From: an uncultured Clostridia bacterium
Lineage (GTDB): Bacteria > Bacillota > Clostridia > Lutisporales > Lutisporaceae
Reading direction: 5' to 3'
Assembly (NCBI GenBank): GCA_937930535.1
Contig: CALGKJ010000146.1
Span: forward strand, 1 to 52,152
DNA: 52,152 bases
Of this stretch, positions 1-52,152 are shown in pieces; the first letter of the stretch is position 1, and each line of letters begins with the position of its first letter. Both the position numbers and the translations under genes were made by a program. The notes below the pieces were generated by a model that searched no databases, had not been told where the DNA came from, and saw only the letters and a list, made by a program, of their open reading frames with translations.

Positions 1-333
1 ATAATAAGCACCTCTAACTTGTTTAACAGCCCTATTTCTGTAATATCCGCAACTCTGTTATGGGAAATATTGAGTGTTGTAATACTAGTCAAATATTTTA
101 CACTGCTAATGTCTTCAATACCATATCCGCTTAAATTTACAGTACCGTTTTTCGCTCTGAGTTCTATTTTTGTTATTTTTCCATCACCGTTAATATCAAT
201 ATTATTATTTAGGTATGCCCTTTTTAGATTTGATTCTATCTTTAATGGTTTATCTAAAATAAAAGATAAAGAGCTTACAATAATTGCAATAAAAAATAAT
301 GTTAAGAAATAAAAAGGGCAAGGACAAAATCCT
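1..333 (-). pseudogene. 5'-truncated dockerin/leucine-rich-repeat surface protein
   Basis: This minus-strand frame stays open from 333 to the window edge. It encodes a hydrophobic stretch (FLTLFFIAIIV) like a signal peptide, then a calcium-loop-like segment DINGDGKITKIEL of the dockerin/EF-hand type, then a leucine-rich-repeat segment (LTSITTLNISHNRVADI). There is no ATG, GTG or TTG at its upstream end, and the frame closes with TAA inside the terminator of the adenine deaminase operon. The gene has therefore lost its own start or is a remnant. The rest lies outside the window. A cell-surface role is inferred only from the domain types. Confidence 0.5.
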
Positions 334-338
334 TACCC
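309..338 (-). terminator. Rho-independent terminator after adenine deaminase
   Basis: Nine-base arms (GGGTAAGGA and TCCTTGCCC on the minus strand, one G-T pair) around a 5-nt loop are followed by a run of T. It lies 10 bases past the adenine deaminase stop and closes the purine operon. Confidence 0.8.
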
Positions 339-347
339 AAATCATTA

Positions 348-2066
348 TTATTTCTGTTCTACAAATTTAAAATTTACTACGTCAAATAACCCTAGGTCAG
401 TTACCTTTAGTTCTGGTATAACCGGCAGTGCCAAAAACGCCAAAGTCATAAATGGGTCATAGTCTCTGGATACTCCCATATCATAGGCTACCTTAAGCAT
501 TCTTTCCAGGCTGTCCTGTACTTCTTCCAGTGAGCGGTCACTCATAAGTCCTCCTATTGGGAGTGCGAATGAGTCTTTTACTTCGCCGTCGGATACTATG
601 GAAATTCCTCCGCCTATTTCTTGCAGGTGCTGTACTGCTTTTCTCATGTCCTCGTCATTGTCGCCTATGACTACTATGTTGTGGGAATCGTGGGCTACTG
701 AGGATGCTATAGAGCCATTTTTAAGTCCCATTCCTTTTACCAGTCCCAGTCCTATATTGCCTGTTGCGTGGTGTCTTTCTACTACTGCAATTTTTAATAG
801 CTGCTCTTCGTTTTCAGTGTAGAATTTTCCGTCCTTTTTGATTACATTGAGCTTTAAGTCCTTTGTTACCAGCGAATGGGGTATAAGTCCCATAACTCTC
901 ATTTGTTCACTTACGGTTTTAAATTCAAAGCATTTTTCTTCTAATGGCTTGATATTTACTGAGTTTCGCATTTTAGAATCATTAATGCTTCTTATTTCAA
1001 ACATTGCTTTGCCTTCTTGTGCAACAAGTCTGCCTTTTTTGTATACCTGATATACATCAACGTTTTCTAAATCATTAAGTATTACAAGGTTTGCTTTGTA
1101 TCCTGGTGCTATGCCCCCGATATTTTGAAGATTGTAGCATCTTGCAGCATTTATGGTAGCCATCTGGATCGCTTTTACTGGGTCAATACCATTTTTGATT
1201 GCTACTCTTATATTATTATCTATGTGTCCCTCCTTAAGTATGTCCTCTGGATGTCTGTCGTCTGTGCATAACAGGCATCTGCTGATGGTGCTGTCATTGA
1301 GGGCTGGTATAAGGTCAACAAGGTTTCTTGCTGCTGAGCCTTCTCTGAACATTATGTGCATTCCAAGTCTTAATCTTTCGATTGCTTCTTCTGCTGTTGA
1401 GCATTCATGCTCTGTTCTTACGCCCGGCAGTACGTAGCCGCTTAAATCCTTGCCGCTTATTCCCGGTGCATGACCGTCCATGTATTTATTTACATTTTTT
1501 GCCATGACTATTTTGTTTATGATTGATTTTTCACAGCCTATTATGTTTGGGAAATCCATAAGCTCGCCAAGTCCCAATACCTTGGGATGGTTTATGAGCT
1601 CAAGCAAATCCTCTGCTTTTAATACGCTGCCTGCATTTTCAAAGGGTGTTGCGGGTACGCAGGAGGGTAGCATAATGTGTACATCAAGGGGTATGTTTTC
1701 TGCACCCTCGATCATATATTTGATACCTGCTATTCCTTTAACGTTAGCTATTTCGTGCGGGTCTGCTATTACTGCTGTTGTACCTCTGGCAACTACTGCT
1801 TTTGCAAATTCACCAGGGGTTACAAGAGCGGATTCTATATGCACATGCCCGTCTATAAAGCCGGGACACATATATTTTCCTTCCATGTCAAGTTCTACAG
1901 CACCTTCATATTCACCTATTCCGGCAATATATCCATCATGTACTGCAACGTCAGTTTTATATATTTCACCTGTAAATACATTAATAAGCTTTATGTTTTT
2001 AAAGACTAGCTGTGATTTGGCTCTTCCTGTGGCTACATCTATCATAGCCATAATAGTGTCTCTCAC
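348..2066 (-). CDS. ade: Adenine deaminase (AdeC family)
   Basis: This enzyme hydrolyses adenine to hypoxanthine and ammonia in the cytosol. The 572 residues match the family length. Visible metal-site residues are the HVH pair (H74, H76), the bridging glutamate in GLGELMDF (E168), DGHAPG (H199), TEHE (H220) and CTDDRH (D269/D270), so all expected ligands are present. The start is GTG, with GGGGG about 9 bases upstream. It is the last gene of the run that begins with the molybdenum hydroxylase (35-base gap to its last subunit), so it would feed hypoxanthine to that enzyme. Compare the diverged paralogue at 8818-10629. Confidence 0.9.
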   Translation of the reverse strand: MRDTIMAMIDVATGRAKSQLVFKNIKLINVFTGEIYKTDVAVHDGYIAGIGEYEGAVELDMEGKYMCPGFIDGHVHIESALVTPGEFAKAVVARGTTAVIADPHEIANVKGIAGIKYMIEGAENIPLDVHIMLPSCVPATPFENAGSVLKAEDLLELINHPKVLGLGELMDFPNIIGCEKSIINKIVMAKNVNKYMDGHAPGISGKDLSGYVLPGVRTEHECSTAEEAIERLRLGMHIMFREGSAARNLVDLIPALNDSTISRCLLCTDDRHPEDILKEGHIDNNIRVAIKNGIDPVKAIQMATINAARCYNLQNIGGIAPGYKANLVILNDLENVDVYQVYKKGRLVAQEGKAMFEIRSINDSKMRNSVNIKPLEEKCFEFKTVSEQMRVMGLIPHSLVTKDLKLNVIKKDGKFYTENEEQLLKIAVVERHHATGNIGLGLVKGMGLKNGSIASSVAHDSHNIVVIGDNDEDMRKAVQHLQEIGGGISIVSDGEVKDSFALPIGGLMSDRSLEEVQDSLERMLKVAYDMGVSRDYDPFMTLAFLALPVIPELKVTDLGLFDVVNFKFVEQK

Positions 2067-2100
2067 AATATCATCCCCCTATTAACTTTGTGAAGTTTAG

Positions 2101-3099
2101 TTATTGTTGATTTTCCTTTTCCTGAATAAGTCTTACAATTTCCTGCTGGCTTGCTGGAAGCTTTGTTATTCTTATGCCTACCGCGTCGTATATGGCGTTT
2201 AGTATGGCTGGCATTGCAGGAATCATAACCGGCTCGCCTATGCCCTTTGCGCCAAAGGGTGCTGTAGATTCCGGGTCTTCGACTATTATATTTTTTATTT
2301 CCGGCATATCTAGGGAAGTTGGTATGATATATTTTGAAAAGTTGTCATTTTTTATTTTTCCGTTTGATAGTCCTAAGTCCTCGTATAATGCCCAGCTCAT
2401 GCCCATTGCAAAGCCACCTTCCATTTGTCCCTCTACAAGCATTGGGTTTACTGCTCTTCCTACGTCCTGAGCACATACAGCCTTTAATACGTCAACCTTA
2501 CCTGTGTCTGTGTCTACTTCTACCTCTACACAGTATGTAGCGAAGGTGTATGGCCAGTATGGAGCTCCCTGTCCTGTTTCATCATCCATTTTCATGGTAT
2601 GGGCTACAAAGGCTTTATCAACCCTTAGTGTCTTGCCCATTTTCTCGGCTTCTATATAAAGCTCCTGTAATGATATTTTCTTATCTGGCAAGCCTTTTAC
2701 TTCAAGCATATCATTATTGATTTTTATTCCCATAGTGGTATTTGTGCCTAAAGCTTCTTTTGCTATGCTTAATATTTCCTGCTTTAGCTGTTCACAGGCT
2801 ATTCTTATTCCGTTACCAGTATTGTAGGTTTGTCTGCTTGCGGCTGCTGTTCCTGAGTCTGGAGTCTTGCTTGTGTCCTCATGTACTAAAACAACCTTGT
2901 CAAGCTTGACACCTGCTGCTTCTGCGGCTATCTGGCTTAGTGCTGTTTTGGCTCCCTGTCCTACCTCTGTTGCACCTGCATATACGTATATCTTTCCGTC
3001 TGCTTTAAGCTCTGCACAGGCATTGGATACATCTGGAAAACCGTTGCCGTAGCCGGTTCCATAAAAAATCGAGCCTATTCCTTTTCCTCTTTTTTTCAT
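2101..3099 (-). CDS. Molybdenum hydroxylase, C-terminal half of the molybdopterin subunit
   Basis: This 332-residue chain carries the second half of a xanthine-dehydrogenase-type molybdopterin subunit: the cofactor loop GATEVGQGAKT near residue 43 and GAKGIGEP near the C-terminus, whose Glu is the family's catalytic base. It overlaps the preceding gene by 4 bases (ATGA). A strong GAGGAGGTG ribosome binding site lies inside the end of that gene, so the split is a designed re-initiation and not a sequencing error. The arrangement is like NdhM of Eubacterium barkeri nicotinate dehydrogenase. Context favours hypoxanthine/xanthine or another purine as substrate. Confidence 0.82.
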   Translation of the reverse strand: MKKRGKGIGSIFYGTGYGNGFPDVSNACAELKADGKIYVYAGATEVGQGAKTALSQIAAEAAGVKLDKVVLVHEDTSKTPDSGTAAASRQTYNTGNGIRIACEQLKQEILSIAKEALGTNTTMGIKINNDMLEVKGLPDKKISLQELYIEAEKMGKTLRVDKAFVAHTMKMDDETGQGAPYWPYTFATYCVEVEVDTDTGKVDVLKAVCAQDVGRAVNPMLVEGQMEGGFAMGMSWALYEDLGLSNGKIKNDNFSKYIIPTSLDMPEIKNIIVEDPESTAPFGAKGIGEPVMIPAMPAILNAIYDAVGIRITKLPASQQEIVRLIQEKENQQ

Positions 3100-4379
3100 G
3101 GCTGCACCTCCTCATTAGAGTCATAGCTAAATTCATAACCTATTTCTTTTGCAGCCTTTATTATTGTATCAGTCAGCGGCACAGATTCCTCCAAGGTCTG
3201 CCCTGTGGCTGTCAGGGATCCTACCTTGAAGCAATTTTTAAGCCTGATTTCTATAGGATTTATATTCAGCCTGCGTGCTATTTCATCAATCTGCTGTTCG
3301 TGTGCCATTGGCACTTGTGCTGCTCCAAAGCCTCTCATTGCTCCTGTAAAGGGATTATTGGTGTAAACAGCATAGCTGTCAATTTTAATATTTGGTATGC
3401 AGTATGGTCCTGCTGCGTGTACTCCTGCTTTGCGCAGAACATTTATAGCCCATGATGCATGTGCGCCGGAGTCTCCTATTATTTCTGCTTCCATTGCGTA
3501 TAGTGTGCCGTCCTTTAGTGCTCCTGTTTTGTATTTCATGTATAATGGATGTCTTTTGGAATGTGCTTGGAAGGATTCTTCTCTGGTGTATGTGGTTTTT
3601 ACTGGTCTTCCCAGCTTAAGTGCCGCAAGGGCAAGATGTATCTGTACGGTGATGTCCTCTCTGCCGCCAAAAGCACCGCCTACAGCAGAGGTAAGTATTT
3701 TTATCTTATTGTGGGGTAAGCCTAATGCTTCTGCTACTTCTTCTCTGTCGTAGTGAGGGTATTGTGTTGCAGTTACTATTGTTACTGTTCCGTCCTCTTC
3801 TATATATGCTACTCCTGCTTCCGGCTGAAGGAATGCGTGATCAACCATTGAGGATTCGTATGTGTTTTCAACTACTACCTCACATTTTTGAAAGGCTTCC
3901 TCAATGTCTCCTGTTCTCAGCTTGTAATGATATATTATATTGCTGTCGCCATGAACCTTGGGAGAATTTTCCTTCATAGCTTCTCTGGGGTCTAATACAG
4001 CAGGAAGCTCGTTATATGCGACCTTAACCAGCTTTGCGGCTTTTCTGGCAGTGTCCATGGTATCTGCCACTACAAAGGCTATGGGTTCGCCTACTCTTCT
4101 TACCTTTTTGCTGCAAAACACCTCATGATCCTTGAATAGTACTCCATGATGATTTTCACCGGTTACATCCTCAGCGGTAAAAACAGCTATAACCCCTGGA
4201 TAAGCTAACGCTTCGATCTTATCGACCTTTATTTCAGCATGGGGCATAGTAGATCTGATGGTATAACCATATACCATATTATCTAAGTAGATATCCGACG
4301 GATATACTGCTTTGCCTGTAACCTTATCTTTGGCATCTATTCTTAACTCGCTTTTTCCTATAGTAATACTTGGCTTCAT
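3096..4379 (-). CDS. Molybdenum hydroxylase, N-terminal half of the molybdopterin subunit
   Basis: These 427 residues cover the first half of the large subunit: an N-terminal Ald_Xan a/b-hammerhead domain (about residues 20-125), then the first molybdopterin-binding part with GGAFGGRED and AMRGFGAAQ, where the Arg corresponds to a substrate-orienting residue in xanthine dehydrogenases. The protein ends at EEVQP, whose codons form the ribosome binding site of the next gene. Start and upstream stop share one base (TAATG). The length corresponds to NdhL of nicotinate dehydrogenase. It works as one enzyme with the three neighbouring subunits. Confidence 0.82.
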   Translation of the reverse strand: MKPSITIGKSELRIDAKDKVTGKAVYPSDIYLDNMVYGYTIRSTMPHAEIKVDKIEALAYPGVIAVFTAEDVTGENHHGVLFKDHEVFCSKKVRRVGEPIAFVVADTMDTARKAAKLVKVAYNELPAVLDPREAMKENSPKVHGDSNIIYHYKLRTGDIEEAFQKCEVVVENTYESSMVDHAFLQPEAGVAYIEEDGTVTIVTATQYPHYDREEVAEALGLPHNKIKILTSAVGGAFGGREDITVQIHLALAALKLGRPVKTTYTREESFQAHSKRHPLYMKYKTGALKDGTLYAMEAEIIGDSGAHASWAINVLRKAGVHAAGPYCIPNIKIDSYAVYTNNPFTGAMRGFGAAQVPMAHEQQIDEIARRLNINPIEIRLKNCFKVGSLTATGQTLEESVPLTDTIIKAAKEIGYEFSYDSNEEVQP

Positions 4380-4876
4380 TATTCAACACCGTCCTTTTTC
4401 ATATAGTCCGATGCTATTTGTATTGCTTTTTCTATTTTCTTGTAGCCTGTGCATCTGCATAGATTGCCTGAAATTGATCTTTTTATTTCATTTTCATCAG
4501 GACTTGAGTTATGATCTAGTAATGCTTTAGCTGATAAAACCATGCCTGGGGTGCAGAAGCCGCACTGGACTGCACCGGCATCAATAAATGCCTGCTGAAT
4601 GGGATGCAGTTCATCGCCTTTTTTCAAGGCTTCCTGCTCTAAAGCTTCTATTGTAGTAACTTTCTTATCTCTTATTTGTGATATTAATACCAAACAGGAG
4701 TTGGCTGTTATTCCATCTATTATTACTGTACAAGCACCACATTCGCCTTCTCCGCAGCCTTCCTTTGTACCTGTAAGCCTTAGCTCATCTCTTAGAAGAT
4801 CTATGAGCCTCATACTTGGATCTGCTTGTATCTCCATATCTTTACCATTTAGATTAAAGCGTATTTGTTCATTCAT
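4379..4876 (-). CDS. xdhC: Molybdenum hydroxylase, [2Fe-2S] subunit
   Basis: This small electron-transfer subunit has two [2Fe-2S] sites: the plant-ferredoxin motif CGEGECGACT and the C-terminal motifs QCGFCTPGM and CRCTGY. An upstream ATG at 4906 lacks a ribosome binding site. I chose the ATG at 4876 (165 residues), which is preceded by AAAGGA and overlaps the FAD-subunit stop by 8 bases. Electrons would pass from molybdenum through this subunit to FAD. The gene order FAD, FeS, Mo-N, Mo-C equals ndhFSLM. Confidence 0.88.
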   Translation of the reverse strand: MNEQIRFNLNGKDMEIQADPSMRLIDLLRDELRLTGTKEGCGEGECGACTVIIDGITANSCLVLISQIRDKKVTTIEALEQEALKKGDELHPIQQAFIDAGAVQCGFCTPGMVLSAKALLDHNSSPDENEIKRSISGNLCRCTGYKKIEKAIQIASDYMKKDGVE

Positions 4877-5753
4877 TGGATTCACATCCTTTGCATTGGA
4901 CTTCATGATATCTATTAATGCATTTTTGCAGGGCTTCTTTGATTACTCCTTTAACCGCTGCTTTTTTGTATGTTATTGAGGATCTTGCTTTAAGTCTTTC
5001 CTCAACCTCCGCAGATAAAATATCAGCGGCCTCATTAATATCTAGTGTGCCCATTTTTTTGTTAAGCATATAGCTTTGTATATTGTATTCTCTTTCTGCC
5101 TTGCTGCCTAAGCTTCCTGTGCATATGTCTGCTTCCTTTATAATGCCATCTATACAGTAAATTCTTACAGCACAGGATATTGTAGAAATAGCCAATGCAT
5201 TTCTTTTGCCAAGCTTTGAAAAAGCAAAGACTTCGTTTGTTCTGGGTATATCAAATATAACTGCGGTCAACAGCTCATCAGCCTTTAAACAATTTTTTCC
5301 GCTTCCCAGTACCACTTCGCTTACAGGTACTAATCTGCTTCCTGATGCACTTTTTATTTCACACTGTGCAGCAAGGGATAAAAATACAGGTATGCTGTCA
5401 GCCGCAGGTGCTGCGTTGCAGATATTTCCGCCTATTGTTGCTTTGTTTTGTATTTGACATGCTCCCATGTTATATGCGGCTTCCCAAAGTGAAGGGATAC
5501 TGTTTTTTATATATTCATTATTGATTATGTCTGCAAAGGTTACCATTGCACCCAGCCTGATCTTTTCCTCGCCAAGCTCTATTGATTTCAGCTCTTTTAT
5601 ATTGCTGATATCGACTATATATTGAGGCTTTCTTTTTTCTTTTCTCAGCTCTATTATTAGGTCTGTTCCTCCCGCTAGTACTTGTCCCTCCGGCTGCTGC
5701 AAACAATTAAGTGCTTCATCTAACACTGCGGGTGAAAAAACTCTGATATTCAT
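4869..5753 (-). CDS. xdhB: Molybdenum hydroxylase, FAD subunit
   Basis: This is a 294-residue FAD-binding subunit of the xanthine dehydrogenase/CO dehydrogenase medium-chain family. The flavin-binding motifs are AGGTDLI (residues 27-33) and ATIGGNICNAAPAADS (about 105-120). The C-terminal CODH_C-like domain follows. A GGGGGAT ribosome binding site precedes ATG. It is first gene of the four-subunit hydroxylase operon. The stem-loop at 5774-5797 lies just upstream and separates the operon from the amidohydrolase gene. Confidence 0.87.
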   Translation of the reverse strand: MNIRVFSPAVLDEALNCLQQPEGQVLAGGTDLIIELRKEKRKPQYIVDISNIKELKSIELGEEKIRLGAMVTFADIINNEYIKNSIPSLWEAAYNMGACQIQNKATIGGNICNAAPAADSIPVFLSLAAQCEIKSASGSRLVPVSEVVLGSGKNCLKADELLTAVIFDIPRTNEVFAFSKLGKRNALAISTISCAVRIYCIDGIIKEADICTGSLGSKAEREYNIQSYMLNKKMGTLDINEAADILSAEVEERLKARSSITYKKAAVKGVIKEALQKCINRYHEVQCKGCESNE

Positions 5754-5773
5754 TTTTATCCCCCTTTTTTTGG

Positions 5774-5797
5774 AAAACCAGCCTTTCGGCTGGTCTG
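5774..5797 (-). terminator. Short stem-loop between amidohydrolase and hydroxylase operon
   Basis: Seven-base perfect arms ACCAGCC/GGCTGGT close a TTTC (GAAA) tetraloop, followed on the minus strand by TTTTCC. The T-run is short, so it may act as a leaky terminator. The adjoining 5800-5840 is made of degenerate copies of ATTGTNTATATTCATAT. Confidence 0.55.
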
Positions 5798-5844
5798 TTT
5801 ATATGCATATTGTCTATATTCATATTGTATATATTCATATACTG

Positions 5845-7188
5845 CTAGTTTTTGCTTATACCGCTTCTGATTATTTGGGTTTTAATAAGCTTATTGCAAT
5901 TATCTTTTATATCTCTTTCGTCAAGGGTTGTAAGCTTACGATTTTCCATCAATATTTTGCCGTTTACAATGGTAGTAACTACGTCCTGTGCCCCAACAGC
6001 ATAAACTAATTGAGACATAATATCCACCTCATTAACTGGTGTTGAATATATATTGTCAAGCTGAACTATTGCTATATCAGCTTTTTTACCTTTTTCCAAG
6101 CTTCCTGTCTGGTCTTCCAAGCCCATTGCCTTTGCTCCCCCAAGGGTTGCAAGCTCAAATACCTTTTCAGCAGGCATCACTGTTGGACTTAGGAGTCTTG
6201 CTTTTTGTATCATAGCTGCTGAACGCATTTCCTTGAACATATCAAGGTTATTGTTGCAGGGCGCTCCGTCTGCACCTATCGAAACATTAGCTCCTAATGC
6301 TAAAAGCTCGGGTATCTTGGCGATTCCTGATGCAAGCTTTAGATTTGAGTTCGGACAGTGAGATATTTTAGTGCCTGAGTCTGCAAGTATCTGCATTTCT
6401 TCATCGTCCAGCCAGATACAGTGGGCAAGTATCAAATTAGGTCCTGTTAAACCTATGTTTTGAAGGTATTTTATATTTCTCATTCCTCTGTCCAGCTCTA
6501 CAAATTCTATTTCACCACGATTCTCTGATGCGTGAGTATGTACCATTACATCATACTCTTTCGCAAGATCCCTTACCCTAATTAGCAATTCCTCAGTGCA
6601 GGATACAACAAATCTTGGTGTAAAAGCGTATCTTATTCTTCCGCCATCCTTCATGTGCCATTTATTAAGGAGTCTTATGCTTTCTTTTATTGAATCATCT
6701 GTATTTTCCATAAGTCCCTTGGGTACATCACTGCTATAATCCATCATACACTTTCCTGTAATAGCCCTGATGCCTGATTCGTATATGGCATTTATGGCTT
6801 CATCGGTATGATGTACTGTTTCCATGTCTATAAGTGATGTTGTACCACCCTTGATAAGCTCTGCTATTCCAAGCTTGGCGGAGTAATAGTTTGATTCTGC
6901 TGTATGTGAGCCTTCTAATGGCCATACTCTTTTTTTCAGCCAGTCTAAAAGCTCCAGATCGTCTGCTTGTCCTCTTAGCAGTGTCTGCGTAAGGTGTATG
7001 TGGGTTTGGATCAGTCCCGGTATAACTGCCATACCCTCTGCATCAATTACCTTATCAGCCTGGATATCCCCCATATCAGGCGATAAATCTTCGATGCAGT
7101 CATCCTTTATCAAGACATTTCCTTTATAGATCTGCCTCTCAGGATTCATGGTAACTATAGTTCCATTTTTTATAAGTATAGTTGCCAT
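5845..7188 (-). CDS. Amidohydrolase of the MtaD/SsnA/guanine deaminase group
   Basis: This 447-residue metal-dependent deaminase has the family signature QTHIHLTQTLLRG near residue 61, VHTHASEN near 215, the LAHCIWLDD and SHCPNSNLKL motifs, and the catalytic Asp in SIGADGAPCNNN. Relatives deaminate guanine, methylthioadenosine, 5'-deoxyadenosine or triazines, and sequence alone does not decide. Beside the hydroxylase and a purine permease, the likeliest roles are guanine to xanthine or, in the ring-fission pathway, hydrolysis of 4-imidazolone or 4-aminoimidazole. GGGGGG precedes ATG. A dyad at 7250-7301 lies in its 160-base leader. Confidence 0.75.
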   Translation of the reverse strand: MATILIKNGTIVTMNPERQIYKGNVLIKDDCIEDLSPDMGDIQADKVIDAEGMAVIPGLIQTHIHLTQTLLRGQADDLELLDWLKKRVWPLEGSHTAESNYYSAKLGIAELIKGGTTSLIDMETVHHTDEAINAIYESGIRAITGKCMMDYSSDVPKGLMENTDDSIKESIRLLNKWHMKDGGRIRYAFTPRFVVSCTEELLIRVRDLAKEYDVMVHTHASENRGEIEFVELDRGMRNIKYLQNIGLTGPNLILAHCIWLDDEEMQILADSGTKISHCPNSNLKLASGIAKIPELLALGANVSIGADGAPCNNNLDMFKEMRSAAMIQKARLLSPTVMPAEKVFELATLGGAKAMGLEDQTGSLEKGKKADIAIVQLDNIYSTPVNEVDIMSQLVYAVGAQDVVTTIVNGKILMENRKLTTLDERDIKDNCNKLIKTQIIRSGISKN

Positions 7189-7249
7189 GTTGCTCCCCCC
7201 TTTTTGTTTTATTTGATGAGTAAATCTGCCTTATTGTGTATACATTTTA

Positions 7250-7301
7250 TTGTATTCACATCAAAATATTCTTTGATAAAAATACTTTGATTTGAATACA
7301 A
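7250..7301 (-). promoter_or_regulatory. 16-bp inverted repeat upstream of the amidohydrolase
   Basis: Arms TTGTATTCACATCAAA (7250-7265) and TTTGATTTGAATACAA (7286-7301) match at 15 of 16 positions across a 20-base AT-rich spacer. It sits 62 bases before the amidohydrolase start with no T-run, so an operator is more likely than a terminator. No binding protein can be named. Confidence 0.45.
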
Positions 7302-7304
7302 TTA

Positions 7305-7339
7305 CTGTCGCTTAACCGGAATTATAGGTTAAGCGACAG
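7305..7339. terminator. Perfect 13-bp stem-loop after the purine permease
   Basis: Arms CTGTCGCTTAACC and GGTTAAGCGACAG enclose 9 bases. It begins 10 bases past the permease stop. The T-rich tail is on the plus side (CTTTTATTATTATT) and the minus side lacks one, so it may protect the permease mRNA 3' end instead of terminating efficiently. Confidence 0.5.
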
Positions 7340-7348
7340 CTTTTATTA

Positions 7349-8701
7349 TTATTTAAACAGTGCTATTAGCGGTTCAAGATAGAATTTAGCCAGGAAAATT
7401 AGTGAAAGAACAAACATTACCCATGAAACATCCTTCATTCTTCCTGTTAAAACCTTCAATATTGTATATGAAAGTAAACCGAATACTATACCATCAGCTA
7501 TACTATAAGTTAATGGCATAAGGATTATTGTCAAGAATGCTGGTATTGATTCTGTGTAATCCTTCAAATTCAGCTTTAGTATTGGCTCCATCATAAAAAG
7601 ACCAACTAATATTAAAGCAGGTGCTGTGGCTGCTCCAGGAATTATTAAAAATATTGGTGAGAATAAAAGTGCCAGCAGGAAAAGTACACCTGTAACCAAG
7701 GCAGTAAGTCCTGTTCTTCCGCCTTCTGCTACACCGGAAGCACTTTCTACATATGTAGTAACTGTACTTGTTCCAAGTAAAGCACCACCTGTTGTACCTA
7801 TTGCGTCTGTCAAAAGAGCTTGACTGGCTCTAGGAAGCCTGCCATCCTTGTCAAGCATATTTGCCTTTGAGGAAACACCTATTAGTGTTCCTACAGTGTC
7901 AAATATATCGACAAAGAGGAATGTGAATATTACTATAACGAAATCAACTGTAAGTATCTTTTCCCATCCCACCTGGAAGGGTGCTAATGCTATGGTAGCT
8001 ACTGATGGGTTAAAGTCTACTATTCTTTCAGGAAGCTTGGTGATTCCAAAGAAGTAACCCACTATTGTACTAATAAGGATACCTATAAATAAAGCACCTT
8101 TTACTTTTTTGTAAAGTAAAACGCCTGTAACTATAAGTCCTATAAGGGCTACGATAACGGTTGGGCTAGTCATATCTCCAAGGGCTAGAGGTGTTCCCTG
8201 ACCTTGTACAACTATACCGGCACCACTTGGACTAAAACCTATGAAGGCTATAAACAAACCTATACCAGCACTAACTGCGTATTTCATATTGAGCGGTATT
8301 GCATCTATTATTGCTTCTCTGACCTTAAAGAAGGACATTATTATGAATATTATACCTTCTACAAAAACAGCAGTTAAGGCTAATTTCCATCCATATTTAG
8401 CTGCAACTGTAAATGCAAAGAATGCATTTAATCCCATGCCAGGAGCTAAAGCAAAAGGATAGTTAGCAAGGAAAGCCATTAATATTGTTGTTAAGCCTGC
8501 TGCAATACATGTTGCTGCAAGAACCTCATTAAAGGGCATTCCAGTCACACTCAGAAATTGCGGATTAACAATTATGATGTATGCCATTGTCATAAAGGTA
8601 GTTATACCTGCCAGTATTTCCGTCCTTACAGTGGTTTTGTTCTCATTTAGCTTGAATAGTTTCTCCAACATACCAGTATTAGTTTGAGTATTTGACTTCA
8701 C
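7349..8701 (-). CDS. NCS2-type purine permease (AzgA/PbuG subfamily)
   Basis: This multi-pass membrane protein of 450 residues has the subfamily signatures FVDIFDTVGTLIGV (about 265-280) and GTSTVTTYVESASGVAEGG (about 310-330), and the first-helix region LAGITTFMTMAYIIIVNP. Relatives import adenine, guanine or hypoxanthine by proton symport. The start is GTG with AAGGAGG 7 bases upstream. A 21-codon reading frame (8703-8768) ends two bases before this GTG. The neighbours are all purine catabolic, so it probably supplies the pathway's substrate. Confidence 0.9.
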   Translation of the reverse strand: MKSNTQTNTGMLEKLFKLNENKTTVRTEILAGITTFMTMAYIIIVNPQFLSVTGMPFNEVLAATCIAAGLTTILMAFLANYPFALAPGMGLNAFFAFTVAAKYGWKLALTAVFVEGIIFIIMSFFKVREAIIDAIPLNMKYAVSAGIGLFIAFIGFSPSGAGIVVQGQGTPLALGDMTSPTVIVALIGLIVTGVLLYKKVKGALFIGILISTIVGYFFGITKLPERIVDFNPSVATIALAPFQVGWEKILTVDFVIVIFTFLFVDIFDTVGTLIGVSSKANMLDKDGRLPRASQALLTDAIGTTGGALLGTSTVTTYVESASGVAEGGRTGLTALVTGVLFLLALLFSPIFLIIPGAATAPALILVGLFMMEPILKLNLKDYTESIPAFLTIILMPLTYSIADGIVFGLLSYTILKVLTGRMKDVSWVMFVLSLIFLAKFYLEPLIALFK

Positions 8702-8817
8702 GCTATTTCCTCCTTACAATTTGATATGATTTGAAATTTGCTGCGTACGCTTCCTTTTTCACCTCCATATACTTTTTTGCTAGTTCCTTAAATATAAAAT
8801 AATATTAAGTATAGCCT

Positions 8818-10629
8818 TTATTCAACTATAGGAGAAAGTATCTTATAGTTGTTCACATCCACAAGCCCCTTGTCTGTTATTTTCCATTTTGGACTTGTAG
8901 ATAAAGCCAGGAAGGATAAATGCATAAAGGGAGCGTGAACCTTACAGCCTAATTCGTCTCTAGTTATTTTATGCAGCTCTTCCATTCTGTTATTTAACTC
9001 TACTCCATTTAGCTGGTCTGTTATTAGTCCGCCTACCGGCAGTGAAAGCTCATCTAGTATCCTGCCATTCTTTGCTATTGCGATGCCGCCCTTCATTTGT
9101 ATTACTCTATTGACAGCTATAGCTATGTCCTTTAGATTTGTTCCGGCAGCAACTATGTTATGTGTATCATGTGCTATACTCTCAGCAAAAGCTCCATCCT
9201 TTAAGCCGAAGTTCTTTACAAAGGCTTTGCCTATGTTGCCATTTCTGCCATATCGTTCAACACATATAATATAGGCTATGTCCTTTTGCACATCACATTC
9301 AACTATGCCTCTGCTTACTCTCAGTTCTTCCTCAATGGCATCTGACAGGTTTTGATCTGGTATAAGTCCTATACATCTGCCTGTTACAAGGTTTTTGTCT
9401 GAATGAATCTCAAGCTGTTCAGCAGTTATCTGTTCACATTTGACTGAGTTTTTAGTTGCTTCGGGGTATACATATTTTGGTATATCTACTAGCAGTTCTC
9501 CGCCATTGGCAGCTAGTTTTCCTTCAATAAACACCGCTGCAACCGACATCTCATGCAGATCATCCATAATGGCAATGTCTGCAAGCTTGCCTGGTGTAAG
9601 TACTCCTACATCCTTTAGCCCGAAGTATTCCGCCGGATTTATTGTAACCATCTGAATAGCCTGAACTGGATCTACCCCCTGTGCTATTGTTCTTTTTACT
9701 ATTTCATTCATATGACCCAGCTTTACAAGGTCTTCTGAAAGCATATCATCAGTAGCCAGTATAAGTCTTCTTGAGTCCAGTCCTTCCTCTGTCACAGCTC
9801 TTATGCATTCTCCCATGTTCTTTTGGGTCGAGCCCTCTCTCATAAATACATAAACACCCTGTCTAAGCTTTTCTATACACTCTTCCTTGGTTGTAGTTTC
9901 ATGACAGGAGCATTTTCCTCCTGTGCAGATTATGTGCGCCGCCAATTCATTTCCGAAAAGCTCTGGAGCATTGCCATCCACAACCTTGTTGTTTTGAACT
10001 GCATAGGTGGTTGATGCAACCAAGTCATCTATAACCTCTGGTGTATGCTTGTAGACATTCTTTGCATTACTGAAGCCTTGCAGCTCTCCGATTCCTATTA
10101 TGTTTTTGTAGTTTAAAAGCTCCTCCATATGTCTGGAGTCCACATCATAGCCTGCTGTTTCCAGCTCTGGACAGTCAGGAGTTAAGGCAGGCACAACCAA
10201 ATATACATGGTTGGGCATTTGAGAAGCTTCATCTGCCATAGCCTTCATTCCTATTGTTCCCAGTGCATTTCCTATTTCATGAGGATCTGCTACCAGAGTT
10301 GTAGTGCCGGAAGGTATTGATAGTCTTGAGAATTCTGATATGGTCAGCATACTGCTTTCAAAATGCATATGGGAGTCAATAAAACCAGGTGATATATATT
10401 TTCCTCTTACATCAATAACCTGGGTTTTTTCACCTATCAGCTTTGAGCAATCTCCAACCAGTATTATGTATTTGTCTTTTATAGCAACGTCCGCCGTATA
10501 TATTTCTCTTGTAATAACGTTTACTACATTTCCGCCGTATAATACTGTATCCGCATAACCATTTTCGCCCATAAGACTATCTATTAGATTTCTATATACT
10601 ATCGCTCTTTTAAAATGTTCTGCTTTCAA
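8818..10629 (-). CDS. Diverged AdeC-family amidohydrolase of the microcompartment cluster
   Basis: This 603-residue paralogue of adenine deaminase spans the same domains (N-terminal beta region, TIM barrel, C-terminal adenine-deaminase domain). It keeps HMH (H87, H89), E182 in GIGELQGF, H243 and TDD (D294/D295). However, DGHAPG has become DGNAPE (N220), and CTDDRH has become ATDDML. By family knowledge the lost His is a ligand of the second metal. Altered metal and substrate residues, plus its place next to the BMC-P gene, suggest a different substrate; 4-aminoimidazole is my candidate. It starts at TTG with GGAGGG 6-7 bases upstream. Plain adenine deaminase remains possible. Confidence 0.72.
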   Translation of the reverse strand: MKAEHFKRAIVYRNLIDSLMGENGYADTVLYGGNVVNVITREIYTADVAIKDKYIILVGDCSKLIGEKTQVIDVRGKYISPGFIDSHMHFESSMLTISEFSRLSIPSGTTTLVADPHEIGNALGTIGMKAMADEASQMPNHVYLVVPALTPDCPELETAGYDVDSRHMEELLNYKNIIGIGELQGFSNAKNVYKHTPEVIDDLVASTTYAVQNNKVVDGNAPELFGNELAAHIICTGGKCSCHETTTKEECIEKLRQGVYVFMREGSTQKNMGECIRAVTEEGLDSRRLILATDDMLSEDLVKLGHMNEIVKRTIAQGVDPVQAIQMVTINPAEYFGLKDVGVLTPGKLADIAIMDDLHEMSVAAVFIEGKLAANGGELLVDIPKYVYPEATKNSVKCEQITAEQLEIHSDKNLVTGRCIGLIPDQNLSDAIEEELRVSRGIVECDVQKDIAYIICVERYGRNGNIGKAFVKNFGLKDGAFAESIAHDTHNIVAAGTNLKDIAIAVNRVIQMKGGIAIAKNGRILDELSLPVGGLITDQLNGVELNNRMEELHKITRDELGCKVHAPFMHLSFLALSTSPKWKITDKGLVDVNNYKILSPIVE

Positions 10630-10672
10630 ACTGTACCCTCCTCTTAGTATAACTATCTTAGTTGCTTTTTAT

Positions 10673-10718
10673 AGAGAAATAACTTCATTAATTAATATTT
10701 CTATATAGTTGTTTCTCT
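10673..10718. repeat. Palindromic repeat family A, copy 1
   Basis: Arms AGAGAAATAACT and AGTTGTTTCTCT match at 11 of 12 positions and are followed by CAAAGAG. The same element occurs at 28715-28757 and in altered form at 39604-39652 and 44957-44996. It lies between the BMC-P gene and the AdeC paralogue. Confidence 0.7.
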
Positions 10719-10751
10719 CAAAGAGCTTAAAGACTTTTAGTTGAAAATATT

Positions 10752-11021
10752 TTATTTCATCAAGTCTATTCTATCTACAATACCTACTATGGCTGCATCA
10801 ATAGGAACTTCGTGCTTTCTTACAGCATAGGGTGCAACACTGCCGCTGACATATAAAACTATCTCGCCAACTCCTGCGCCTACTGTATCAACAGCAATTA
10901 TAGGATTGTCCTGCTCGTTGCCTTTCATATCTAATGGCTGAGTTATTAATAATTTTGCGCCTACTAAAGCTTCATCTTTTCTTGTTGCTGTTACCGTACC
11001 TATAATCTTTCCTACAAGCAT
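10752..11021 (-). CDS. BMC-P pentameric vertex protein (EutN/CcmL family)
   Basis: This 89-residue shell protein would form pentamers capping the vertices of a microcompartment. The family start MLVGKIIGTVTATRKDEALV is unmistakable, followed by DTVGAGVGEIVLYVSGS (the strand-loop GxGExVL motif) and a C-terminal IVDRIDLMK. AAAAGGGTGG lies about 9 bases before ATG. It is the only BMC-P in the window and is separated by about 220 bases and a nested palindrome from the other shell genes. That spacing could set its lower stoichiometry. Confidence 0.95.
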   Translation of the reverse strand: MLVGKIIGTVTATRKDEALVGAKLLITQPLDMKGNEQDNPIIAVDTVGAGVGEIVLYVSGSVAPYAVRKHEVPIDAAIVGIVDRIDLMK

Positions 11022-11062
11022 TTCTTATACCACCCTTTTCACTCGTTTTCAGTCCATATTTT

Positions 11063-11153
11063 TATTTCACAGTATTATTATATAAATAGTGATAAAGATT
11101 TTACATTGCCATAAATAAGATACACTATTTATATGGTAAGGTGCTGTGAAATA
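11063..11153. repeat. Nested palindrome containing repeat family B, copy 1
   Basis: The inner arms ATATAAATAGTG (11080-11091) and CACTATTTATAT (11123-11134) are perfect. Outer arms TATTTCACAG (11063-11072) and CTGTGAAATA (11144-11153) are also perfect. The inner element recurs at 46876-46929. It fills the 223-base gap between the BMC-P gene and the 111-residue protein and could be a regulatory RNA fold or a small mobile element. No gene is visible in the gap. Confidence 0.65.
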
Positions 11154-11244
11154 TGGTTTTATATAAACTCCTGTGAGTTATTTTCTATAGTTAACATGCT
11201 TTAAAACTGGAATAAGTCTTTATTAAAAATCTGTAAATTAGTGT

Positions 11245-11580
11245 TTACTTAATTACAAGCTTTATTTTTTTTCTTTTTAATAAGTCTAGTGCTAAGGGAG
11301 TAACGATATCCCCCTTGTTTATTTGCAGTTCATGAATATCTCCCATGCTTTCCATATCCGTCTGTGTTATGACTTTTTTGCTGTCGCTGAAAGCAGGACT
11401 GCTTTGTGCAGCTTGATGCTGTTTATTGTTGTGAAAAATATCTTTTTTAGAAGAGTCGTTTTTCATAAGCCCCTCTAAGGTTATTAATTCTTTTTTTATT
11501 TGTACCCTTTTATTTGTGTTTTTCATTCTGTTGGACAGCTCTGATAATATGGAGCGTGTAAAGCTTTTTAATTCGTTCAT
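11245..11580 (-). CDS. Uncharacterised microcompartment-cluster protein with encapsulation-like N-terminus
   Basis: I place the start at ATG 11580 (111 residues), preceded by GGGGGT. An upstream ATG at 11646 lies inside the hairpin at 11634-11676 and has no ribosome binding site. The N-terminus MNELKSFTRSILSELSNRM is an amphipathic helix like the targeting peptides of microcompartment cargo. The middle (about residues 35-65) is polar and probably disordered. The C-terminus (VITQTDMESMG, then GDIVTPLALDLLKRKKIKL) resembles a short motif found in several BMC-associated proteins. I do not recognise the family; scaffold or cargo adaptor is a guess. Confidence 0.6.
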   Translation of the reverse strand: MNELKSFTRSILSELSNRMKNTNKRVQIKKELITLEGLMKNDSSKKDIFHNNKQHQAAQSSPAFSDSKKVITQTDMESMGDIHELQINKGDIVTPLALDLLKRKKIKLVIK

Positions 11581-11633
11581 GGAGTATACCCCCAGAGTAT
11601 TTTGTATTTTTTTATTGTTTATATGGTTTAATA

Positions 11634-11676
11634 GATATGATGGCAAGGCAGGCTTTTACTGCCTTGCCATCATATC
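11634..11676. terminator. 18-bp perfect stem-loop after a BMC-H gene
   Basis: Perfect 18-base arms (11634-11651 and 11659-11676) with a 7-base loop lie 11 bases after the BMC-H stop. There is no clear T-run on the minus strand, so processing, stabilisation or partial termination between the abundant shell genes and downstream genes is more likely than full termination. Confidence 0.6.
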
Positions 11677-11686
11677 TGTGCTTTTA

Positions 11687-11968
11687 TTACTTTTCGCTTT
11701 TTAAGATAACTCTTTCAACTTCAACATGTGGTCTTGGGATTACATGTACTGAATGAAGCTCGCCGACTGCTCTAGCTGCCTCTGCTCCTACTTCTGTTGC
11801 AGCCTTTACTGCTCCAACATCACCTCTTACCATAACTGTAACCAAACCGAAGCCTATTTTTTCAAAGCCTTCTATTGTTACATTAGCTGCCTTAACCATT
11901 GCATCTGCTGCTTCTATAGCACCTACTAATCCTTTGGTTTCTATTAGACCTAATGCTTCTCCACTCAT
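11687..11968 (-). CDS. BMC-H hexameric shell protein
   Basis: This 93-residue single BMC-domain protein is of the PduA/EutM type. It begins [20 protein letters not shown], continues through the central pore region [15 protein letters not shown], and ends with the conserved [13 protein letters not shown]. It would form hexamers that tile the facets and provide a pore for small metabolites. It is third of three BMC-H genes, followed by a strong stem-loop. Confidence 0.96.
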
Positions 11969-12012
11969 TTGCTTTTCCTCCTTAATAACTTATTAATAAT
12001 ATATATTGCAGT

Positions 12013-12381
12013 TTACTCTTGACTTTTTTCAACTGTCTTGGCAGCAGCCTTGGCAGCCGCCTTTTCCTTTTGTTTCAGCTTTTTCTGATAATCAGCATCA
12101 AAGGCTGTTATCAGCTTTTCCAGCTCCTCGTGAGGTCTTGGTATAACATGGGCAGTTAAAACCTTACCTACCCTGTTTGTTGCTTCAACAGCAGCATCTA
12201 CTGCTGATCTGACTGCGGCTACCTGACCTGCTATCTGTATGGTAACACTTATGGACTTACCTGCGCCTATAACCCTGTTGCAGCCGACAAGCTTAACATT
12301 AGCATTTTTACATGCTGCATCCAAAGCAGTAACAGCAGCAGCCATACCGATTACTTCTATTAGTCCTAATGCTTCCTTCAT
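12013..12381 (-). CDS. BMC-H shell protein with Ala/Lys-rich C-terminal tail
   Basis: This BMC-H domain spans about residues 1-92 (EALGLIEVIGMAAAVTALDA, later HVIPRPHEELEKLI). A charged tail of some 28 residues follows, rich in K, A and E (KQKEKAAAKAAAK). The pore region reads IQIAGQ in place of the usual charged DGD-type loop of its neighbours, so the pore chemistry probably differs. The tail may face the lumen or cytosol and bind cargo or nucleic acid; this is inferred from composition only. Confidence 0.93.
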   Translation of the reverse strand: MKEALGLIEVIGMAAAVTALDAACKNANVKLVGCNRVIGAGKSISVTIQIAGQVAAVRSAVDAAVEATNRVGKVLTAHVIPRPHEELEKLITAFDADYQKKLKQKEKAAAKAAAKTVEKSQE

Positions 12382-12398
12382 TTATGACTTCTCCTTTA

Positions 12399-12740
12399 CT
12401 ACTTTTTACTTTGCTTTCCTATAGATACCAGTGAAACCATCGGTTTTTCTATTACCGAGGATTTCACCTGATAAGCTTGTGCCGTATTTGCAGCGTTGGG
12501 CTTTCGCAGTTCCTCCAGTGTAAGCATTTTTGCTTCTTTAGGGGAATTGTATGCATTATTAGAGCTGTATGAGCTATTCTTTTTGCCGTGCAGTACATCG
12601 GACAGCAGAAGGTTCACTTGCTCTTTTCTCAGGTTTATTGAATGATTCTGGTTTTCTGTTTGTATTGTAGTACTCGCTGTTTTTCTTCCTGCCTTAACAA
12701 GTATATTGTTAAGCATTGGTTTCATTAATGGATTTGCCAT
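12399..12740 (-). CDS. Uncharacterised low-complexity protein between shell genes
   Basis: This 113-residue protein is rich in N, S, K and Q, with no transmembrane segment and no domain I recognise. Its N-terminus ANPLMKPMLNNILVKAGRK could form an amphipathic helix like an encapsulation peptide. A second short hydrophobic motif, LTLEELRKPN, lies near residue 75. It sits between two BMC-H genes (18- and 13-base gaps), so it is co-expressed with the shell. A linker between shell and cargo is plausible but unproved. Confidence 0.6.
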   Translation of the reverse strand: MANPLMKPMLNNILVKAGRKTASTTIQTENQNHSINLRKEQVNLLLSDVLHGKKNSSYSSNNAYNSPKEAKMLTLEELRKPNAANTAQAYQVKSSVIEKPMVSLVSIGKQSKK

Positions 12741-12752
12741 GGTTATCTCCTC

Positions 12753-13037
12753 CTAAGTCAAGTCCATCATAGTCATTAGCTTAATGACTTCTTCATGGGG
12801 TCTTGGAATAACATTATAGGCTATAAGCTCTCCAAGTCTTCCACAGGAGTCAACTCCAGCACTGACTGCTGATTGAACTGATGCAACATCTCCGTCAATA
12901 AGCACTGCTACCAGACCAGAACCAACCATTTTAAAATTATATATATCCACGTTAGCTGATTTCAGCATTGCATCAGAGGCTTGAATAGCTGCTACCAGCC
13001 CTCTTGTTTCTACGATTCCAAGTGCTTTTTTAATCAT
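12753..13037 (-). CDS. BMC-H hexameric shell protein
   Basis: This 94-residue single BMC domain begins KKALGIVETRGLVAAIQASDA, has the pore region LIDGDVASVQSAV, and ends with VIPRPHEEVIKLM. It is the first shell gene after ubiD (24-base gap), which ties the shell to the decarboxylase in one transcript. A role in facet tiling follows from the family. Confidence 0.95.
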   Translation of the reverse strand: MIKKALGIVETRGLVAAIQASDAMLKSANVDIYNFKMVGSGLVAVLIDGDVASVQSAVSAGVDSCGRLGELIAYNVIPRPHEEVIKLMTMMDLT

Positions 13038-13060
13038 TTTATATCACCAGCACCTTTCTA

Positions 13061-14416
13061 TCATATTCCAGGAAAATAGTCTTTAATGTTAAGCCTATCA
13101 CTTCCGGGTATTTTGGTTCTCTCAAATTTGTTGTTTAAGGAACCTAAAGGTGCTGTGGCATCAATACCCATCTTGGCGGTTACACCCCTCATCTCATGTG
13201 TCGGCTCCAGAGGTGAACCTTTTGCTCCGGGTATAATGACAACATCCTGATCCGCCTGTACTCTTGTTGCAATAGCCCATTCTACATCCCGTGGATTGAA
13301 TATGTCAACATCATGATCAACTATAACTACATGCTTAACGTCCTTATTGCTGGCAAGGGCTGCAAGTATTGCACTCTTTCCATCGCCTTCGTTTGTTTTC
13401 TTGATAGATATTATTGCATGGAATCGGCAGCCTCCTACTGTAGGAAGATGAACTGCCTTTACAGAGGATACCATGTTCTTTATCTGCCAATAAAGATGCA
13501 TTTCTCTCATAAGACCATTTGGCAGCACGTGCTCCGAGCTGGATGGGAAGTTAAACTGGAATATGGGGTTGTTTCTTTGCAGTATGCAGCTTACTTCCAT
13601 AATGGGCTGCATATTGCCTCCACCATAGTATCCTGCCATTTCACCAAAGGGTCCTTCCTTTTCCCTGACCTTGGGAGGTATTACACCCTCCAGTATCATC
13701 TCTGCATAGGCTGGAACCAGCATGTCTATAGTCTCGCACTTAACCAGTTCAAGAGGCTCACCTCTTAGTGCACTGTCTACCTCATATTTATCCAAGCCAT
13801 ATACTTGTGAATTTACTTGAGATGCTACCATGAATATTGGGTCGTAGCCTAAAATTACTGCTATTTCCAATGGCTTATTGTTATTATCAAATTCTGCACA
13901 TTGATCCATTAGAAGCGGTGACTCTATAAGCACACTCAGCTTATTTCCGCCTAGTACTTGAAGTCTTCTTACTGAAGTGTGTATCCTTCCTGTCTCACTA
14001 TCCTTTACTGCAACTATGCCGGCAGTAATGAAAGGATTGGAGTCCTTTTCATGAAAGGTAGGAATTGGGTACATTTTTTTGATGTCTATTCCTCTTTTTA
14101 TTATGTTTTCTTTAACTGGACCAGTACTAACCACCTTGTAAGGCTTGGGATTTGCTACTGCCTCAGTTAGTGGGAATACAAGCTCGTCGTTTGCTACATT
14201 AAATATATCAGCGTATCGCTGTCTACAGCCGCATACACCTGCAACAGCAGGAACATTATATCCCTTTGGTTTCTTAAACAGCATTGTTTTAGTGCCGTTA
14301 AATTTTCTTACTAAGGCTCCCATATCGAATTTAGGGTCAACTTCCTTTTCGCATACTAGAAGCTGGTTATTATCCTCAAGCTTTTTCAGATAGGCTCTTA
14401 GGGATTGTTTCTCCAA
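13061..14416 (-). CDS. UbiD-family prenyl-FMN decarboxylase
   Basis: This 451-residue enzyme matches the UbiD family in length. It shows the conserved EGPFGE segment (254-259) that carries part of the Glu-Arg-Glu catalytic set, GGNKLSVLIESP near 156-167, and a C-terminal KFERTKIPGS region. UbiD enzymes decarboxylate aromatic or alpha,beta-unsaturated acids using prenylated FMN made by UbiX, which is the adjacent gene. In this setting 4-amino-5-imidazolecarboxylate, the acid made from xanthine in purine-fermenting clostridia, is the most attractive substrate. Phenolic acids would be the conventional alternative. Confidence 0.88.
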   Translation of the reverse strand: MEKQSLRAYLKKLEDNNQLLVCEKEVDPKFDMGALVRKFNGTKTMLFKKPKGYNVPAVAGVCGCRQRYADIFNVANDELVFPLTEAVANPKPYKVVSTGPVKENIIKRGIDIKKMYPIPTFHEKDSNPFITAGIVAVKDSETGRIHTSVRRLQVLGGNKLSVLIESPLLMDQCAEFDNNNKPLEIAVILGYDPIFMVASQVNSQVYGLDKYEVDSALRGEPLELVKCETIDMLVPAYAEMILEGVIPPKVREKEGPFGEMAGYYGGGNMQPIMEVSCILQRNNPIFQFNFPSSSEHVLPNGLMREMHLYWQIKNMVSSVKAVHLPTVGGCRFHAIISIKKTNEGDGKSAILAALASNKDVKHVVIVDHDVDIFNPRDVEWAIATRVQADQDVVIIPGAKGSPLEPTHEMRGVTAKMGIDATAPLGSLNNKFERTKIPGSDRLNIKDYFPGI

Positions 14417-14463
14417 ACTTTCACCCCCTGTCTTATATCTTTAATAAAACCAGCTTGGCTGGC

Positions 14464-15018
14464 TCATTCTCCCCATCTGGAAGATATACTGTGCTCTATG
14501 TTAAATGCATCCAGCATTTTACCTACCATTGAACCTACAATATCAGTTATTGTCTGAGGATGGTTGTAAAACCCTGGAGATGCAGGCATTATTGTCACTC
14601 CCATACGAGAAAGCTTCAGCATATTATCAAGATGTATTTGGTTTAATGGTGTTTCTCTAGGTACGATTACAAGCTTTCTGCCTTCCTTTAAGGTTACGTC
14701 GGCACTTCTTGCAAGTAACCCATCCGAATATCCTGTAGCAACTGCTGCTAAAGTTTTCATTGAGCATGGTACTATTATCATGCCGTCCATTTTAAAGGTA
14801 CCGCTGGCAATAGGTGCAAACAAGTCTCTATTATCATAAACACGTTCTGCGTAAGCTGAGATGTCTTCTCTGGTAAAGCCGCACTCATGCTCAAGCACCT
14901 GCTCCCCCATAGTGGACATTACAACGTGTGCTTCAACGCCAGCTTGCTTTAAAGCCTGCAAAAACGCTACTGAGTAGATTGCGCCGCTGCCTCCGGTTAT
15001 ACCAACAACTATTTTCAT
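14464..15018 (-). CDS. ubiX: UbiX flavin prenyltransferase
   Basis: UbiX makes the prenyl-FMN cofactor from FMN and dimethylallyl phosphate. Start chosen at ATG 15018 (MKIVVGITGGSGA), with AAGGAG 9 bases upstream. The upstream in-frame ATG at 15063 has no such site. Family signatures are GITGGSGAIYS, VPCSMKTLAA, SRMGVTIMPASPGFYN and PRETPL. The gene precedes ubiD with 47 bases between, so the cofactor and its user are co-produced. Confidence 0.92.
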   Translation of the reverse strand: MKIVVGITGGSGAIYSVAFLQALKQAGVEAHVVMSTMGEQVLEHECGFTREDISAYAERVYDNRDLFAPIASGTFKMDGMIIVPCSMKTLAAVATGYSDGLLARSADVTLKEGRKLVIVPRETPLNQIHLDNMLKLSRMGVTIMPASPGFYNHPQTITDIVGSMVGKMLDAFNIEHSISSRWGE

Positions 15019-15073
15019 TAGTCCTACTCCTTCCTGATGGAGTATCGCTCCTTGCGGAATCATAATTTATAGT

Positions 15074-15685
15074 CTATTCTACCTTGTTTTCCTTGTCTCC
15101 GCCGCCAACCCATGGATCTTCGCCTTTTTCCCATGCGCTGATGTATTCATCTATAGTGATAACCTTTGTAAATATTCTTAGGTCAGTAAGTCCATGCTGG
15201 TGCATTTCCTCGTTTTTGGAGTGAACGCCGTCGCTTAGGGTGATTACTCTGAAAGCGTTTGCCAGTGCGTCAGCAGCAGTTGATCTAACGCACACATTTG
15301 TCCAAACTCCTGTTACAACAACTGTATCTAGGTTTTCTTCTCTCAGGTATAAATCAAGATCTGTATGCTGGAAGCCGCTGTGTCTTCTCTTTTGAACAAT
15401 ATATTCGTCACCTTGCGGGTACAGCTCAGGTATAAAGTCTGAACCCCATGTTCCTTTTATTGCGTGTACAGGTCTTACCCTGAAGTCTGCATCATTTTTT
15501 CTGTGTGCTTCTTGAATATGAATCAATTGAACATCATCTTTACCTGCTGCATTTCTAGCTCTTACCCATTCAAATAGCTTCTGCAGATTAGGAACTATTT
15601 CTTCGCCGCCGGGGCATCTTAGAGGAGCTTTTTCTCCAACGAAATCGTTAAGCATATCTATAACCAATATTCCATGTCTTGGCAT
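15074..15685 (-). CDS. Isochorismatase-fold cysteine amidohydrolase
   Basis: This 203-residue hydrolase has the catalytic triad of the family visible: D10 (VIDMLNDF), K99 (VQKRRHSGF) and C132 (TGVWTNVCVRST). Relatives include N-carbamoylsarcosine amidohydrolase and RutB, which cleave N-carbamoyl (ureido) groups to amine, CO2 and ammonia. That is exactly the chemistry needed to turn 4-ureido-5-imidazolecarboxylate into 4-amino-5-imidazolecarboxylate. Nicotinamidase-like activity is the main alternative. The ribosome binding site is GGGAGG. A large stem-loop separates it from the hydantoinase gene. Confidence 0.85.
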   Translation of the reverse strand: MPRHGILVIDMLNDFVGEKAPLRCPGGEEIVPNLQKLFEWVRARNAAGKDDVQLIHIQEAHRKNDADFRVRPVHAIKGTWGSDFIPELYPQGDEYIVQKRRHSGFQHTDLDLYLREENLDTVVVTGVWTNVCVRSTAADALANAFRVITLSDGVHSKNEEMHQHGLTDLRIFTKVITIDEYISAWEKGEDPWVGGGDKENKVE

Positions 15686-15718
15686 TACTTTTTCCTCCCT
15701 TTATCATCCTATTAGTTA

Positions 15719-15779
15719 GCTGCCGCAGTCTGGAAAAGCTTTTTTTATCAGCAGTCTTTCCATTGAACCCTGCGGCAGC
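15719..15779. promoter_or_regulatory. Intercistronic stem-loop between hydantoinase and isochorismatase genes
   Basis: Perfect 10-base GC-rich arms GCTGCCGCAG and CTGCGGCAGC enclose about 41 bases, which themselves hold GGAAAAG/CTTTCC arms. No T-run follows in the minus direction. An RNA-processing or stabilising element is the simplest reading. Confidence 0.5.
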
Positions 15780-15788
15780 ATATTAATA

Positions 15789-17327
15789 TTACTCTATTAC
15801 ATTATTAATATTCTTCTTGTGTACGTTATTAAAGAAGTCAGAGCCTATTGCTCTGTAGTTGTCAAACTTAATCTTTCTGTCAAGCTCTTGTACGCTTTGT
15901 CTCTTTACATATCTGCCAAAGCCAGGCTTAACCATAATCTTGCCTTGAATTTCGTGAGCAGCTTCTTCATAAACAAGTGTTCCACGAAGAACAGTTTTAA
16001 CTACCTTACCAGTCAGCTTCATGCCGTGAAGCGGTGTATATTTGTTTTTCATGAAGGATGCATCCTTGTGTATTGACCATTCCTTCTTAGGATCAATGAT
16101 TGTAAGGTCAGCATCTGAGCCTATGGACATTGCTCCCTTTTTAGGGAATAAACCATAGTGGATTGCTGCGTTTTTGCTAAGCACTTCAACTAATCTTTCA
16201 AGATTTAGTCTGCCTTTGTTATAGCCTTCACTTACCAGTATATTAACCATAGTTTCTGTTCCTGGTATGCCTGGGAATGCAGTCCAGATATTCATGCCTG
16301 GAGCATCCTTTTCAACTGGTACTTCATCATTATCCTTGTTTTCTTCTATCTTGTATGGTGCGTGGTCTGTTGCAACGAAGTCAACACTTCCGTTAGCAAG
16401 ACCTTCCCAAAGCTCTATATTGTCCTGCTTTGTTCTTAGCGGAGGAGCAATCTTAGCCATTGCGCCATACTCTGTCATTGCTTCTGGAGCATTTAGTACC
16501 AGATAGTGAGGGCAAACCTCGGAGGTTACCTTAAGACCTCTCTTTTTTGCTTCTCCGATTAATCTTGCTCCAACACCTGTGCTCATATGCACTACATGGT
16601 ATCTTGCTTCTGTTTCTTCTGAGAAGGCTATACCAAGCTGAATAGCTGCTTTTTCTGCAAGCTCAAGTCTTGCTTCTGACCAAGCCGGACCGTCCAGTCT
16701 GCCTTCGTTTTTGTATTTATTAACATAATAATCACACATTGCAAAATTCTCTGCGTGAACACCAACAGCTAATCCTGTTTCCGCAACTACCTTGAATACC
16801 TCGTGCATTTCTGGATCTGTAACTCTGTTGTATGTAGGAACTGATGGAGTCATATAAACCTTAAAAGCAACAACTCCTGCATCTGCTTGCTCTTTAATAT
16901 TATGAAGGTTACCTTCTCTAACGTCTTCTCCTGTTGCTCCGCCCCACATAGCAAAGTCTACTATAGCTTGAGGGCTGACAGCATCAATTTTTTCATTAAG
17001 GGAGCTTACGCATCTTACTGATCTTGGTGAGGAACAGCATGGCATATCTATTATGGTTGTTACTCCCCCAGCGGCTGCCTGACTTGTTCCAGTTAAAAAT
17101 GTTTCTCTGTGTGTGAAGCCCGGATCCATATAGTGTGTATGTGAGTCGATACAGCCTGGCAGTACAAGATTGCCTTCTGCGTCTATAAAGTTTTCAGCTT
17201 CTATCCCGTCAACGTCCACCAAAAATCCTGCTATTTTCTCATCTTTTACAAGGATATTTGTTAATAGGGTATCGTTGCCATTCATCATAGGTATACGAGC
17301 ATTTTTTACTATTAAGTCATACTTCAT
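15789..17327 (-). CDS. Hydantoinase/dihydropyrimidinase/allantoinase-family cyclic amidohydrolase
   Basis: This 512-residue binuclear-metal hydrolase has the full ligand set: HTH (H63, H65), the carboxylated Lys in VAFKVYMT (K156), VHAEN (H191), VVHMST (H247) and ATDHAPY (D321). It also has allantoinase-like SEVCPHYL and IAPPLRTK. The family opens cyclic amide rings, so it is my candidate xanthine amidohydrolase, cleaving the six-membered ring to 4-ureido-5-imidazolecarboxylate. The C-terminus runs some 40 residues past the usual end (FDNYRAIGSDFFNNVHKK and following residues) and may target the enzyme to the shell. AAGGAGG precedes ATG. Confidence 0.85.
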   Translation of the reverse strand: MKYDLIVKNARIPMMNGNDTLLTNILVKDEKIAGFLVDVDGIEAENFIDAEGNLVLPGCIDSHTHYMDPGFTHRETFLTGTSQAAAGGVTTIIDMPCCSSPRSVRCVSSLNEKIDAVSPQAIVDFAMWGGATGEDVREGNLHNIKEQADAGVVAFKVYMTPSVPTYNRVTDPEMHEVFKVVAETGLAVGVHAENFAMCDYYVNKYKNEGRLDGPAWSEARLELAEKAAIQLGIAFSEETEARYHVVHMSTGVGARLIGEAKKRGLKVTSEVCPHYLVLNAPEAMTEYGAMAKIAPPLRTKQDNIELWEGLANGSVDFVATDHAPYKIEENKDNDEVPVEKDAPGMNIWTAFPGIPGTETMVNILVSEGYNKGRLNLERLVEVLSKNAAIHYGLFPKKGAMSIGSDADLTIIDPKKEWSIHKDASFMKNKYTPLHGMKLTGKVVKTVLRGTLVYEEAAHEIQGKIMVKPGFGRYVKRQSVQELDRKIKFDNYRAIGSDFFNNVHKKNINNVIE

Positions 17328-17406
17328 TAGGACAAGCCTCCTTATGCTATTTTATATTAATCTTAGACACTATCTAAGTTTTATTATTATATCCTGATTA
17401 TATCCT

Positions 17407-18312
17407 CTATACTAAATCAAATAAGTGATTTTCAAGTATTTGACTTCTGTCAAAGTTTTCTATTCCCATGTAGAATTCCAATGAGTTTATAAGCGACTCC
17501 ATTGGAACTACTCCAACAAGCTCACTGCCTACTACGTTTACACCATATCTTGATGCTTCTATCTTTATCAGCTCAAAGGTTCTGTAAAGTGGTGTATTTA
17601 CATAGTCAAACATATTCATTGAAACGCAAACCTGATTTCTTTCTTCAAACTTAAGTCCAACTGATCTTACAGTTGTAAAACCGCCGCTTGGTCCACGCAT
17701 AGCCTTTGCTATCTTCTTTGCTATTTCCAAGTTAGGTGTATCTAGTATTACATTGAAGGCAACAAGTGGATTTGTGCCTGCACTAACTATTGTTGCTCCT
17801 GCTGTTGGGTGAAGTGCTGCTGGTCCTAAGTCTGGTCTTCTTTCTTCTGTATGTGCTACAAGCTTAAGACCTTCATATTGACCCTTTCTTATAAAGTCCA
17901 GTGCTTTTCTTTCAGGTTTTTTTGCATTTTCACCTGTAAAGAATACTGGTACATTAAATCTTTCATATACTGCTTTACCAATTTCTTCTGCTAATTGAAC
18001 ACATTCTTCTAAGCTTATATTCTTCAATGGGAATACTGGAATTGTATCCTGTGCTCCTATTCTTGGATGGGAACCGCTTTGCTCTTCCATATTTATTAGC
18101 TCATATGACTTGCCTGCCATGTTTAAAAGTGCTTCCTTAAGCGGCTCAGGCTCACCGATAAGAGTAACAACTGTTCTGTTAAAGTCTGCGTCTGGATGAT
18201 AGTCAACCAGCTTTACACCTTTAACATTTCTAACTTGATCTACAATTGCCTCTACAACCTCAGTTCTTCTGCCTTCACTGAAATTCGGTACTGCTTGAAT
18301 AAATTTTGCCAT
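17407..18312 (-). CDS. Formiminotransferase (FTCD N-terminal type)
   Basis: This 301-residue folate-dependent transferase contains only the formiminotransferase half of FTCD (no cyclodeaminase). The conserved SGSHPRIGAQD places the catalytic His at residue 82, the same number as in the mammalian enzyme. Start taken at ATG 18312, preceded by GGAGGGG. The in-frame ATG at 18381 has no ribosome binding site. The known use is formiminoglutamate, but in purine-fermenting clostridia a homologous step moves the formimino group of formiminoglycine to tetrahydrofolate, leaving glycine. That fits this cluster better because no histidine genes are present. Confidence 0.85.
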   Translation of the reverse strand: MAKFIQAVPNFSEGRRTEVVEAIVDQVRNVKGVKLVDYHPDADFNRTVVTLIGEPEPLKEALLNMAGKSYELINMEEQSGSHPRIGAQDTIPVFPLKNISLEECVQLAEEIGKAVYERFNVPVFFTGENAKKPERKALDFIRKGQYEGLKLVAHTEERRPDLGPAALHPTAGATIVSAGTNPLVAFNVILDTPNLEIAKKIAKAMRGPSGGFTTVRSVGLKFEERNQVCVSMNMFDYVNTPLYRTFELIKIEASRYGVNVVGSELVGVVPMESLINSLEFYMGIENFDRSQILENHLFDLV

Positions 18313-18379
18313 ATTACCCCTCCGTTTGATTATTATTGTGTTACTTATATATATTTTTAGGACAACCCACATTTTGTCC

Positions 18380-18408
18380 ATAATAATATTCTATCATAAT
18401 TTGCTCAA
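18380..18408 (-). promoter_or_regulatory. Candidate promoter of the formiminotransferase-to-shell operon
   Basis: On the minus strand TTGAGC (18408-18403) and TATTAT (18385-18380) are separated by 17 bases, about 70 bases before the formiminotransferase start. The hexamers are imperfect. Confidence 0.35.
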
Positions 18409-18550
18409 AATGTTGCACTAATATTATTAATTTCTAATATCATTTTTACAAAAAACTTAGTTTGTCTTGTATACTTTTTATAATTTTCTTATAAATGCCA
18501 AATAATTTACATATGGAAGCAATACGTTTTAAATTTTATGATTCTTTAAT

Positions 18551-18592
18551 AAGTATATCCTATATTATCATTTGGTATGATATACTTATAAT
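18551..18592 (+). promoter_or_regulatory. Dyad and -10 box upstream of the cyclase-family gene
   Basis: Perfect 9-base arms AAGTATATC (18551-18559) and GATATACTT (18579-18587) lie 19 bases apart. The right arm abuts a TATAAT (18587-18592). No good -35 is present at 17 bases, which suggests an activated or repressed promoter reading toward 18630. Confidence 0.45.
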
Positions 18593-18629
18593 TGTGAATA
18601 TTTATTAATTTTGACAAGGGGAGATTTAA

Positions 18630-19322
18630 ATGGCGTTAAAGCTTATAGACCTTTCACAGGAAATTTTTCAGGGTATGTCTGTATTTCCAATGCATCAGAA
18701 TACCTTTATAATGACCAATATGACTCATGAGGATAACATGAAAAGGACTGGCAGCAAGACACTGGGCTTTTCTGCAAGAAATCTTTTAATCAGCGAGCAT
18801 GGAGGCACACACTGCGATGCGGTGTGGGAATATAAGCCATCAGGTGCAACAATAGATAAGATGCCCCTTAACTATTTTTGGGGAAGTGCTATATGTATAG
18901 ATCTTACTCATATACCTGCAAATAGATACATAACTCCAAAGGATTTGGAGCAGGCAGTTAAGAAGTCAGGTCTTACTATAGAAAAGGGTGATATTGTTCT
19001 GCTTTATACCGGGCACTATGATAGAAATTTCGGCACTGATAAATGGCAGACTACTTACTCAGGCTTAAATATGGAAGCAGCAGAATGGCTGGCAAAGCAG
19101 GGTGTGGTAAATATAGGCGTGGATGCTCCGGCAATAGATCACCCTGATGATGTGGATTTTTCGGGTCATTATATATGCGGCAAATACGATATAACTAATA
19201 CGGAAAATCTATGCAATCTGGATAAAGTTGTAAATAAGCGTTTTATATATATTGGTCTGCCTCTGAAAATCAGAGACGGCTCCGGCTCACCAATCAGAGC
19301 TGTGGCACTGGTTGAGGAGTAA
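18630..19322 (+). CDS. Cyclase-family (KynB-like) metal-dependent hydrolase
   Basis: This 230-residue hydrolase is of the kynurenine-formamidase/cyclase family. The metal motif H-x3-H-x-D is seen as H57-GGT-H61-C-D63, but the usual third His four residues after the Asp is Glu (E67, in DAVWEY). Other family marks are VLLYTGHYDR and NIGVDAPAIDH. Members open cyclic amides such as isatin or cleave formyl amides. It is the only plus-strand gene of the purine region and is transcribed divergently from the formiminotransferase. It is a candidate for 4-imidazolone ring opening to formiminoglycine, by inference only. GGGGAG is the ribosome binding site. Confidence 0.75.
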   Translation: MALKLIDLSQEIFQGMSVFPMHQNTFIMTNMTHEDNMKRTGSKTLGFSARNLLISEHGGTHCDAVWEYKPSGATIDKMPLNYFWGSAICIDLTHIPANRYITPKDLEQAVKKSGLTIEKGDIVLLYTGHYDRNFGTDKWQTTYSGLNMEAAEWLAKQGVVNIGVDAPAIDHPDDVDFSGHYICGKYDITNTENLCNLDKVVNKRFIYIGLPLKIRDGSGSPIRAVALVEE

Positions 19323-19342
19323 GGCTTTAGTATCCGATAATT

Positions 19343-19389
19343 AAATATAAAACCGTTATAGCTCTGTAAGCCATAACGGTTTTATATTT
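19343..19389. terminator. Bidirectional terminator between convergent cyclase gene and lysS
   Basis: Seventeen-base perfect arms with core AACCGTTAT/ATAACGGTT and flanking A/T runs serve both directions. It sits 21 bases past the cyclase stop and 15 bases past the lysS stop. Confidence 0.9.
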
Positions 19390-19403
19390 ATGTACATGTT
19401 TTA

Positions 19404-20894
19404 TTATACTATTGGTTTCATAGTAGGGAATAGTATAACGTCTCTTATGGAATATGAGTCTGTCAAAAACATTATGATTCTGTCTATGCCTATTCCTAAG
19501 CCGCCGGTAGGTGGCATACCTACTTCAAGTGAGTTTATAAAATCCTCGTCAAATGCGTATGCTTCATCGTCACCAAGCTCTTTTTCTCTCGCCTGCTGTA
19601 CGAATCTTTCTCTTTGGTCTATAGGATCATTAAGCTCTGAATAAGCGTTTCCTAATTCTCTTCCAAATACAAAAGCCTCAAATCTCTCTGTCATAGTTGG
19701 ATCATCGTTCTTTTTCTTTGTAAGAGGTGAAACCTCAACAGGATAGTCCATAAGGAAGGTAGGCTGAATCAAATGCTTTTCTGCATATGCTTCAAAGGCC
19801 GCATTCATGATATCTCCCTTTGTGCAGTCCTTTATTTTCTTTTTCAGCTCGTCTTCCAGCTTAAGCTTGCGAGCAAGCTCCTGAGCTTCCTCGTCAGTTT
19901 TTATTTCATCAAAATCAACGCCAGCATATTGCTTTACTGCTTCCTTCATGGTTACTCTGTTCCATGGGGGCGTAAAATCTATTTCTGTGCCTTGATACAT
20001 AACCTTGGTTGTTCCGTTAACTTCCATACATACTGTAGCTACCATGTTTTCCATAAGCTCCATCATTCCATGATAGTCAGTATATGCTTCATACAGCTCA
20101 ATCATAGTAAACTCAGGGTTATGTCTAATATCTATACCTTCGTTTCGGAAGTTTTTGCCCATATCATAAACCTTCTCAAAGCCGCCTACTATAAGTCTCT
20201 TTAGATACAGCTCTGTGGCTATTCTCAGATACAAGTCTATATCCAGAGCGTTGCTGCGAGTCTGGAAGGGTCTTGCTGCGGCACCGCTGGCAATAGTAGA
20301 AAGTATAGGTGTTTCAACCTCTAAATACCCTCTGTCGTCCAAGAATCTTCTTATTCCGCTTATTATTTTTGTTCTTTTTATGAAGGTTTCTTTCACTTCT
20401 GGATTAACTATCAGATCAAGATATCTTTGTCTGTATCTTAAATCTGGATCCTTCAAGCCATGAAACTTCTCTGGCAGGGGCTGAAGTGATTTACACAGCA
20501 GCTTCATTTCTTTTACGTGTACTGATATCTCGCCTCTCTTGGTTCTAAAAGCAAAGCCTTTTACACCAACAATATCTCCTAAATCGAAGGTTTTGAATAT
20601 CTTGTATTCTTCTTCGCCTATTTCATCCATTTTTGTGTAAATCTGTATTTGACCATTTCTATCTTGTATGTGGCAGAAGGATGCCTTGCCCATATCTCTA
20701 AAGGTCATTATTCTTCCGGCAATGGATACGTCTTTTCCATCCAGCTCTTCAAAGTTTTCAAGTATATCATTGCTATGATGAGTTACATCATATTTTAATA
20801 CCTCAAAGGGATTTCTGCCCATATTTTTTAGATTTTCCAGCTTTTCTCTTCTTATCTGCTGCTGTTCGCTCAAATTCAGCTCTTCGTTTGTCAT
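19404..20894 (-). CDS. lysS: Lysyl-tRNA synthetase, class II
   Basis: This enzyme charges tRNA-Lys. The 496 residues fit the class II enzyme. The N-terminal OB fold (about 55-165: [18 protein letters not shown]) binds the anticodon. Motif 2 is [18 protein letters not shown] and motif 3 is [12 protein letters not shown]. The gene follows greA with 11 bases between, as in many Clostridia. Both are probably read from the promoter at 21677-21705. Confidence 0.97.
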
Positions 20895-20905
20895 GACCCT
20901 TCCCC

Positions 20906-21379
20906 CTATTTTTTTATCTCTAATATTTCGTATTTTATTATTCCATCTGGTACAATTATTTCAACAACACTTCCAACACCTTTTCCGATTAATGCTCTTC
21001 CTACTGGTGATTCATTGGATATTTTCAGATTAATAGGATCCGCCTCAGCAGAGCCTACTATAGCATATTCTACTACATCTTCAAACTCTATATCCTTTAG
21101 TACAACCTTGGAGCCTACACTAACTACGTCTGTTTGTATATCATCCTCGTCTATTACCTTGGCTGTTTTTAGTATATTTTCAATTTGAGCAATTCTACCC
21201 TCTACAAATGCCTGCTCATTTTTAGCTTCATCATATTCAGAGTTTTCGGATATATCTCCAAAAGCCAAAGCTTGTTTAATTCTCAATGCAACTTCTGCTC
21301 TGCGCTTGCTTTTAAGGTGATCCAGCTCCAGCTCTAATTTTTTTAAACCTTCAAGCGTCAATATATTTTGCTTACTCAC
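20906..21379 (-). CDS. greA: Transcription elongation factor GreA
   Basis: GreA rescues backtracked RNA polymerase by stimulating transcript cleavage. The 157 residues comprise an N-terminal coiled coil ([14 protein letters not shown] to about residue 75, with the acidic tip [12 protein letters not shown]) and the C-terminal FKBP-like domain ([13 protein letters not shown]). It is first gene of the greA-lysS unit. The 298-base leader between the promoter and the start has one ATGTGCT/AGCACAT hairpin and no feature I can name. Confidence 0.96.
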
Positions 21380-21676
21380 AATCGCTCGCCTCCCGACTCT
21401 TAGTTTTTTGGAAATCTGTTTTGTTTGCCCAATGCTTTAAATCAAATGCCTTTAAGCATATTATTAATCTCTATAGTTATCAATGATAATTATATGTGCT
21501 TGTTATATTTTTATTCCAGCACATATTGCTACGCATATTAGCTTATTCCATTATAACCTTTAATTATAAAAGTATGCATATTAAATCCATGTTTAGTAAT
21601 TACCCAATATATAGCACAATATATACTATTTACAGGCTTACAGTGAATTTCCAAGATTTCCTGACTTTATTTGTTT

Positions 21677-21705
21677 ATTATAAAGTAGGAGTTTTGCAAT
21701 GTCAA
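21677..21705 (-). promoter_or_regulatory. Consensus sigma-A promoter for greA-lysS
   Basis: The minus strand reads TTGACA (21705-21700), 17 bases, then TATAAT (21682-21677), a perfect consensus. The region 21380-21676 is a long 5' leader. I see no T-box or riboswitch core in it. Confidence 0.8.
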
Positions 21706-21765
21706 GAAATAAATATACGCTGCACCTAAGAATCTTCTTATTGTTTAAATAAGCTTATTCACAAG

Positions 21766-22635
21766 TTATCTGAAATTATATAGCATATTCCATTTTTCTT
21801 TACTGTTATAAAGATATATATGGTTTAGTTTTTTAATAAACTCTTTATAAGACAGCTCTATATTAAAATATCTTAAAATAACAAGCAATTCATCATTCAT
21901 AAGTGCTATATTGTTATTTAGTGAAAGATCCTCTATGTAATCGTTCCACAACAGCACATCCTCAACCTTACAAAAGCTGCCGTCAATTTGGCTTTTCCCT
22001 AATACTATCTTATCCTTTAGGTATGAGCTATACTTTGCTATGTCTATTGTTTCATCAACCAGCAGTACATCTGAGTACTTTATTATTTTGTCCAGCTCTT
22101 TTGAAAATACTATTGATATTCCTTTTTTCTCCATACACTCTGTATAGATCTTTGTCTTTGTTTTTTTATCGAGGTTTTCTGACTCATAAAGCATCATATT
22201 GGATGCCTCATCGGAAAACATATCAGTAACAGCCATATCTATTGTGGATGTAATAAATCCTATGCTGCCAGTCATATAGTTTTTTTTACTTATCTGACTT
22301 AGCTTACACATAGCAGAAAACAGCTTTACTGCTCTTATTTCATTTATAATATTATTCTTATCGCAGGAATACTCTCCATTTTGGTCTAAGTGTTTTTCTA
22401 CAATATACTTTACTTTGTTCTCCTTAAAGTAGTTATATAGTATCTTATTTTTCCGTTTATTGTTTAAATCACCTGAAATAACGGGATACTCTATTATTAA
22501 AATCGAATGCTTCTGCTGATTGAATTCTATATCCTGCATGTCCTTTATCTCAGGAGCAGCAAACAGCTTTAACATTGCCGGAATCTTTTTGGGTGTATAT
22601 AAAACTATAGCACCATTGTTTATCGTATCTTCCAT
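21766..22635 (-). CDS. Hypothetical protein
   Basis: This 289-residue soluble protein (no signal peptide or membrane segment) is rich in I, K, N and D. I do not recognise a family. GGAGTT lies 9 bases before ATG. It sits 82 bases downstream of the quinate-dehydrogenase-annotated gene in the same direction and before the greA promoter. The segments ILIIEYPVI and DVLLVDETIDIAKY have the alternating hydrophobic pattern of buried beta strands, so an alpha/beta fold is likely. Codon use looks like that of its neighbours. Confidence 0.7.
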   Translation of the reverse strand: MEDTINNGAIVLYTPKKIPAMLKLFAAPEIKDMQDIEFNQQKHSILIIEYPVISGDLNNKRKNKILYNYFKENKVKYIVEKHLDQNGEYSCDKNNIINEIRAVKLFSAMCKLSQISKKNYMTGSIGFITSTIDMAVTDMFSDEASNMMLYESENLDKKTKTKIYTECMEKKGISIVFSKELDKIIKYSDVLLVDETIDIAKYSSYLKDKIVLGKSQIDGSFCKVEDVLLWNDYIEDLSLNNNIALMNDELLVILRYFNIELSYKEFIKKLNHIYLYNSKEKWNMLYNFR

Positions 22636-22717
22636 AATTACAACTCCAGAATATAATAATAATTTATTTTTTATTACTGCTTTATTATAAATATTAACTG
22701 GAGCTGCTGCATATTAC

Positions 22718-23656
22718 TTAAATTTTTACCTGTGCCTTTGGCAGGGTGTTGTTCAGATACTCTACTCTTGGCTTAAAATCTATATCACTTAATGCCTTAA
22801 TATAGTCCTCAGAAGTTATACTGTCTACATCCTTATTGATAAGGGAAACCAGTAATGCTTCAATTACATTTGTCCCAAAGGAACGTCCTGCTAAATCTGG
22901 ACTTGATGTAACAAATACGCTTATTCCGCACTGCTCCATCCACAAAATATCATCCTTGGTTACTGTATTTGTTACAATCATTTTGCCATCCATGTGACGA
23001 GGCATAAATTGTCTTATATAGTGAAAGTCACCAGCTATTATATCGGCTTCCTCGAAAAACTTATCATTTTTGCCCGCCTTGCTCAAACCGCCATTTTGAT
23101 CCTTTCCTGTGGGATACAGCATTTCAAAGGGCAGTCTGCAAGCTATAGGAGCAAATATACTTGCTATTCTATCCAACATTCTTAAGGATTTAATGGGAAT
23201 ATTTATTCCAAGGGCTACCATCAAATCTCCTAGTGTAAGATCACAGCCCATATTTTGAAAGCCCTCAGCCATTGCATACCTGTCAATTGCAGGCAGCATA
23301 AATACCTTCTTGCCTTTGAGCTTCATTACATTTTCATCAATAAATTTTGGAACTTCTTTTTCCAGAGATACTTTCAGCCCTGAGCCGTCAACCATCGGGG
23401 TTTTTTGTGCTGCTTCCTTGATAGGTACAGCGTCCTTTATCTTGTATTTATTCTTGCCAGCGTTAAGATATACATCTATTCCACCCATTCCGAAGGCATC
23501 GACTTTACCGTCAAGCTCCTTTACCAGTTGGATAGCTTTTTGTATATCTCCGTCTGTACCTCTTCTTTCAATAAGTATCTTCTCACCTGCTATTTCCACT
23601 TCTACACTATGATCTCTTTTGGATGAGCCAATACTTATGCTTATTATATGCTTCAT
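22718..23656 (-). CDS. Conserved clostridial protein usually annotated quinate 5-dehydrogenase
   Basis: This 312-residue protein starts with HIISISIGSSKRDH and contains GIDVYLNAG and PMVDGSGLK. I associate this pattern with proteins named quinate 5-dehydrogenase in Clostridia. The name is doubtful because a standard NAD-binding GxGxxG at a Rossmann start is not obvious and no shikimate genes are nearby. The HTH gene lies immediately upstream (4-base gap), and the two are probably co-regulated. Confidence 0.5.
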   Translation of the reverse strand: MKHIISISIGSSKRDHSVEVEIAGEKILIERRGTDGDIQKAIQLVKELDGKVDAFGMGGIDVYLNAGKNKYKIKDAVPIKEAAQKTPMVDGSGLKVSLEKEVPKFIDENVMKLKGKKVFMLPAIDRYAMAEGFQNMGCDLTLGDLMVALGINIPIKSLRMLDRIASIFAPIACRLPFEMLYPTGKDQNGGLSKAGKNDKFFEEADIIAGDFHYIRQFMPRHMDGKMIVTNTVTKDDILWMEQCGISVFVTSSPDLAGRSFGTNVIEALLVSLINKDVDSITSEDYIKALSDIDFKPRVEYLNNTLPKAQVKI

Positions 23657-23660
23657 ATTA

Positions 23661-24185
23661 CTACCCCTTTAATATTTTTAGTATTTCTGTCAACATATTA
23701 ATATCTACTGAAACATCATCCTTTAAGGGAGATTTTCCTATATCTATTTCTATAATTTGATTGTCCAGCATATCCCTAATCATTTTGATTCTATAATCTG
23801 ATGCCATTAATATAACTGTGTCAAAGCCTCTAAACTTATTAATCAGCTCCATAAGCTGGTTTATAACCTGAGCACCTGTGTCCTGAGATGCAAATTTATT
23901 CCTTTCTTCTTCTGACAACAGCATATAGTAATCTACTCCGAATTTTTTTAATACCTTTTCCACTTCTTCCTTATTGCCTATAGGAAAGCCTGCGGCTGCT
24001 ATGCTTTGTCCTTTGCGTACTTCTCCAAGACCCTCAAGTCTTGAGATAAAGGTTCGCTCTATGTTTAATTTTTCACCTGCCTCTGATTGAGACATGCCGT
24101 TAGCTCTCAGTTTAAGTATATTATCTATGGATTCGTTAATCCTTTTTCTGCTTATTACTTTATCACCTATTCTTATGAGATCCAT
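23661..24185 (-). CDS. Helix-turn-helix regulator
   Basis: I choose ATG 24185 (174 residues) because GGGGTG precedes it. An in-frame ATG at 24206 has no ribosome binding site. Residues about 20-50 form an XRE-like helix-turn-helix (ILKLRANGMSQSEAGEKLNI, then ERTFISRLEGLG). The rest is an alpha/beta domain with VILMASDYRIKMIRDML, reminiscent of a ligand-binding Rossmann-like region. It may control the adjacent quinate-dehydrogenase-annotated gene, and itself. Confidence 0.65.
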   Translation of the reverse strand: MDLIRIGDKVISRKRINESIDNILKLRANGMSQSEAGEKLNIERTFISRLEGLGEVRKGQSIAAAGFPIGNKEEVEKVLKKFGVDYYMLLSEEERNKFASQDTGAQVINQLMELINKFRGFDTVILMASDYRIKMIRDMLDNQIIEIDIGKSPLKDDVSVDINMLTEILKILKG

Positions 24186-24342
24186 TTCTACACCCCGATA
24201 TATCATGTTATTATTTGGTTGTGCACCAGTTTGTATACACTTTATATTTTAATACTTTGCTATATATTACACAATATAAAAGTCACTTTAAATTATTCCT
24301 TTAATTTGAAGATTTTTAAGTTATTGTCCAAAAAATGAGAAA

Positions 24343-24394
24343 AGTAAAAGCATCCTATAGAAAATGTGCTTTCTATTGAGTATTTGCTTTTACT
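24343..24394 (-). terminator. Terminator after dusB
   Basis: Arms AGTAAAAGCA and TGCTTTTACT are perfect and enclose a second imperfect AGAAA/TTTCT hairpin. T-rich sequence follows on the minus strand. It lies 44 bases past the dusB stop. Confidence 0.6.
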
Positions 24395-24437
24395 GTATTC
24401 TGGTTGTATGGGCTGTTATCCTCATTTAGCAGTACAG

Positions 24438-25421
24438 CTATTCAGCGAGGCTGTATGTCTGCACTCTTTCAGCATATTCCTTCAAGAGCTTTTCTATGTC
24501 CTCAACCCTTGTAAGCTTGAATACTTCGGCTTTGACGTAGGAGGAATTGGGCAAGCCCTTTAGATACCAAGCTATATGCTTACGCATTTCTTTTACTCCT
24601 GTACCTTCACCTTTGTATTTTATAACAAGCTCCAAGTGTTCTTTTATTACTTCTATTCGCTCTTGAATGTTTGGCTCTGGCAGGATAGCACCAGTTTTAA
24701 GATACTCTACGGTACGTTTGAATATCCATGGGTTGCCTTCTGCGCCTCTGCCTATCATTACTGCATCACAGCCTGTCTCTTGCAGCATCCGCTCTGCGTC
24801 CTGAGGCTCAAATATATCACCGTTGCCTATAAGTGGTATTGACAGCTTTTGCTTGACTGCTTTAATAATGCTCCAGTCTGCCTTGCCGCTGTAAAACTGT
24901 TCTCTTGTCCTGCCATGTACTGTTACAGCGGATGCACCAGCTTTTTCAGCTATCAAGGCTACTTCTACGGCATTTATAGACTGATCATCCCAGCCCTTTC
25001 TTATCTTTACTGTCAATGGAACCTTTACCGCCCTGCTGACTTTATAAACTATCTCGCCTACAAGCTCAGGTTTAAGCATCAAGGCTGAGCCGTCACCGTT
25101 TTTTACTATTTTAGGGGTAGGACATCCCATATTGATATCTATGATATCAACGCCTCTTTCTTCTACCTTTTTTGCTGTTTCTGCCAGAATATCAGCATCG
25201 CTTCCGAATATCTGTGCTGCACCGGGCTTCTCAATATCCGCCATTTCTAATAGCTCCTCGGTATTCTGACTCTTGTAGTGCATACCTTTGGCACTTACCA
25301 TCTCTGTATAGGTAAGTCCGCAGCCCATCTTTTTACAGATTATTCTATATGCCATATCGGTAACTCCAGCCATGGGAGCAAGAAAGACCTTGTTGTCAAT
25401 CTCAACGTTTCCTATTTTCAT
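24438..25421 (-). CDS. dusB: tRNA-dihydrouridine synthase
   Basis: This flavin enzyme reduces uridine in the tRNA D-loop. The 327 residues carry the TIM-barrel motifs LAPMAGVTD, INMGCPTPKI (catalytic Cys region), VKIRKGWDD, VHGRTREQ and IGRGAEGNPW. It is downstream of coaX (29 bases) in the usual clostridial birA-coaX-dusB order. Confidence 0.95.
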   Translation of the reverse strand: MKIGNVEIDNKVFLAPMAGVTDMAYRIICKKMGCGLTYTEMVSAKGMHYKSQNTEELLEMADIEKPGAAQIFGSDADILAETAKKVEERGVDIIDINMGCPTPKIVKNGDGSALMLKPELVGEIVYKVSRAVKVPLTVKIRKGWDDQSINAVEVALIAEKAGASAVTVHGRTREQFYSGKADWSIIKAVKQKLSIPLIGNGDIFEPQDAERMLQETGCDAVMIGRGAEGNPWIFKRTVEYLKTGAILPEPNIQERIEVIKEHLELVIKYKGEGTGVKEMRKHIAWYLKGLPNSSYVKAEVFKLTRVEDIEKLLKEYAERVQTYSLAE

Positions 25422-25449
25422 TTTTATCCTGCCTGTTTAAAGTTTTTAT

Positions 25450-26223
25450 TTAGCTTTCTCTATTTCTCTCATAAATAATCCTTAAGCCTTCCAAGGTTAA
25501 AAGACCATTAACTACATCTATGGTTTCGGATTCTGCTGCAATAAGCTTTGATAAGCCTCCAGTAGCTACTACTGTAATATTATCAGGACCTAGTTCCTTT
25601 TTCATTCTTCCGACTATATAGTCCACCTGACCTACATAGCCGTATATCAAGCCTGACTGCATACTGTTTATGGTGTTTTTGCATATTACGGTTTCAGGCT
25701 TTATAAGCTCTACTCTGGGAAGCTTTGCTGTCCTTTGATAAAGTGCTTCTGCTGATATTCTGATGCCGGGTGAAATTACACCGCCCAGATATTCACCATT
25801 TTTGGATATTGCGCAATAGGTTGTGGCAGTACCAAAATCTACGATTATGAGGGGACCTCCATACAGCTCATAAGCTGCAACTGCGTTGACTATTCTATCT
25901 GCCCCTACTTCCTTGGGGTTGTCATATTTTATATTCATACCTGTTTTAATACCAGGTCCTATTATTAAGGGTTCTGTTTTAAAATATTTTTTGGTCATAT
26001 GCTCAAGTGTATACATTATTGAAGGTACAACAGAGGAAATAACCACTGCTTTTACATCAGTAAATTCAAAGCCTTGATATCTGAACAACTGGTTTATATA
26101 CACGCCATATTCGTCAGAGGTTTTGTTTACATCAGTTGAAAGTCTCCAAAAGTCCAAAAGCTTCTTTTCCTTGTATACACCCATTACTATGTTTGTATTT
26201 CCTACATCAAATACGAGTATCAT
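25450..26223 (-). CDS. coaX: Type III pantothenate kinase
   Basis: CoaX phosphorylates pantothenate, the first step of coenzyme A synthesis. Start taken at ATG 26223 ([15 protein letters not shown]), with AAAGGAAAG upstream. The alternative at 26268 adds 15 residues without a ribosome binding site. The resulting 257 residues match the family. Motifs are DVGNTN (phosphate binding), [21 protein letters not shown] and GGVISPGI. Confidence 0.94.
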
Positions 26224-26340
26224 AATACACTTTCCTTTCCGATATATCATTTTAGAGATATTGCACAACTATTTTATCACTTGATCCCCAACATTGCAAA
26301 TATTCATATTGCAATAGTTCATGAATACAGCTCAACAAGC

Positions 26341-27327
26341 TTATATATAGCTGTTAACACCTCGTATAGATACTTCGCCCGAGCTTATCTCTGTATTTGT
26401 GCCGTCAGACAGCTTTACTAAAAGATGCCCCTCTTGATTTATATCAACTACCTGCCCAGATATTTCTTCTTTTTTGTTTATTATTCTAATTGCTTTTCCT
26501 AGTACTGCTGATTTGCTTTTATATTCGTCTATTATGCTATTGATGCTGCTGTTGTTTATCAGTTGATTGTACAACTGTTCAAACTGGTTTATAATTTCTG
26601 CTATTATTGCTTTTCTGGAAGCTTCAGTGCCTGTTTCGATTTTAATAGAGGTGGCAGTGTCTAATATATCTGGATGTAAATCCTCCATGCTCAAATTTAC
26701 ATTCATACCTATTCCTACTACTACGTATCCTATTACGTCAACCTCAATATTCATTTCTGTGAGTATGCCGCACAGCTTCTTACCATTTACGAGTATGTCA
26801 TTAGGCCATTTAATCATAGGCTTTATGTTAAAATGTTCAATAGCTCTGCATACCGCACAGGCTGTCAAAAGGGTTATTTTGGCGGCATCCTTTGGCTCTA
26901 GTGTTGGTTTTAGAAGAATACTCATCCATATGCCTTTTCCTGCTGGAGATATCCAGTTCCGCCCCAGCCGCCCCCTGCCTGCGGTCTGCTGCTCTGCTAT
27001 TATGACTGTTCCTTCGTTAAACTCAGCTTCTGCAAGCTTTTTTGCATAGGTATTTGTAGAATCAATGGTATCAAAATAATGTATCTTATTGCCTATTAGC
27101 TTTGTATTTAATAGGGGTTGCAGCTCTGCCTGCGTTAGTATATCGGGACTTGTCAGCAGTTTGTATCCCTTATTAGTCTGAGATTGTATTTTGTATCCGG
27201 CAAGCTTTAGCTGGTTGATACACTTCCAGACGGCAGTTCTTGATACACCAAACCTGTTGCTAAGCTCCTCCCCTGATATATGCCTGTCTGTGCTTTCTCT
27301 AAGCAGCCTTAATATTTCATCCTTCAT
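26341..27327 (-). CDS. birA: Bifunctional BirA: biotin-protein ligase and biotin repressor
   Basis: This 328-residue protein has an N-terminal winged helix (about 1-65: HISGEELSNRFGVSRTAVW), the catalytic core with biotinyl-AMP loop GRGRLGRNW (about 118-126) and KWPNDILVNGKKLCGIL, and a C-terminal SH3-like domain. It activates biotin and attaches it to carrier proteins. The nearest substrate is the biotin carrier at 28781-29185, just beyond the intervening decarboxylase gene. The winged helix implies biotin-dependent repression; no target operator was identified. Confidence 0.95.
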   Translation of the reverse strand: MKDEILRLLRESTDRHISGEELSNRFGVSRTAVWKCINQLKLAGYKIQSQTNKGYKLLTSPDILTQAELQPLLNTKLIGNKIHYFDTIDSTNTYAKKLAEAEFNEGTVIIAEQQTAGRGRLGRNWISPAGKGIWMSILLKPTLEPKDAAKITLLTACAVCRAIEHFNIKPMIKWPNDILVNGKKLCGILTEMNIEVDVIGYVVVGIGMNVNLSMEDLHPDILDTATSIKIETGTEASRKAIIAEIINQFEQLYNQLINNSSINSIIDEYKSKSAVLGKAIRIINKKEEISGQVVDINQEGHLLVKLSDGTNTEISSGEVSIRGVNSYI

Positions 27328-27400
27328 AATATTTCTCCTATATTGAGTTTAGATGGTTTTAAATGGTTATATATATTATACTATATTTTTGTCATTATAA

Positions 27401-27433
27401 AAAAATCACATGCATAGTATACATGTGATTTTT
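27401..27433 (-). terminator. Terminator of the methylmalonyl-CoA decarboxylase operon
   Basis: Twelve-base arms (AAAAATCACATG/CATGTGATTTTT) with a T-run lie 7 bases past the beta-subunit stop. Confidence 0.85.
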
Positions 27434-27439
27434 GAATAT

Positions 27440-28651
27440 TTATTTTCCAAGCATTGACAGTAGTACACCTGCTGCAACAGCGGATCCTATAACCCCTGCT
27501 ACATTAGGTCCCATTGCGTGCATCAACAGGTAGTTGTTAGGATTAGCTTCCTGCCCAACCTTTTGTGCTACTCTTGCTGCCATTGGTACCGCAGATACTC
27601 CAGCAGATCCTATCAGAGGGTTTACCTTTCCTCCGCTTAATCTATGCATTACCTTGCCTAAGAGTACTCCTCCTGCCGTTCCAAAGGAGAAGGCAATCAA
27701 GCCCAGCACTATAATAGCGATTGTTTGAGGTCTAAGGAATACTTCTCCCTCTGCGGTTGCACCAACTGTGATTCCTAGAAAAACAACCACTATGTTGGTT
27801 AAATCATTTTGTGCTGTCTTCGATAGTCTGTTAAGTATACTTTGCAGCTCTACCGATTCTCTTATAAGATTACCCAGCATAAGCATTCCCACAAGGGTTG
27901 CCGCTGATGGCAATACAAATGATACAACTATTGTTACTAATACTGGAAAGATAATCTTCTCTGTCTTGGAAACAGGTCTTAGCTGTTCCATTACTACTTC
28001 TCTTTCCTTTTGAGTAGTAAGAGCCTTCATTATTGGCGGTTGAATAAGAGGTACTAAAGCCATATATGAATATGCAGCAACCGCAATAGGTCCTATAAGG
28101 TGAGGTGCCAGCTTTGAGGTCAGGAAAATAGCTGTTGGTCCGTCAGCACCCCCTATTATTCCTATAGATGCTGCTTCTTCAATAGTAAAGCTTATAAAAG
28201 GAATAAATTTGTCTATAAGCATTGCCCCTATAAAGGTCATGAATATTCCTATTTGTGCTGCTGCCCCTAAAAGTATGCTTTTAGGATTAGCAATAAGGGG
28301 TCCAAAATCAGTCATTGCTCCTACACCAAAGAAAATAAGCGGCGGATAAATGCCCAGCTTAATTCCCTGATACAACCAGTGCAGCAAGCCTCCGGGATCA
28401 ACGAGAATTTTTACCTCTTTTCCCGCTTCCATGACCATTTCGTATACGGGCTCTCTCATCATACCTGCTAAAGGCAGGTTCGTAAGCAACATACCAAAGG
28501 CAATTGGAACCAGTAGCAGTGGTTCAAAGCCTTTCTTTAGTGCAAGGTATATTAAAAAGCAAGATAATACTATCATTATTCCTTGCTGCCAAGTTATTGC
28601 AGTAAAACCCATACTGTAAAAAAACTTTAATAATTCGTCAACCATAGACAT
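27440..28651 (-). CDS. mmdB: Sodium-pumping decarboxylase, beta subunit
   Basis: This membrane carboxybiotin decarboxylase couples decarboxylation to Na+ export. Start taken at ATG 28651, preceded by GGGGG; a TTG at 28669 in frame is less likely. The 403 residues hold many membrane segments. Family marks are [29 protein letters not shown] (with the Asp implicated in Na+ transport) and [13 protein letters not shown]. With the mutase and epimerase upstream, methylmalonyl-CoA is the likely substrate. Confidence 0.92.
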
Positions 28652-28714
28652 ATATAATCCCCCAATCAATTCTTTGCGGGTCTAATTACAACTGCAAAGC
28701 CCACATTATCCTAT

Positions 28715-28757
28715 AGAGAAACAACTTCACAATCTAATATTTCAAAGTTGTTTCTCT
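28715..28757. repeat. Palindromic repeat family A, copy 2
   Basis: Perfect 13-base arms AGAGAAACAACTT and AAGTTGTTTCTCT with a 17-base centre are followed by CAAAGAACTTTAAAG. It is the best-preserved copy of the family and lies between the biotin carrier and beta-subunit genes. Confidence 0.75.
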
Positions 28758-28780
28758 CAAAGAACTTTAAAGTGTCTTAG

Positions 28781-29185
28781 TTATAGTACTACTAGAACCT
28801 GTCCTGTACTTACTGAATCTCCTTGGTTAACTCCTACAGCCGTTACAGTACCATCTACTGGTGACATTATTTCGTTTTCCATTTTCATAGCCTCAAGTAT
28901 ACATAATACTTGACCCTTCTTAACTGCATCTCCTGCTGCTACGTTAACGCTTAGTATTGTTCCAGGCATAGGTGCATTTACTGAGTTTGCTCCTGCCGGA
29001 ACGTTTACAGATGCAGCCGCCGCCTTTGGTGCTGGTGCTGCCTTGGGTGCTGGAGCCGGTGCTGCCTTTGGAGCAGCGGCTTTTGGTGCTGGTGCTGCAA
29101 CTGGCGCTGCAACCACTCCGTCCTTTACTTCTTCAACTTCTACTTCATAACTGTTTCCGTTTACGTTTATTATAAACTTTCTCAT
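28781..29185 (-). CDS. mmdC: Biotin carrier (gamma) subunit of methylmalonyl-CoA decarboxylase
   Basis: This 134-residue protein has an Ala/Pro/Lys-rich flexible linker (about 25-65) and a C-terminal biotinyl domain (about 66-134) with the acceptor lysine in EAMKMENE. It shuttles CO2 from the carboxyltransferase to the membrane beta subunit. Biotinylation would be by the birA product encoded nearby. Confidence 0.95.
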   Translation of the reverse strand: MRKFIINVNGNSYEVEVEEVKDGVVAAPVAAPAPKAAAPKAAPAPAPKAAPAPKAAAASVNVPAGANSVNAPMPGTILSVNVAAGDAVKKGQVLCILEAMKMENEIMSPVDGTVTAVGVNQGDSVSTGQVLVVL

Positions 29186-29207
29186 TTTAACTTATCCTCC
29201 CTATTCC

Positions 29208-29576
29208 TTATAATCTTCCTAGCATTTGTTCATGTCTTCCGGTCTTTGCCCATACAGGTGTGGAATCCCCCACTCTTGTTATACTTCTGACTACTATGTC
29301 GTTTCTGCCTCCCAGACATGCCATAACTGCTGCTGTCAATACGACCACAAGCTCATTGTCATCCATATCGGCTTTTTTCTGTTCAGATTCTAATGGCATC
29401 GGGGTATGTGCCAAAACTTCTATCACAGCATGGTCCTTTTCCTTCTTGTTTTTATGCTCAAAGATTACTCTCATCAGCTCGATTATATATCTGAGAAGCA
29501 TTAACAGCGCAAAAACAATTACCATTCCCAAAGCTGTTATAAATAGGGCATATAATAATTTATTGGTATCCATCAA
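29208..29576 (-). CDS. mmdD: Sodium-pumping decarboxylase, OadG/delta-type small subunit
   Basis: This 122-residue protein has one N-terminal membrane helix (about residues 7-30, ALFITALGMVIVFALLMLL) and a cytosolic tail ending PVWAKTGRHEQMLGRL, as in OadG/MmdD assembly subunits. It lies between carboxyltransferase and biotin carrier, the same order as in characterised mmd operons. Confidence 0.87.
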   Translation of the reverse strand: MMDTNKLLYALFITALGMVIVFALLMLLRYIIELMRVIFEHKNKKEKDHAVIEVLAHTPMPLESEQKKADMDDNELVVVLTAAVMACLGGRNDIVVRSITRVGDSTPVWAKTGRHEQMLGRL

Positions 29577-29587
29577 TTATCCCTCCA

Positions 29588-31135
29588 TTATACAGGCAGA
29601 TTGCCGTGTTTTTTAGAAGGTCTTGTTTCCCTCTTGCTTGCAAGCATATCAAAAGCACTTATCAATCTTTGTCTGGTTACTGCCGGCTCTATTACATCAT
29701 CTACAAAGCCTCTGCTTGCAGCTATGTATGGAGTAGCAAATCTGTCCTTGTAGTCCTGTATCTTTTCTGCTCTTGTTTGCGCAGGGTTATCTGAGGTTTC
29801 TATATCCTTTTTAAATATGATATTGGCTGCTCCCTCTGGTCCCATTACTGCTATTTCAGCTTGAGGCCATGCAAATACCATGTCCGCACCAAGATCCTTG
29901 CTGCACATTGCAAGATACGCGCCGCCATAAGCTTTTCTAACTATCATAGTTATTTTAGGTACTGTTGCTTCTGAGTAAGCATACAGCATCTTAGCTCCGT
30001 GTCTTATGATTCCGCCGTACTCTTGGTTTGTTCCTGGCAGGAAGCCCGGTACATCAACAAGATTCAGTATAGGTATATTAAATGCATCACAGGTTCTTAT
30101 AAATCTTCCTGCTTTATCGGAAGCATTTATATCAAGACATCCTGCAAGCACCTTTGGCTGATTTGCTATTATTCCTATGCTTGTTCCATTAAGTCTTGCA
30201 AAGCAGGTAATTATATTTTGTGCGTAGTAGGGCTGTACTTCCATAAACTCGCCGTCATCTACTATTATCTTTATAACTTCCTTCATATCATAAGCCTTGT
30301 TTGGATTATCAGGAACGATAGTGTTAAGTGCTTCTTCTATTCTGTTCATGCTGTCTTGTGTATCAAATATTGGAGCAGTCTCCATATTATTTGATGGAAG
30401 ATAGCTGAGAAGTGTCTTGATTTCTTGTATACATTCTGTTTCGTTGCTGCTCATAAAGTGAGCTACACCGCTTGTTGCATTGTGGGTCATAGCTCCGCCA
30501 AGCTCTTCTGCGGAAACCTCTTCGCCAGTAACTGCCTTTATAACCTGTGGTCCAGTAATGAACATCTGACTGGTTTTTTCTACCATAAATATAAAGTCAG
30601 TAAGTGCTGGTGAGTAAACTGCGCCCCCTGCGCAAGGTCCCATTATGACTGAGATTTGCGGTATCACTCCTGAAGCCATGGTATTTCTTAGGAATATATT
30701 GCCGTATCCTGAAAGGGCATCTACACCTTCTTGGATTCTTGCTCCGCCTGAATCGTTGATGCCTACTACTGGAGCACCCATCTTTATTGCAAGATCAAGT
30801 ATCTTGCAGATTTTCTTTGCATGCATTTCTCCTAGTGAACCGCCGGAAACAGTAAAGTCCTGTGCATATACATATACAAGTCTGCCATTTACTGTACCAT
30901 AGCCTGTAACAACACCTTCTGCTGGTGTAACTTCCTTTTCCATTCCGAATTCTGTACATCTGTGCTTAATAAATGCATCAATCTCAACAAAGCTGTCAGC
31001 ATCCATAAGCATATTTATTCTTTCTCTTGCTGTCATCTTTCCAGACTTATGCTGCTTCTCTATTCTTTTTTCTCCACCAGCCGCATGTATCTTTTCAAGC
31101 CTTGAGCGCAAATCATTGATTTTATCAATAGCCAT
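29588..31135 (-). CDS. mmdA: Methylmalonyl-CoA decarboxylase alpha subunit (carboxyltransferase)
   Basis: This 515-residue enzyme of the propionyl/acetyl-CoA carboxyltransferase family moves the carboxyl group of methylmalonyl-CoA to biotin. Motifs are [31 protein letters not shown] and the second oxyanion-hole region [14 protein letters not shown]. It is co-transcribed after the epimerase (14-base gap), consistent with (S)-methylmalonyl-CoA as substrate and propionyl-CoA as product. Confidence 0.94.
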
Positions 31136-31149
31136 TGCAGTTTCCTCCT

Positions 31150-31557
31150 CTATTTTCTTTCACAGAGTTCTATTAAAACACCATTAGTCGCCTTTGGGTG
31201 CAAAAACGCAATTCTTGCGCCTCCAGCTCCATATCTGGGTTCTTCATCAATAAGTCTGATACCCTTTGCTTTCATTTCTGCTAAAGCTGCCTCAATATCA
31301 TCTACCCTGAAAGCAATGTGCTGTATTCCTTGACCTTTTTTTTCGATAAATTTAGCAATAGGACTGTCTGGTGTGGTTGCTGCCAGAAGCTCAACCTCTG
31401 TATCACCAACTGGAAGAAATGCTACTTTAACTTGCTGTTCCTCCACTACCTCTGTTCCATGAAGCTTCAATCCCAATACGTCCTCATAGAATTTTATTGA
31501 TTCTTCTAAATCGCTTACTGCAATTCCTATATGGTCAACCTTATTTGTCACTTTCAT
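31150..31557 (-). CDS. mce: Methylmalonyl-CoA epimerase
   Basis: This 135-residue vicinal-oxygen-chelate protein interconverts (R)- and (S)-methylmalonyl-CoA. The VOC pattern [20 protein letters not shown] carries the first metal His, HIAFRVDD the second, and VLIELCE the terminal Glu. It sits between mutase/MeaB genes and decarboxylase genes, matching its place in the pathway. Confidence 0.94.
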
Positions 31558-31662
31558 ACCTCCTTTTAAAAGTTGATATTTCCTGTAAGAATATTTAAAT
31601 AATTTCCATCAATATATTATTGTACATTTATTAGTACATATTGTCCATTATTATTATAGCAA

Positions 31663-31695
31663 ATATTATCATTGAAAAAAATTCAATGATAATAT
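31663..31695. terminator. Stem-loop between meaB and the epimerase gene
   Basis: Perfect 14-base AT-rich arms ATATTATCATTGAA/TTCAATGATAATAT enclose a homopolymeric 5-base loop. It lies 19 bases past the meaB stop and is followed on the minus strand by a TATAAT-like box, so the epimerase may also have its own promoter. Confidence 0.5.
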
Positions 31696-31713
31696 ATTCC
31701 ATGAATGTAAATG

Positions 31714-32658
31714 CTAGCTTTCTGTACTTCTAAGCTCCTTTAACAGCCTAAGTGCCGCTGTATAAGGATCAATGCTCTTATCTAGCGCCAGCTCAACTAG
31801 CTGGTCGATTATATTGGTGTTTTCACTTTTTTGTTCAATTGATTTAACTACATTATACTTAAATATATCTATTATTTCTGTTTTTAGACTGTTTCTTTTT
31901 CTTATCTTATAGTTTCCGCTGTTCTGCATATACTCATAATGATCGTCTATAGCTTCCATAAGCTTATCAATATTATTGTTATCCTTTGCAATTATGTTGA
32001 CAACAGGAGGTCTATAAGCTGCACCTCTATTAAAATCCAGCATTACTTCTATTTCTGTGGCTGTTCTTTCTGCTCCGTCTCTGTCGGACTTGTTTACTGC
32101 GAATACATCACCTATTTCCATTATTCCTGCCTTGATAGCTTGTATATCATCTCCAAGACCCGGAACCATAACCATAACTACTGTGTCAGCAAGCTTTACA
32201 ATATCTACTTCTGACTGTCCCACACCTACAGTTTCAATGAAAATATAATCCATACCAAATATGTCAAGCACCTTAACTGCTGCATTAGCCGCCTTGGATA
32301 GTCCGCCTAACGCTCCTCTAGTGCCCATGCTTCTGATAAAAACTCCGGGGTCGGTGTTAAGATCAGACATTCTGACCCTGTCGCCAAGTATTGCTCCCCC
32401 TGTAAAGGGGCTGGTGGGGTCAACTGCAATAATCCCGACTTTTTTGTTACGTTTGCGAAGCAGCTTGGCAAGCTTATCTGTGACAGTGCTTTTACCCGCC
32501 CCAGGGGGACCAGTAATGCCTATTACTCTAGCATTACCGGTCATTGAGTACAGCTCCTTGAGCAGCTCTACAGCCTGGGCATCCTCATTTTCAATCAGCG
32601 ATATAAGTCTTGCGCAAGCTCTCTTATCACCATTTAACAAGCCTGCTTTTATATCCAT
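31714..32658 (-). CDS. meaB: MeaB/ArgK G-protein chaperone of methylmalonyl-CoA mutase
   Basis: This 314-residue P-loop GTPase loads and protects the B12 cofactor of the mutase. Walker A is GPPGAGKST (about 51-59), with VDPTSPFTGGAILGDR, ETVGVGQSE and NKSD (guanine specificity). It follows the mutase small subunit gene by 10 bases. Confidence 0.95.
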   Translation of the reverse strand: MDIKAGLLNGDKRACARLISLIENEDAQAVELLKELYSMTGNARVIGITGPPGAGKSTVTDKLAKLLRKRNKKVGIIAVDPTSPFTGGAILGDRVRMSDLNTDPGVFIRSMGTRGALGGLSKAANAAVKVLDIFGMDYIFIETVGVGQSEVDIVKLADTVVMVMVPGLGDDIQAIKAGIMEIGDVFAVNKSDRDGAERTATEIEVMLDFNRGAAYRPPVVNIIAKDNNNIDKLMEAIDDHYEYMQNSGNYKIRKRNSLKTEIIDIFKYNVVKSIEQKSENTNIIDQLVELALDKSIDPYTAALRLLKELRSTES

Positions 32659-32668
32659 ATTATCACCT

Positions 32669-33067
32669 TTAATTTCTTTTTAAATTATTTTTTATGAAAT
32701 CTATTGTAACAGATGTTGGTGTTCCAGGTGTAAATATTGCCGCTATACCTGCCTCTATAAGTCCTGGTATATCGTCTTCTGGTATAACTCCACCGCCTAC
32801 GATAAGTATATCGTCAGCTCCTTTTTCATTAAGCAGCTTAACTACCTTTGGAAAAAGGTGATTGTGTGCCCCTGACAGTATGCTCATTGCAACTACATCT
32901 GCATCCTCTTGGATTGCTGTTTCTACTATTTGTTCAGGTGTCTGTCTTAAGCCTGTGTATATTACTTCCATTCCGGCATCTCTCAAAGCTCTTGCTACAA
33001 CTTTTGCTCCTCTGTCGTGTCCGTCAAGACCCGGCTTGGCAACAACTACTCTGATTGGTCTATCCAC
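32669..33067 (-). CDS. Methylmalonyl-CoA mutase, B12-binding subunit
   Basis: This 132-residue Rossmann-like cobalamin domain has the DxHxxG motif as DGHDRG (about 15-20), which supplies the lower axial His to B12. GGGVIPEDD and the C-terminal IFTPGT are also family marks. It is a separate chain here, not fused to the barrel domain, as in several Clostridia and Archaea. Confidence 0.95.
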
Positions 33068-33136
33068 ATTTATTCCTCCTTAAAACTCAAATTACTTTTC
33101 GTTAAGATCTGCTAATCCATTTATAGCTGTTCAAGC

Positions 33137-34816
33137 TTACAGTATAACTGTCTGCTGATACTCACCGAATACTTCTCTTAATACTCCGCAGATTTCGCCC
33201 AGTGTACCGTATACTCTTACTGCGTCTAAAATAAATGGCATTAGGTTTTCTTCGCCTTGCGCTGCTTTTTTCAAAGCTTCCAGAGCTGCATCAACCTTTG
33301 CATTGTCTCTTGTGCTTCTCAAATCAGCAAGCTTTCTTGCTTGAAGCTCTCCAACTATCGGGTCAACTCTTAGAAGTCCCTTTGGAGCTGCTTCTTCTAC
33401 CTTGAATTTGTTCATTCCGACGATTACTCTCTCGCCTTTTTCTATTTCCATTTGATATCTGTATGCGCTGTCTTGAATTTCCTGCTGTACATAGCCTTTT
33501 TCGATAGCTCTTGCAGCTCCGCCCAGCTCATCTATCTTTCTTATATATTCAGAAGCCATATTCTCTATATTATTTGTAAGGTTTTCCACGTAGTATGATC
33601 CTGCTAATGGATCTATTGTTTCTGTAACTCCGCTTTCATTTTCAACTATTTGCTGAGTTCTTAAAGCTATTCTTACTGAATCCTCTGTTGGAAGTGCCAA
33701 TGCTTCATCCTTGGAGTTTGTATGCAAAGATTGAGTTCCGCCTAAAACAGCAGCTAATGTCTGTATAGCAACTCTTACTATATTGTTATCTGGCTGCTGC
33801 GCTGTAAGAGTTGAACCGCCTGTCTGGGTATGGAATCTAAGCATCATGGATTTAGTGCTCTTTGCTTTGAATCTGTCCTTCATTATCTTTGCCCATAGTC
33901 TTCTAGCAGCTCTGAATTTTGCAACTTCTTCTAGCAGGTCATTGTGGGCATTAAAGAAAAATGACAATCTAGGTGCAAATTCATCAACGTCGAGTCCTGC
34001 TTTTATTGCAGCTTCAACATAAGCTATACCATCAGCCAATGTAAAAGCTACTTCCTGGGCCGCTGATGATCCAGCTTCTCTAATATGATAACCGCTTATA
34101 GAAATGGTGTTCCACTTAGGAACATTCTTTGAACAATATTCAAATATATTCGTTATAAGACGCATAGAGGGTTCTACAGGGAATATGTATGTACCTCTTG
34201 CTATATATTCCTTTAATATATCGTTTTGAATTGTACCTGAAAGCTTCTCAGGTGTAACTCCCTGCTTTTCTGCTACTGCAATGTACATTGCCAAAAGCAC
34301 GGATGCAGGTGCATTTATTGTCATAGATGTACTAACCTTATCCAATGGGATTCCGTCGAATAGTACTTCCATATCCTTTAATGAATCTATAGCAACTCCT
34401 ACCTTGCCTACTTCACCTTCTGAAAGGGGGTGGTCTGAGTCATAGCCTATTTGTGTTGGAAGGTCAAATGCTACTGATAATCCAGTCTGTCCTTGTTCCA
34501 AAAGATATTTGTATCTCTTGTTGGATTCTTCTGCTGTTGCAAAGCCTGCGTATTGTCTCATTGTCCAGGATTTACCTCTGTACATTGTGGGCTGTACGCC
34601 TCTTGTATAGGGGTACTCACCGGGATAGGATAAATCTCTTTCATAATCCATATCCTCAACATCAGCCGGTGTATACACTCTCTTGATTTCTATGTCAGAA
34701 GAAGTTTTAAATTCCGGCTTTCTTTCAGGAAATTTTGCAATGGTTTTTGCGATTACAGTATCATTCCAGTTGTCAGTTGCCTTTTTTACTTGTGCTATTT
34801 TCTCCTTGTCAAACAT
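33137..34816 (-). CDS. Methylmalonyl-CoA mutase, catalytic subunit
   Basis: This TIM-barrel subunit rearranges succinyl-CoA and (R)-methylmalonyl-CoA. Start taken at ATG 34816 ([12 protein letters not shown], 559 residues), preceded by GAGGAGGGT; the ATG at 34852 adds 12 residues with no ribosome binding site. Typical segments are YPFTRG-like [36 protein letters not shown] and [12 protein letters not shown]. It is first gene of the mutase-decarboxylase run. The shared YTRG/TAQQP pattern fits methylmalonyl-CoA mutase, although isobutyryl-CoA-type mutases are close relatives. Confidence 0.92.
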
Positions 34817-35049
34817 GTTTACCCTCCTCGTAATTACTGGTTTTGCTTCCATTAATATATGATTAAATATCTTAACAAAAGCAATTAAAATCCATAATGA
34901 ATAACGAAAATTTGTTTAAAAGTTTAGTGTGTTTTATGGTAAGCTGCCCTTAAACAGCACTAAAAGTCATATTAAAAATAGGTGTTAACGCCATTTTGAA
35001 ATATAACTTTCATTTTAGTTTTCATTCTGCAAGTTTTCCTTCTAAACTA

Positions 35050-35078
35050 ATTATATGTTATCATATTTTTACCCTTAA
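35050..35078 (-). promoter_or_regulatory. Candidate promoter of the mutase operon
   Basis: The minus strand reads TTAAGG (35078-35073), 17 bases, TATAAT (35055-35050). The leader to the mutase start is about 230 bases. The gap 34817-35206 holds no gene I can support. Confidence 0.4.
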
Positions 35079-35206
35079 TGGATATATATTTTCTCGTTTA
35101 TTTTTTAACAATCTCCGTAGAAACTAAGAAATATGAACATATCTAATAGATAATTGAGACATAGCTGTTTATTAAATGGTCAGGGAATCTATCCGATGAA
35201 TTCAAC

Positions 35207-35605
35207 TTAAATATTTCCCTTGGAAGAGGTTTTTTGCAGGAATTTATTCAGATCTATTATATATCTTTCATGGATGCCTTCACCTATTTTTTCTACTTCG
35301 TCATATGCTTCTAGTTTGAAGGTCAGCTTCTTTCCGCTTATTTCAAGCAGCTCTGCTGTTGCTTTTACCTTCATTCCTACTGGTGTTGCCGCCAGATGCT
35401 TTACATCCAAGCTTGAGCCTACTGTTGCAAAGCCTTGCGGCAGTGCATGGTCAACTGCCTTTAAGGCTGCATTTTCCATTATGCCTATCATCATGGGGGT
35501 GGCAAATACCTTTACCCCTCCGCTTCCAAAGCTTAGGGCTGTGTCTTTATCTTCTACTATTTTTTCTACTGTTGCAGTCATACCTGTTTTTAGATTGAAT
35601 TCCAA
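35207..35605 (-). CDS. Hotdog-fold thioesterase (FlK-like)
   Basis: This 132-residue single hotdog domain resembles fluoroacetyl-CoA thioesterase-type proteins: MIGIMENAALKAV on the long helix and SSLDVKHLAATPVGMKV on the sheet. I favour TTG 35605 as start because AAGGAG lies 8-9 bases before it; GTG 35614 overlaps that site. The substrate is unknown. It lies upstream of the mutase operon in the same direction, so a CoA-ester housekeeping role is plausible. Confidence 0.8.
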   Translation of the reverse strand: MEFNLKTGMTATVEKIVEDKDTALSFGSGGVKVFATPMMIGIMENAALKAVDHALPQGFATVGSSLDVKHLAATPVGMKVKATAELLEISGKKLTFKLEAYDEVEKIGEGIHERYIIDLNKFLQKTSSKGNI

Positions 35606-35743
35606 TGCAATCACTCCTTGTATTTTTAGATGTAGCTGTATATTATTGATGCATTTATTATTATATCAAAAGTTATGGTAATTAATAAGAATATGTATAT
35701 TTTACAATTTTTAACCGCTGAATATAAAAAATAATTGAAAATA

Positions 35744-35770
35744 AAAATAGGAGACTTAAAATCTCCCATT
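35744..35770 (-). terminator. Terminator downstream of the 149-bp repeat
   Basis: GGAGA/TCTCC core arms with flanking pairs are followed on the minus strand by TATTTTTATTTTC. It would end transcripts that begin at the lipoprotein gene and run through the repeat. Confidence 0.55.
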
Positions 35771-35785
35771 TCATAATATATATAG

Positions 35786-35934
35786 ATGTTTAACGAATGG
35801 TCAGAAGGGAAGTCTGCCGCTTATATAAGAGGGGATGAATATACTAAAGAAAATAAGTTTCAGTGAGGGTATCAATCCCCTTCTGAACTCGTTAAAATCA
35901 CGATATTGCAACGTAGTTGTAATATCGTCTTTAA
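35786..35934. repeat. 149-bp structured repeat, copy 1
   Basis: Nearly identical (about five differences) to 45965-46113. Internal complementary blocks suggest a fold: TTTAACGA pairs with TCGTTAAA, TCAGAAGGG with CCCTTCTGA, and a separate hairpin has arms ACGATATTGCAAC/GTTGTAATATCGT with a 3-base loop. Both copies follow the 3' end of a minus-strand gene. A plus-strand 26-codon frame (MFNEWSEGKSAAY and following) is open in both copies but has no ribosome binding site. Confidence 0.85.
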
Positions 35935-35935
35935 C

Positions 35936-36361
35936 CTAATTAATTTCAATGAATTCAAGCAAATTAATCCTTTTAACCGTGCTATTACCTTTTTGGACGA
36001 ATATTATGTCTACATATTCATTTTTCAGCTTTTTGGTTAATTGGTCTTTGTTTAGATAATTTGTCGTCTTATAAACCCTGCTTATCCCTATAGAATTATC
36101 TCCGCTCAATTCCTGTTCTTGAGTTACATATGTTCCGCCAAATACCGTATCCCCTAAATTATTTAGTTTAATATCAACCGCATCATATAAATCCACATTT
36201 TTAACTATAACACGTATATCTAATATCCTTGCTTTCACATCAAATCCAACTTGCTTTTCGTATTTACTTATACTTCCTTTTACCTCTATATTGTAATATG
36301 AACACGAGTTTGTAAGTATACAAACACACAACAAGACTAATATTAATAGTTTATTTTTCAT
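35936..36361 (-). CDS. Putative lipoprotein
   Basis: This 141-residue protein has a lipobox signal peptide (KNKLLILVLLCVCILTNSC, Cys at 20), so it should be lipid-anchored outside the cell membrane. The remaining 120 residues are a beta-rich, charged domain without a family I know. AGGAGAG precedes ATG. The stop abuts the structured repeat, whose terminal hairpin could serve as its terminator. Confidence 0.7.
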   Translation of the reverse strand: MKNKLLILVLLCVCILTNSCSYYNIEVKGSISKYEKQVGFDVKARILDIRVIVKNVDLYDAVDIKLNNLGDTVFGGTYVTQEQELSGDNSIGISRVYKTTNYLNKDQLTKKLKNEYVDIIFVQKGNSTVKRINLLEFIEIN

Positions 36362-36527
36362 ATTGCTCTCCTGTATTGTATATAAATATAAATCCTGCCT
36401 CGTTATATACTTTTATCAATAGAACATATATAGCGATAGCTTTATGCAATTCTGTTAATGTGATTGATATGATTGTAATTTCTTATTTATATCGTATTAT
36501 ACAATAAATTGTTCATTATATCAATTC

Positions 36528-36556
36528 TTGACAATTGATTAACTTTATATTAAAAT
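36528..36556 (+). promoter_or_regulatory. Promoter of the secreted-protein gene
   Basis: TTGACA (36528-36533), 17 bases, TAAAAT (36551-36556), about 45 bases before the start codon of the plus-strand gene at 36601. Confidence 0.7.
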
Positions 36557-36600
36557 CCTAGTGCAATCCAAAATAGTATTATTATACAAGGAGGGAACAG

Positions 36601-37251
36601 ATGAAAAAAATTATTTCTGTGACACTAATATGTTTACTTATAGTCTCTACTATGGCAATAGGTGTTGTTGCTGATAGCAAATCTAATAAAAGTACCTTGG
36701 ATGAGAAAGTAATATCAAATTCATTAGCCAACGGCTATAAAAAAGTTACTTCCATAGAATCTTTATTTGAATTTAGGTCTGAGCAATATTTAGATGGAGA
36801 ATTAGTAAAATCAGAAATAGAAAAAGTAAGTGGGGAATATTTCACAAAAGAACTTACATCGAATACTAAAAAAACTAAAAAAGATATTTGCCCTACTGTA
36901 GCTCTATACTATAAGGAGTTTGAGTGCGTAAAACTGGGCGGTGATAAAATGGATTTGCTATGGCTAACAGGTGTAAAAGTTGGAGAAGATAGTATTACAG
37001 CTATGGTGAAATGGATTGAAACATGGCTTGTAGAACAATATGGTAATAAGATTTCTTGGGAATCTTCGGCACCACCTATTATTACTTATGATAATTTGTC
37101 CTATTGGGTAACGGTAGGATATACCCTTTGGACTACAAGTTACGATGTATCAGACAGCCAAATTAAACACATGGGAAAAGTTGAATCTTTAAAAGGTGGG
37201 GCGAAATCATTTACCCACGTTTTATCAGCGGTATCCGTTCAATCACCGTAA
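36601..37251 (+). CDS. Secreted protein of unknown function
   Basis: This 216-residue protein has a signal peptide (KKIISVTLICLLIVSTMAIG, predicted cut near residue 24). The mature part starts with a charged helix-prone stretch and ends with a Trp/Tyr-rich region (WESSAPPIITYDNLSYWVTV) that looks like a small beta domain. AAGGAGGG precedes ATG, and both a promoter and a terminator are evident, so it is a monocistronic expressed gene. I recognise no family. It is one of only two supported protein genes on the plus strand. Confidence 0.75.
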   Translation: MKKIISVTLICLLIVSTMAIGVVADSKSNKSTLDEKVISNSLANGYKKVTSIESLFEFRSEQYLDGELVKSEIEKVSGEYFTKELTSNTKKTKKDICPTVALYYKEFECVKLGGDKMDLLWLTGVKVGEDSITAMVKWIETWLVEQYGNKISWESSAPPIITYDNLSYWVTVGYTLWTTSYDVSDSQIKHMGKVESLKGGAKSFTHVLSAVSVQSP

Positions 37252-37260
37252 ACCCTACAA

Positions 37261-37302
37261 AAAATCAGGGGCCTTACAATATCTAAAGCCCCTGATTTTT
37301 TT
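37261..37302 (+). terminator. Terminator of the secreted-protein gene
   Basis: Arms TCAGGGGC/GCCCCTGA with a T7 run, 9 bases after the stop. Confidence 0.9.
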
Positions 37303-37322
37303 ATATTTCTACCTATTATGCT

Positions 37323-37451
37323 TTATGCTGCTCTTCTGTCGTTTTCCTCGTCTTGTTTATCTGGCTCAAAGTCTGATATGTGAATATCTGGCTCTTCTAT
37401 TTGCGGCATTTCAAGATCGCCGAAGATAATGCTTATAAGTTTGTTTCTCAT
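37323..37451 (-). CDS. Small acidic protein, 42 residues
   Basis: ATG at 37451 has AGGAGG 6 bases upstream, and the frame ends at TAA 37323. The product begins RNKLISIIFGDLEMPQIEEP, and the remainder is very acidic (DFEPDKQDEEND). The short amphipathic N-terminus followed by an acidic tail recalls small signalling or antitoxin-like peptides, but I cannot place it. Confidence 0.45.
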   Translation of the reverse strand: MRNKLISIIFGDLEMPQIEEPDIHISDFEPDKQDEENDRRAA

Positions 37452-37960
37452 TTTGCTCCTCCTATTGTAATATTACAGCTATTGATTACAAGCATTTATA
37501 GCTAAGCTTCTTATACTTGATAGGGGCAGCCCTCTTTTTGCTATTATATAAAAATTACATTTATCATGCTTTGCTTTTGTGATATACTATGTATGAGTGT
37601 TTACAGGATTACATTTGCAAGGTGGCATCCTGTTGCACTTGTGCTGAGAGTCGGTATGTTTCTTGTATATCTTGAAAAATTCCGGCTCTTTTAATTTTTT
37701 GTTATATGCTTCTCGATATTCAACACCTCCTGTTTGTGTAATCAATGCTGCCAATGTTATTTTATGACATCTAAAGAGGTGAGTCAACCCCAGCTTTTAC
37801 AGTATTTTACATGATAATTTATTGCTATTTCCATTCTTTGGATTTACAGAGCGGTAATAACTAATTTGCAGTACCAGCCAGCTTTTAATGCCGCTTAATG
37901 CATATAATTACAACAAAAAAAAATTGAGTTGATGTAAAAAAATAGGAGACCCAATGTCTC
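37452..37960. other. Intergenic region with one promoter-like sequence
   Basis: This 509-base stretch has no convincing gene. The minus strand carries TTGACT (37787-37782), 17 bases, TAAAAT (37764-37759), and AGGAGG about 30 bases further on, but no credible start codon follows the AGGAGG. It may be a decayed gene or an untranslated RNA. Confidence 0.4.
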
Positions 37961-37967
37961 CTATTTT
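37935..37967 (-). terminator. Terminator of the receptor-peptide operon
   Basis: Arms AATAGGAGAC/GTCTCCTATT with a 5-base loop and T7 tail overlap the stop codon of the second peptide gene. Confidence 0.9.
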
Positions 37968-38098
37968 ACACCTTTTACTATTCCTATGCAGTTTAAACCC
38001 CAAGGATCGCTGTCAGCACCTGCAAAGGCTGTTACTGTTAAGGATAAGGTCAATACTGCTACCAGGACTACACATATTAAGGATTTTAATGCTTTCAT
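37961..38098 (-). CDS. Secreted signalling-peptide precursor 2 (candidate RRNPP pheromone)
   Basis: This 45-codon gene starts at ATG 38098 with AGGAGGAG 7-8 bases upstream. It encodes a Sec signal peptide (residues 1-26, ending TAFA) and a mature part of 19 residues, GADSDPWGLNCIGIVKGVK. It is a tandem paralogue of the gene just upstream; the signal peptides are identical and the mature parts differ in a few residues. Position directly after a TPR regulator is the arrangement of PlcR-PapR-like and clostridial Qsr/Qss-type systems. A small bacteriocin-like peptide is the alternative. Confidence 0.78.
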   Translation of the reverse strand: MKALKSLICVVLVAVLTLSLTVTAFAGADSDPWGLNCIGIVKGVK

Positions 38099-38112
38099 TT
38101 AGCTCACTCCTC

Positions 38113-38250
38113 CTACTTTACCCCTTTTACTATTCCTATACAGTTTCTACCCCAAGGATCACTAACATCTCCTGCAAAGGCTGTTACTGTTAAGGACAAG
38201 GTCAATACTGCTACTAGGACTACACATATTAAGGATTTTAATGCTTTCAT
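38113..38250 (-). CDS. Secreted signalling-peptide precursor 1 (candidate RRNPP pheromone)
   Basis: This 45-codon gene begins 5 bases after the receptor stop; its AAGGAG ribosome binding site lies in the last receptor codons, so translation is coupled. It has a signal peptide of 26 residues (MKALKSLICVV...TAFA) and a mature part GDVSDPWGRNCIGIVKGVK. The conserved core SDPWG-x-NCIGIVKGVK is shared with the second copy, 14 bases downstream. The active peptide is probably a processed fragment that is re-imported and bound by the TPR receptor. Confidence 0.8.
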   Translation of the reverse strand: MKALKSLICVVLVAVLTLSLTVTAFAGDVSDPWGRNCIGIVKGVK

Positions 38251-38255
38251 TTAGC

Positions 38256-39506
38256 TCACTCCTTCAAACTTCTGATTTTTTTATAGATTTGTGCAACAGA
38301 TGAGTGCAGATTTAGTATGTACTCTTTATTATATACTATATCCTTGCTGTCTGCCATTTCTAGTACTGTATCAGCGAAGCTTTCCAGTAGGTACTTTTCC
38401 TTTATTGTTGATGCCAAATCATTGATGTCCTCAATAAGACAGCTTTTGTCCACCAGCTTTGTATTTGCAAGCTTCAGCTCCTTAAAGTAGTCGTAGCAGT
38501 CCACGGTATACCCCTGCAAATACCTTGCCTTTGTATAGGTTTGCTTATACAATATGTATCGTCTGTGATCTCTGGTATTTTTAATGTATGATATTGCTTT
38601 ATTACTAAGCTTTACTGCTTCATCATATTGCTGCATGTCTATCATTATTAACGCTTTATTGTTAAGCACCGAGCTAATTCGTGTAAAATCATTGCCGACA
38701 TACATAGCCAATACCTTGTCATATATTTCTATAGCTTTCTCGTACTTGGCTTCCTTGAAATAAGTAAGTCCGATATTCTGCATAGCAACGCTTGTTTCCT
38801 CAAGACTAACTGTTGAGGCTAGGGCATCTTGGAACAGTCTTCTTGCAAAGAGTATTCTGTTTCTGTCTATTTCAAACTTGCCTCTCCAGTAATAATATCG
38901 AAAAAGTGCATCTTCTTTCAATTTATTACGCTTTGTTATCTCGTCTGCCTTGTTAAAATAAAACGCTGCTTTATCCTCAAACTGCTCACGACCTAAAATA
39001 CTGCCAGCTTCACAATATAGCTGTACCAATCTATTTAAATCGTGGTTGTCCATCCTTTGTATAGCCAGCTCATACCATTCAATACATTGGCTTATGGCAT
39101 TTCTATAATAGCAGTTCATAGCCTTGGCTCTCAGCATCATAGCCTTTTCCACGGGCAAATCAAACTTTTCAAGGAGTATTTCCGTTGCTCTGATAATGTC
39201 CAGATCCTCTTTTTCGTTGTACAGCTTGATATTTGTATTGATATCCCAAGCTAGTCTTCTTGCCTGCTCTTGGTGGGATAATACGATATCTGAATAATGG
39301 ACATTAAAGCAGTTGACTATTGTACATTTTAAAGTTTCGGAGTATACTTTGTTTTTCGCCAGATATGTTCGTAAGGAATCAAGGGTTATGTTTAGTTTGT
39401 TTTTTTCAAAAAAATCTGCTACAGTTTGATAGCGTGTTAGTATATACTTTCTGATCTGCGGTCCTTCGCCTAATAGCTTAATATCTTCCTTCGTTAGCTT
39501 CTTCAT
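38256..39506 (-). CDS. TPR-type transcriptional regulator, RRNPP-like
   Basis: This 416-residue protein has an N-terminal region (about 1-70) compatible with a DNA-binding helix-turn-helix, then helical repeats to the C-terminus. TPR signatures are clear in AMQNIGLTYFKEAKYEKAIEIY and in NNKALIMIDMQQYDEAVKLS (each quoted run within residues 245-300). RRNPP receptors of this length bind imported oligopeptides and switch DNA binding. Two peptide genes follow in the same transcript. The promoter carries a near-palindrome CCAATTAACTGG that recurs before the thioredoxin-like gene. GGTGTTGAG precedes ATG. Confidence 0.78.
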   Translation of the reverse strand: MKKLTKEDIKLLGEGPQIRKYILTRYQTVADFFEKNKLNITLDSLRTYLAKNKVYSETLKCTIVNCFNVHYSDIVLSHQEQARRLAWDINTNIKLYNEKEDLDIIRATEILLEKFDLPVEKAMMLRAKAMNCYYRNAISQCIEWYELAIQRMDNHDLNRLVQLYCEAGSILGREQFEDKAAFYFNKADEITKRNKLKEDALFRYYYWRGKFEIDRNRILFARRLFQDALASTVSLEETSVAMQNIGLTYFKEAKYEKAIEIYDKVLAMYVGNDFTRISSVLNNKALIMIDMQQYDEAVKLSNKAISYIKNTRDHRRYILYKQTYTKARYLQGYTVDCYDYFKELKLANTKLVDKSCLIEDINDLASTIKEKYLLESFADTVLEMADSKDIVYNKEYILNLHSSVAQIYKKIRSLKE

Positions 39507-39537
39507 CTCAACACCTCAATATTGTATGCTATATAAA

Positions 39538-39566
39538 ATTATAACACTGTTTCCAGTTAATTGGTA
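39538..39566 (-). promoter_or_regulatory. Promoter with palindromic operator for the receptor operon
   Basis: The minus-strand -10 TATAAT (39543-39538) is preceded, where the -35 should be, by CCAATTAACTGG (39564-39553). A poor -35 (TACCAA) is covered by that site. The 37-base block is conserved at 46986-47022 before the thioredoxin-like gene, with the perfect palindrome CCAATTAATTGG. The pattern suggests a regulator-dependent promoter. Confidence 0.6.
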
Positions 39567-39603
39567 GATTTTCTTTAAAGTAGTTTGTCAGTCTTACTGC
39601 TAT

Positions 39604-39652
39604 AAAGAAACAACTTAAAAACTGAATTTTCCCAGTTTTTTCTCACAAAGAG
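39604..39652. repeat. Palindromic repeat family A, copy 3 (diverged)
   Basis: It retains AGAAACAACTT on one side and TTTTTTCTCACAAAGAG on the other, around an inner AAAAACTG/CAGTTTTT stem. The right flank AGATTAGCAACTCT is shared with copy 4. Confidence 0.55.
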
Positions 39653-39762
39653 ATTAGCAACTCTAAAGGAATTGATTTTATATCATCCATTCCTTTAATG
39701 TGATAAGAGTGAATAAGCATTTTGAGCAACTCTGGTGAAAATCTACTTTCTCTTTTCTTCAT
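39643..39762 (-). pseudogene. Short ORF resembling an IS256-type transposase N-terminus
   Basis: This 39-codon frame begins MKKRESRFSPELLKMLIHSY, then HIKGMDDIKSIPLELL. The pattern xSPELLKxLIxxYxIKxxDDI resembles the start of IS256-family transposases. It ends inside repeat family A, so it is probably a remnant. No good ribosome binding site precedes it. Confidence 0.35.
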
Positions 39763-39809
39763 ATAATAAAATCCCTGCTGAATGGATTATCTTCCATTCA
39801 GCAGGGATT
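39763..39809 (-). terminator. Strong terminator of the defence operon
   Basis: Perfect 16-base arms AATCCCTGCTGAATGG/CCATTCAGCAGGGATT with an 8-base loop are followed on the minus strand by TTTTATTATA. It lies 59 bases after the HsdM fragment stop. Confidence 0.8.
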
Positions 39810-39867
39810 CATACACAAAATTTAAAATACTACCGGATTTGACGTCTGATACCTTACAATTACAATA

Positions 39868-40040
39868 TTATTTCATCGCAAGTTCTTTCAGAAATTTATT
39901 ATGTCTAGCTTTTGCTTTGCTGATTGTTTCCTCAATTTCATCCAGATTCTTTTTAACTCCGGCAATGTCAACGCTTTCTTCTACTACTGCTGTGCTTACA
40001 TATCTCGAAATGTTCAGATTGAAATTGTTTTCTCTATCCC
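39868..40040 (-). pseudogene. C-terminal fragment of a type I restriction methylase (HsdM)
   Basis: About 55 codons encode RENNFNLNISRYVST followed by EESVDIAGVKKNLDEIEETI, which matches the C-terminus of HsdM N6-adenine methylases. The catalytic domain is absent. At its 5' end it is fused to the small HTH gene at 40034-40180, marking a recombination junction. Confidence 0.7.
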
Positions 40041-40180
40041 TCTGCCTCTTTGGGAATTGCCCAGACTGAGGCATACTTCATTGCACCTTCAATCCTGCCC
40101 CGGACGCATAATAGTTGGACTCGTCGAGGGGTTATTCCCCATTTCTCGGCAGCTTCTTTAACTGTTAAATAATCAAACAT
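40034..40180 (-). CDS. Small excisionase-like HTH protein, C-terminally truncated
   Basis: The 48-codon frame starts MFDYLTVKEAAEKWGITPRR and continues VQLLCVRGRIEGAMKYASVW, ending PKEAEG. This is the HTH_17/excisionase-type pattern of about 60 residues common next to restriction or integrative modules. The usual C-terminal tail is missing where the HsdM fragment begins. GAGGTG precedes ATG. Confidence 0.6.
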   Translation of the reverse strand: MFDYLTVKEAAEKWGITPRRVQLLCVRGRIEGAMKYASVWAIPKEAEG

Positions 40181-40212
40181 AAATACACCTCGACATTAAA
40201 AAATGTAGATCT

Positions 40213-40428
40213 TTAACCGACTCTATTCTCAGCATATGCTCCTCTAATATTTGCATTGAAATACTTGCCGATTGAAGAAGCAGAATCTATTTCAAACCAT
40301 ATATACTCAGGAACATCAAAATATTGCCATACTTGCCCATTAGATTTGAATTCAACCTCAAGAACGGCTTGAGAAGTATCATATCCAATGCTTGAAATCA
40401 TTGATGAATCAACGTATTTTCTATCCAT
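40213..40428 (-). CDS. KTSC-domain protein
   Basis: This 71-residue protein is a single KTSC domain: SSMISSIGYD near the start, LEVEFKSNGQVWQYFDVP in the middle and the SSIGKYFNANIR signature. The molecular function of KTSC is not established; such domains occur in phage and defence contexts. It is 13 bases after the HerA gene and reads the same way, so it may belong to the SIR2-HerA system. Confidence 0.8.
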   Translation of the reverse strand: MDRKYVDSSMISSIGYDTSQAVLEVEFKSNGQVWQYFDVPEYIWFEIDSASSIGKYFNANIRGAYAENRVG

Positions 40429-40441
40429 ATTCTAAATCTCC

Positions 40442-42238
40442 TTATAATTTTTGTTCTCTGATTTTTGTTACAACTTTTTTATAGCAATCTATGTCTTCAG
40501 AAAATTCAGTTATCCATTTATCCACTAATTTTGGATCAGCACTATCTGGTCTTGGATTCTGCAATGGAAGTCTAATCCTAGAAGGTATTTTTATAGCTTC
40601 ACCTACAACTATAGCTTCGCCAATTCTTAACGAAGGCAACAAATCTATTAAGCTATTCATGTTATCAGGAGCTAAAGATTTTACAATCGATTGATCCGAA
40701 GAGTTTGTAAGTCTAAGTGCTATGAATGTTCCAACTTGAGCTAGAATTGTTTCTGATATCTCAGAAGGGCGTTGTGATATAACGAGTGCCCCAACACCAA
40801 ATTTCCTGCCTTCCTTGAAAATTCTTTCGACCGCTACTTTGGCATAACTCGTACTATCATCTTTTCCTAAATAAGAATGCGCCTCATCATATGCTAAAAG
40901 CAAAGGTCTGTTCTTTCCTGTATTAGTATCATTTCGCCCCCAAAACATACTATCATAAACAAATCTCGTAATTAAGCCTACTGTAATATCCAACACTTCA
41001 AATGGTACATTACTCAAATCAAGTATTGTAAGCCTCTCATTATTACCAATCCAATCATTTAATAAATCATGTAAATCTTTTGGTGAATTTTCATCCTTGT
41101 AGTCACCAGGGTGAAACAAGAAATTATATCTACTATCTTTTAATCTATTAAGCAGTTTTTTCTCATAAGCATAATATTCATTATGCTGACTCTTAAATGG
41201 TGGTTGGTTTGCCGCAGTATCTAAATGTGATTGAAATTTAGCTCCTCTGAGCTCTTCATAATTACCTAAATCTTCAGTTTCATCAGCAAGTTTTTTTATG
41301 TACTTCAAAGAGTCATCTCTTGTTTGCTCATCTTTTTTTGTTGATGAGAAACTGGCATTCAACCACCAATTCATTTCGTGCCAGAGTTTTCTTGAACTAA
41401 ATGGTATCGGAGAATCTGCGGTAATAAAATTTTGATTTACTTCTCCAGCCTTTAATTTCCAATGTTCTCTTTTATATTGAGTAATTATTTCTCTTAACAA
41501 TCTATACTCAGGTCTTTGGTCATCTGTCGGTTTGGCTCCTACAAGAAAATAAGATAATTCATCGAAATTCATTAGCCAAAACGGTATATACAAAGGGTTG
41601 TTCTGGTCATTTATCTTGAATACTCTCGCTTCCGGAAAGGCGGATGCATACTCACCGTGTGGATCAATAAGAACTATTCTTGAATTACTATAATCATTTG
41701 CGATTTTCTTAATTATCCCTACTGTGGTATTAGATTTACCACTCCCAGTCGATCCAAGTATAGCGGCATGACGAAGAACCAATTTATGAACATCAACAAA
41801 AACATCCAAATTTTCTGATGATGAATGCTTTCCAATTGCAATTGCACCTGCATCACTCATTCCATAAATATCAACCAAGTCGTTTTCGATCACAATATGT
41901 ACTTCATCATTAATAGTTGGATATAATCCTATCCCTTTTTCAAAGTTACCATTACCAACTTTTTCACCAATTAAATTAACAGTCAAAAATCTTGATCCTA
42001 TTACTTGCTTTAATTCGCTCTCTGATGCTTTACTTGGTGTATTACTTACACTTGCAACTATTCCATAAGAATTTACATTTCCTACAGGTATCTTTACAAA
42101 TGTACCAATCTGTCCTATCTTATATACTTTCCCACCAATTATAGGGCTTGATGAGGGAATTCTATCACTTATTTCAACTTCTACAATATTTGAATCTACT
42201 CTAATTATCTTTCCTAAGAAAGTAATATCATTTTCCAT
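40442..42238 (-). CDS. HerA-like hexameric ATPase of a SIR2-HerA defence system
   Basis: This 598-residue protein has an N-terminal HAS-barrel-like beta domain (about 1-150) and a HerA/FtsK-type ATPase: Walker A GSTGSGKSN (162-170), then LIDPHGEY, Walker B LLLAYDEAHSYL, and a C-terminal arginine-containing RLTNSSDQ motor region. HerA rings pair with SIR2 effectors in characterised phage-defence systems that degrade NAD+. Its start overlaps the SIR2 stop by 11 bases, so the two are translationally coupled. Confidence 0.9.
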   Translation of the reverse strand: MENDITFLGKIIRVDSNIVEVEISDRIPSSSPIIGGKVYKIGQIGTFVKIPVGNVNSYGIVASVSNTPSKASESELKQVIGSRFLTVNLIGEKVGNGNFEKGIGLYPTINDEVHIVIENDLVDIYGMSDAGAIAIGKHSSSENLDVFVDVHKLVLRHAAILGSTGSGKSNTTVGIIKKIANDYSNSRIVLIDPHGEYASAFPEARVFKINDQNNPLYIPFWLMNFDELSYFLVGAKPTDDQRPEYRLLREIITQYKREHWKLKAGEVNQNFITADSPIPFSSRKLWHEMNWWLNASFSSTKKDEQTRDDSLKYIKKLADETEDLGNYEELRGAKFQSHLDTAANQPPFKSQHNEYYAYEKKLLNRLKDSRYNFLFHPGDYKDENSPKDLHDLLNDWIGNNERLTILDLSNVPFEVLDITVGLITRFVYDSMFWGRNDTNTGKNRPLLLAYDEAHSYLGKDDSTSYAKVAVERIFKEGRKFGVGALVISQRPSEISETILAQVGTFIALRLTNSSDQSIVKSLAPDNMNSLIDLLPSLRIGEAIVVGEAIKIPSRIRLPLQNPRPDSADPKLVDKWITEFSEDIDCYKKVVTKIREQKL

Positions 42239-43415
42239 TTACTACCTCCTCAATGCTACTTCTTCGCCCTGAATTAGCGATTAAAAAATCAACTAATTTT
42301 TTATAATCACCTAAAGTAAACTTCTCGGAAGGTTTGTCCCAATACAACTCACTGTTGTTTGTATCTCCAACACTCTCATCATATTTCCAATCGAACAATT
42401 TACCATTAATTATCATTTTCTTTGGACCCATAACGCATAGATTTAGATATGACATCGCATAGTCAACCATTGAGTCTACTTGTTCATCAGAAAAGCAAAG
42501 AACTATTGAATACAGACGAGGATTTTGTCTATGCCCGTTAAAAATAATTTCATTTATATGTTGATCAGAGAATGAATATCCAGAGAAAATAAATAGCAAC
42601 TCGCCCTGAAGCAAATAATTCTTAAGCCTATCAAAATACGCAATAAATGGCTGCTTTCTGGATAAATTATACTTCTCCTTTGATGGATAAATTACCAGTT
42701 CATTCTCAGGTTTATCGACCTTTCCAATTCGGACTATTTTTGATCTGTTTAGTGTAGATTCTTTTCTAAACTCCCAGTTTAATGAACCATGGATCTTCCA
42801 CAATCTAATCCAATTAAACGTCAAATCATTGTGTGAAATAGCTTTTTCAATACTTTCAGGCCAAAAGAACGGCTCATATGATCCAACAAAGCCATCGAAG
42901 TATGGCACATGATTATGCTCCATCGCTTTTTCTAGTAGCAAATCATAATTTGTTGTAAATATCTCTTTTACATAATTTCGATTTGTCATATCCAGCCATG
43001 CAAAAAACTTCCTAAGTTCTGTAATATCAGCGCCTTCTTCTTGCGCCTGAATTATTTCAAAAATGTTTTTACATATCATTTCATCCAAAATACGGGCTGT
43101 TTCTCCATTTATTCCATCGTACTTTCTATCATTTCTTTCTCCAGTGATTTCTCTGATCTGTCTTACATAATTTAAAATGTCTTCAACACTAATGCTTGTC
43201 TTACCGAGTAGTACAACTAAACTTTGCTTTAGGTTTTGAAAAACAGTCTTCATATCATTATCTAACTTTAATTCAACATCTTCAGTCAATTTAATTACGT
43301 TTGGCAATCCAAACGCACATGACATTCCTGCACCAAAAAAGAATCCTATATTTTTTGAGTATGACAACAATTTTTTCAGTTCGTCAATTTCTTGAATTAC
43401 ATTAATAAATCCCAT
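42228..43415 (-). CDS. SIR2-family NADase effector of a SIR2-HerA defence system
   Basis: This 395-residue protein has an N-terminal SIR2 fold: GAGMSCAFGLP (28-38) for NAD binding, EIFTTNYDLLLEKAM (TTNYD), and the catalytic His in WKIHGSLNW. The C-terminal part (ELLFIFSGYSFSDQHINEII) completes the SIR2-like domain. In known systems infection releases NAD+ hydrolysis and growth arrest. AAGGAG lies 10-11 bases upstream of ATG. First gene of the unit, 51 bases after the DUF1016 gene. Confidence 0.9.
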   Translation of the reverse strand: MGFINVIQEIDELKKLLSYSKNIGFFFGAGMSCAFGLPNVIKLTEDVELKLDNDMKTVFQNLKQSLVVLLGKTSISVEDILNYVRQIREITGERNDRKYDGINGETARILDEMICKNIFEIIQAQEEGADITELRKFFAWLDMTNRNYVKEIFTTNYDLLLEKAMEHNHVPYFDGFVGSYEPFFWPESIEKAISHNDLTFNWIRLWKIHGSLNWEFRKESTLNRSKIVRIGKVDKPENELVIYPSKEKYNLSRKQPFIAYFDRLKNYLLQGELLFIFSGYSFSDQHINEIIFNGHRQNPRLYSIVLCFSDEQVDSMVDYAMSYLNLCVMGPKKMIINGKLFDWKYDESVGDTNNSELYWDKPSEKFTLGDYKKLVDFLIANSGRRSSIEEVVNGK

Positions 43416-43466
43416 GTCATTGTTCTCCTTTTATGACTAATTGTCATGTTATTTTTTCAACAATGT

Positions 43467-44480
43467 TTATAACTTCTTTTCTATTTCTAAGAGTTCCTGT
43501 TCTTTTTCTAATTCTTTCTTCAGCTCTTCTTCAGTCGGCATATATAGCTTATATTTTGAAGCGAAAATCTGATTTTTGTCTTCTGGCAAGGTATATTTAA
43601 CAACCGAATCGCTTTTATCTGCACAAAGAATGATACCAATGGGAAGATTGTCTCCCTCATTCATAAGCTCTCTTGTAAAGTAATTGACATACATCTGCAT
43701 CTGCCCAATGTCTTGATGTTTCAGTTTGCCAACCTTCAAATCAATGATGACAAAGCATTTAAGAATATAGTTGTAAAACACTAAGTCAATAAAATAATGC
43801 TCTCCATCAAATGTAATTCTCTTCTGTCTTGAAACAAAAGAGAATCCTCGTCCGAGTTCAAGTAGAAATTTTTGCAAATGGCCAATTAAGCCTTGTTCTA
43901 TGTCTTTTTCATAGAGATTCGGTGTCTGCTCAAGTCCTAAAAATTCAAGTACATATGGGTCTCTTATAATGTCTTTTACATCCACGCCTTTTTCAAGTGT
44001 TAAAATTTCGTTCCTAACACTCTCCTGATCTTGACTTGATAGAAGTCGTTGATAATAGAAAGAATTAATTTGACGCTCCAATTGCCTTGTACTCCAATTG
44101 GATTTTGCACATTCGTCAAGATAAAACTGCCGTGCCTTTTCATCTTCAACCTTCAAAAGCATTCTATAATGTGTCCAACTCAATTGGTCACTCAGTGCGT
44201 GACGATTTGGAAAAGCAGTGTAGAATAAACGCATATATTTTAAATTCGTCACAGTGAAGCCTTTGCCAAATTCAGTAGTCAACTTCTCCGATAGGTATTT
44301 TATTAAGCCTGCACCATACTCCGCTCTCTCATTATCTCCTTGCGCTTCACAAATTAAGTTTCCAATATTCCAATAGGTTTCAACCATAACAAAATTGACA
44401 GAAGTAAAAACCTTTTTCTGTGCCTCTGTCACAGTTGCTCTAATATTCTCGTAAATGCTACTATCATCTAAATAATTCAC
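43467..44480 (-). CDS. DUF1016/YhcG-type PDDEXK nuclease
   Basis: This 337-residue protein has an N-terminal DUF1016 domain (YWNIGNLICE, FPNRHALSDQLSWTHYRMLL) and a C-terminal PDDEXK-type nuclease with FIDLVFYN and CFVIIDLKVGKL supplying the D...(D)xK residues. Family members are often found in type I restriction loci and defence islands, yet their role is unsettled. It reads into SIR2-HerA from upstream, so it may be part of the same island transcript. Confidence 0.87.
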   Translation of the reverse strand: MNYLDDSSIYENIRATVTEAQKKVFTSVNFVMVETYWNIGNLICEAQGDNERAEYGAGLIKYLSEKLTTEFGKGFTVTNLKYMRLFYTAFPNRHALSDQLSWTHYRMLLKVEDEKARQFYLDECAKSNWSTRQLERQINSFYYQRLLSSQDQESVRNEILTLEKGVDVKDIIRDPYVLEFLGLEQTPNLYEKDIEQGLIGHLQKFLLELGRGFSFVSRQKRITFDGEHYFIDLVFYNYILKCFVIIDLKVGKLKHQDIGQMQMYVNYFTRELMNEGDNLPIGIILCADKSDSVVKYTLPEDKNQIFASKYKLYMPTEEELKKELEKEQELLEIEKKL

Positions 44481-44637
44481 TGTAATCCCTCCAATGCAAT
44501 TTCAAGTATACTCATTATTGTAAAGAGCCAAATTGAAAAACATTTCCAATTACTATTTTATTCATTTATTCGTACTCAGTCAATGATTACCGAAGATTAC
44601 TTTCCAAAATGCTTTATCATTTTCTTCAAAAAAGTTA

Positions 44638-44664
44638 AATTGGTCACGCAGTGCGTGACCAATT
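44638..44664. repeat. 27-bp near-perfect palindrome in a coding remnant
   Basis: Arms of 13 bases (AATTGGTCACGCA/TGCGTGACCAATT) surround one base. The minus strand reads in frame as GHALRDQFN, close to HALSDQLSW in the DUF1016 protein. Inside that gene (44182-44207) the DNA is also almost the same palindrome. The frame continues to a stop (FFEENDKAFWKVIFGNH), which points to a short gene remnant upstream of the DUF1016 gene. Confidence 0.55.
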
Positions 44665-44766
44665 CGATCATAATTCAATATTTCTTTAATAGCAACATTC
44701 ACAGCCACTCTCTAGCTGTTACACATTCTTATTTTTAAACCCTTTCCAGTCTCAAAACACACTCAA

Positions 44767-44958
44767 CGTGCATCGTTTGTATTCTCTAGTATCTTTAATA
44801 CATGATATTGTATTATTACAAAGCTTTACTGTTAGATACCGAGCTAATCCGTGCAAAATCATTGCTATTATACATTCCCAGTGCCTTGTCGTATATTTCT
44901 ATAATTAGCCCTAGCTTTCAGCATGAATGCTTTTTTCATTGCAGATCAAATTTTTCCG
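44767..44958 (-). pseudogene. Decayed copy of the TPR receptor gene
   Basis: The DNA aligns by eye with 38560-38745 and 39115-39175 of the TPR receptor gene, for example ACCGAGCTAAT-CGTG-AAAATCATTGC and CTTGTCNTATATTTCTATA. It has an internal deletion and frame disruptions. It ends in repeat family A copy 4. This is evidence of a lost second receptor. Confidence 0.7.
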
Positions 44959-44996
44959 GTTGTTTCTCCCAAAGAGATTAGCAACTCTTAACGAAA
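44957..44996. repeat. Palindromic repeat family A, copy 4 (partial)
   Basis: GGTTGTTTCTCCCAAAGAG followed by ATTAGCAACTCT matches copy 3. The left arm is missing where it joins the receptor pseudogene. Confidence 0.55.
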
Positions 44997-45078
44997 AGTA
45001 TTTTGAGTTTTAAAGTTGGTTATCTATAATAATAGCCTTATAAGCCTGTTTTTCAAAATCCAAGGGTCTTAATAAAGC

Positions 45079-45717
45079 TTATGGTACTGCTTCGCACAGC
45101 AGCTCATTTTTTTCATTGTCTAATATATCAGCTAGATAGTCATATAGCTCGAATATCATTTTTTTCATTACATAATTTCTATGAATAACACAAGGTTCGC
45201 TGTCATTGAACATTTCGATACTTTTATGTATTATATATGCAACTAGCAGCAGGGGTGTAATAAGTGCAAAATCGTATATTATAAAATATATTAGTGCTTG
45301 GATATTTAGCTGACTGTTGGTTTGAAGGATCGTAATAATAGTGGCTAAGTAAATTTGACCTGTACATAAAAATTCCCCGAATGATATTAGTACACCTAGC
45401 ACTAAGCTAATCAGGAGCATCAGCTTTGAATCAGTTATATTTGTAAGTTTTTTTATAATATTATGGTTAAACCTTCTTAGAGCAGTAGGTAGTTGAACCT
45501 TGAATTTATTATATTTCTCCGTCTTTACTGAAAAATAGTCCTGTAGGTTTAATATAATCAATATTAATAAAGTTCCAGCCATTATGACTTTTGCTATTAT
45601 GCTGAACAAGTGGATGTTAAGCTTTGAAAGTATTGTAAATAAAAAAGTACACATAGCTAAATAGGTCAAAAACTTACCAATGCAAAATGCAATGGCTATC
45701 TTAAGGATATTACTGTG
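45079..45717 (-). pseudogene. N-terminally truncated DsbD-like membrane protein
   Basis: The frame is open from 45717 with TTG at 45669 as the first possible start. It encodes several membrane segments including AIAFCIGKFLTYLAMCTF and SFGEFLCTGQIYLATI, the latter typical of DsbD/CcdA-like transmembrane electron carriers with a Cys in the first helix of a repeat. The preceding half of the protein is missing. A functional short form starting at 45669 cannot be excluded. It probably belonged with the thioredoxin-like protein upstream. Confidence 0.55.
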
Positions 45718-45735
45718 GTATCAGCATTTAAAATA

Positions 45736-45900
45736 TTAATTCCAATAGTCAAAATAAATAATAAAATTTGTATTTGTATTGAATATTGCTTTTCCGACTT
45801 GTATTTTATCTATATTGATTTTTTCTATATATTCGCTCTGACAAGCGGTCAATACTGCAATACCCAATAATATTAATAACATAATTGTTCTTTTCTTCAT
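45736..45900 (-). pseudogene. Truncated lipoprotein ORF
   Basis: ATG 45900 has GGAGG 8 bases upstream. The 54 residues start KKRTIMLLILLGIAVLTAC (lipobox Cys at 20) and stop soon after. The short length and the adjacent DsbD fragment suggest an internal deletion joining two genes. A real small lipoprotein is possible. Confidence 0.5.
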
Positions 45901-45964
45901 ATGAGTTTCCTCCGTCTATGTTGATAAATATATGTAGAAACATGTACTATCAGGTTTACTATTT

Positions 45965-46113
45965 ATGTTTAACGAATGGTCAGAAGGGAAGTCTGCCGCT
46001 TATATAAGTGGGGGTGAATATACTAAAGAAAATAAGTTTCAGTAGGGGTATAAATCCCCTTCTGAACTCGTTAAAATCACGATATTGCAACGTAGTTGTA
46101 ATATCGTCTTTAA
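45965..46113. repeat. 149-bp structured repeat, copy 2
   Basis: Second copy of 35786-35934, in direct orientation some 10 kb away. All long complementary blocks are preserved. The stop of the embedded 26-codon frame changes from TGA to TAG. It lies 88 bases after the thioredoxin-like gene stop. The rest of 45901-46200 holds no gene. Confidence 0.85.
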
Positions 46114-46200
46114 GCTATGAGTTTATTTGTATCTTAATTTCAGATTAGCAGCAAGAGTCTACTACTGTTATAGAACGAGTTTCTCTTACTTGTTTACCTT

Positions 46201-46851
46201 CTACATCACAGTATCTTTGAGAGTTTCCATAGTTTTTTCAGCTTCACTGCAAGCTTCACAATTTGTTGTTGAAAAAAATAATAATAAAGGCTTGTCCTTA
46301 TTGGTTTTACTATTTTTTAAAAAACTGCTGACCTTATCTGATAATAGTTTACTATTAGATTTATCAAATAAACTATTGATAATTGATTCATAGTAGGGGG
46401 TATTCATCAATACTATATTATCTTTATCAAGGACAAATGCTGATGGTTTGACTCTATTTAAGCTGTATTTATTATTCGTGGAAAAATTATTAGATAAGTC
46501 AATATTAGCTTTTTCTAATCGTCTTATGGGGATTGTATCTTCCCAAAGTAGTAGAAAGGTTATATTTTCATCACCGAAAACATTTTTTATATTATTTATA
46601 GTATCTAAAGCTTCGATGCAAGCATCGCAGTAATTTGAAAGATGAAATATGACTTTTTCTCCATCAATGCTGGTTAATAAGTCTGTGGATTTTAATTTTT
46701 CATTATCTGCATTATAAAGATTTATGTTAGGGAAATTATCGCCCTGTAATAAATCAATAAAGTCAGGTTTTTTTATTTGATTTATAATAAATGTTCCTGC
46801 AATAGCAATAACTGCAATTAAAACAATTGTCAATAATATGCTTTTCTTCAT
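46201..46851 (-). CDS. Membrane-anchored protein with two thioredoxin-like CxxC sites
   Basis: This 216-residue protein has an N-terminal membrane anchor (about 4-25) and an extracytoplasmic thioredoxin-like domain with C75-D-A-C78. A second domain begins with C198-E-A-C201 and stops after only 15 further residues. Just past the stop, the -1 frame continues as CDVEGKQVRETRS and ends DSCC, so a frameshift may have shortened it. It is upstream of the DsbD-like fragment and shares its promoter block and 5' leader with the TPR receptor gene, so it is a likely member of that regulon. Confidence 0.65.
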   Translation of the reverse strand: MKKSILLTIVLIAVIAIAGTFIINQIKKPDFIDLLQGDNFPNINLYNADNEKLKSTDLLTSIDGEKVIFHLSNYCDACIEALDTINNIKNVFGDENITFLLLWEDTIPIRRLEKANIDLSNNFSTNNKYSLNRVKPSAFVLDKDNIVLMNTPYYESIINSLFDKSNSKLLSDKVSSFLKNSKTNKDKPLLLFFSTTNCEACSEAEKTMETLKDTVM

Positions 46852-46875
46852 CTCAACACCCCAATAATGTATGTT

Positions 46876-46929
46876 ATATAAATAGTGACAAGGATTTGCA
46901 TAATCTCAAGTATTATACACTATTTATAT
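46876..46929. repeat. Repeat family B, copy 2
   Basis: Perfect arms ATATAAATAGTG and CACTATTTATAT match the inner palindrome at 11080-11134 in arm sequence and length. Here the element lies between the -10 box and the ribosome binding site of the thioredoxin-like gene, in a leader otherwise homologous to that of the TPR receptor. Confidence 0.65.
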
Positions 46930-46932
46930 TTG

Positions 46933-46978
46933 ATAGAAAATGACAGTGTTTTAATGTAAAATCACTGTCATTTTCTAT
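46933..46978. terminator. 16-bp perfect stem-loop in the thioredoxin-like leader
   Basis: Arms ATAGAAAATGACAGTG/CACTGTCATTTTCTAT with a 14-base loop sit between promoter and gene. It may attenuate transcription; the tail lacks a clean T-run. Confidence 0.5.
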
Positions 46979-46987
46979 ATATATTAA

Positions 46988-47016
46988 ATTATAACAGTGT
47001 TTCCAATTAATTGGTA
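46988..47016 (-). promoter_or_regulatory. Promoter with perfect palindromic operator, thioredoxin-like gene
   Basis: The -10 TATAAT (46993-46988) is preceded at the -35 position by the perfect 12-base palindrome CCAATTAATTGG (47014-47003). The spacing to the -10 is identical to that in the receptor promoter at 39538-39566. Confidence 0.6.
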
Positions 47017-47034
47017 GGTTTTTGTAATATATGT

Positions 47035-47383
47035 TTAAGCTCTCTTTTTAAAACTGTCATAAACCTCCTCAAACATATCGCTCATTACTATATCCTTAAA
47101 TTCACCGTCCTCCAGAATCCTCATAAAGAATTTTTGGTTTTGTGCCATTCTTCGTATTACTACATCCTGAAAAGCCTTTTGGTAGCTGAACAACAAAAAA
47201 GGCTTCTTAATGGTTTAAACTCCTCATCCTGCTTCATTTTCCTCTCAAATATTCTTAGCAATAGTAATTAAATTATATATTCAACCCTTCGAACCGGTGT
47301 CCCTTCCGGTCTAAGTTTATTATGCAATGCTTTCAAGGCATTGTTTGTTTACTATCAGCGTAATGTACTGTTGATCTGCCCAT
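47035..47383 (-). pseudogene. Remnant of type I restriction genes
   Basis: From ATG 47383 (AAAGGAG upstream) the frames read GRSTVHYADSKQTMP, ALHNKLRPEGTPVRRVEYII, then LLLLRIFERKMKQDEEFKPL with stops and frameshifts, resembling a DNA methylase N-terminus. After a deletion it runs into RRMAQNQKFFMRILEDGEFK and a short helical tail, matching the HsdR C-terminus. With the HsdM fragment at 39868 this is the debris of a restriction-modification operon. Confidence 0.6.
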
Positions 47384-47416
47384 GCTATATATCTCCTTTG
47401 TCTAATTAACTCTCGC

Positions 47417-48640
47417 TTAAACCGCATTTTCTTTTAGAGTATCACTAAGAACATCCTTAATCAGTTGATAATCAACCAAAGTAACCAGTTCCCATACAAT
47501 TCTGTCTATCCGCTTTTTAAAAAGATCTGTACTTGATCCAGCAATGTTTCCAAAGTTCTTTTCCAGTAAATCTCTCACTTCTTTATTGATTTTCCCACGT
47601 TCTGCCCCTCTTATGTGTTCAAATTTCAATTTTCTAATGTACTCTTCAATTTCTCTAAACAAGAGTATTCTCGTATCACCATGGAAAATATAGTCCGTTA
47701 GGAGATCAAGCTGATACCCTACAATTGCCCACTGTGCCTTATCTCTATTAACAGATTTCCTTAGATACAATGCTTGAAAATCATTCGCTCTTTGGAGAAG
47801 TTTACTATCATTTTCAACATTTTTCAGATTATTAATCAATAATTTCATATCCTTAAAAAGTTGGTTGCAATCATAAGGTAAACCATGCATCATGCATTCA
47901 ACCTGAGCCGTTTTTTCATAATTTGACTTGATTAGCTCTTTATTTTTAAGCACCTTGTCCAAATTAGAAACAAATAACGTAATAACATCATAGATCTGCT
48001 TCACCTGTTCATCGGCTCTTTCATCTGAAATTCCAATTGTGTTGGGTCCAAGTGTCGTCAGCTTATCAGCAAATAAGTTTTCAAACGCTAAGACATTAAA
48101 CTCCTGTTCTGTTTCTAATGCAAATAGCTCTGGCTGTTTTATTTTATTAATTGAATAATCATCTTTTGAAAAAATAAACTCAATTTTAACTTCCTGCTTT
48201 CCTTTTGTTGTATAAAGCTCTTGCTCATTACAGATACTTGGCACTGTTTCAAAATATGTTTCTAATGCATCCAGTCCCAGCTTAGGGTTCTTTGGTTCAT
48301 AAATTCTGAACTTACAGTATTCACCTGACCCATTAAATTCAGTTTCTATTTCCAAAATTGCTTGATGTACTTCTTCAGGTGAGGCTAGACAAATCATATC
48401 AATATCAATACTTGTTCTTTGCCCTGCTATCGGTATATAGAACTGGGTTGCAGCTCCACCTTTCAATATGATTTTATCTCCAAGCTTTTTTTGTAATTGC
48501 AGAAACATCTCAAGATCCCAAATAAAAAGTTCAAATTTTGAAAGTGAGTTAAATCCACCATCAACCATCCGTTTCTCGATTTCAGTTCTCAAGAAAACTT
48601 CTTTCTCCAAAATTAGATTCTCTACATTTATCAGTTTCAT
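47417..48640 (-). CDS. AbiEii/AbiGii-type nucleotidyltransferase toxin
   Basis: This 407-residue protein is of the type IV toxin family. The nucleotidyltransferase signature is ILKGGAATQFYIPIAGQR followed by TSIDIDMI (G-x-A...DxD), and FADKLTTLG carries the conserved Lys. Known AbiEii-type toxins modify tRNA or other targets with nucleotides and arrest growth. The start overlaps the antitoxin stop by 4 bases (ATGA), as in abiE operons. Confidence 0.88.
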   Translation of the reverse strand: MKLINVENLILEKEVFLRTEIEKRMVDGGFNSLSKFELFIWDLEMFLQLQKKLGDKIILKGGAATQFYIPIAGQRTSIDIDMICLASPEEVHQAILEIETEFNGSGEYCKFRIYEPKNPKLGLDALETYFETVPSICNEQELYTTKGKQEVKIEFIFSKDDYSINKIKQPELFALETEQEFNVLAFENLFADKLTTLGPNTIGISDERADEQVKQIYDVITLFVSNLDKVLKNKELIKSNYEKTAQVECMMHGLPYDCNQLFKDMKLLINNLKNVENDSKLLQRANDFQALYLRKSVNRDKAQWAIVGYQLDLLTDYIFHGDTRILLFREIEEYIRKLKFEHIRGAERGKINKEVRDLLEKNFGNIAGSSTDLFKKRIDRIVWELVTLVDYQLIKDVLSDTLKENAV

Positions 48641-49419
48641 TTGACCTCCTTAATTTGGTAACTCATAAATTCCAATGTTTTTTCAGAAGCTTTATTTAGT
48701 TCTATAAGCCAGTTTATTTCAGTAGCTATTCCCCTGTCTTTAGCTGCATTTTTCATTTTTGCCATTGCTATAGAGTTGTTTCTTTGTAGGTTTTGGTAAA
48801 TTCGAGACACTTCCTGTATAGAAACACCATATTCCATTCTTGTAACTGCATAATATAAATCAACAAAACCTTTTTCTTTCTGCGAAATATTATCAGTTGA
48901 TAGAGAAAAATCTTTACCTTTTAACAGAATTACATCTATTTTGTTCCTTAAAATCGGTTTCCCTAGTATGTCTCGATCCATTTCTGTCAGTACAATCAAT
49001 TCCTTTTCATTTAATAAGTCTTGGATTTCCTTCATCCAAGATTGTTCAATGATGATAAGAACCGGATAATTTTCAGGCATATGAAGAATTTCTCCCACCA
49101 GAGAATCTAACCCCGTAATATAGAAGTTGTATCCGTAATCTATTAAAGTGTCATAAATCATTTGTGATTTTTTTTGTAGGTATTCATAGCCTGCAGCTAT
49201 ATTATTTCCACTATTCTTCTGCATGGAATAATATCCGTGTCCTGTTTTATAAAGTTTTCCTTGTTGAACTAATGAATACAGCCTCCAAGAAACAGTCTTA
49301 TTATTCATTTCAGGAAACAATGAGTATATCCTTTTTAGACTCATTTCATCACCGTTTTTCATATGTTTTGAAAGTTCACTATAAAACTTTTCATCAACAG
49401 TAATATTCTTTGTGCTCAC
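48637..49419 (-). CDS. AbiEi-type winged-helix antitoxin
   Basis: This 260-residue protein has an N-terminal winged-helix domain (about 15-65: MSLKRIYSLFPEMNNKTVSW, then KTGHGYYS) and a C-terminal antitoxin domain, including DVILLKGKDF. AbiEi proteins counter the toxin and repress their own operon by binding inverted repeats. Such repeats flank the promoter upstream here. GTG start with AAAGGGTGATG upstream. Confidence 0.8.
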   Translation of the reverse strand: MSTKNITVDEKFYSELSKHMKNGDEMSLKRIYSLFPEMNNKTVSWRLYSLVQQGKLYKTGHGYYSMQKNSGNNIAAGYEYLQKKSQMIYDTLIDYGYNFYITGLDSLVGEILHMPENYPVLIIIEQSWMKEIQDLLNEKELIVLTEMDRDILGKPILRNKIDVILLKGKDFSLSTDNISQKEKGFVDLYYAVTRMEYGVSIQEVSRIYQNLQRNNSIAMAKMKNAAKDRGIATEINWLIELNKASEKTLEFMSYQIKEVK

Positions 49420-49461
49420 ATCATCACCCTTTCAAAACTTTATTTTGATACATTTGTTTTG

Positions 49462-49511
49462 ATTATAACAAAACTTTTTATGCAAATCAATGTTTTGGTG
49501 AAAAAGTTTTG
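49462..49511 (-). promoter_or_regulatory. AbiE promoter flanked by inverted repeats
   Basis: The minus strand reads TTGATT (49490-49485), 17 bases, TATAAT (49467-49462). Perfect 11-base arms CAAAACTTTTT and AAAAAGTTTTG (49469-49479 and 49501-49511) bracket the -35, one inside the spacer. A further AAGTTTTG half site lies near the ribosome binding site. This is the expected layout for autorepression by AbiEi. Confidence 0.7.
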
Positions 49512-49580
49512 CTATAATGAATTTTGTCCCCCATAATCCTAACATGAAACATAAGGATCTCTGATGATATCTTTGGAAAA

Positions 49581-49615
49581 CAAAAAGAGTAACCCAATCA
49601 TCATGGATTACTCTT
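49581..49615 (-). terminator. Terminator after ftsH
   Basis: Arms AGAGTAACCC/GGATTACTCT (one mismatch) with TTTTTG on the minus strand, about 20 bases past the ftsH stop. Confidence 0.8.
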
Positions 49616-49634
49616 ACCTCATATTAATCATATT

Positions 49635-51446
49635 CTAAGAATTTGCAAATACCTCTTCAAATTCCTTGTCGTCAAGCTTTTCTCTTTCCAATAGTGCCGT
49701 TGCAACTCCATGGAGCTTGTTGATGTTTTCTTTCAGCAGGTTTTCTGCTTTGTTGTAGCCTTCGTCTATTATGCTTCTTGTTTCCTTGTCAATCATTGCT
49801 GCTACTTCTTCGCTGTAGTTTCTGCCTCTTCCAAAGTCTCTTCCTATGAATACCTCGTCATGGTCTGTTCCAAAGGTCATAGGTCCGAGCCTGTCACTCA
49901 TACCGTACTCAGTTATCATCTTCCTTGCAATGGCAGTAGATCTTTCTATATCGTTTTTAGCTCCTGTGCTTATATCATTGAGTACCAGCTTTTCTGCTAC
50001 TCTGCCGCCTAAGAGGGTTACTATCTGCTGTTCCAGCTCTGATTTTGACATATAGAATTTATCTTGCTGTGGCAGTGAGATAGTGTAGCCGCCGGCTCTG
50101 CCTCTTGGCACTATTGATATTTGATGAACTGGATCTGCGTTTGGCATAAGCTTTTGAACTATTGCATGACCTGCTTCGTGATATGCTGTAAGCTTTCTAT
50201 CATGCTCGCTTACTACTCTGCTTTTCTTTTCAGGACCAGCTATAACTCTTATAGTTGCTTCTTCCAGCTCTTTGCTTTCTATTATTCTTTTATTTCTTCT
50301 TGCGGTCAGCAATGCCGCTTCATTCATCAAGTTCTCCAAGTCTGCCGGAGTAAAGCCAGCAGTACCTTTTGCTAGATTCTTGATTTCTACCTCTGCTGCT
50401 ATTGGTTTGTTTCTTGCGTGTATTTTCAGGATTTCTTCTCTGGCTTTTACATCAGGTATACCAACAGTTATCTGTCTGTCGAAGCGTCCTGGTCTAAGCA
50501 GTGCCGGGTCTAATATATCTGGTCTGTTGGTTGCTGCTATGATTATTATACCCTCGTTTACGCTGAAGCCGTCCATTTCAACCAGAAGCTGGTTAAGAGT
50601 CTGCTCTCTTTCATCATGTCCGCCGCCGAGTCCTGCTCCTCTTTGTCTTCCTACGGCATCTATTTCATCAATGAATATTATACACGGAGAACTCTTTTTT
50701 GCTTGTTCAAATAAATCTCTTACACGAGATGCTCCAACTCCTACGAACATTTCCACGAAGTCTGAACCGCTTATTGAGAAGAATGGTACTCCTGCTTCTC
50801 CTGCAACAGCTTTGGCAAGGTATGTTTTTCCTGTTCCCGGAGGTCCTACAAGCAGAACACCCTTTGGTATTCTTGCGCCTAGCTCAATAAATCTTCTAGG
50901 CTGCTTTAAAAAGTCTACTATTTCGCCCATTTCTTCTTTTTCTTCTTCTGCACCGGCTACATCAGCAAAGGTGATTTTTCTTTTATCATCCGTATGCAGC
51001 TTCGCCTTGCTTTTCCCAAAGGACATTACTCTGTTTCCGCCCCCTTGGGACTGCTGTGTGAGAACAAAGAAAAATACTATAAAAAGTATAATCAAGCCTA
51101 TGGATGGTATCAAGGAAAGCCATGTGCCTGCGCCTGTCTTAACTTGATAATTGATTTCCTTTAGTAATCCCTTGGCTCTTAGCTCCTCTGCTTTTTGAAC
51201 GAACAATAGCGAAGGTACGTTGGCGAAGAATTTTTTCTGATCAACAGTTTTTCCTGTTACTGTTGTTGTTCCATCTGTATCATATACTATAACCTTGGTA
51301 ATCTTGCCTTCTTCAATCTGCTTAATCAAATCTGAATAGGACAGCTCAACTCTGCCGGTTTCAAGATTGGTAAGTATATGAACAAACATCAATACTATAA
51401 TAAGTATTAAAGCGTAAAAGCTCATATTTCTTAAGAACTTCCTCAA
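49635..51446 (-). CDS. ftsH: ATP-dependent zinc metalloprotease FtsH
   Basis: This membrane-bound AAA protease degrades unassembled membrane and regulatory proteins. The 603 residues have two N-terminal membrane helices (about 7-25 and 108-130), an AAA domain with Walker A GPPGTGKT and Walker [12 protein letters not shown], the second region of homology [17 protein letters not shown], and the zinc motif HEAGH with distal Asp. The gene follows hpt, as in most Firmicutes. Confidence 0.97.
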
Positions 51447-51622
51447 TAATAGCCCTCCTTCAATGCATCTTATTAATTCAAGAAAGAAGCATTATAAAAT
51501 AACGGATTCTTCTTTATAGCCAGATTTGTTTATACATATAAATCCGCAGTAAAATAATTTTAACATAACGAATTTTAAATTACAATATTTATATAATCTA
51601 CTGATATTAGGTGCTGCCTTAG

Positions 51623-52152
51623 CTATTTCAGGTATACCTCGGGCTTAAGTATGCATACGAAGGGCAGATTTCTGTATACCTCTGCATAGTCCAAGCCATA
51701 GCCTATTACAAACTCGTCTGGAATAGTAAAGCCGGTGTAGCTGATCTCTACCTTGCCCTTACGTCTTTCAGGCTTATCAAGAAGGCTGCACACCTTTATG
51801 CTCTTTGGATTTCTGGATTTCAGCATTTCTATCAAGTAGCTGAGTGTCAAGCCTGTATCAACTATGTCTTCTACTATAAGGACATCCTTGTTATGTATGT
51901 CTGTCTCCAGATCTTTTATTATTCTGACTACACCTGAGGATTTTGTAGATGCACCATAGCTTGATACAACCATAAAATCCATAGTAAGCGGCAGATCTAT
52001 TTGTCTGGTAAGGTCAGACAGGAAAAGTATACAACCCTTAAGTACTCCTACTATTAAAAGATCGCTTCCTTTATAGTCCTCTGTTATTTGCTTGCCAAGC
52101 TCGGCAATTCTAGTTTTTAACTCTTCTTCTGTAATTAGTATTTTTTCGATAT
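51623..52152 (-). CDS. hpt: Hypoxanthine phosphoribosyltransferase, 5' end outside window
   Basis: This purine salvage enzyme joins hypoxanthine or guanine to PRPP. The minus-strand frame continues past 51982 to the window edge (IEKILITEEELKTRI..., then LLIVGVLKGCILFLSDL), so only a few N-terminal residues are missing. The PRPP-binding motif is VLIVEDIVDTG. It precedes ftsH by 176 bases. The same cell thus salvages hypoxanthine and, through the locus at 348-19322, burns it. Confidence 0.95.
   Translation of the reverse strand, partial: IEKILITEEELKTRIAELGKQITEDYKGSDLLIVGVLKGCILFLSDLTRQIDLPLTMDFMVVSSYGASTKSSGVVRIIKDLETDIHNKDVLIVEDIVDTGLTLSYLIEMLKSRNPKSIKVCSLLDKPERRKGKVEISYTGFTIPDEFVIGYGLDYAEVYRNLPFVCILKPEVYLK

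Follow-up and report, generated by a model that had tools for sequence, protein, structure and literature searches.

Layout of the unit

If a regulator gene is followed at once by two short genes for secreted peptides, do the three together form a signalling unit? An earlier note had drawn attention to such an arrangement in the window (the whole stretch of 52,152 nucleotides analysed here): a 416-residue TPR regulator, two 45-codon genes with identical signal peptides and the mature parts GDVSDPWGRNCIGIVKGVK and GADSDPWGLNCIGIVKGVK, and a terminator, read together as a candidate RRNPP quorum-sensing unit. Each of these elements was recovered (table 1). The unit lies on the minus strand throughout, in the order regulator, two pre-peptide genes, terminator hairpin; Pfam recognizes the TPRs and the ORF translations return both mature parts as described. 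Residues 1–27 of the two precursors (MKALKSLICVVLVAVLTLSLTVTAFAG) are the same in protein, with 24 codons identical and three changed synonymously. The hairpin folds at -13.1 kcal/mol (z -4.7) and is followed by a U run; it is absent from the list given by a simple terminator pattern scan.

The ATG of peptide ORF A lies 5 nt past the regulator stop, and its Shine–Dalgarno sequence overlaps that stop, a geometry that makes translational coupling of the regulator and ORF A plausible. ORFs A and B each have a Shine–Dalgarno sequence of their own. In the mature parts the last 10 residues (NCIGIVKGVK) are identical in protein, and the differences (DV/AD and R/L) lie right around a D-P-x-G core. Could the pairing be a matter of chance? 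A peptide profile run against the whole 4.69-Mb genome found ORF A at E 1.4e-20 and ORF B at E 1.5e-19. Values of about 1e-20 for both ORFs, together with a layout that recurs at 24 loci, argue that it is not.

Table 1. Features of the unit and its surroundings; positions are those of the window unless a locus is named.
Feature	Position	Strand	Basis
Receptor/regulator, 416 aa; XRE-type HTH (~1–76) and TPR-type domain (~78–414)	38256..39506	-	Pfam TPR, AlphaFold
Candidate pre-pheromone A, 45 aa, Sec signal peptide, AFA|G site, mature part GDVSDPWGRNCIGIVKGVK	38113..38250	-	ORF, profile, Shine–Dalgarno
Candidate pre-pheromone B, tandem copy, 45 aa, mature part GADSDPWGLNCIGIVKGVK	37961..38098	-	ORF, profile, own Shine–Dalgarno
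Intrinsic-terminator-like hairpin AAUAGGAGACAUUGGGUCUCCUAUU and U run	~37941..37965	-	folding energy
Structured RNA element, subtype 2 (model R2)	37578..37646	-	one of exactly four genome copies
Small acidic ORF X, 42 aa, MRNKLISIIFGDLEMPQIEEPDIHISDFEPDKQDEENDRRAA; candidate local target/effector	37323..37451	-	recurring motif and Shine–Dalgarno
RNA and/or X sites	37323–37700; L007, L011, L014, L016, L019, L020, L026, L066, L075, L079, L086, L102, L105	- (window)	
Defence island genes	39868–48640	-	KTSC protein, small HTH, HerA, SIR2 (SIR2–HerA pair), DUF1016/YhcG nuclease (PDC-S02), AbiEii

Fold of the receptor

What kind of protein is the regulator? NCBIfam, PHROGs and Pfam give it no name beyond TPR, the only feature that Pfam detects. 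We therefore describe it from an AlphaFold model built on an alignment of 21 paralogs, with a mean pLDDT of 93, in which a five-helix N-terminal domain precedes 17 helices of the nine-TPR type. When 957 chains were re-aligned to this model with VIA-align, the top matches were RapJ–PhrC (Z 24.3), the Rap of phage phi3T with its pheromone (24.2), RapF–PhrF (23.0) and NprR (22.8), with AimR lower at Z 19 and unrelated TPR proteins close behind Rap and NprR, as expected for solenoids. As modelled, the TPR solenoid of the receptor is of the kind found in Rap, NprR and AimR. A signal peptide was looked for in its sequence and none was found.

The N-terminal domain, modelled alone, aligns at VIA-align Z 7–8 mainly with XRE repressors, among them ImmR, CylR2, SinR, DdrO, PrgX and ComR, of which PrgX and ComR are RRNPP members. 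The Foldseek E value of this domain is only about 0.5 and the Pfam scan gave no HTH match, so the assignment stands at the level of the fold; at that level the receptor carries an N-terminal XRE-type HTH. Such a domain is a feature of all RRNPPA subfamilies except Rap, and its presence ruled out identity with a Rap phosphatase.

Receptor loci in the genome and in relatives

How many such units does the bacterium possess? Its genome, probably clostridial (Bacillota), is a fragmented 4.69-Mb draft in 252 contigs, 97% complete, and contains 33 receptor loci: 25 of full length, six cut by contig ends and two broken (C40, C61). The sibling species (genome 80% complete) has two receptors and other genomes of the family have 0–3, while samples of some 370 further genomes of the class, searched at 1e-30, and of 398 genomes of the phylum, searched at 1e-15, yielded only one weak partial match. 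A pre-peptide gene lies directly behind, or overlaps, the receptor gene at 24 of the 29 loci with downstream DNA present; the five receptors without one are L022, L023, L026 and both of L032. Two peptide copies are found at seven of the 24 (L001, which is the window unit, L002, L003, L004, L006, L016 and L017). L004 has a degenerate third copy besides, and L021 has a single precursor with two repeats. The same order, receptor then precursor, was seen in further genera of the family, at two receptors of G001, two of the three of G005 and two of G003. Judged from these sequences, receptor and pre-peptide are inherited together as a pair across many receptor loci.

Three receptor homologs in the relatives G003 and G009 (L094, L095 and L096) lack the N-terminal HTH and are thus Rap-like; L094 and L095 have kept their peptide genes, in which VDDVGL or HDTxPD segments are repeated. 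The receptor locus represented by L076, L091, L094 and L096 has the same neighbours in three genera, which makes it the probable ancestral receptor position; by eye, we take these neighbours to be DUF1003-like, RNA methyltransferase-like and aminopeptidase-like genes. Within the window, a TPR-like remnant at 44804–44908 (minus strand), 60% identical to receptor residues 257–291 and interrupted by internal stops, is probably a decayed paralog.

The peptide family

Aligned, the pre-peptides share a conserved signal peptide, Ala at -1 and, in at least 90% of rows, D-P in the mature part, mostly as D-P-x-G. Across loci this core is conserved and the tail is the most variable portion. The earlier note had suggested looking for the peptide motif beside TPR genes. 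All 30 matches of the genome-wide profile below 1e-10 adjoin a receptor gene or sit where a contig breaks off at the expected place of the receptor. Of these matches, those at C23, C52, C61 and C65 were absent from the profile's own input. A weaker match, at C31, also has a receptor C-terminus directly upstream. The only possible orphan pre-peptide, with no receptor close by, is MKKNLIALSLALLLVFLLTSCVLAEDYDDPIGKPIQKNET (L068, C16:18990–19094, minus strand). Neither the pre-peptides nor X matched any family in Pfam or NCBIfam.

Mature RRNPPA peptides are 5–10 residues long and are reimported by Opp. At about 18 residues, the mature part in the window exceeds most RRNPP pheromones in length. The genome has four OppA-like (SBP_bac_5) binding proteins, although such proteins are common in general.

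Divergence of receptors and peptides

If receptor and peptide work together, do they also diverge together? The nearest paralog of the window receptor is L002 (86%). Between the two, the first 80 codons, which cover the HTH, have 0 nonsynonymous and 7 synonymous changes, against 59 and 53 in the rest of the gene (Fisher p 0.013), and the changes cluster densely at residues 161–290. Similarity in DNA stops about 320 nt past the receptor stop, which is the end of the two peptide genes and the terminator. Since the TPR part and the mature peptides differ and the HTH is without amino-acid change, the comparison suggests that the window unit and L002 share a DNA target and are diverging in signal.

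Tandem peptide copies show the corresponding contrast, with nonsynonymous codons at 12 of 162 positions in the signal peptide and 36 of 111 in the mature part (p 2e-7, or p 5e-4 when the degenerate L016 pair is left out). Rap–Phr has been described as showing such a pattern, with intralocus phr duplication supplying a promiscuous intermediate (PMC5199041). In the tree, tandem copies group by locus even among the three related two-copy loci (the L002 and L003 pairs resolved, L001 unresolved); either duplication recurs or the copies are homogenized. Receptor and peptide trees have the clades (L004,L007), (L012,L030), (L014,L017) and (L001–L003) in common, and TPR distances correlate with mature-peptide distances (Mantel r 0.46, p 4e-4). 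Conditioning on the HTH or the signal peptide lowers r to 0.13–0.18, so that much of this signal is co-inheritance.

The RNA–X cassette downstream

What might the unit control? Clustering of the unit neighbours for a common protein-coding target returned none apart from a tiny acidic ORF, X, that follows a structured RNA of two subtypes. About 15 copies of this RNA–X cassette occur in the genome. The ORFs of the X family have 25–46 residues, a D[ILV]E[MLFT]P core, an acidic tail and a strong Shine–Dalgarno sequence (AGGAGGAGCAAAATG in the window), and recur behind the RNA. In subtype 1 (model R1), AAAAAGTGATA/TATCACTTTTT close a three-way junction; a genome-wide model search gave 11 copies at E <1e-9 and one weak copy. 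Covariation is strong: across the 12 sequences, in an alignment fitted to the model, 15 pairs changed on both sides, compared with 4.0 in shuffles, and the pairing was lost when the alignment was slid. The related subtype 2 has exactly four copies, all some 0.3–0.6 kb downstream of a receptor gene or of the peptide genes that follow it, and nowhere else in the genome. At the gathering threshold Rfam gave no match for the RNA, and its weak matches are chance hits to eukaryotic families. A peptide-coding reading of the RNA region was dropped, its reading frames not being conserved.

X was first found by searching receptor flanks, a biased route; the genome-wide scans are free of that bias. They place nine or ten of the 15 distinct RNA copies within about 0.8 kb downstream of a receptor or peptide gene on the same strand, and at C134, C169, C65 and C33 the RNA match falls together with an X ORF that the protein profile had picked up separately. 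Within 1.5 kb of L002 and L003, the closest paralogs, there is no X, which excludes it as a target common to all units. A further X ORF (SDIELP), with no detectable RNA element, lies at G000:C61, 3.9 kb downstream of an XRE and TPR-like regulator of another type (L107, 4876–6228, plus strand).

By analogy with Alo13, which controls a downstream spo0E-like gene, and with AimR, which controls aimX (PMC7425212), the RNA–X cassette is a candidate local target of the window unit.

Defence genes nearby

A defence island lies directly upstream of the window receptor, on the same strand (table 1). Other units adjoin restriction–modification or defence-like genes at L075 (7588–14296), L082 (5353–7465), L088 (8508–10857) and L074 (8460–11723). 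At C134 a type I restriction–modification system stands between the unit and RNA–X, and PADLOC marks a DpdF-like helicase near a receptor unit. By eye we also take certain genes near receptor units to be a DpnII-like pair and a C5 methylase.

Comparison with known systems

Receptor–peptide systems of this type have several precedents (PMC7425212, PMC7376267, PMC5199041, PMC11343458). Among the closest is Alo (AloR–AloP), in which an HTH and TPR receptor likewise directly precedes a Sec pre-peptide and has undergone huge paralogous expansion: Paenibacillus terrae has up to 40 receptors, 27 of them with peptides, the largest reported repertoire (PMC7425212). Tandem peptide genes occur there too (aloP10 alpha and beta, PMC7425212), as does a small gene just downstream; in Alo this is the regulated spo0E-like gene and here it is the RNA–X cassette, with no Spo0E. 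On the other hand, the AloP13 pheromone is SHGRGG whereas the peptides here have a D-P-x-G core, and in the reported search AloR was found essentially only in Paenibacillaceae (PMC7425212).

Solventogenic Clostridium also has several HTH–TPR and pre-peptide pairs per genome, Qsr–Qsp and QssR–QssP, but these number 8 and 5 against the 33 receptor loci here (PMC7376267, PMC7206700). Their peptides conserve L, P and W rather than D-P-x-G; in QspB the active fragment, AEPTWGW, comes from within the peptide and includes the conserved Pro and Trp (PMC7376267, PMC7206700). Rap–Phr and NprR–NprX of Bacillus provide the best fold matches of the window receptor, and intralocus phr duplication and divergence are known in Rap–Phr (PMC5199041, PMC11343458). 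Rap has no HTH, unlike the receptors of this genome, though the relatives G003 and G009 carry HTH-less versions. In a structural phylogeny, clans B and C have this HTH and nine-TPR architecture; the paper also reports a DPG motif in peptides of the AimR group (PMC12700828).

Arbitrium (AimR–AimP–aimX) similarly combines receptor, peptide and a small downstream transcription unit. It is phage-borne, whereas here one receptor locus retains its neighbours across three genera. Phage and plasmid collections and viral contigs gave no match for the window unit, and no phage genes were found among the window neighbours examined. The unit is chromosomal, and identity with arbitrium was ruled out.

Proposed mechanism and alternatives

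The reading that the earlier note had put forward is supported by the fold and domain order of the receptor, by the adjacency of the genes, by conservation of the pair across the family and by their coordinated divergence. We consider it highly probable, from the sequences and the receptor model, that the window holds an RRNPPA-type quorum-sensing unit within a large lineage-specific expansion. The pre-peptides would be exported by Sec and cut by signal peptidase after AFA, and a further protease would trim them to a short form carrying the D-P-x-G core. An Opp-type permease would return this form to the cell, where it would bind the TPR groove and change how the receptor binds DNA. The receptor would probably act on its own operon and, where present, on the promoter or leader of the downstream RNA–X cassette. 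Both tandem peptides are most likely ligands of the single window receptor, the second copy being a diverging variant that would allow receptor specificity to drift, as proposed for Rap–Phr; as the HTH is kept, the regulon probably is too.

Might the second gene instead be a dosage copy, both precursors yielding one active fragment, for example from NCIGIVKGVK, and hence one signal? The identity of the signal peptides and of the last 10 mature residues, and the grouping of tandem copies by locus, would fit this, and we give it a real though minority chance. Yet the shared tail is the very portion that varies most across loci, whereas A and B differ right around the conserved core (DV/AD, R/L), and the mature parts of other tandem loci are strongly divergent. 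That the peptides are antimicrobial or toxin-like effectors under a TPR regulator, rather than signals, we regard as very improbable. They are predicted to be secreted, contain cysteine and are diversified, and units sometimes adjoin defence or restriction genes; but they pair one-to-one with a TPR receptor whose top folds are pheromone receptors, as short ORFs directly behind or overlapping its gene, their D-P-x-G core recurs and the unit is without an immunity gene.

A further alternative concerns the target and not the signalling pair: RNA–X may be an independent element that lies near receptor genes by happenstance and is not controlled by them. Its chances seem to us only somewhat short of even. 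X or RNA also occurs 3–10 kb away or unlinked (C134, C169, C65, C69, C117, C61), many units, including the two closest paralogs, have no RNA–X, and the discovery of X began near receptors. Against happenstance, the genome-wide models put 10 of the 15 distinct RNA copies on the same strand about 0.5–0.8 kb behind a receptor or peptide gene, and subtype 2 is found nowhere but behind receptor units. The X core, in which D-[IVL]-E-[LM]-P follows a hydrophobic stretch, resembles, as we take it, the phospho-acceptor site of response-regulator receiver domains. The fullest proposal, a new RRNPPA subfamily (HTH and nine TPRs, D-P-x-G pheromones) massively expanded in one lineage, in which many units drive a hitherto undescribed output of a structured leader RNA and the tiny acidic X, and X is perhaps a phosphorelay decoy, is tentative, and as a whole we think it rather unlikely.

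Significance

With 33 receptor loci and about as many pre-peptides, the genome ranks with the largest reported repertoire, that of P. terrae (PMC7425212), and the bacterium's stock of private peptide ‘languages’ seems to be among the largest known. The expansion sits in a lineage apparently outside earlier surveys, in which the sibling species has only two receptors. Four things are new here: how far the family has expanded in this lineage, the peptide family with its D-P-x-G core, a divergence of specificity that can be seen in the sequences, and the RNA–X cassette, an unnamed candidate output of peptide-signalling systems. The paralogs appear to have been caught in the act of diverging, with the HTH fixed, the TPR groove and the peptide changing and the peptide genes in tandem, and would thus allow a direct test of how specificity splits without crosstalk.
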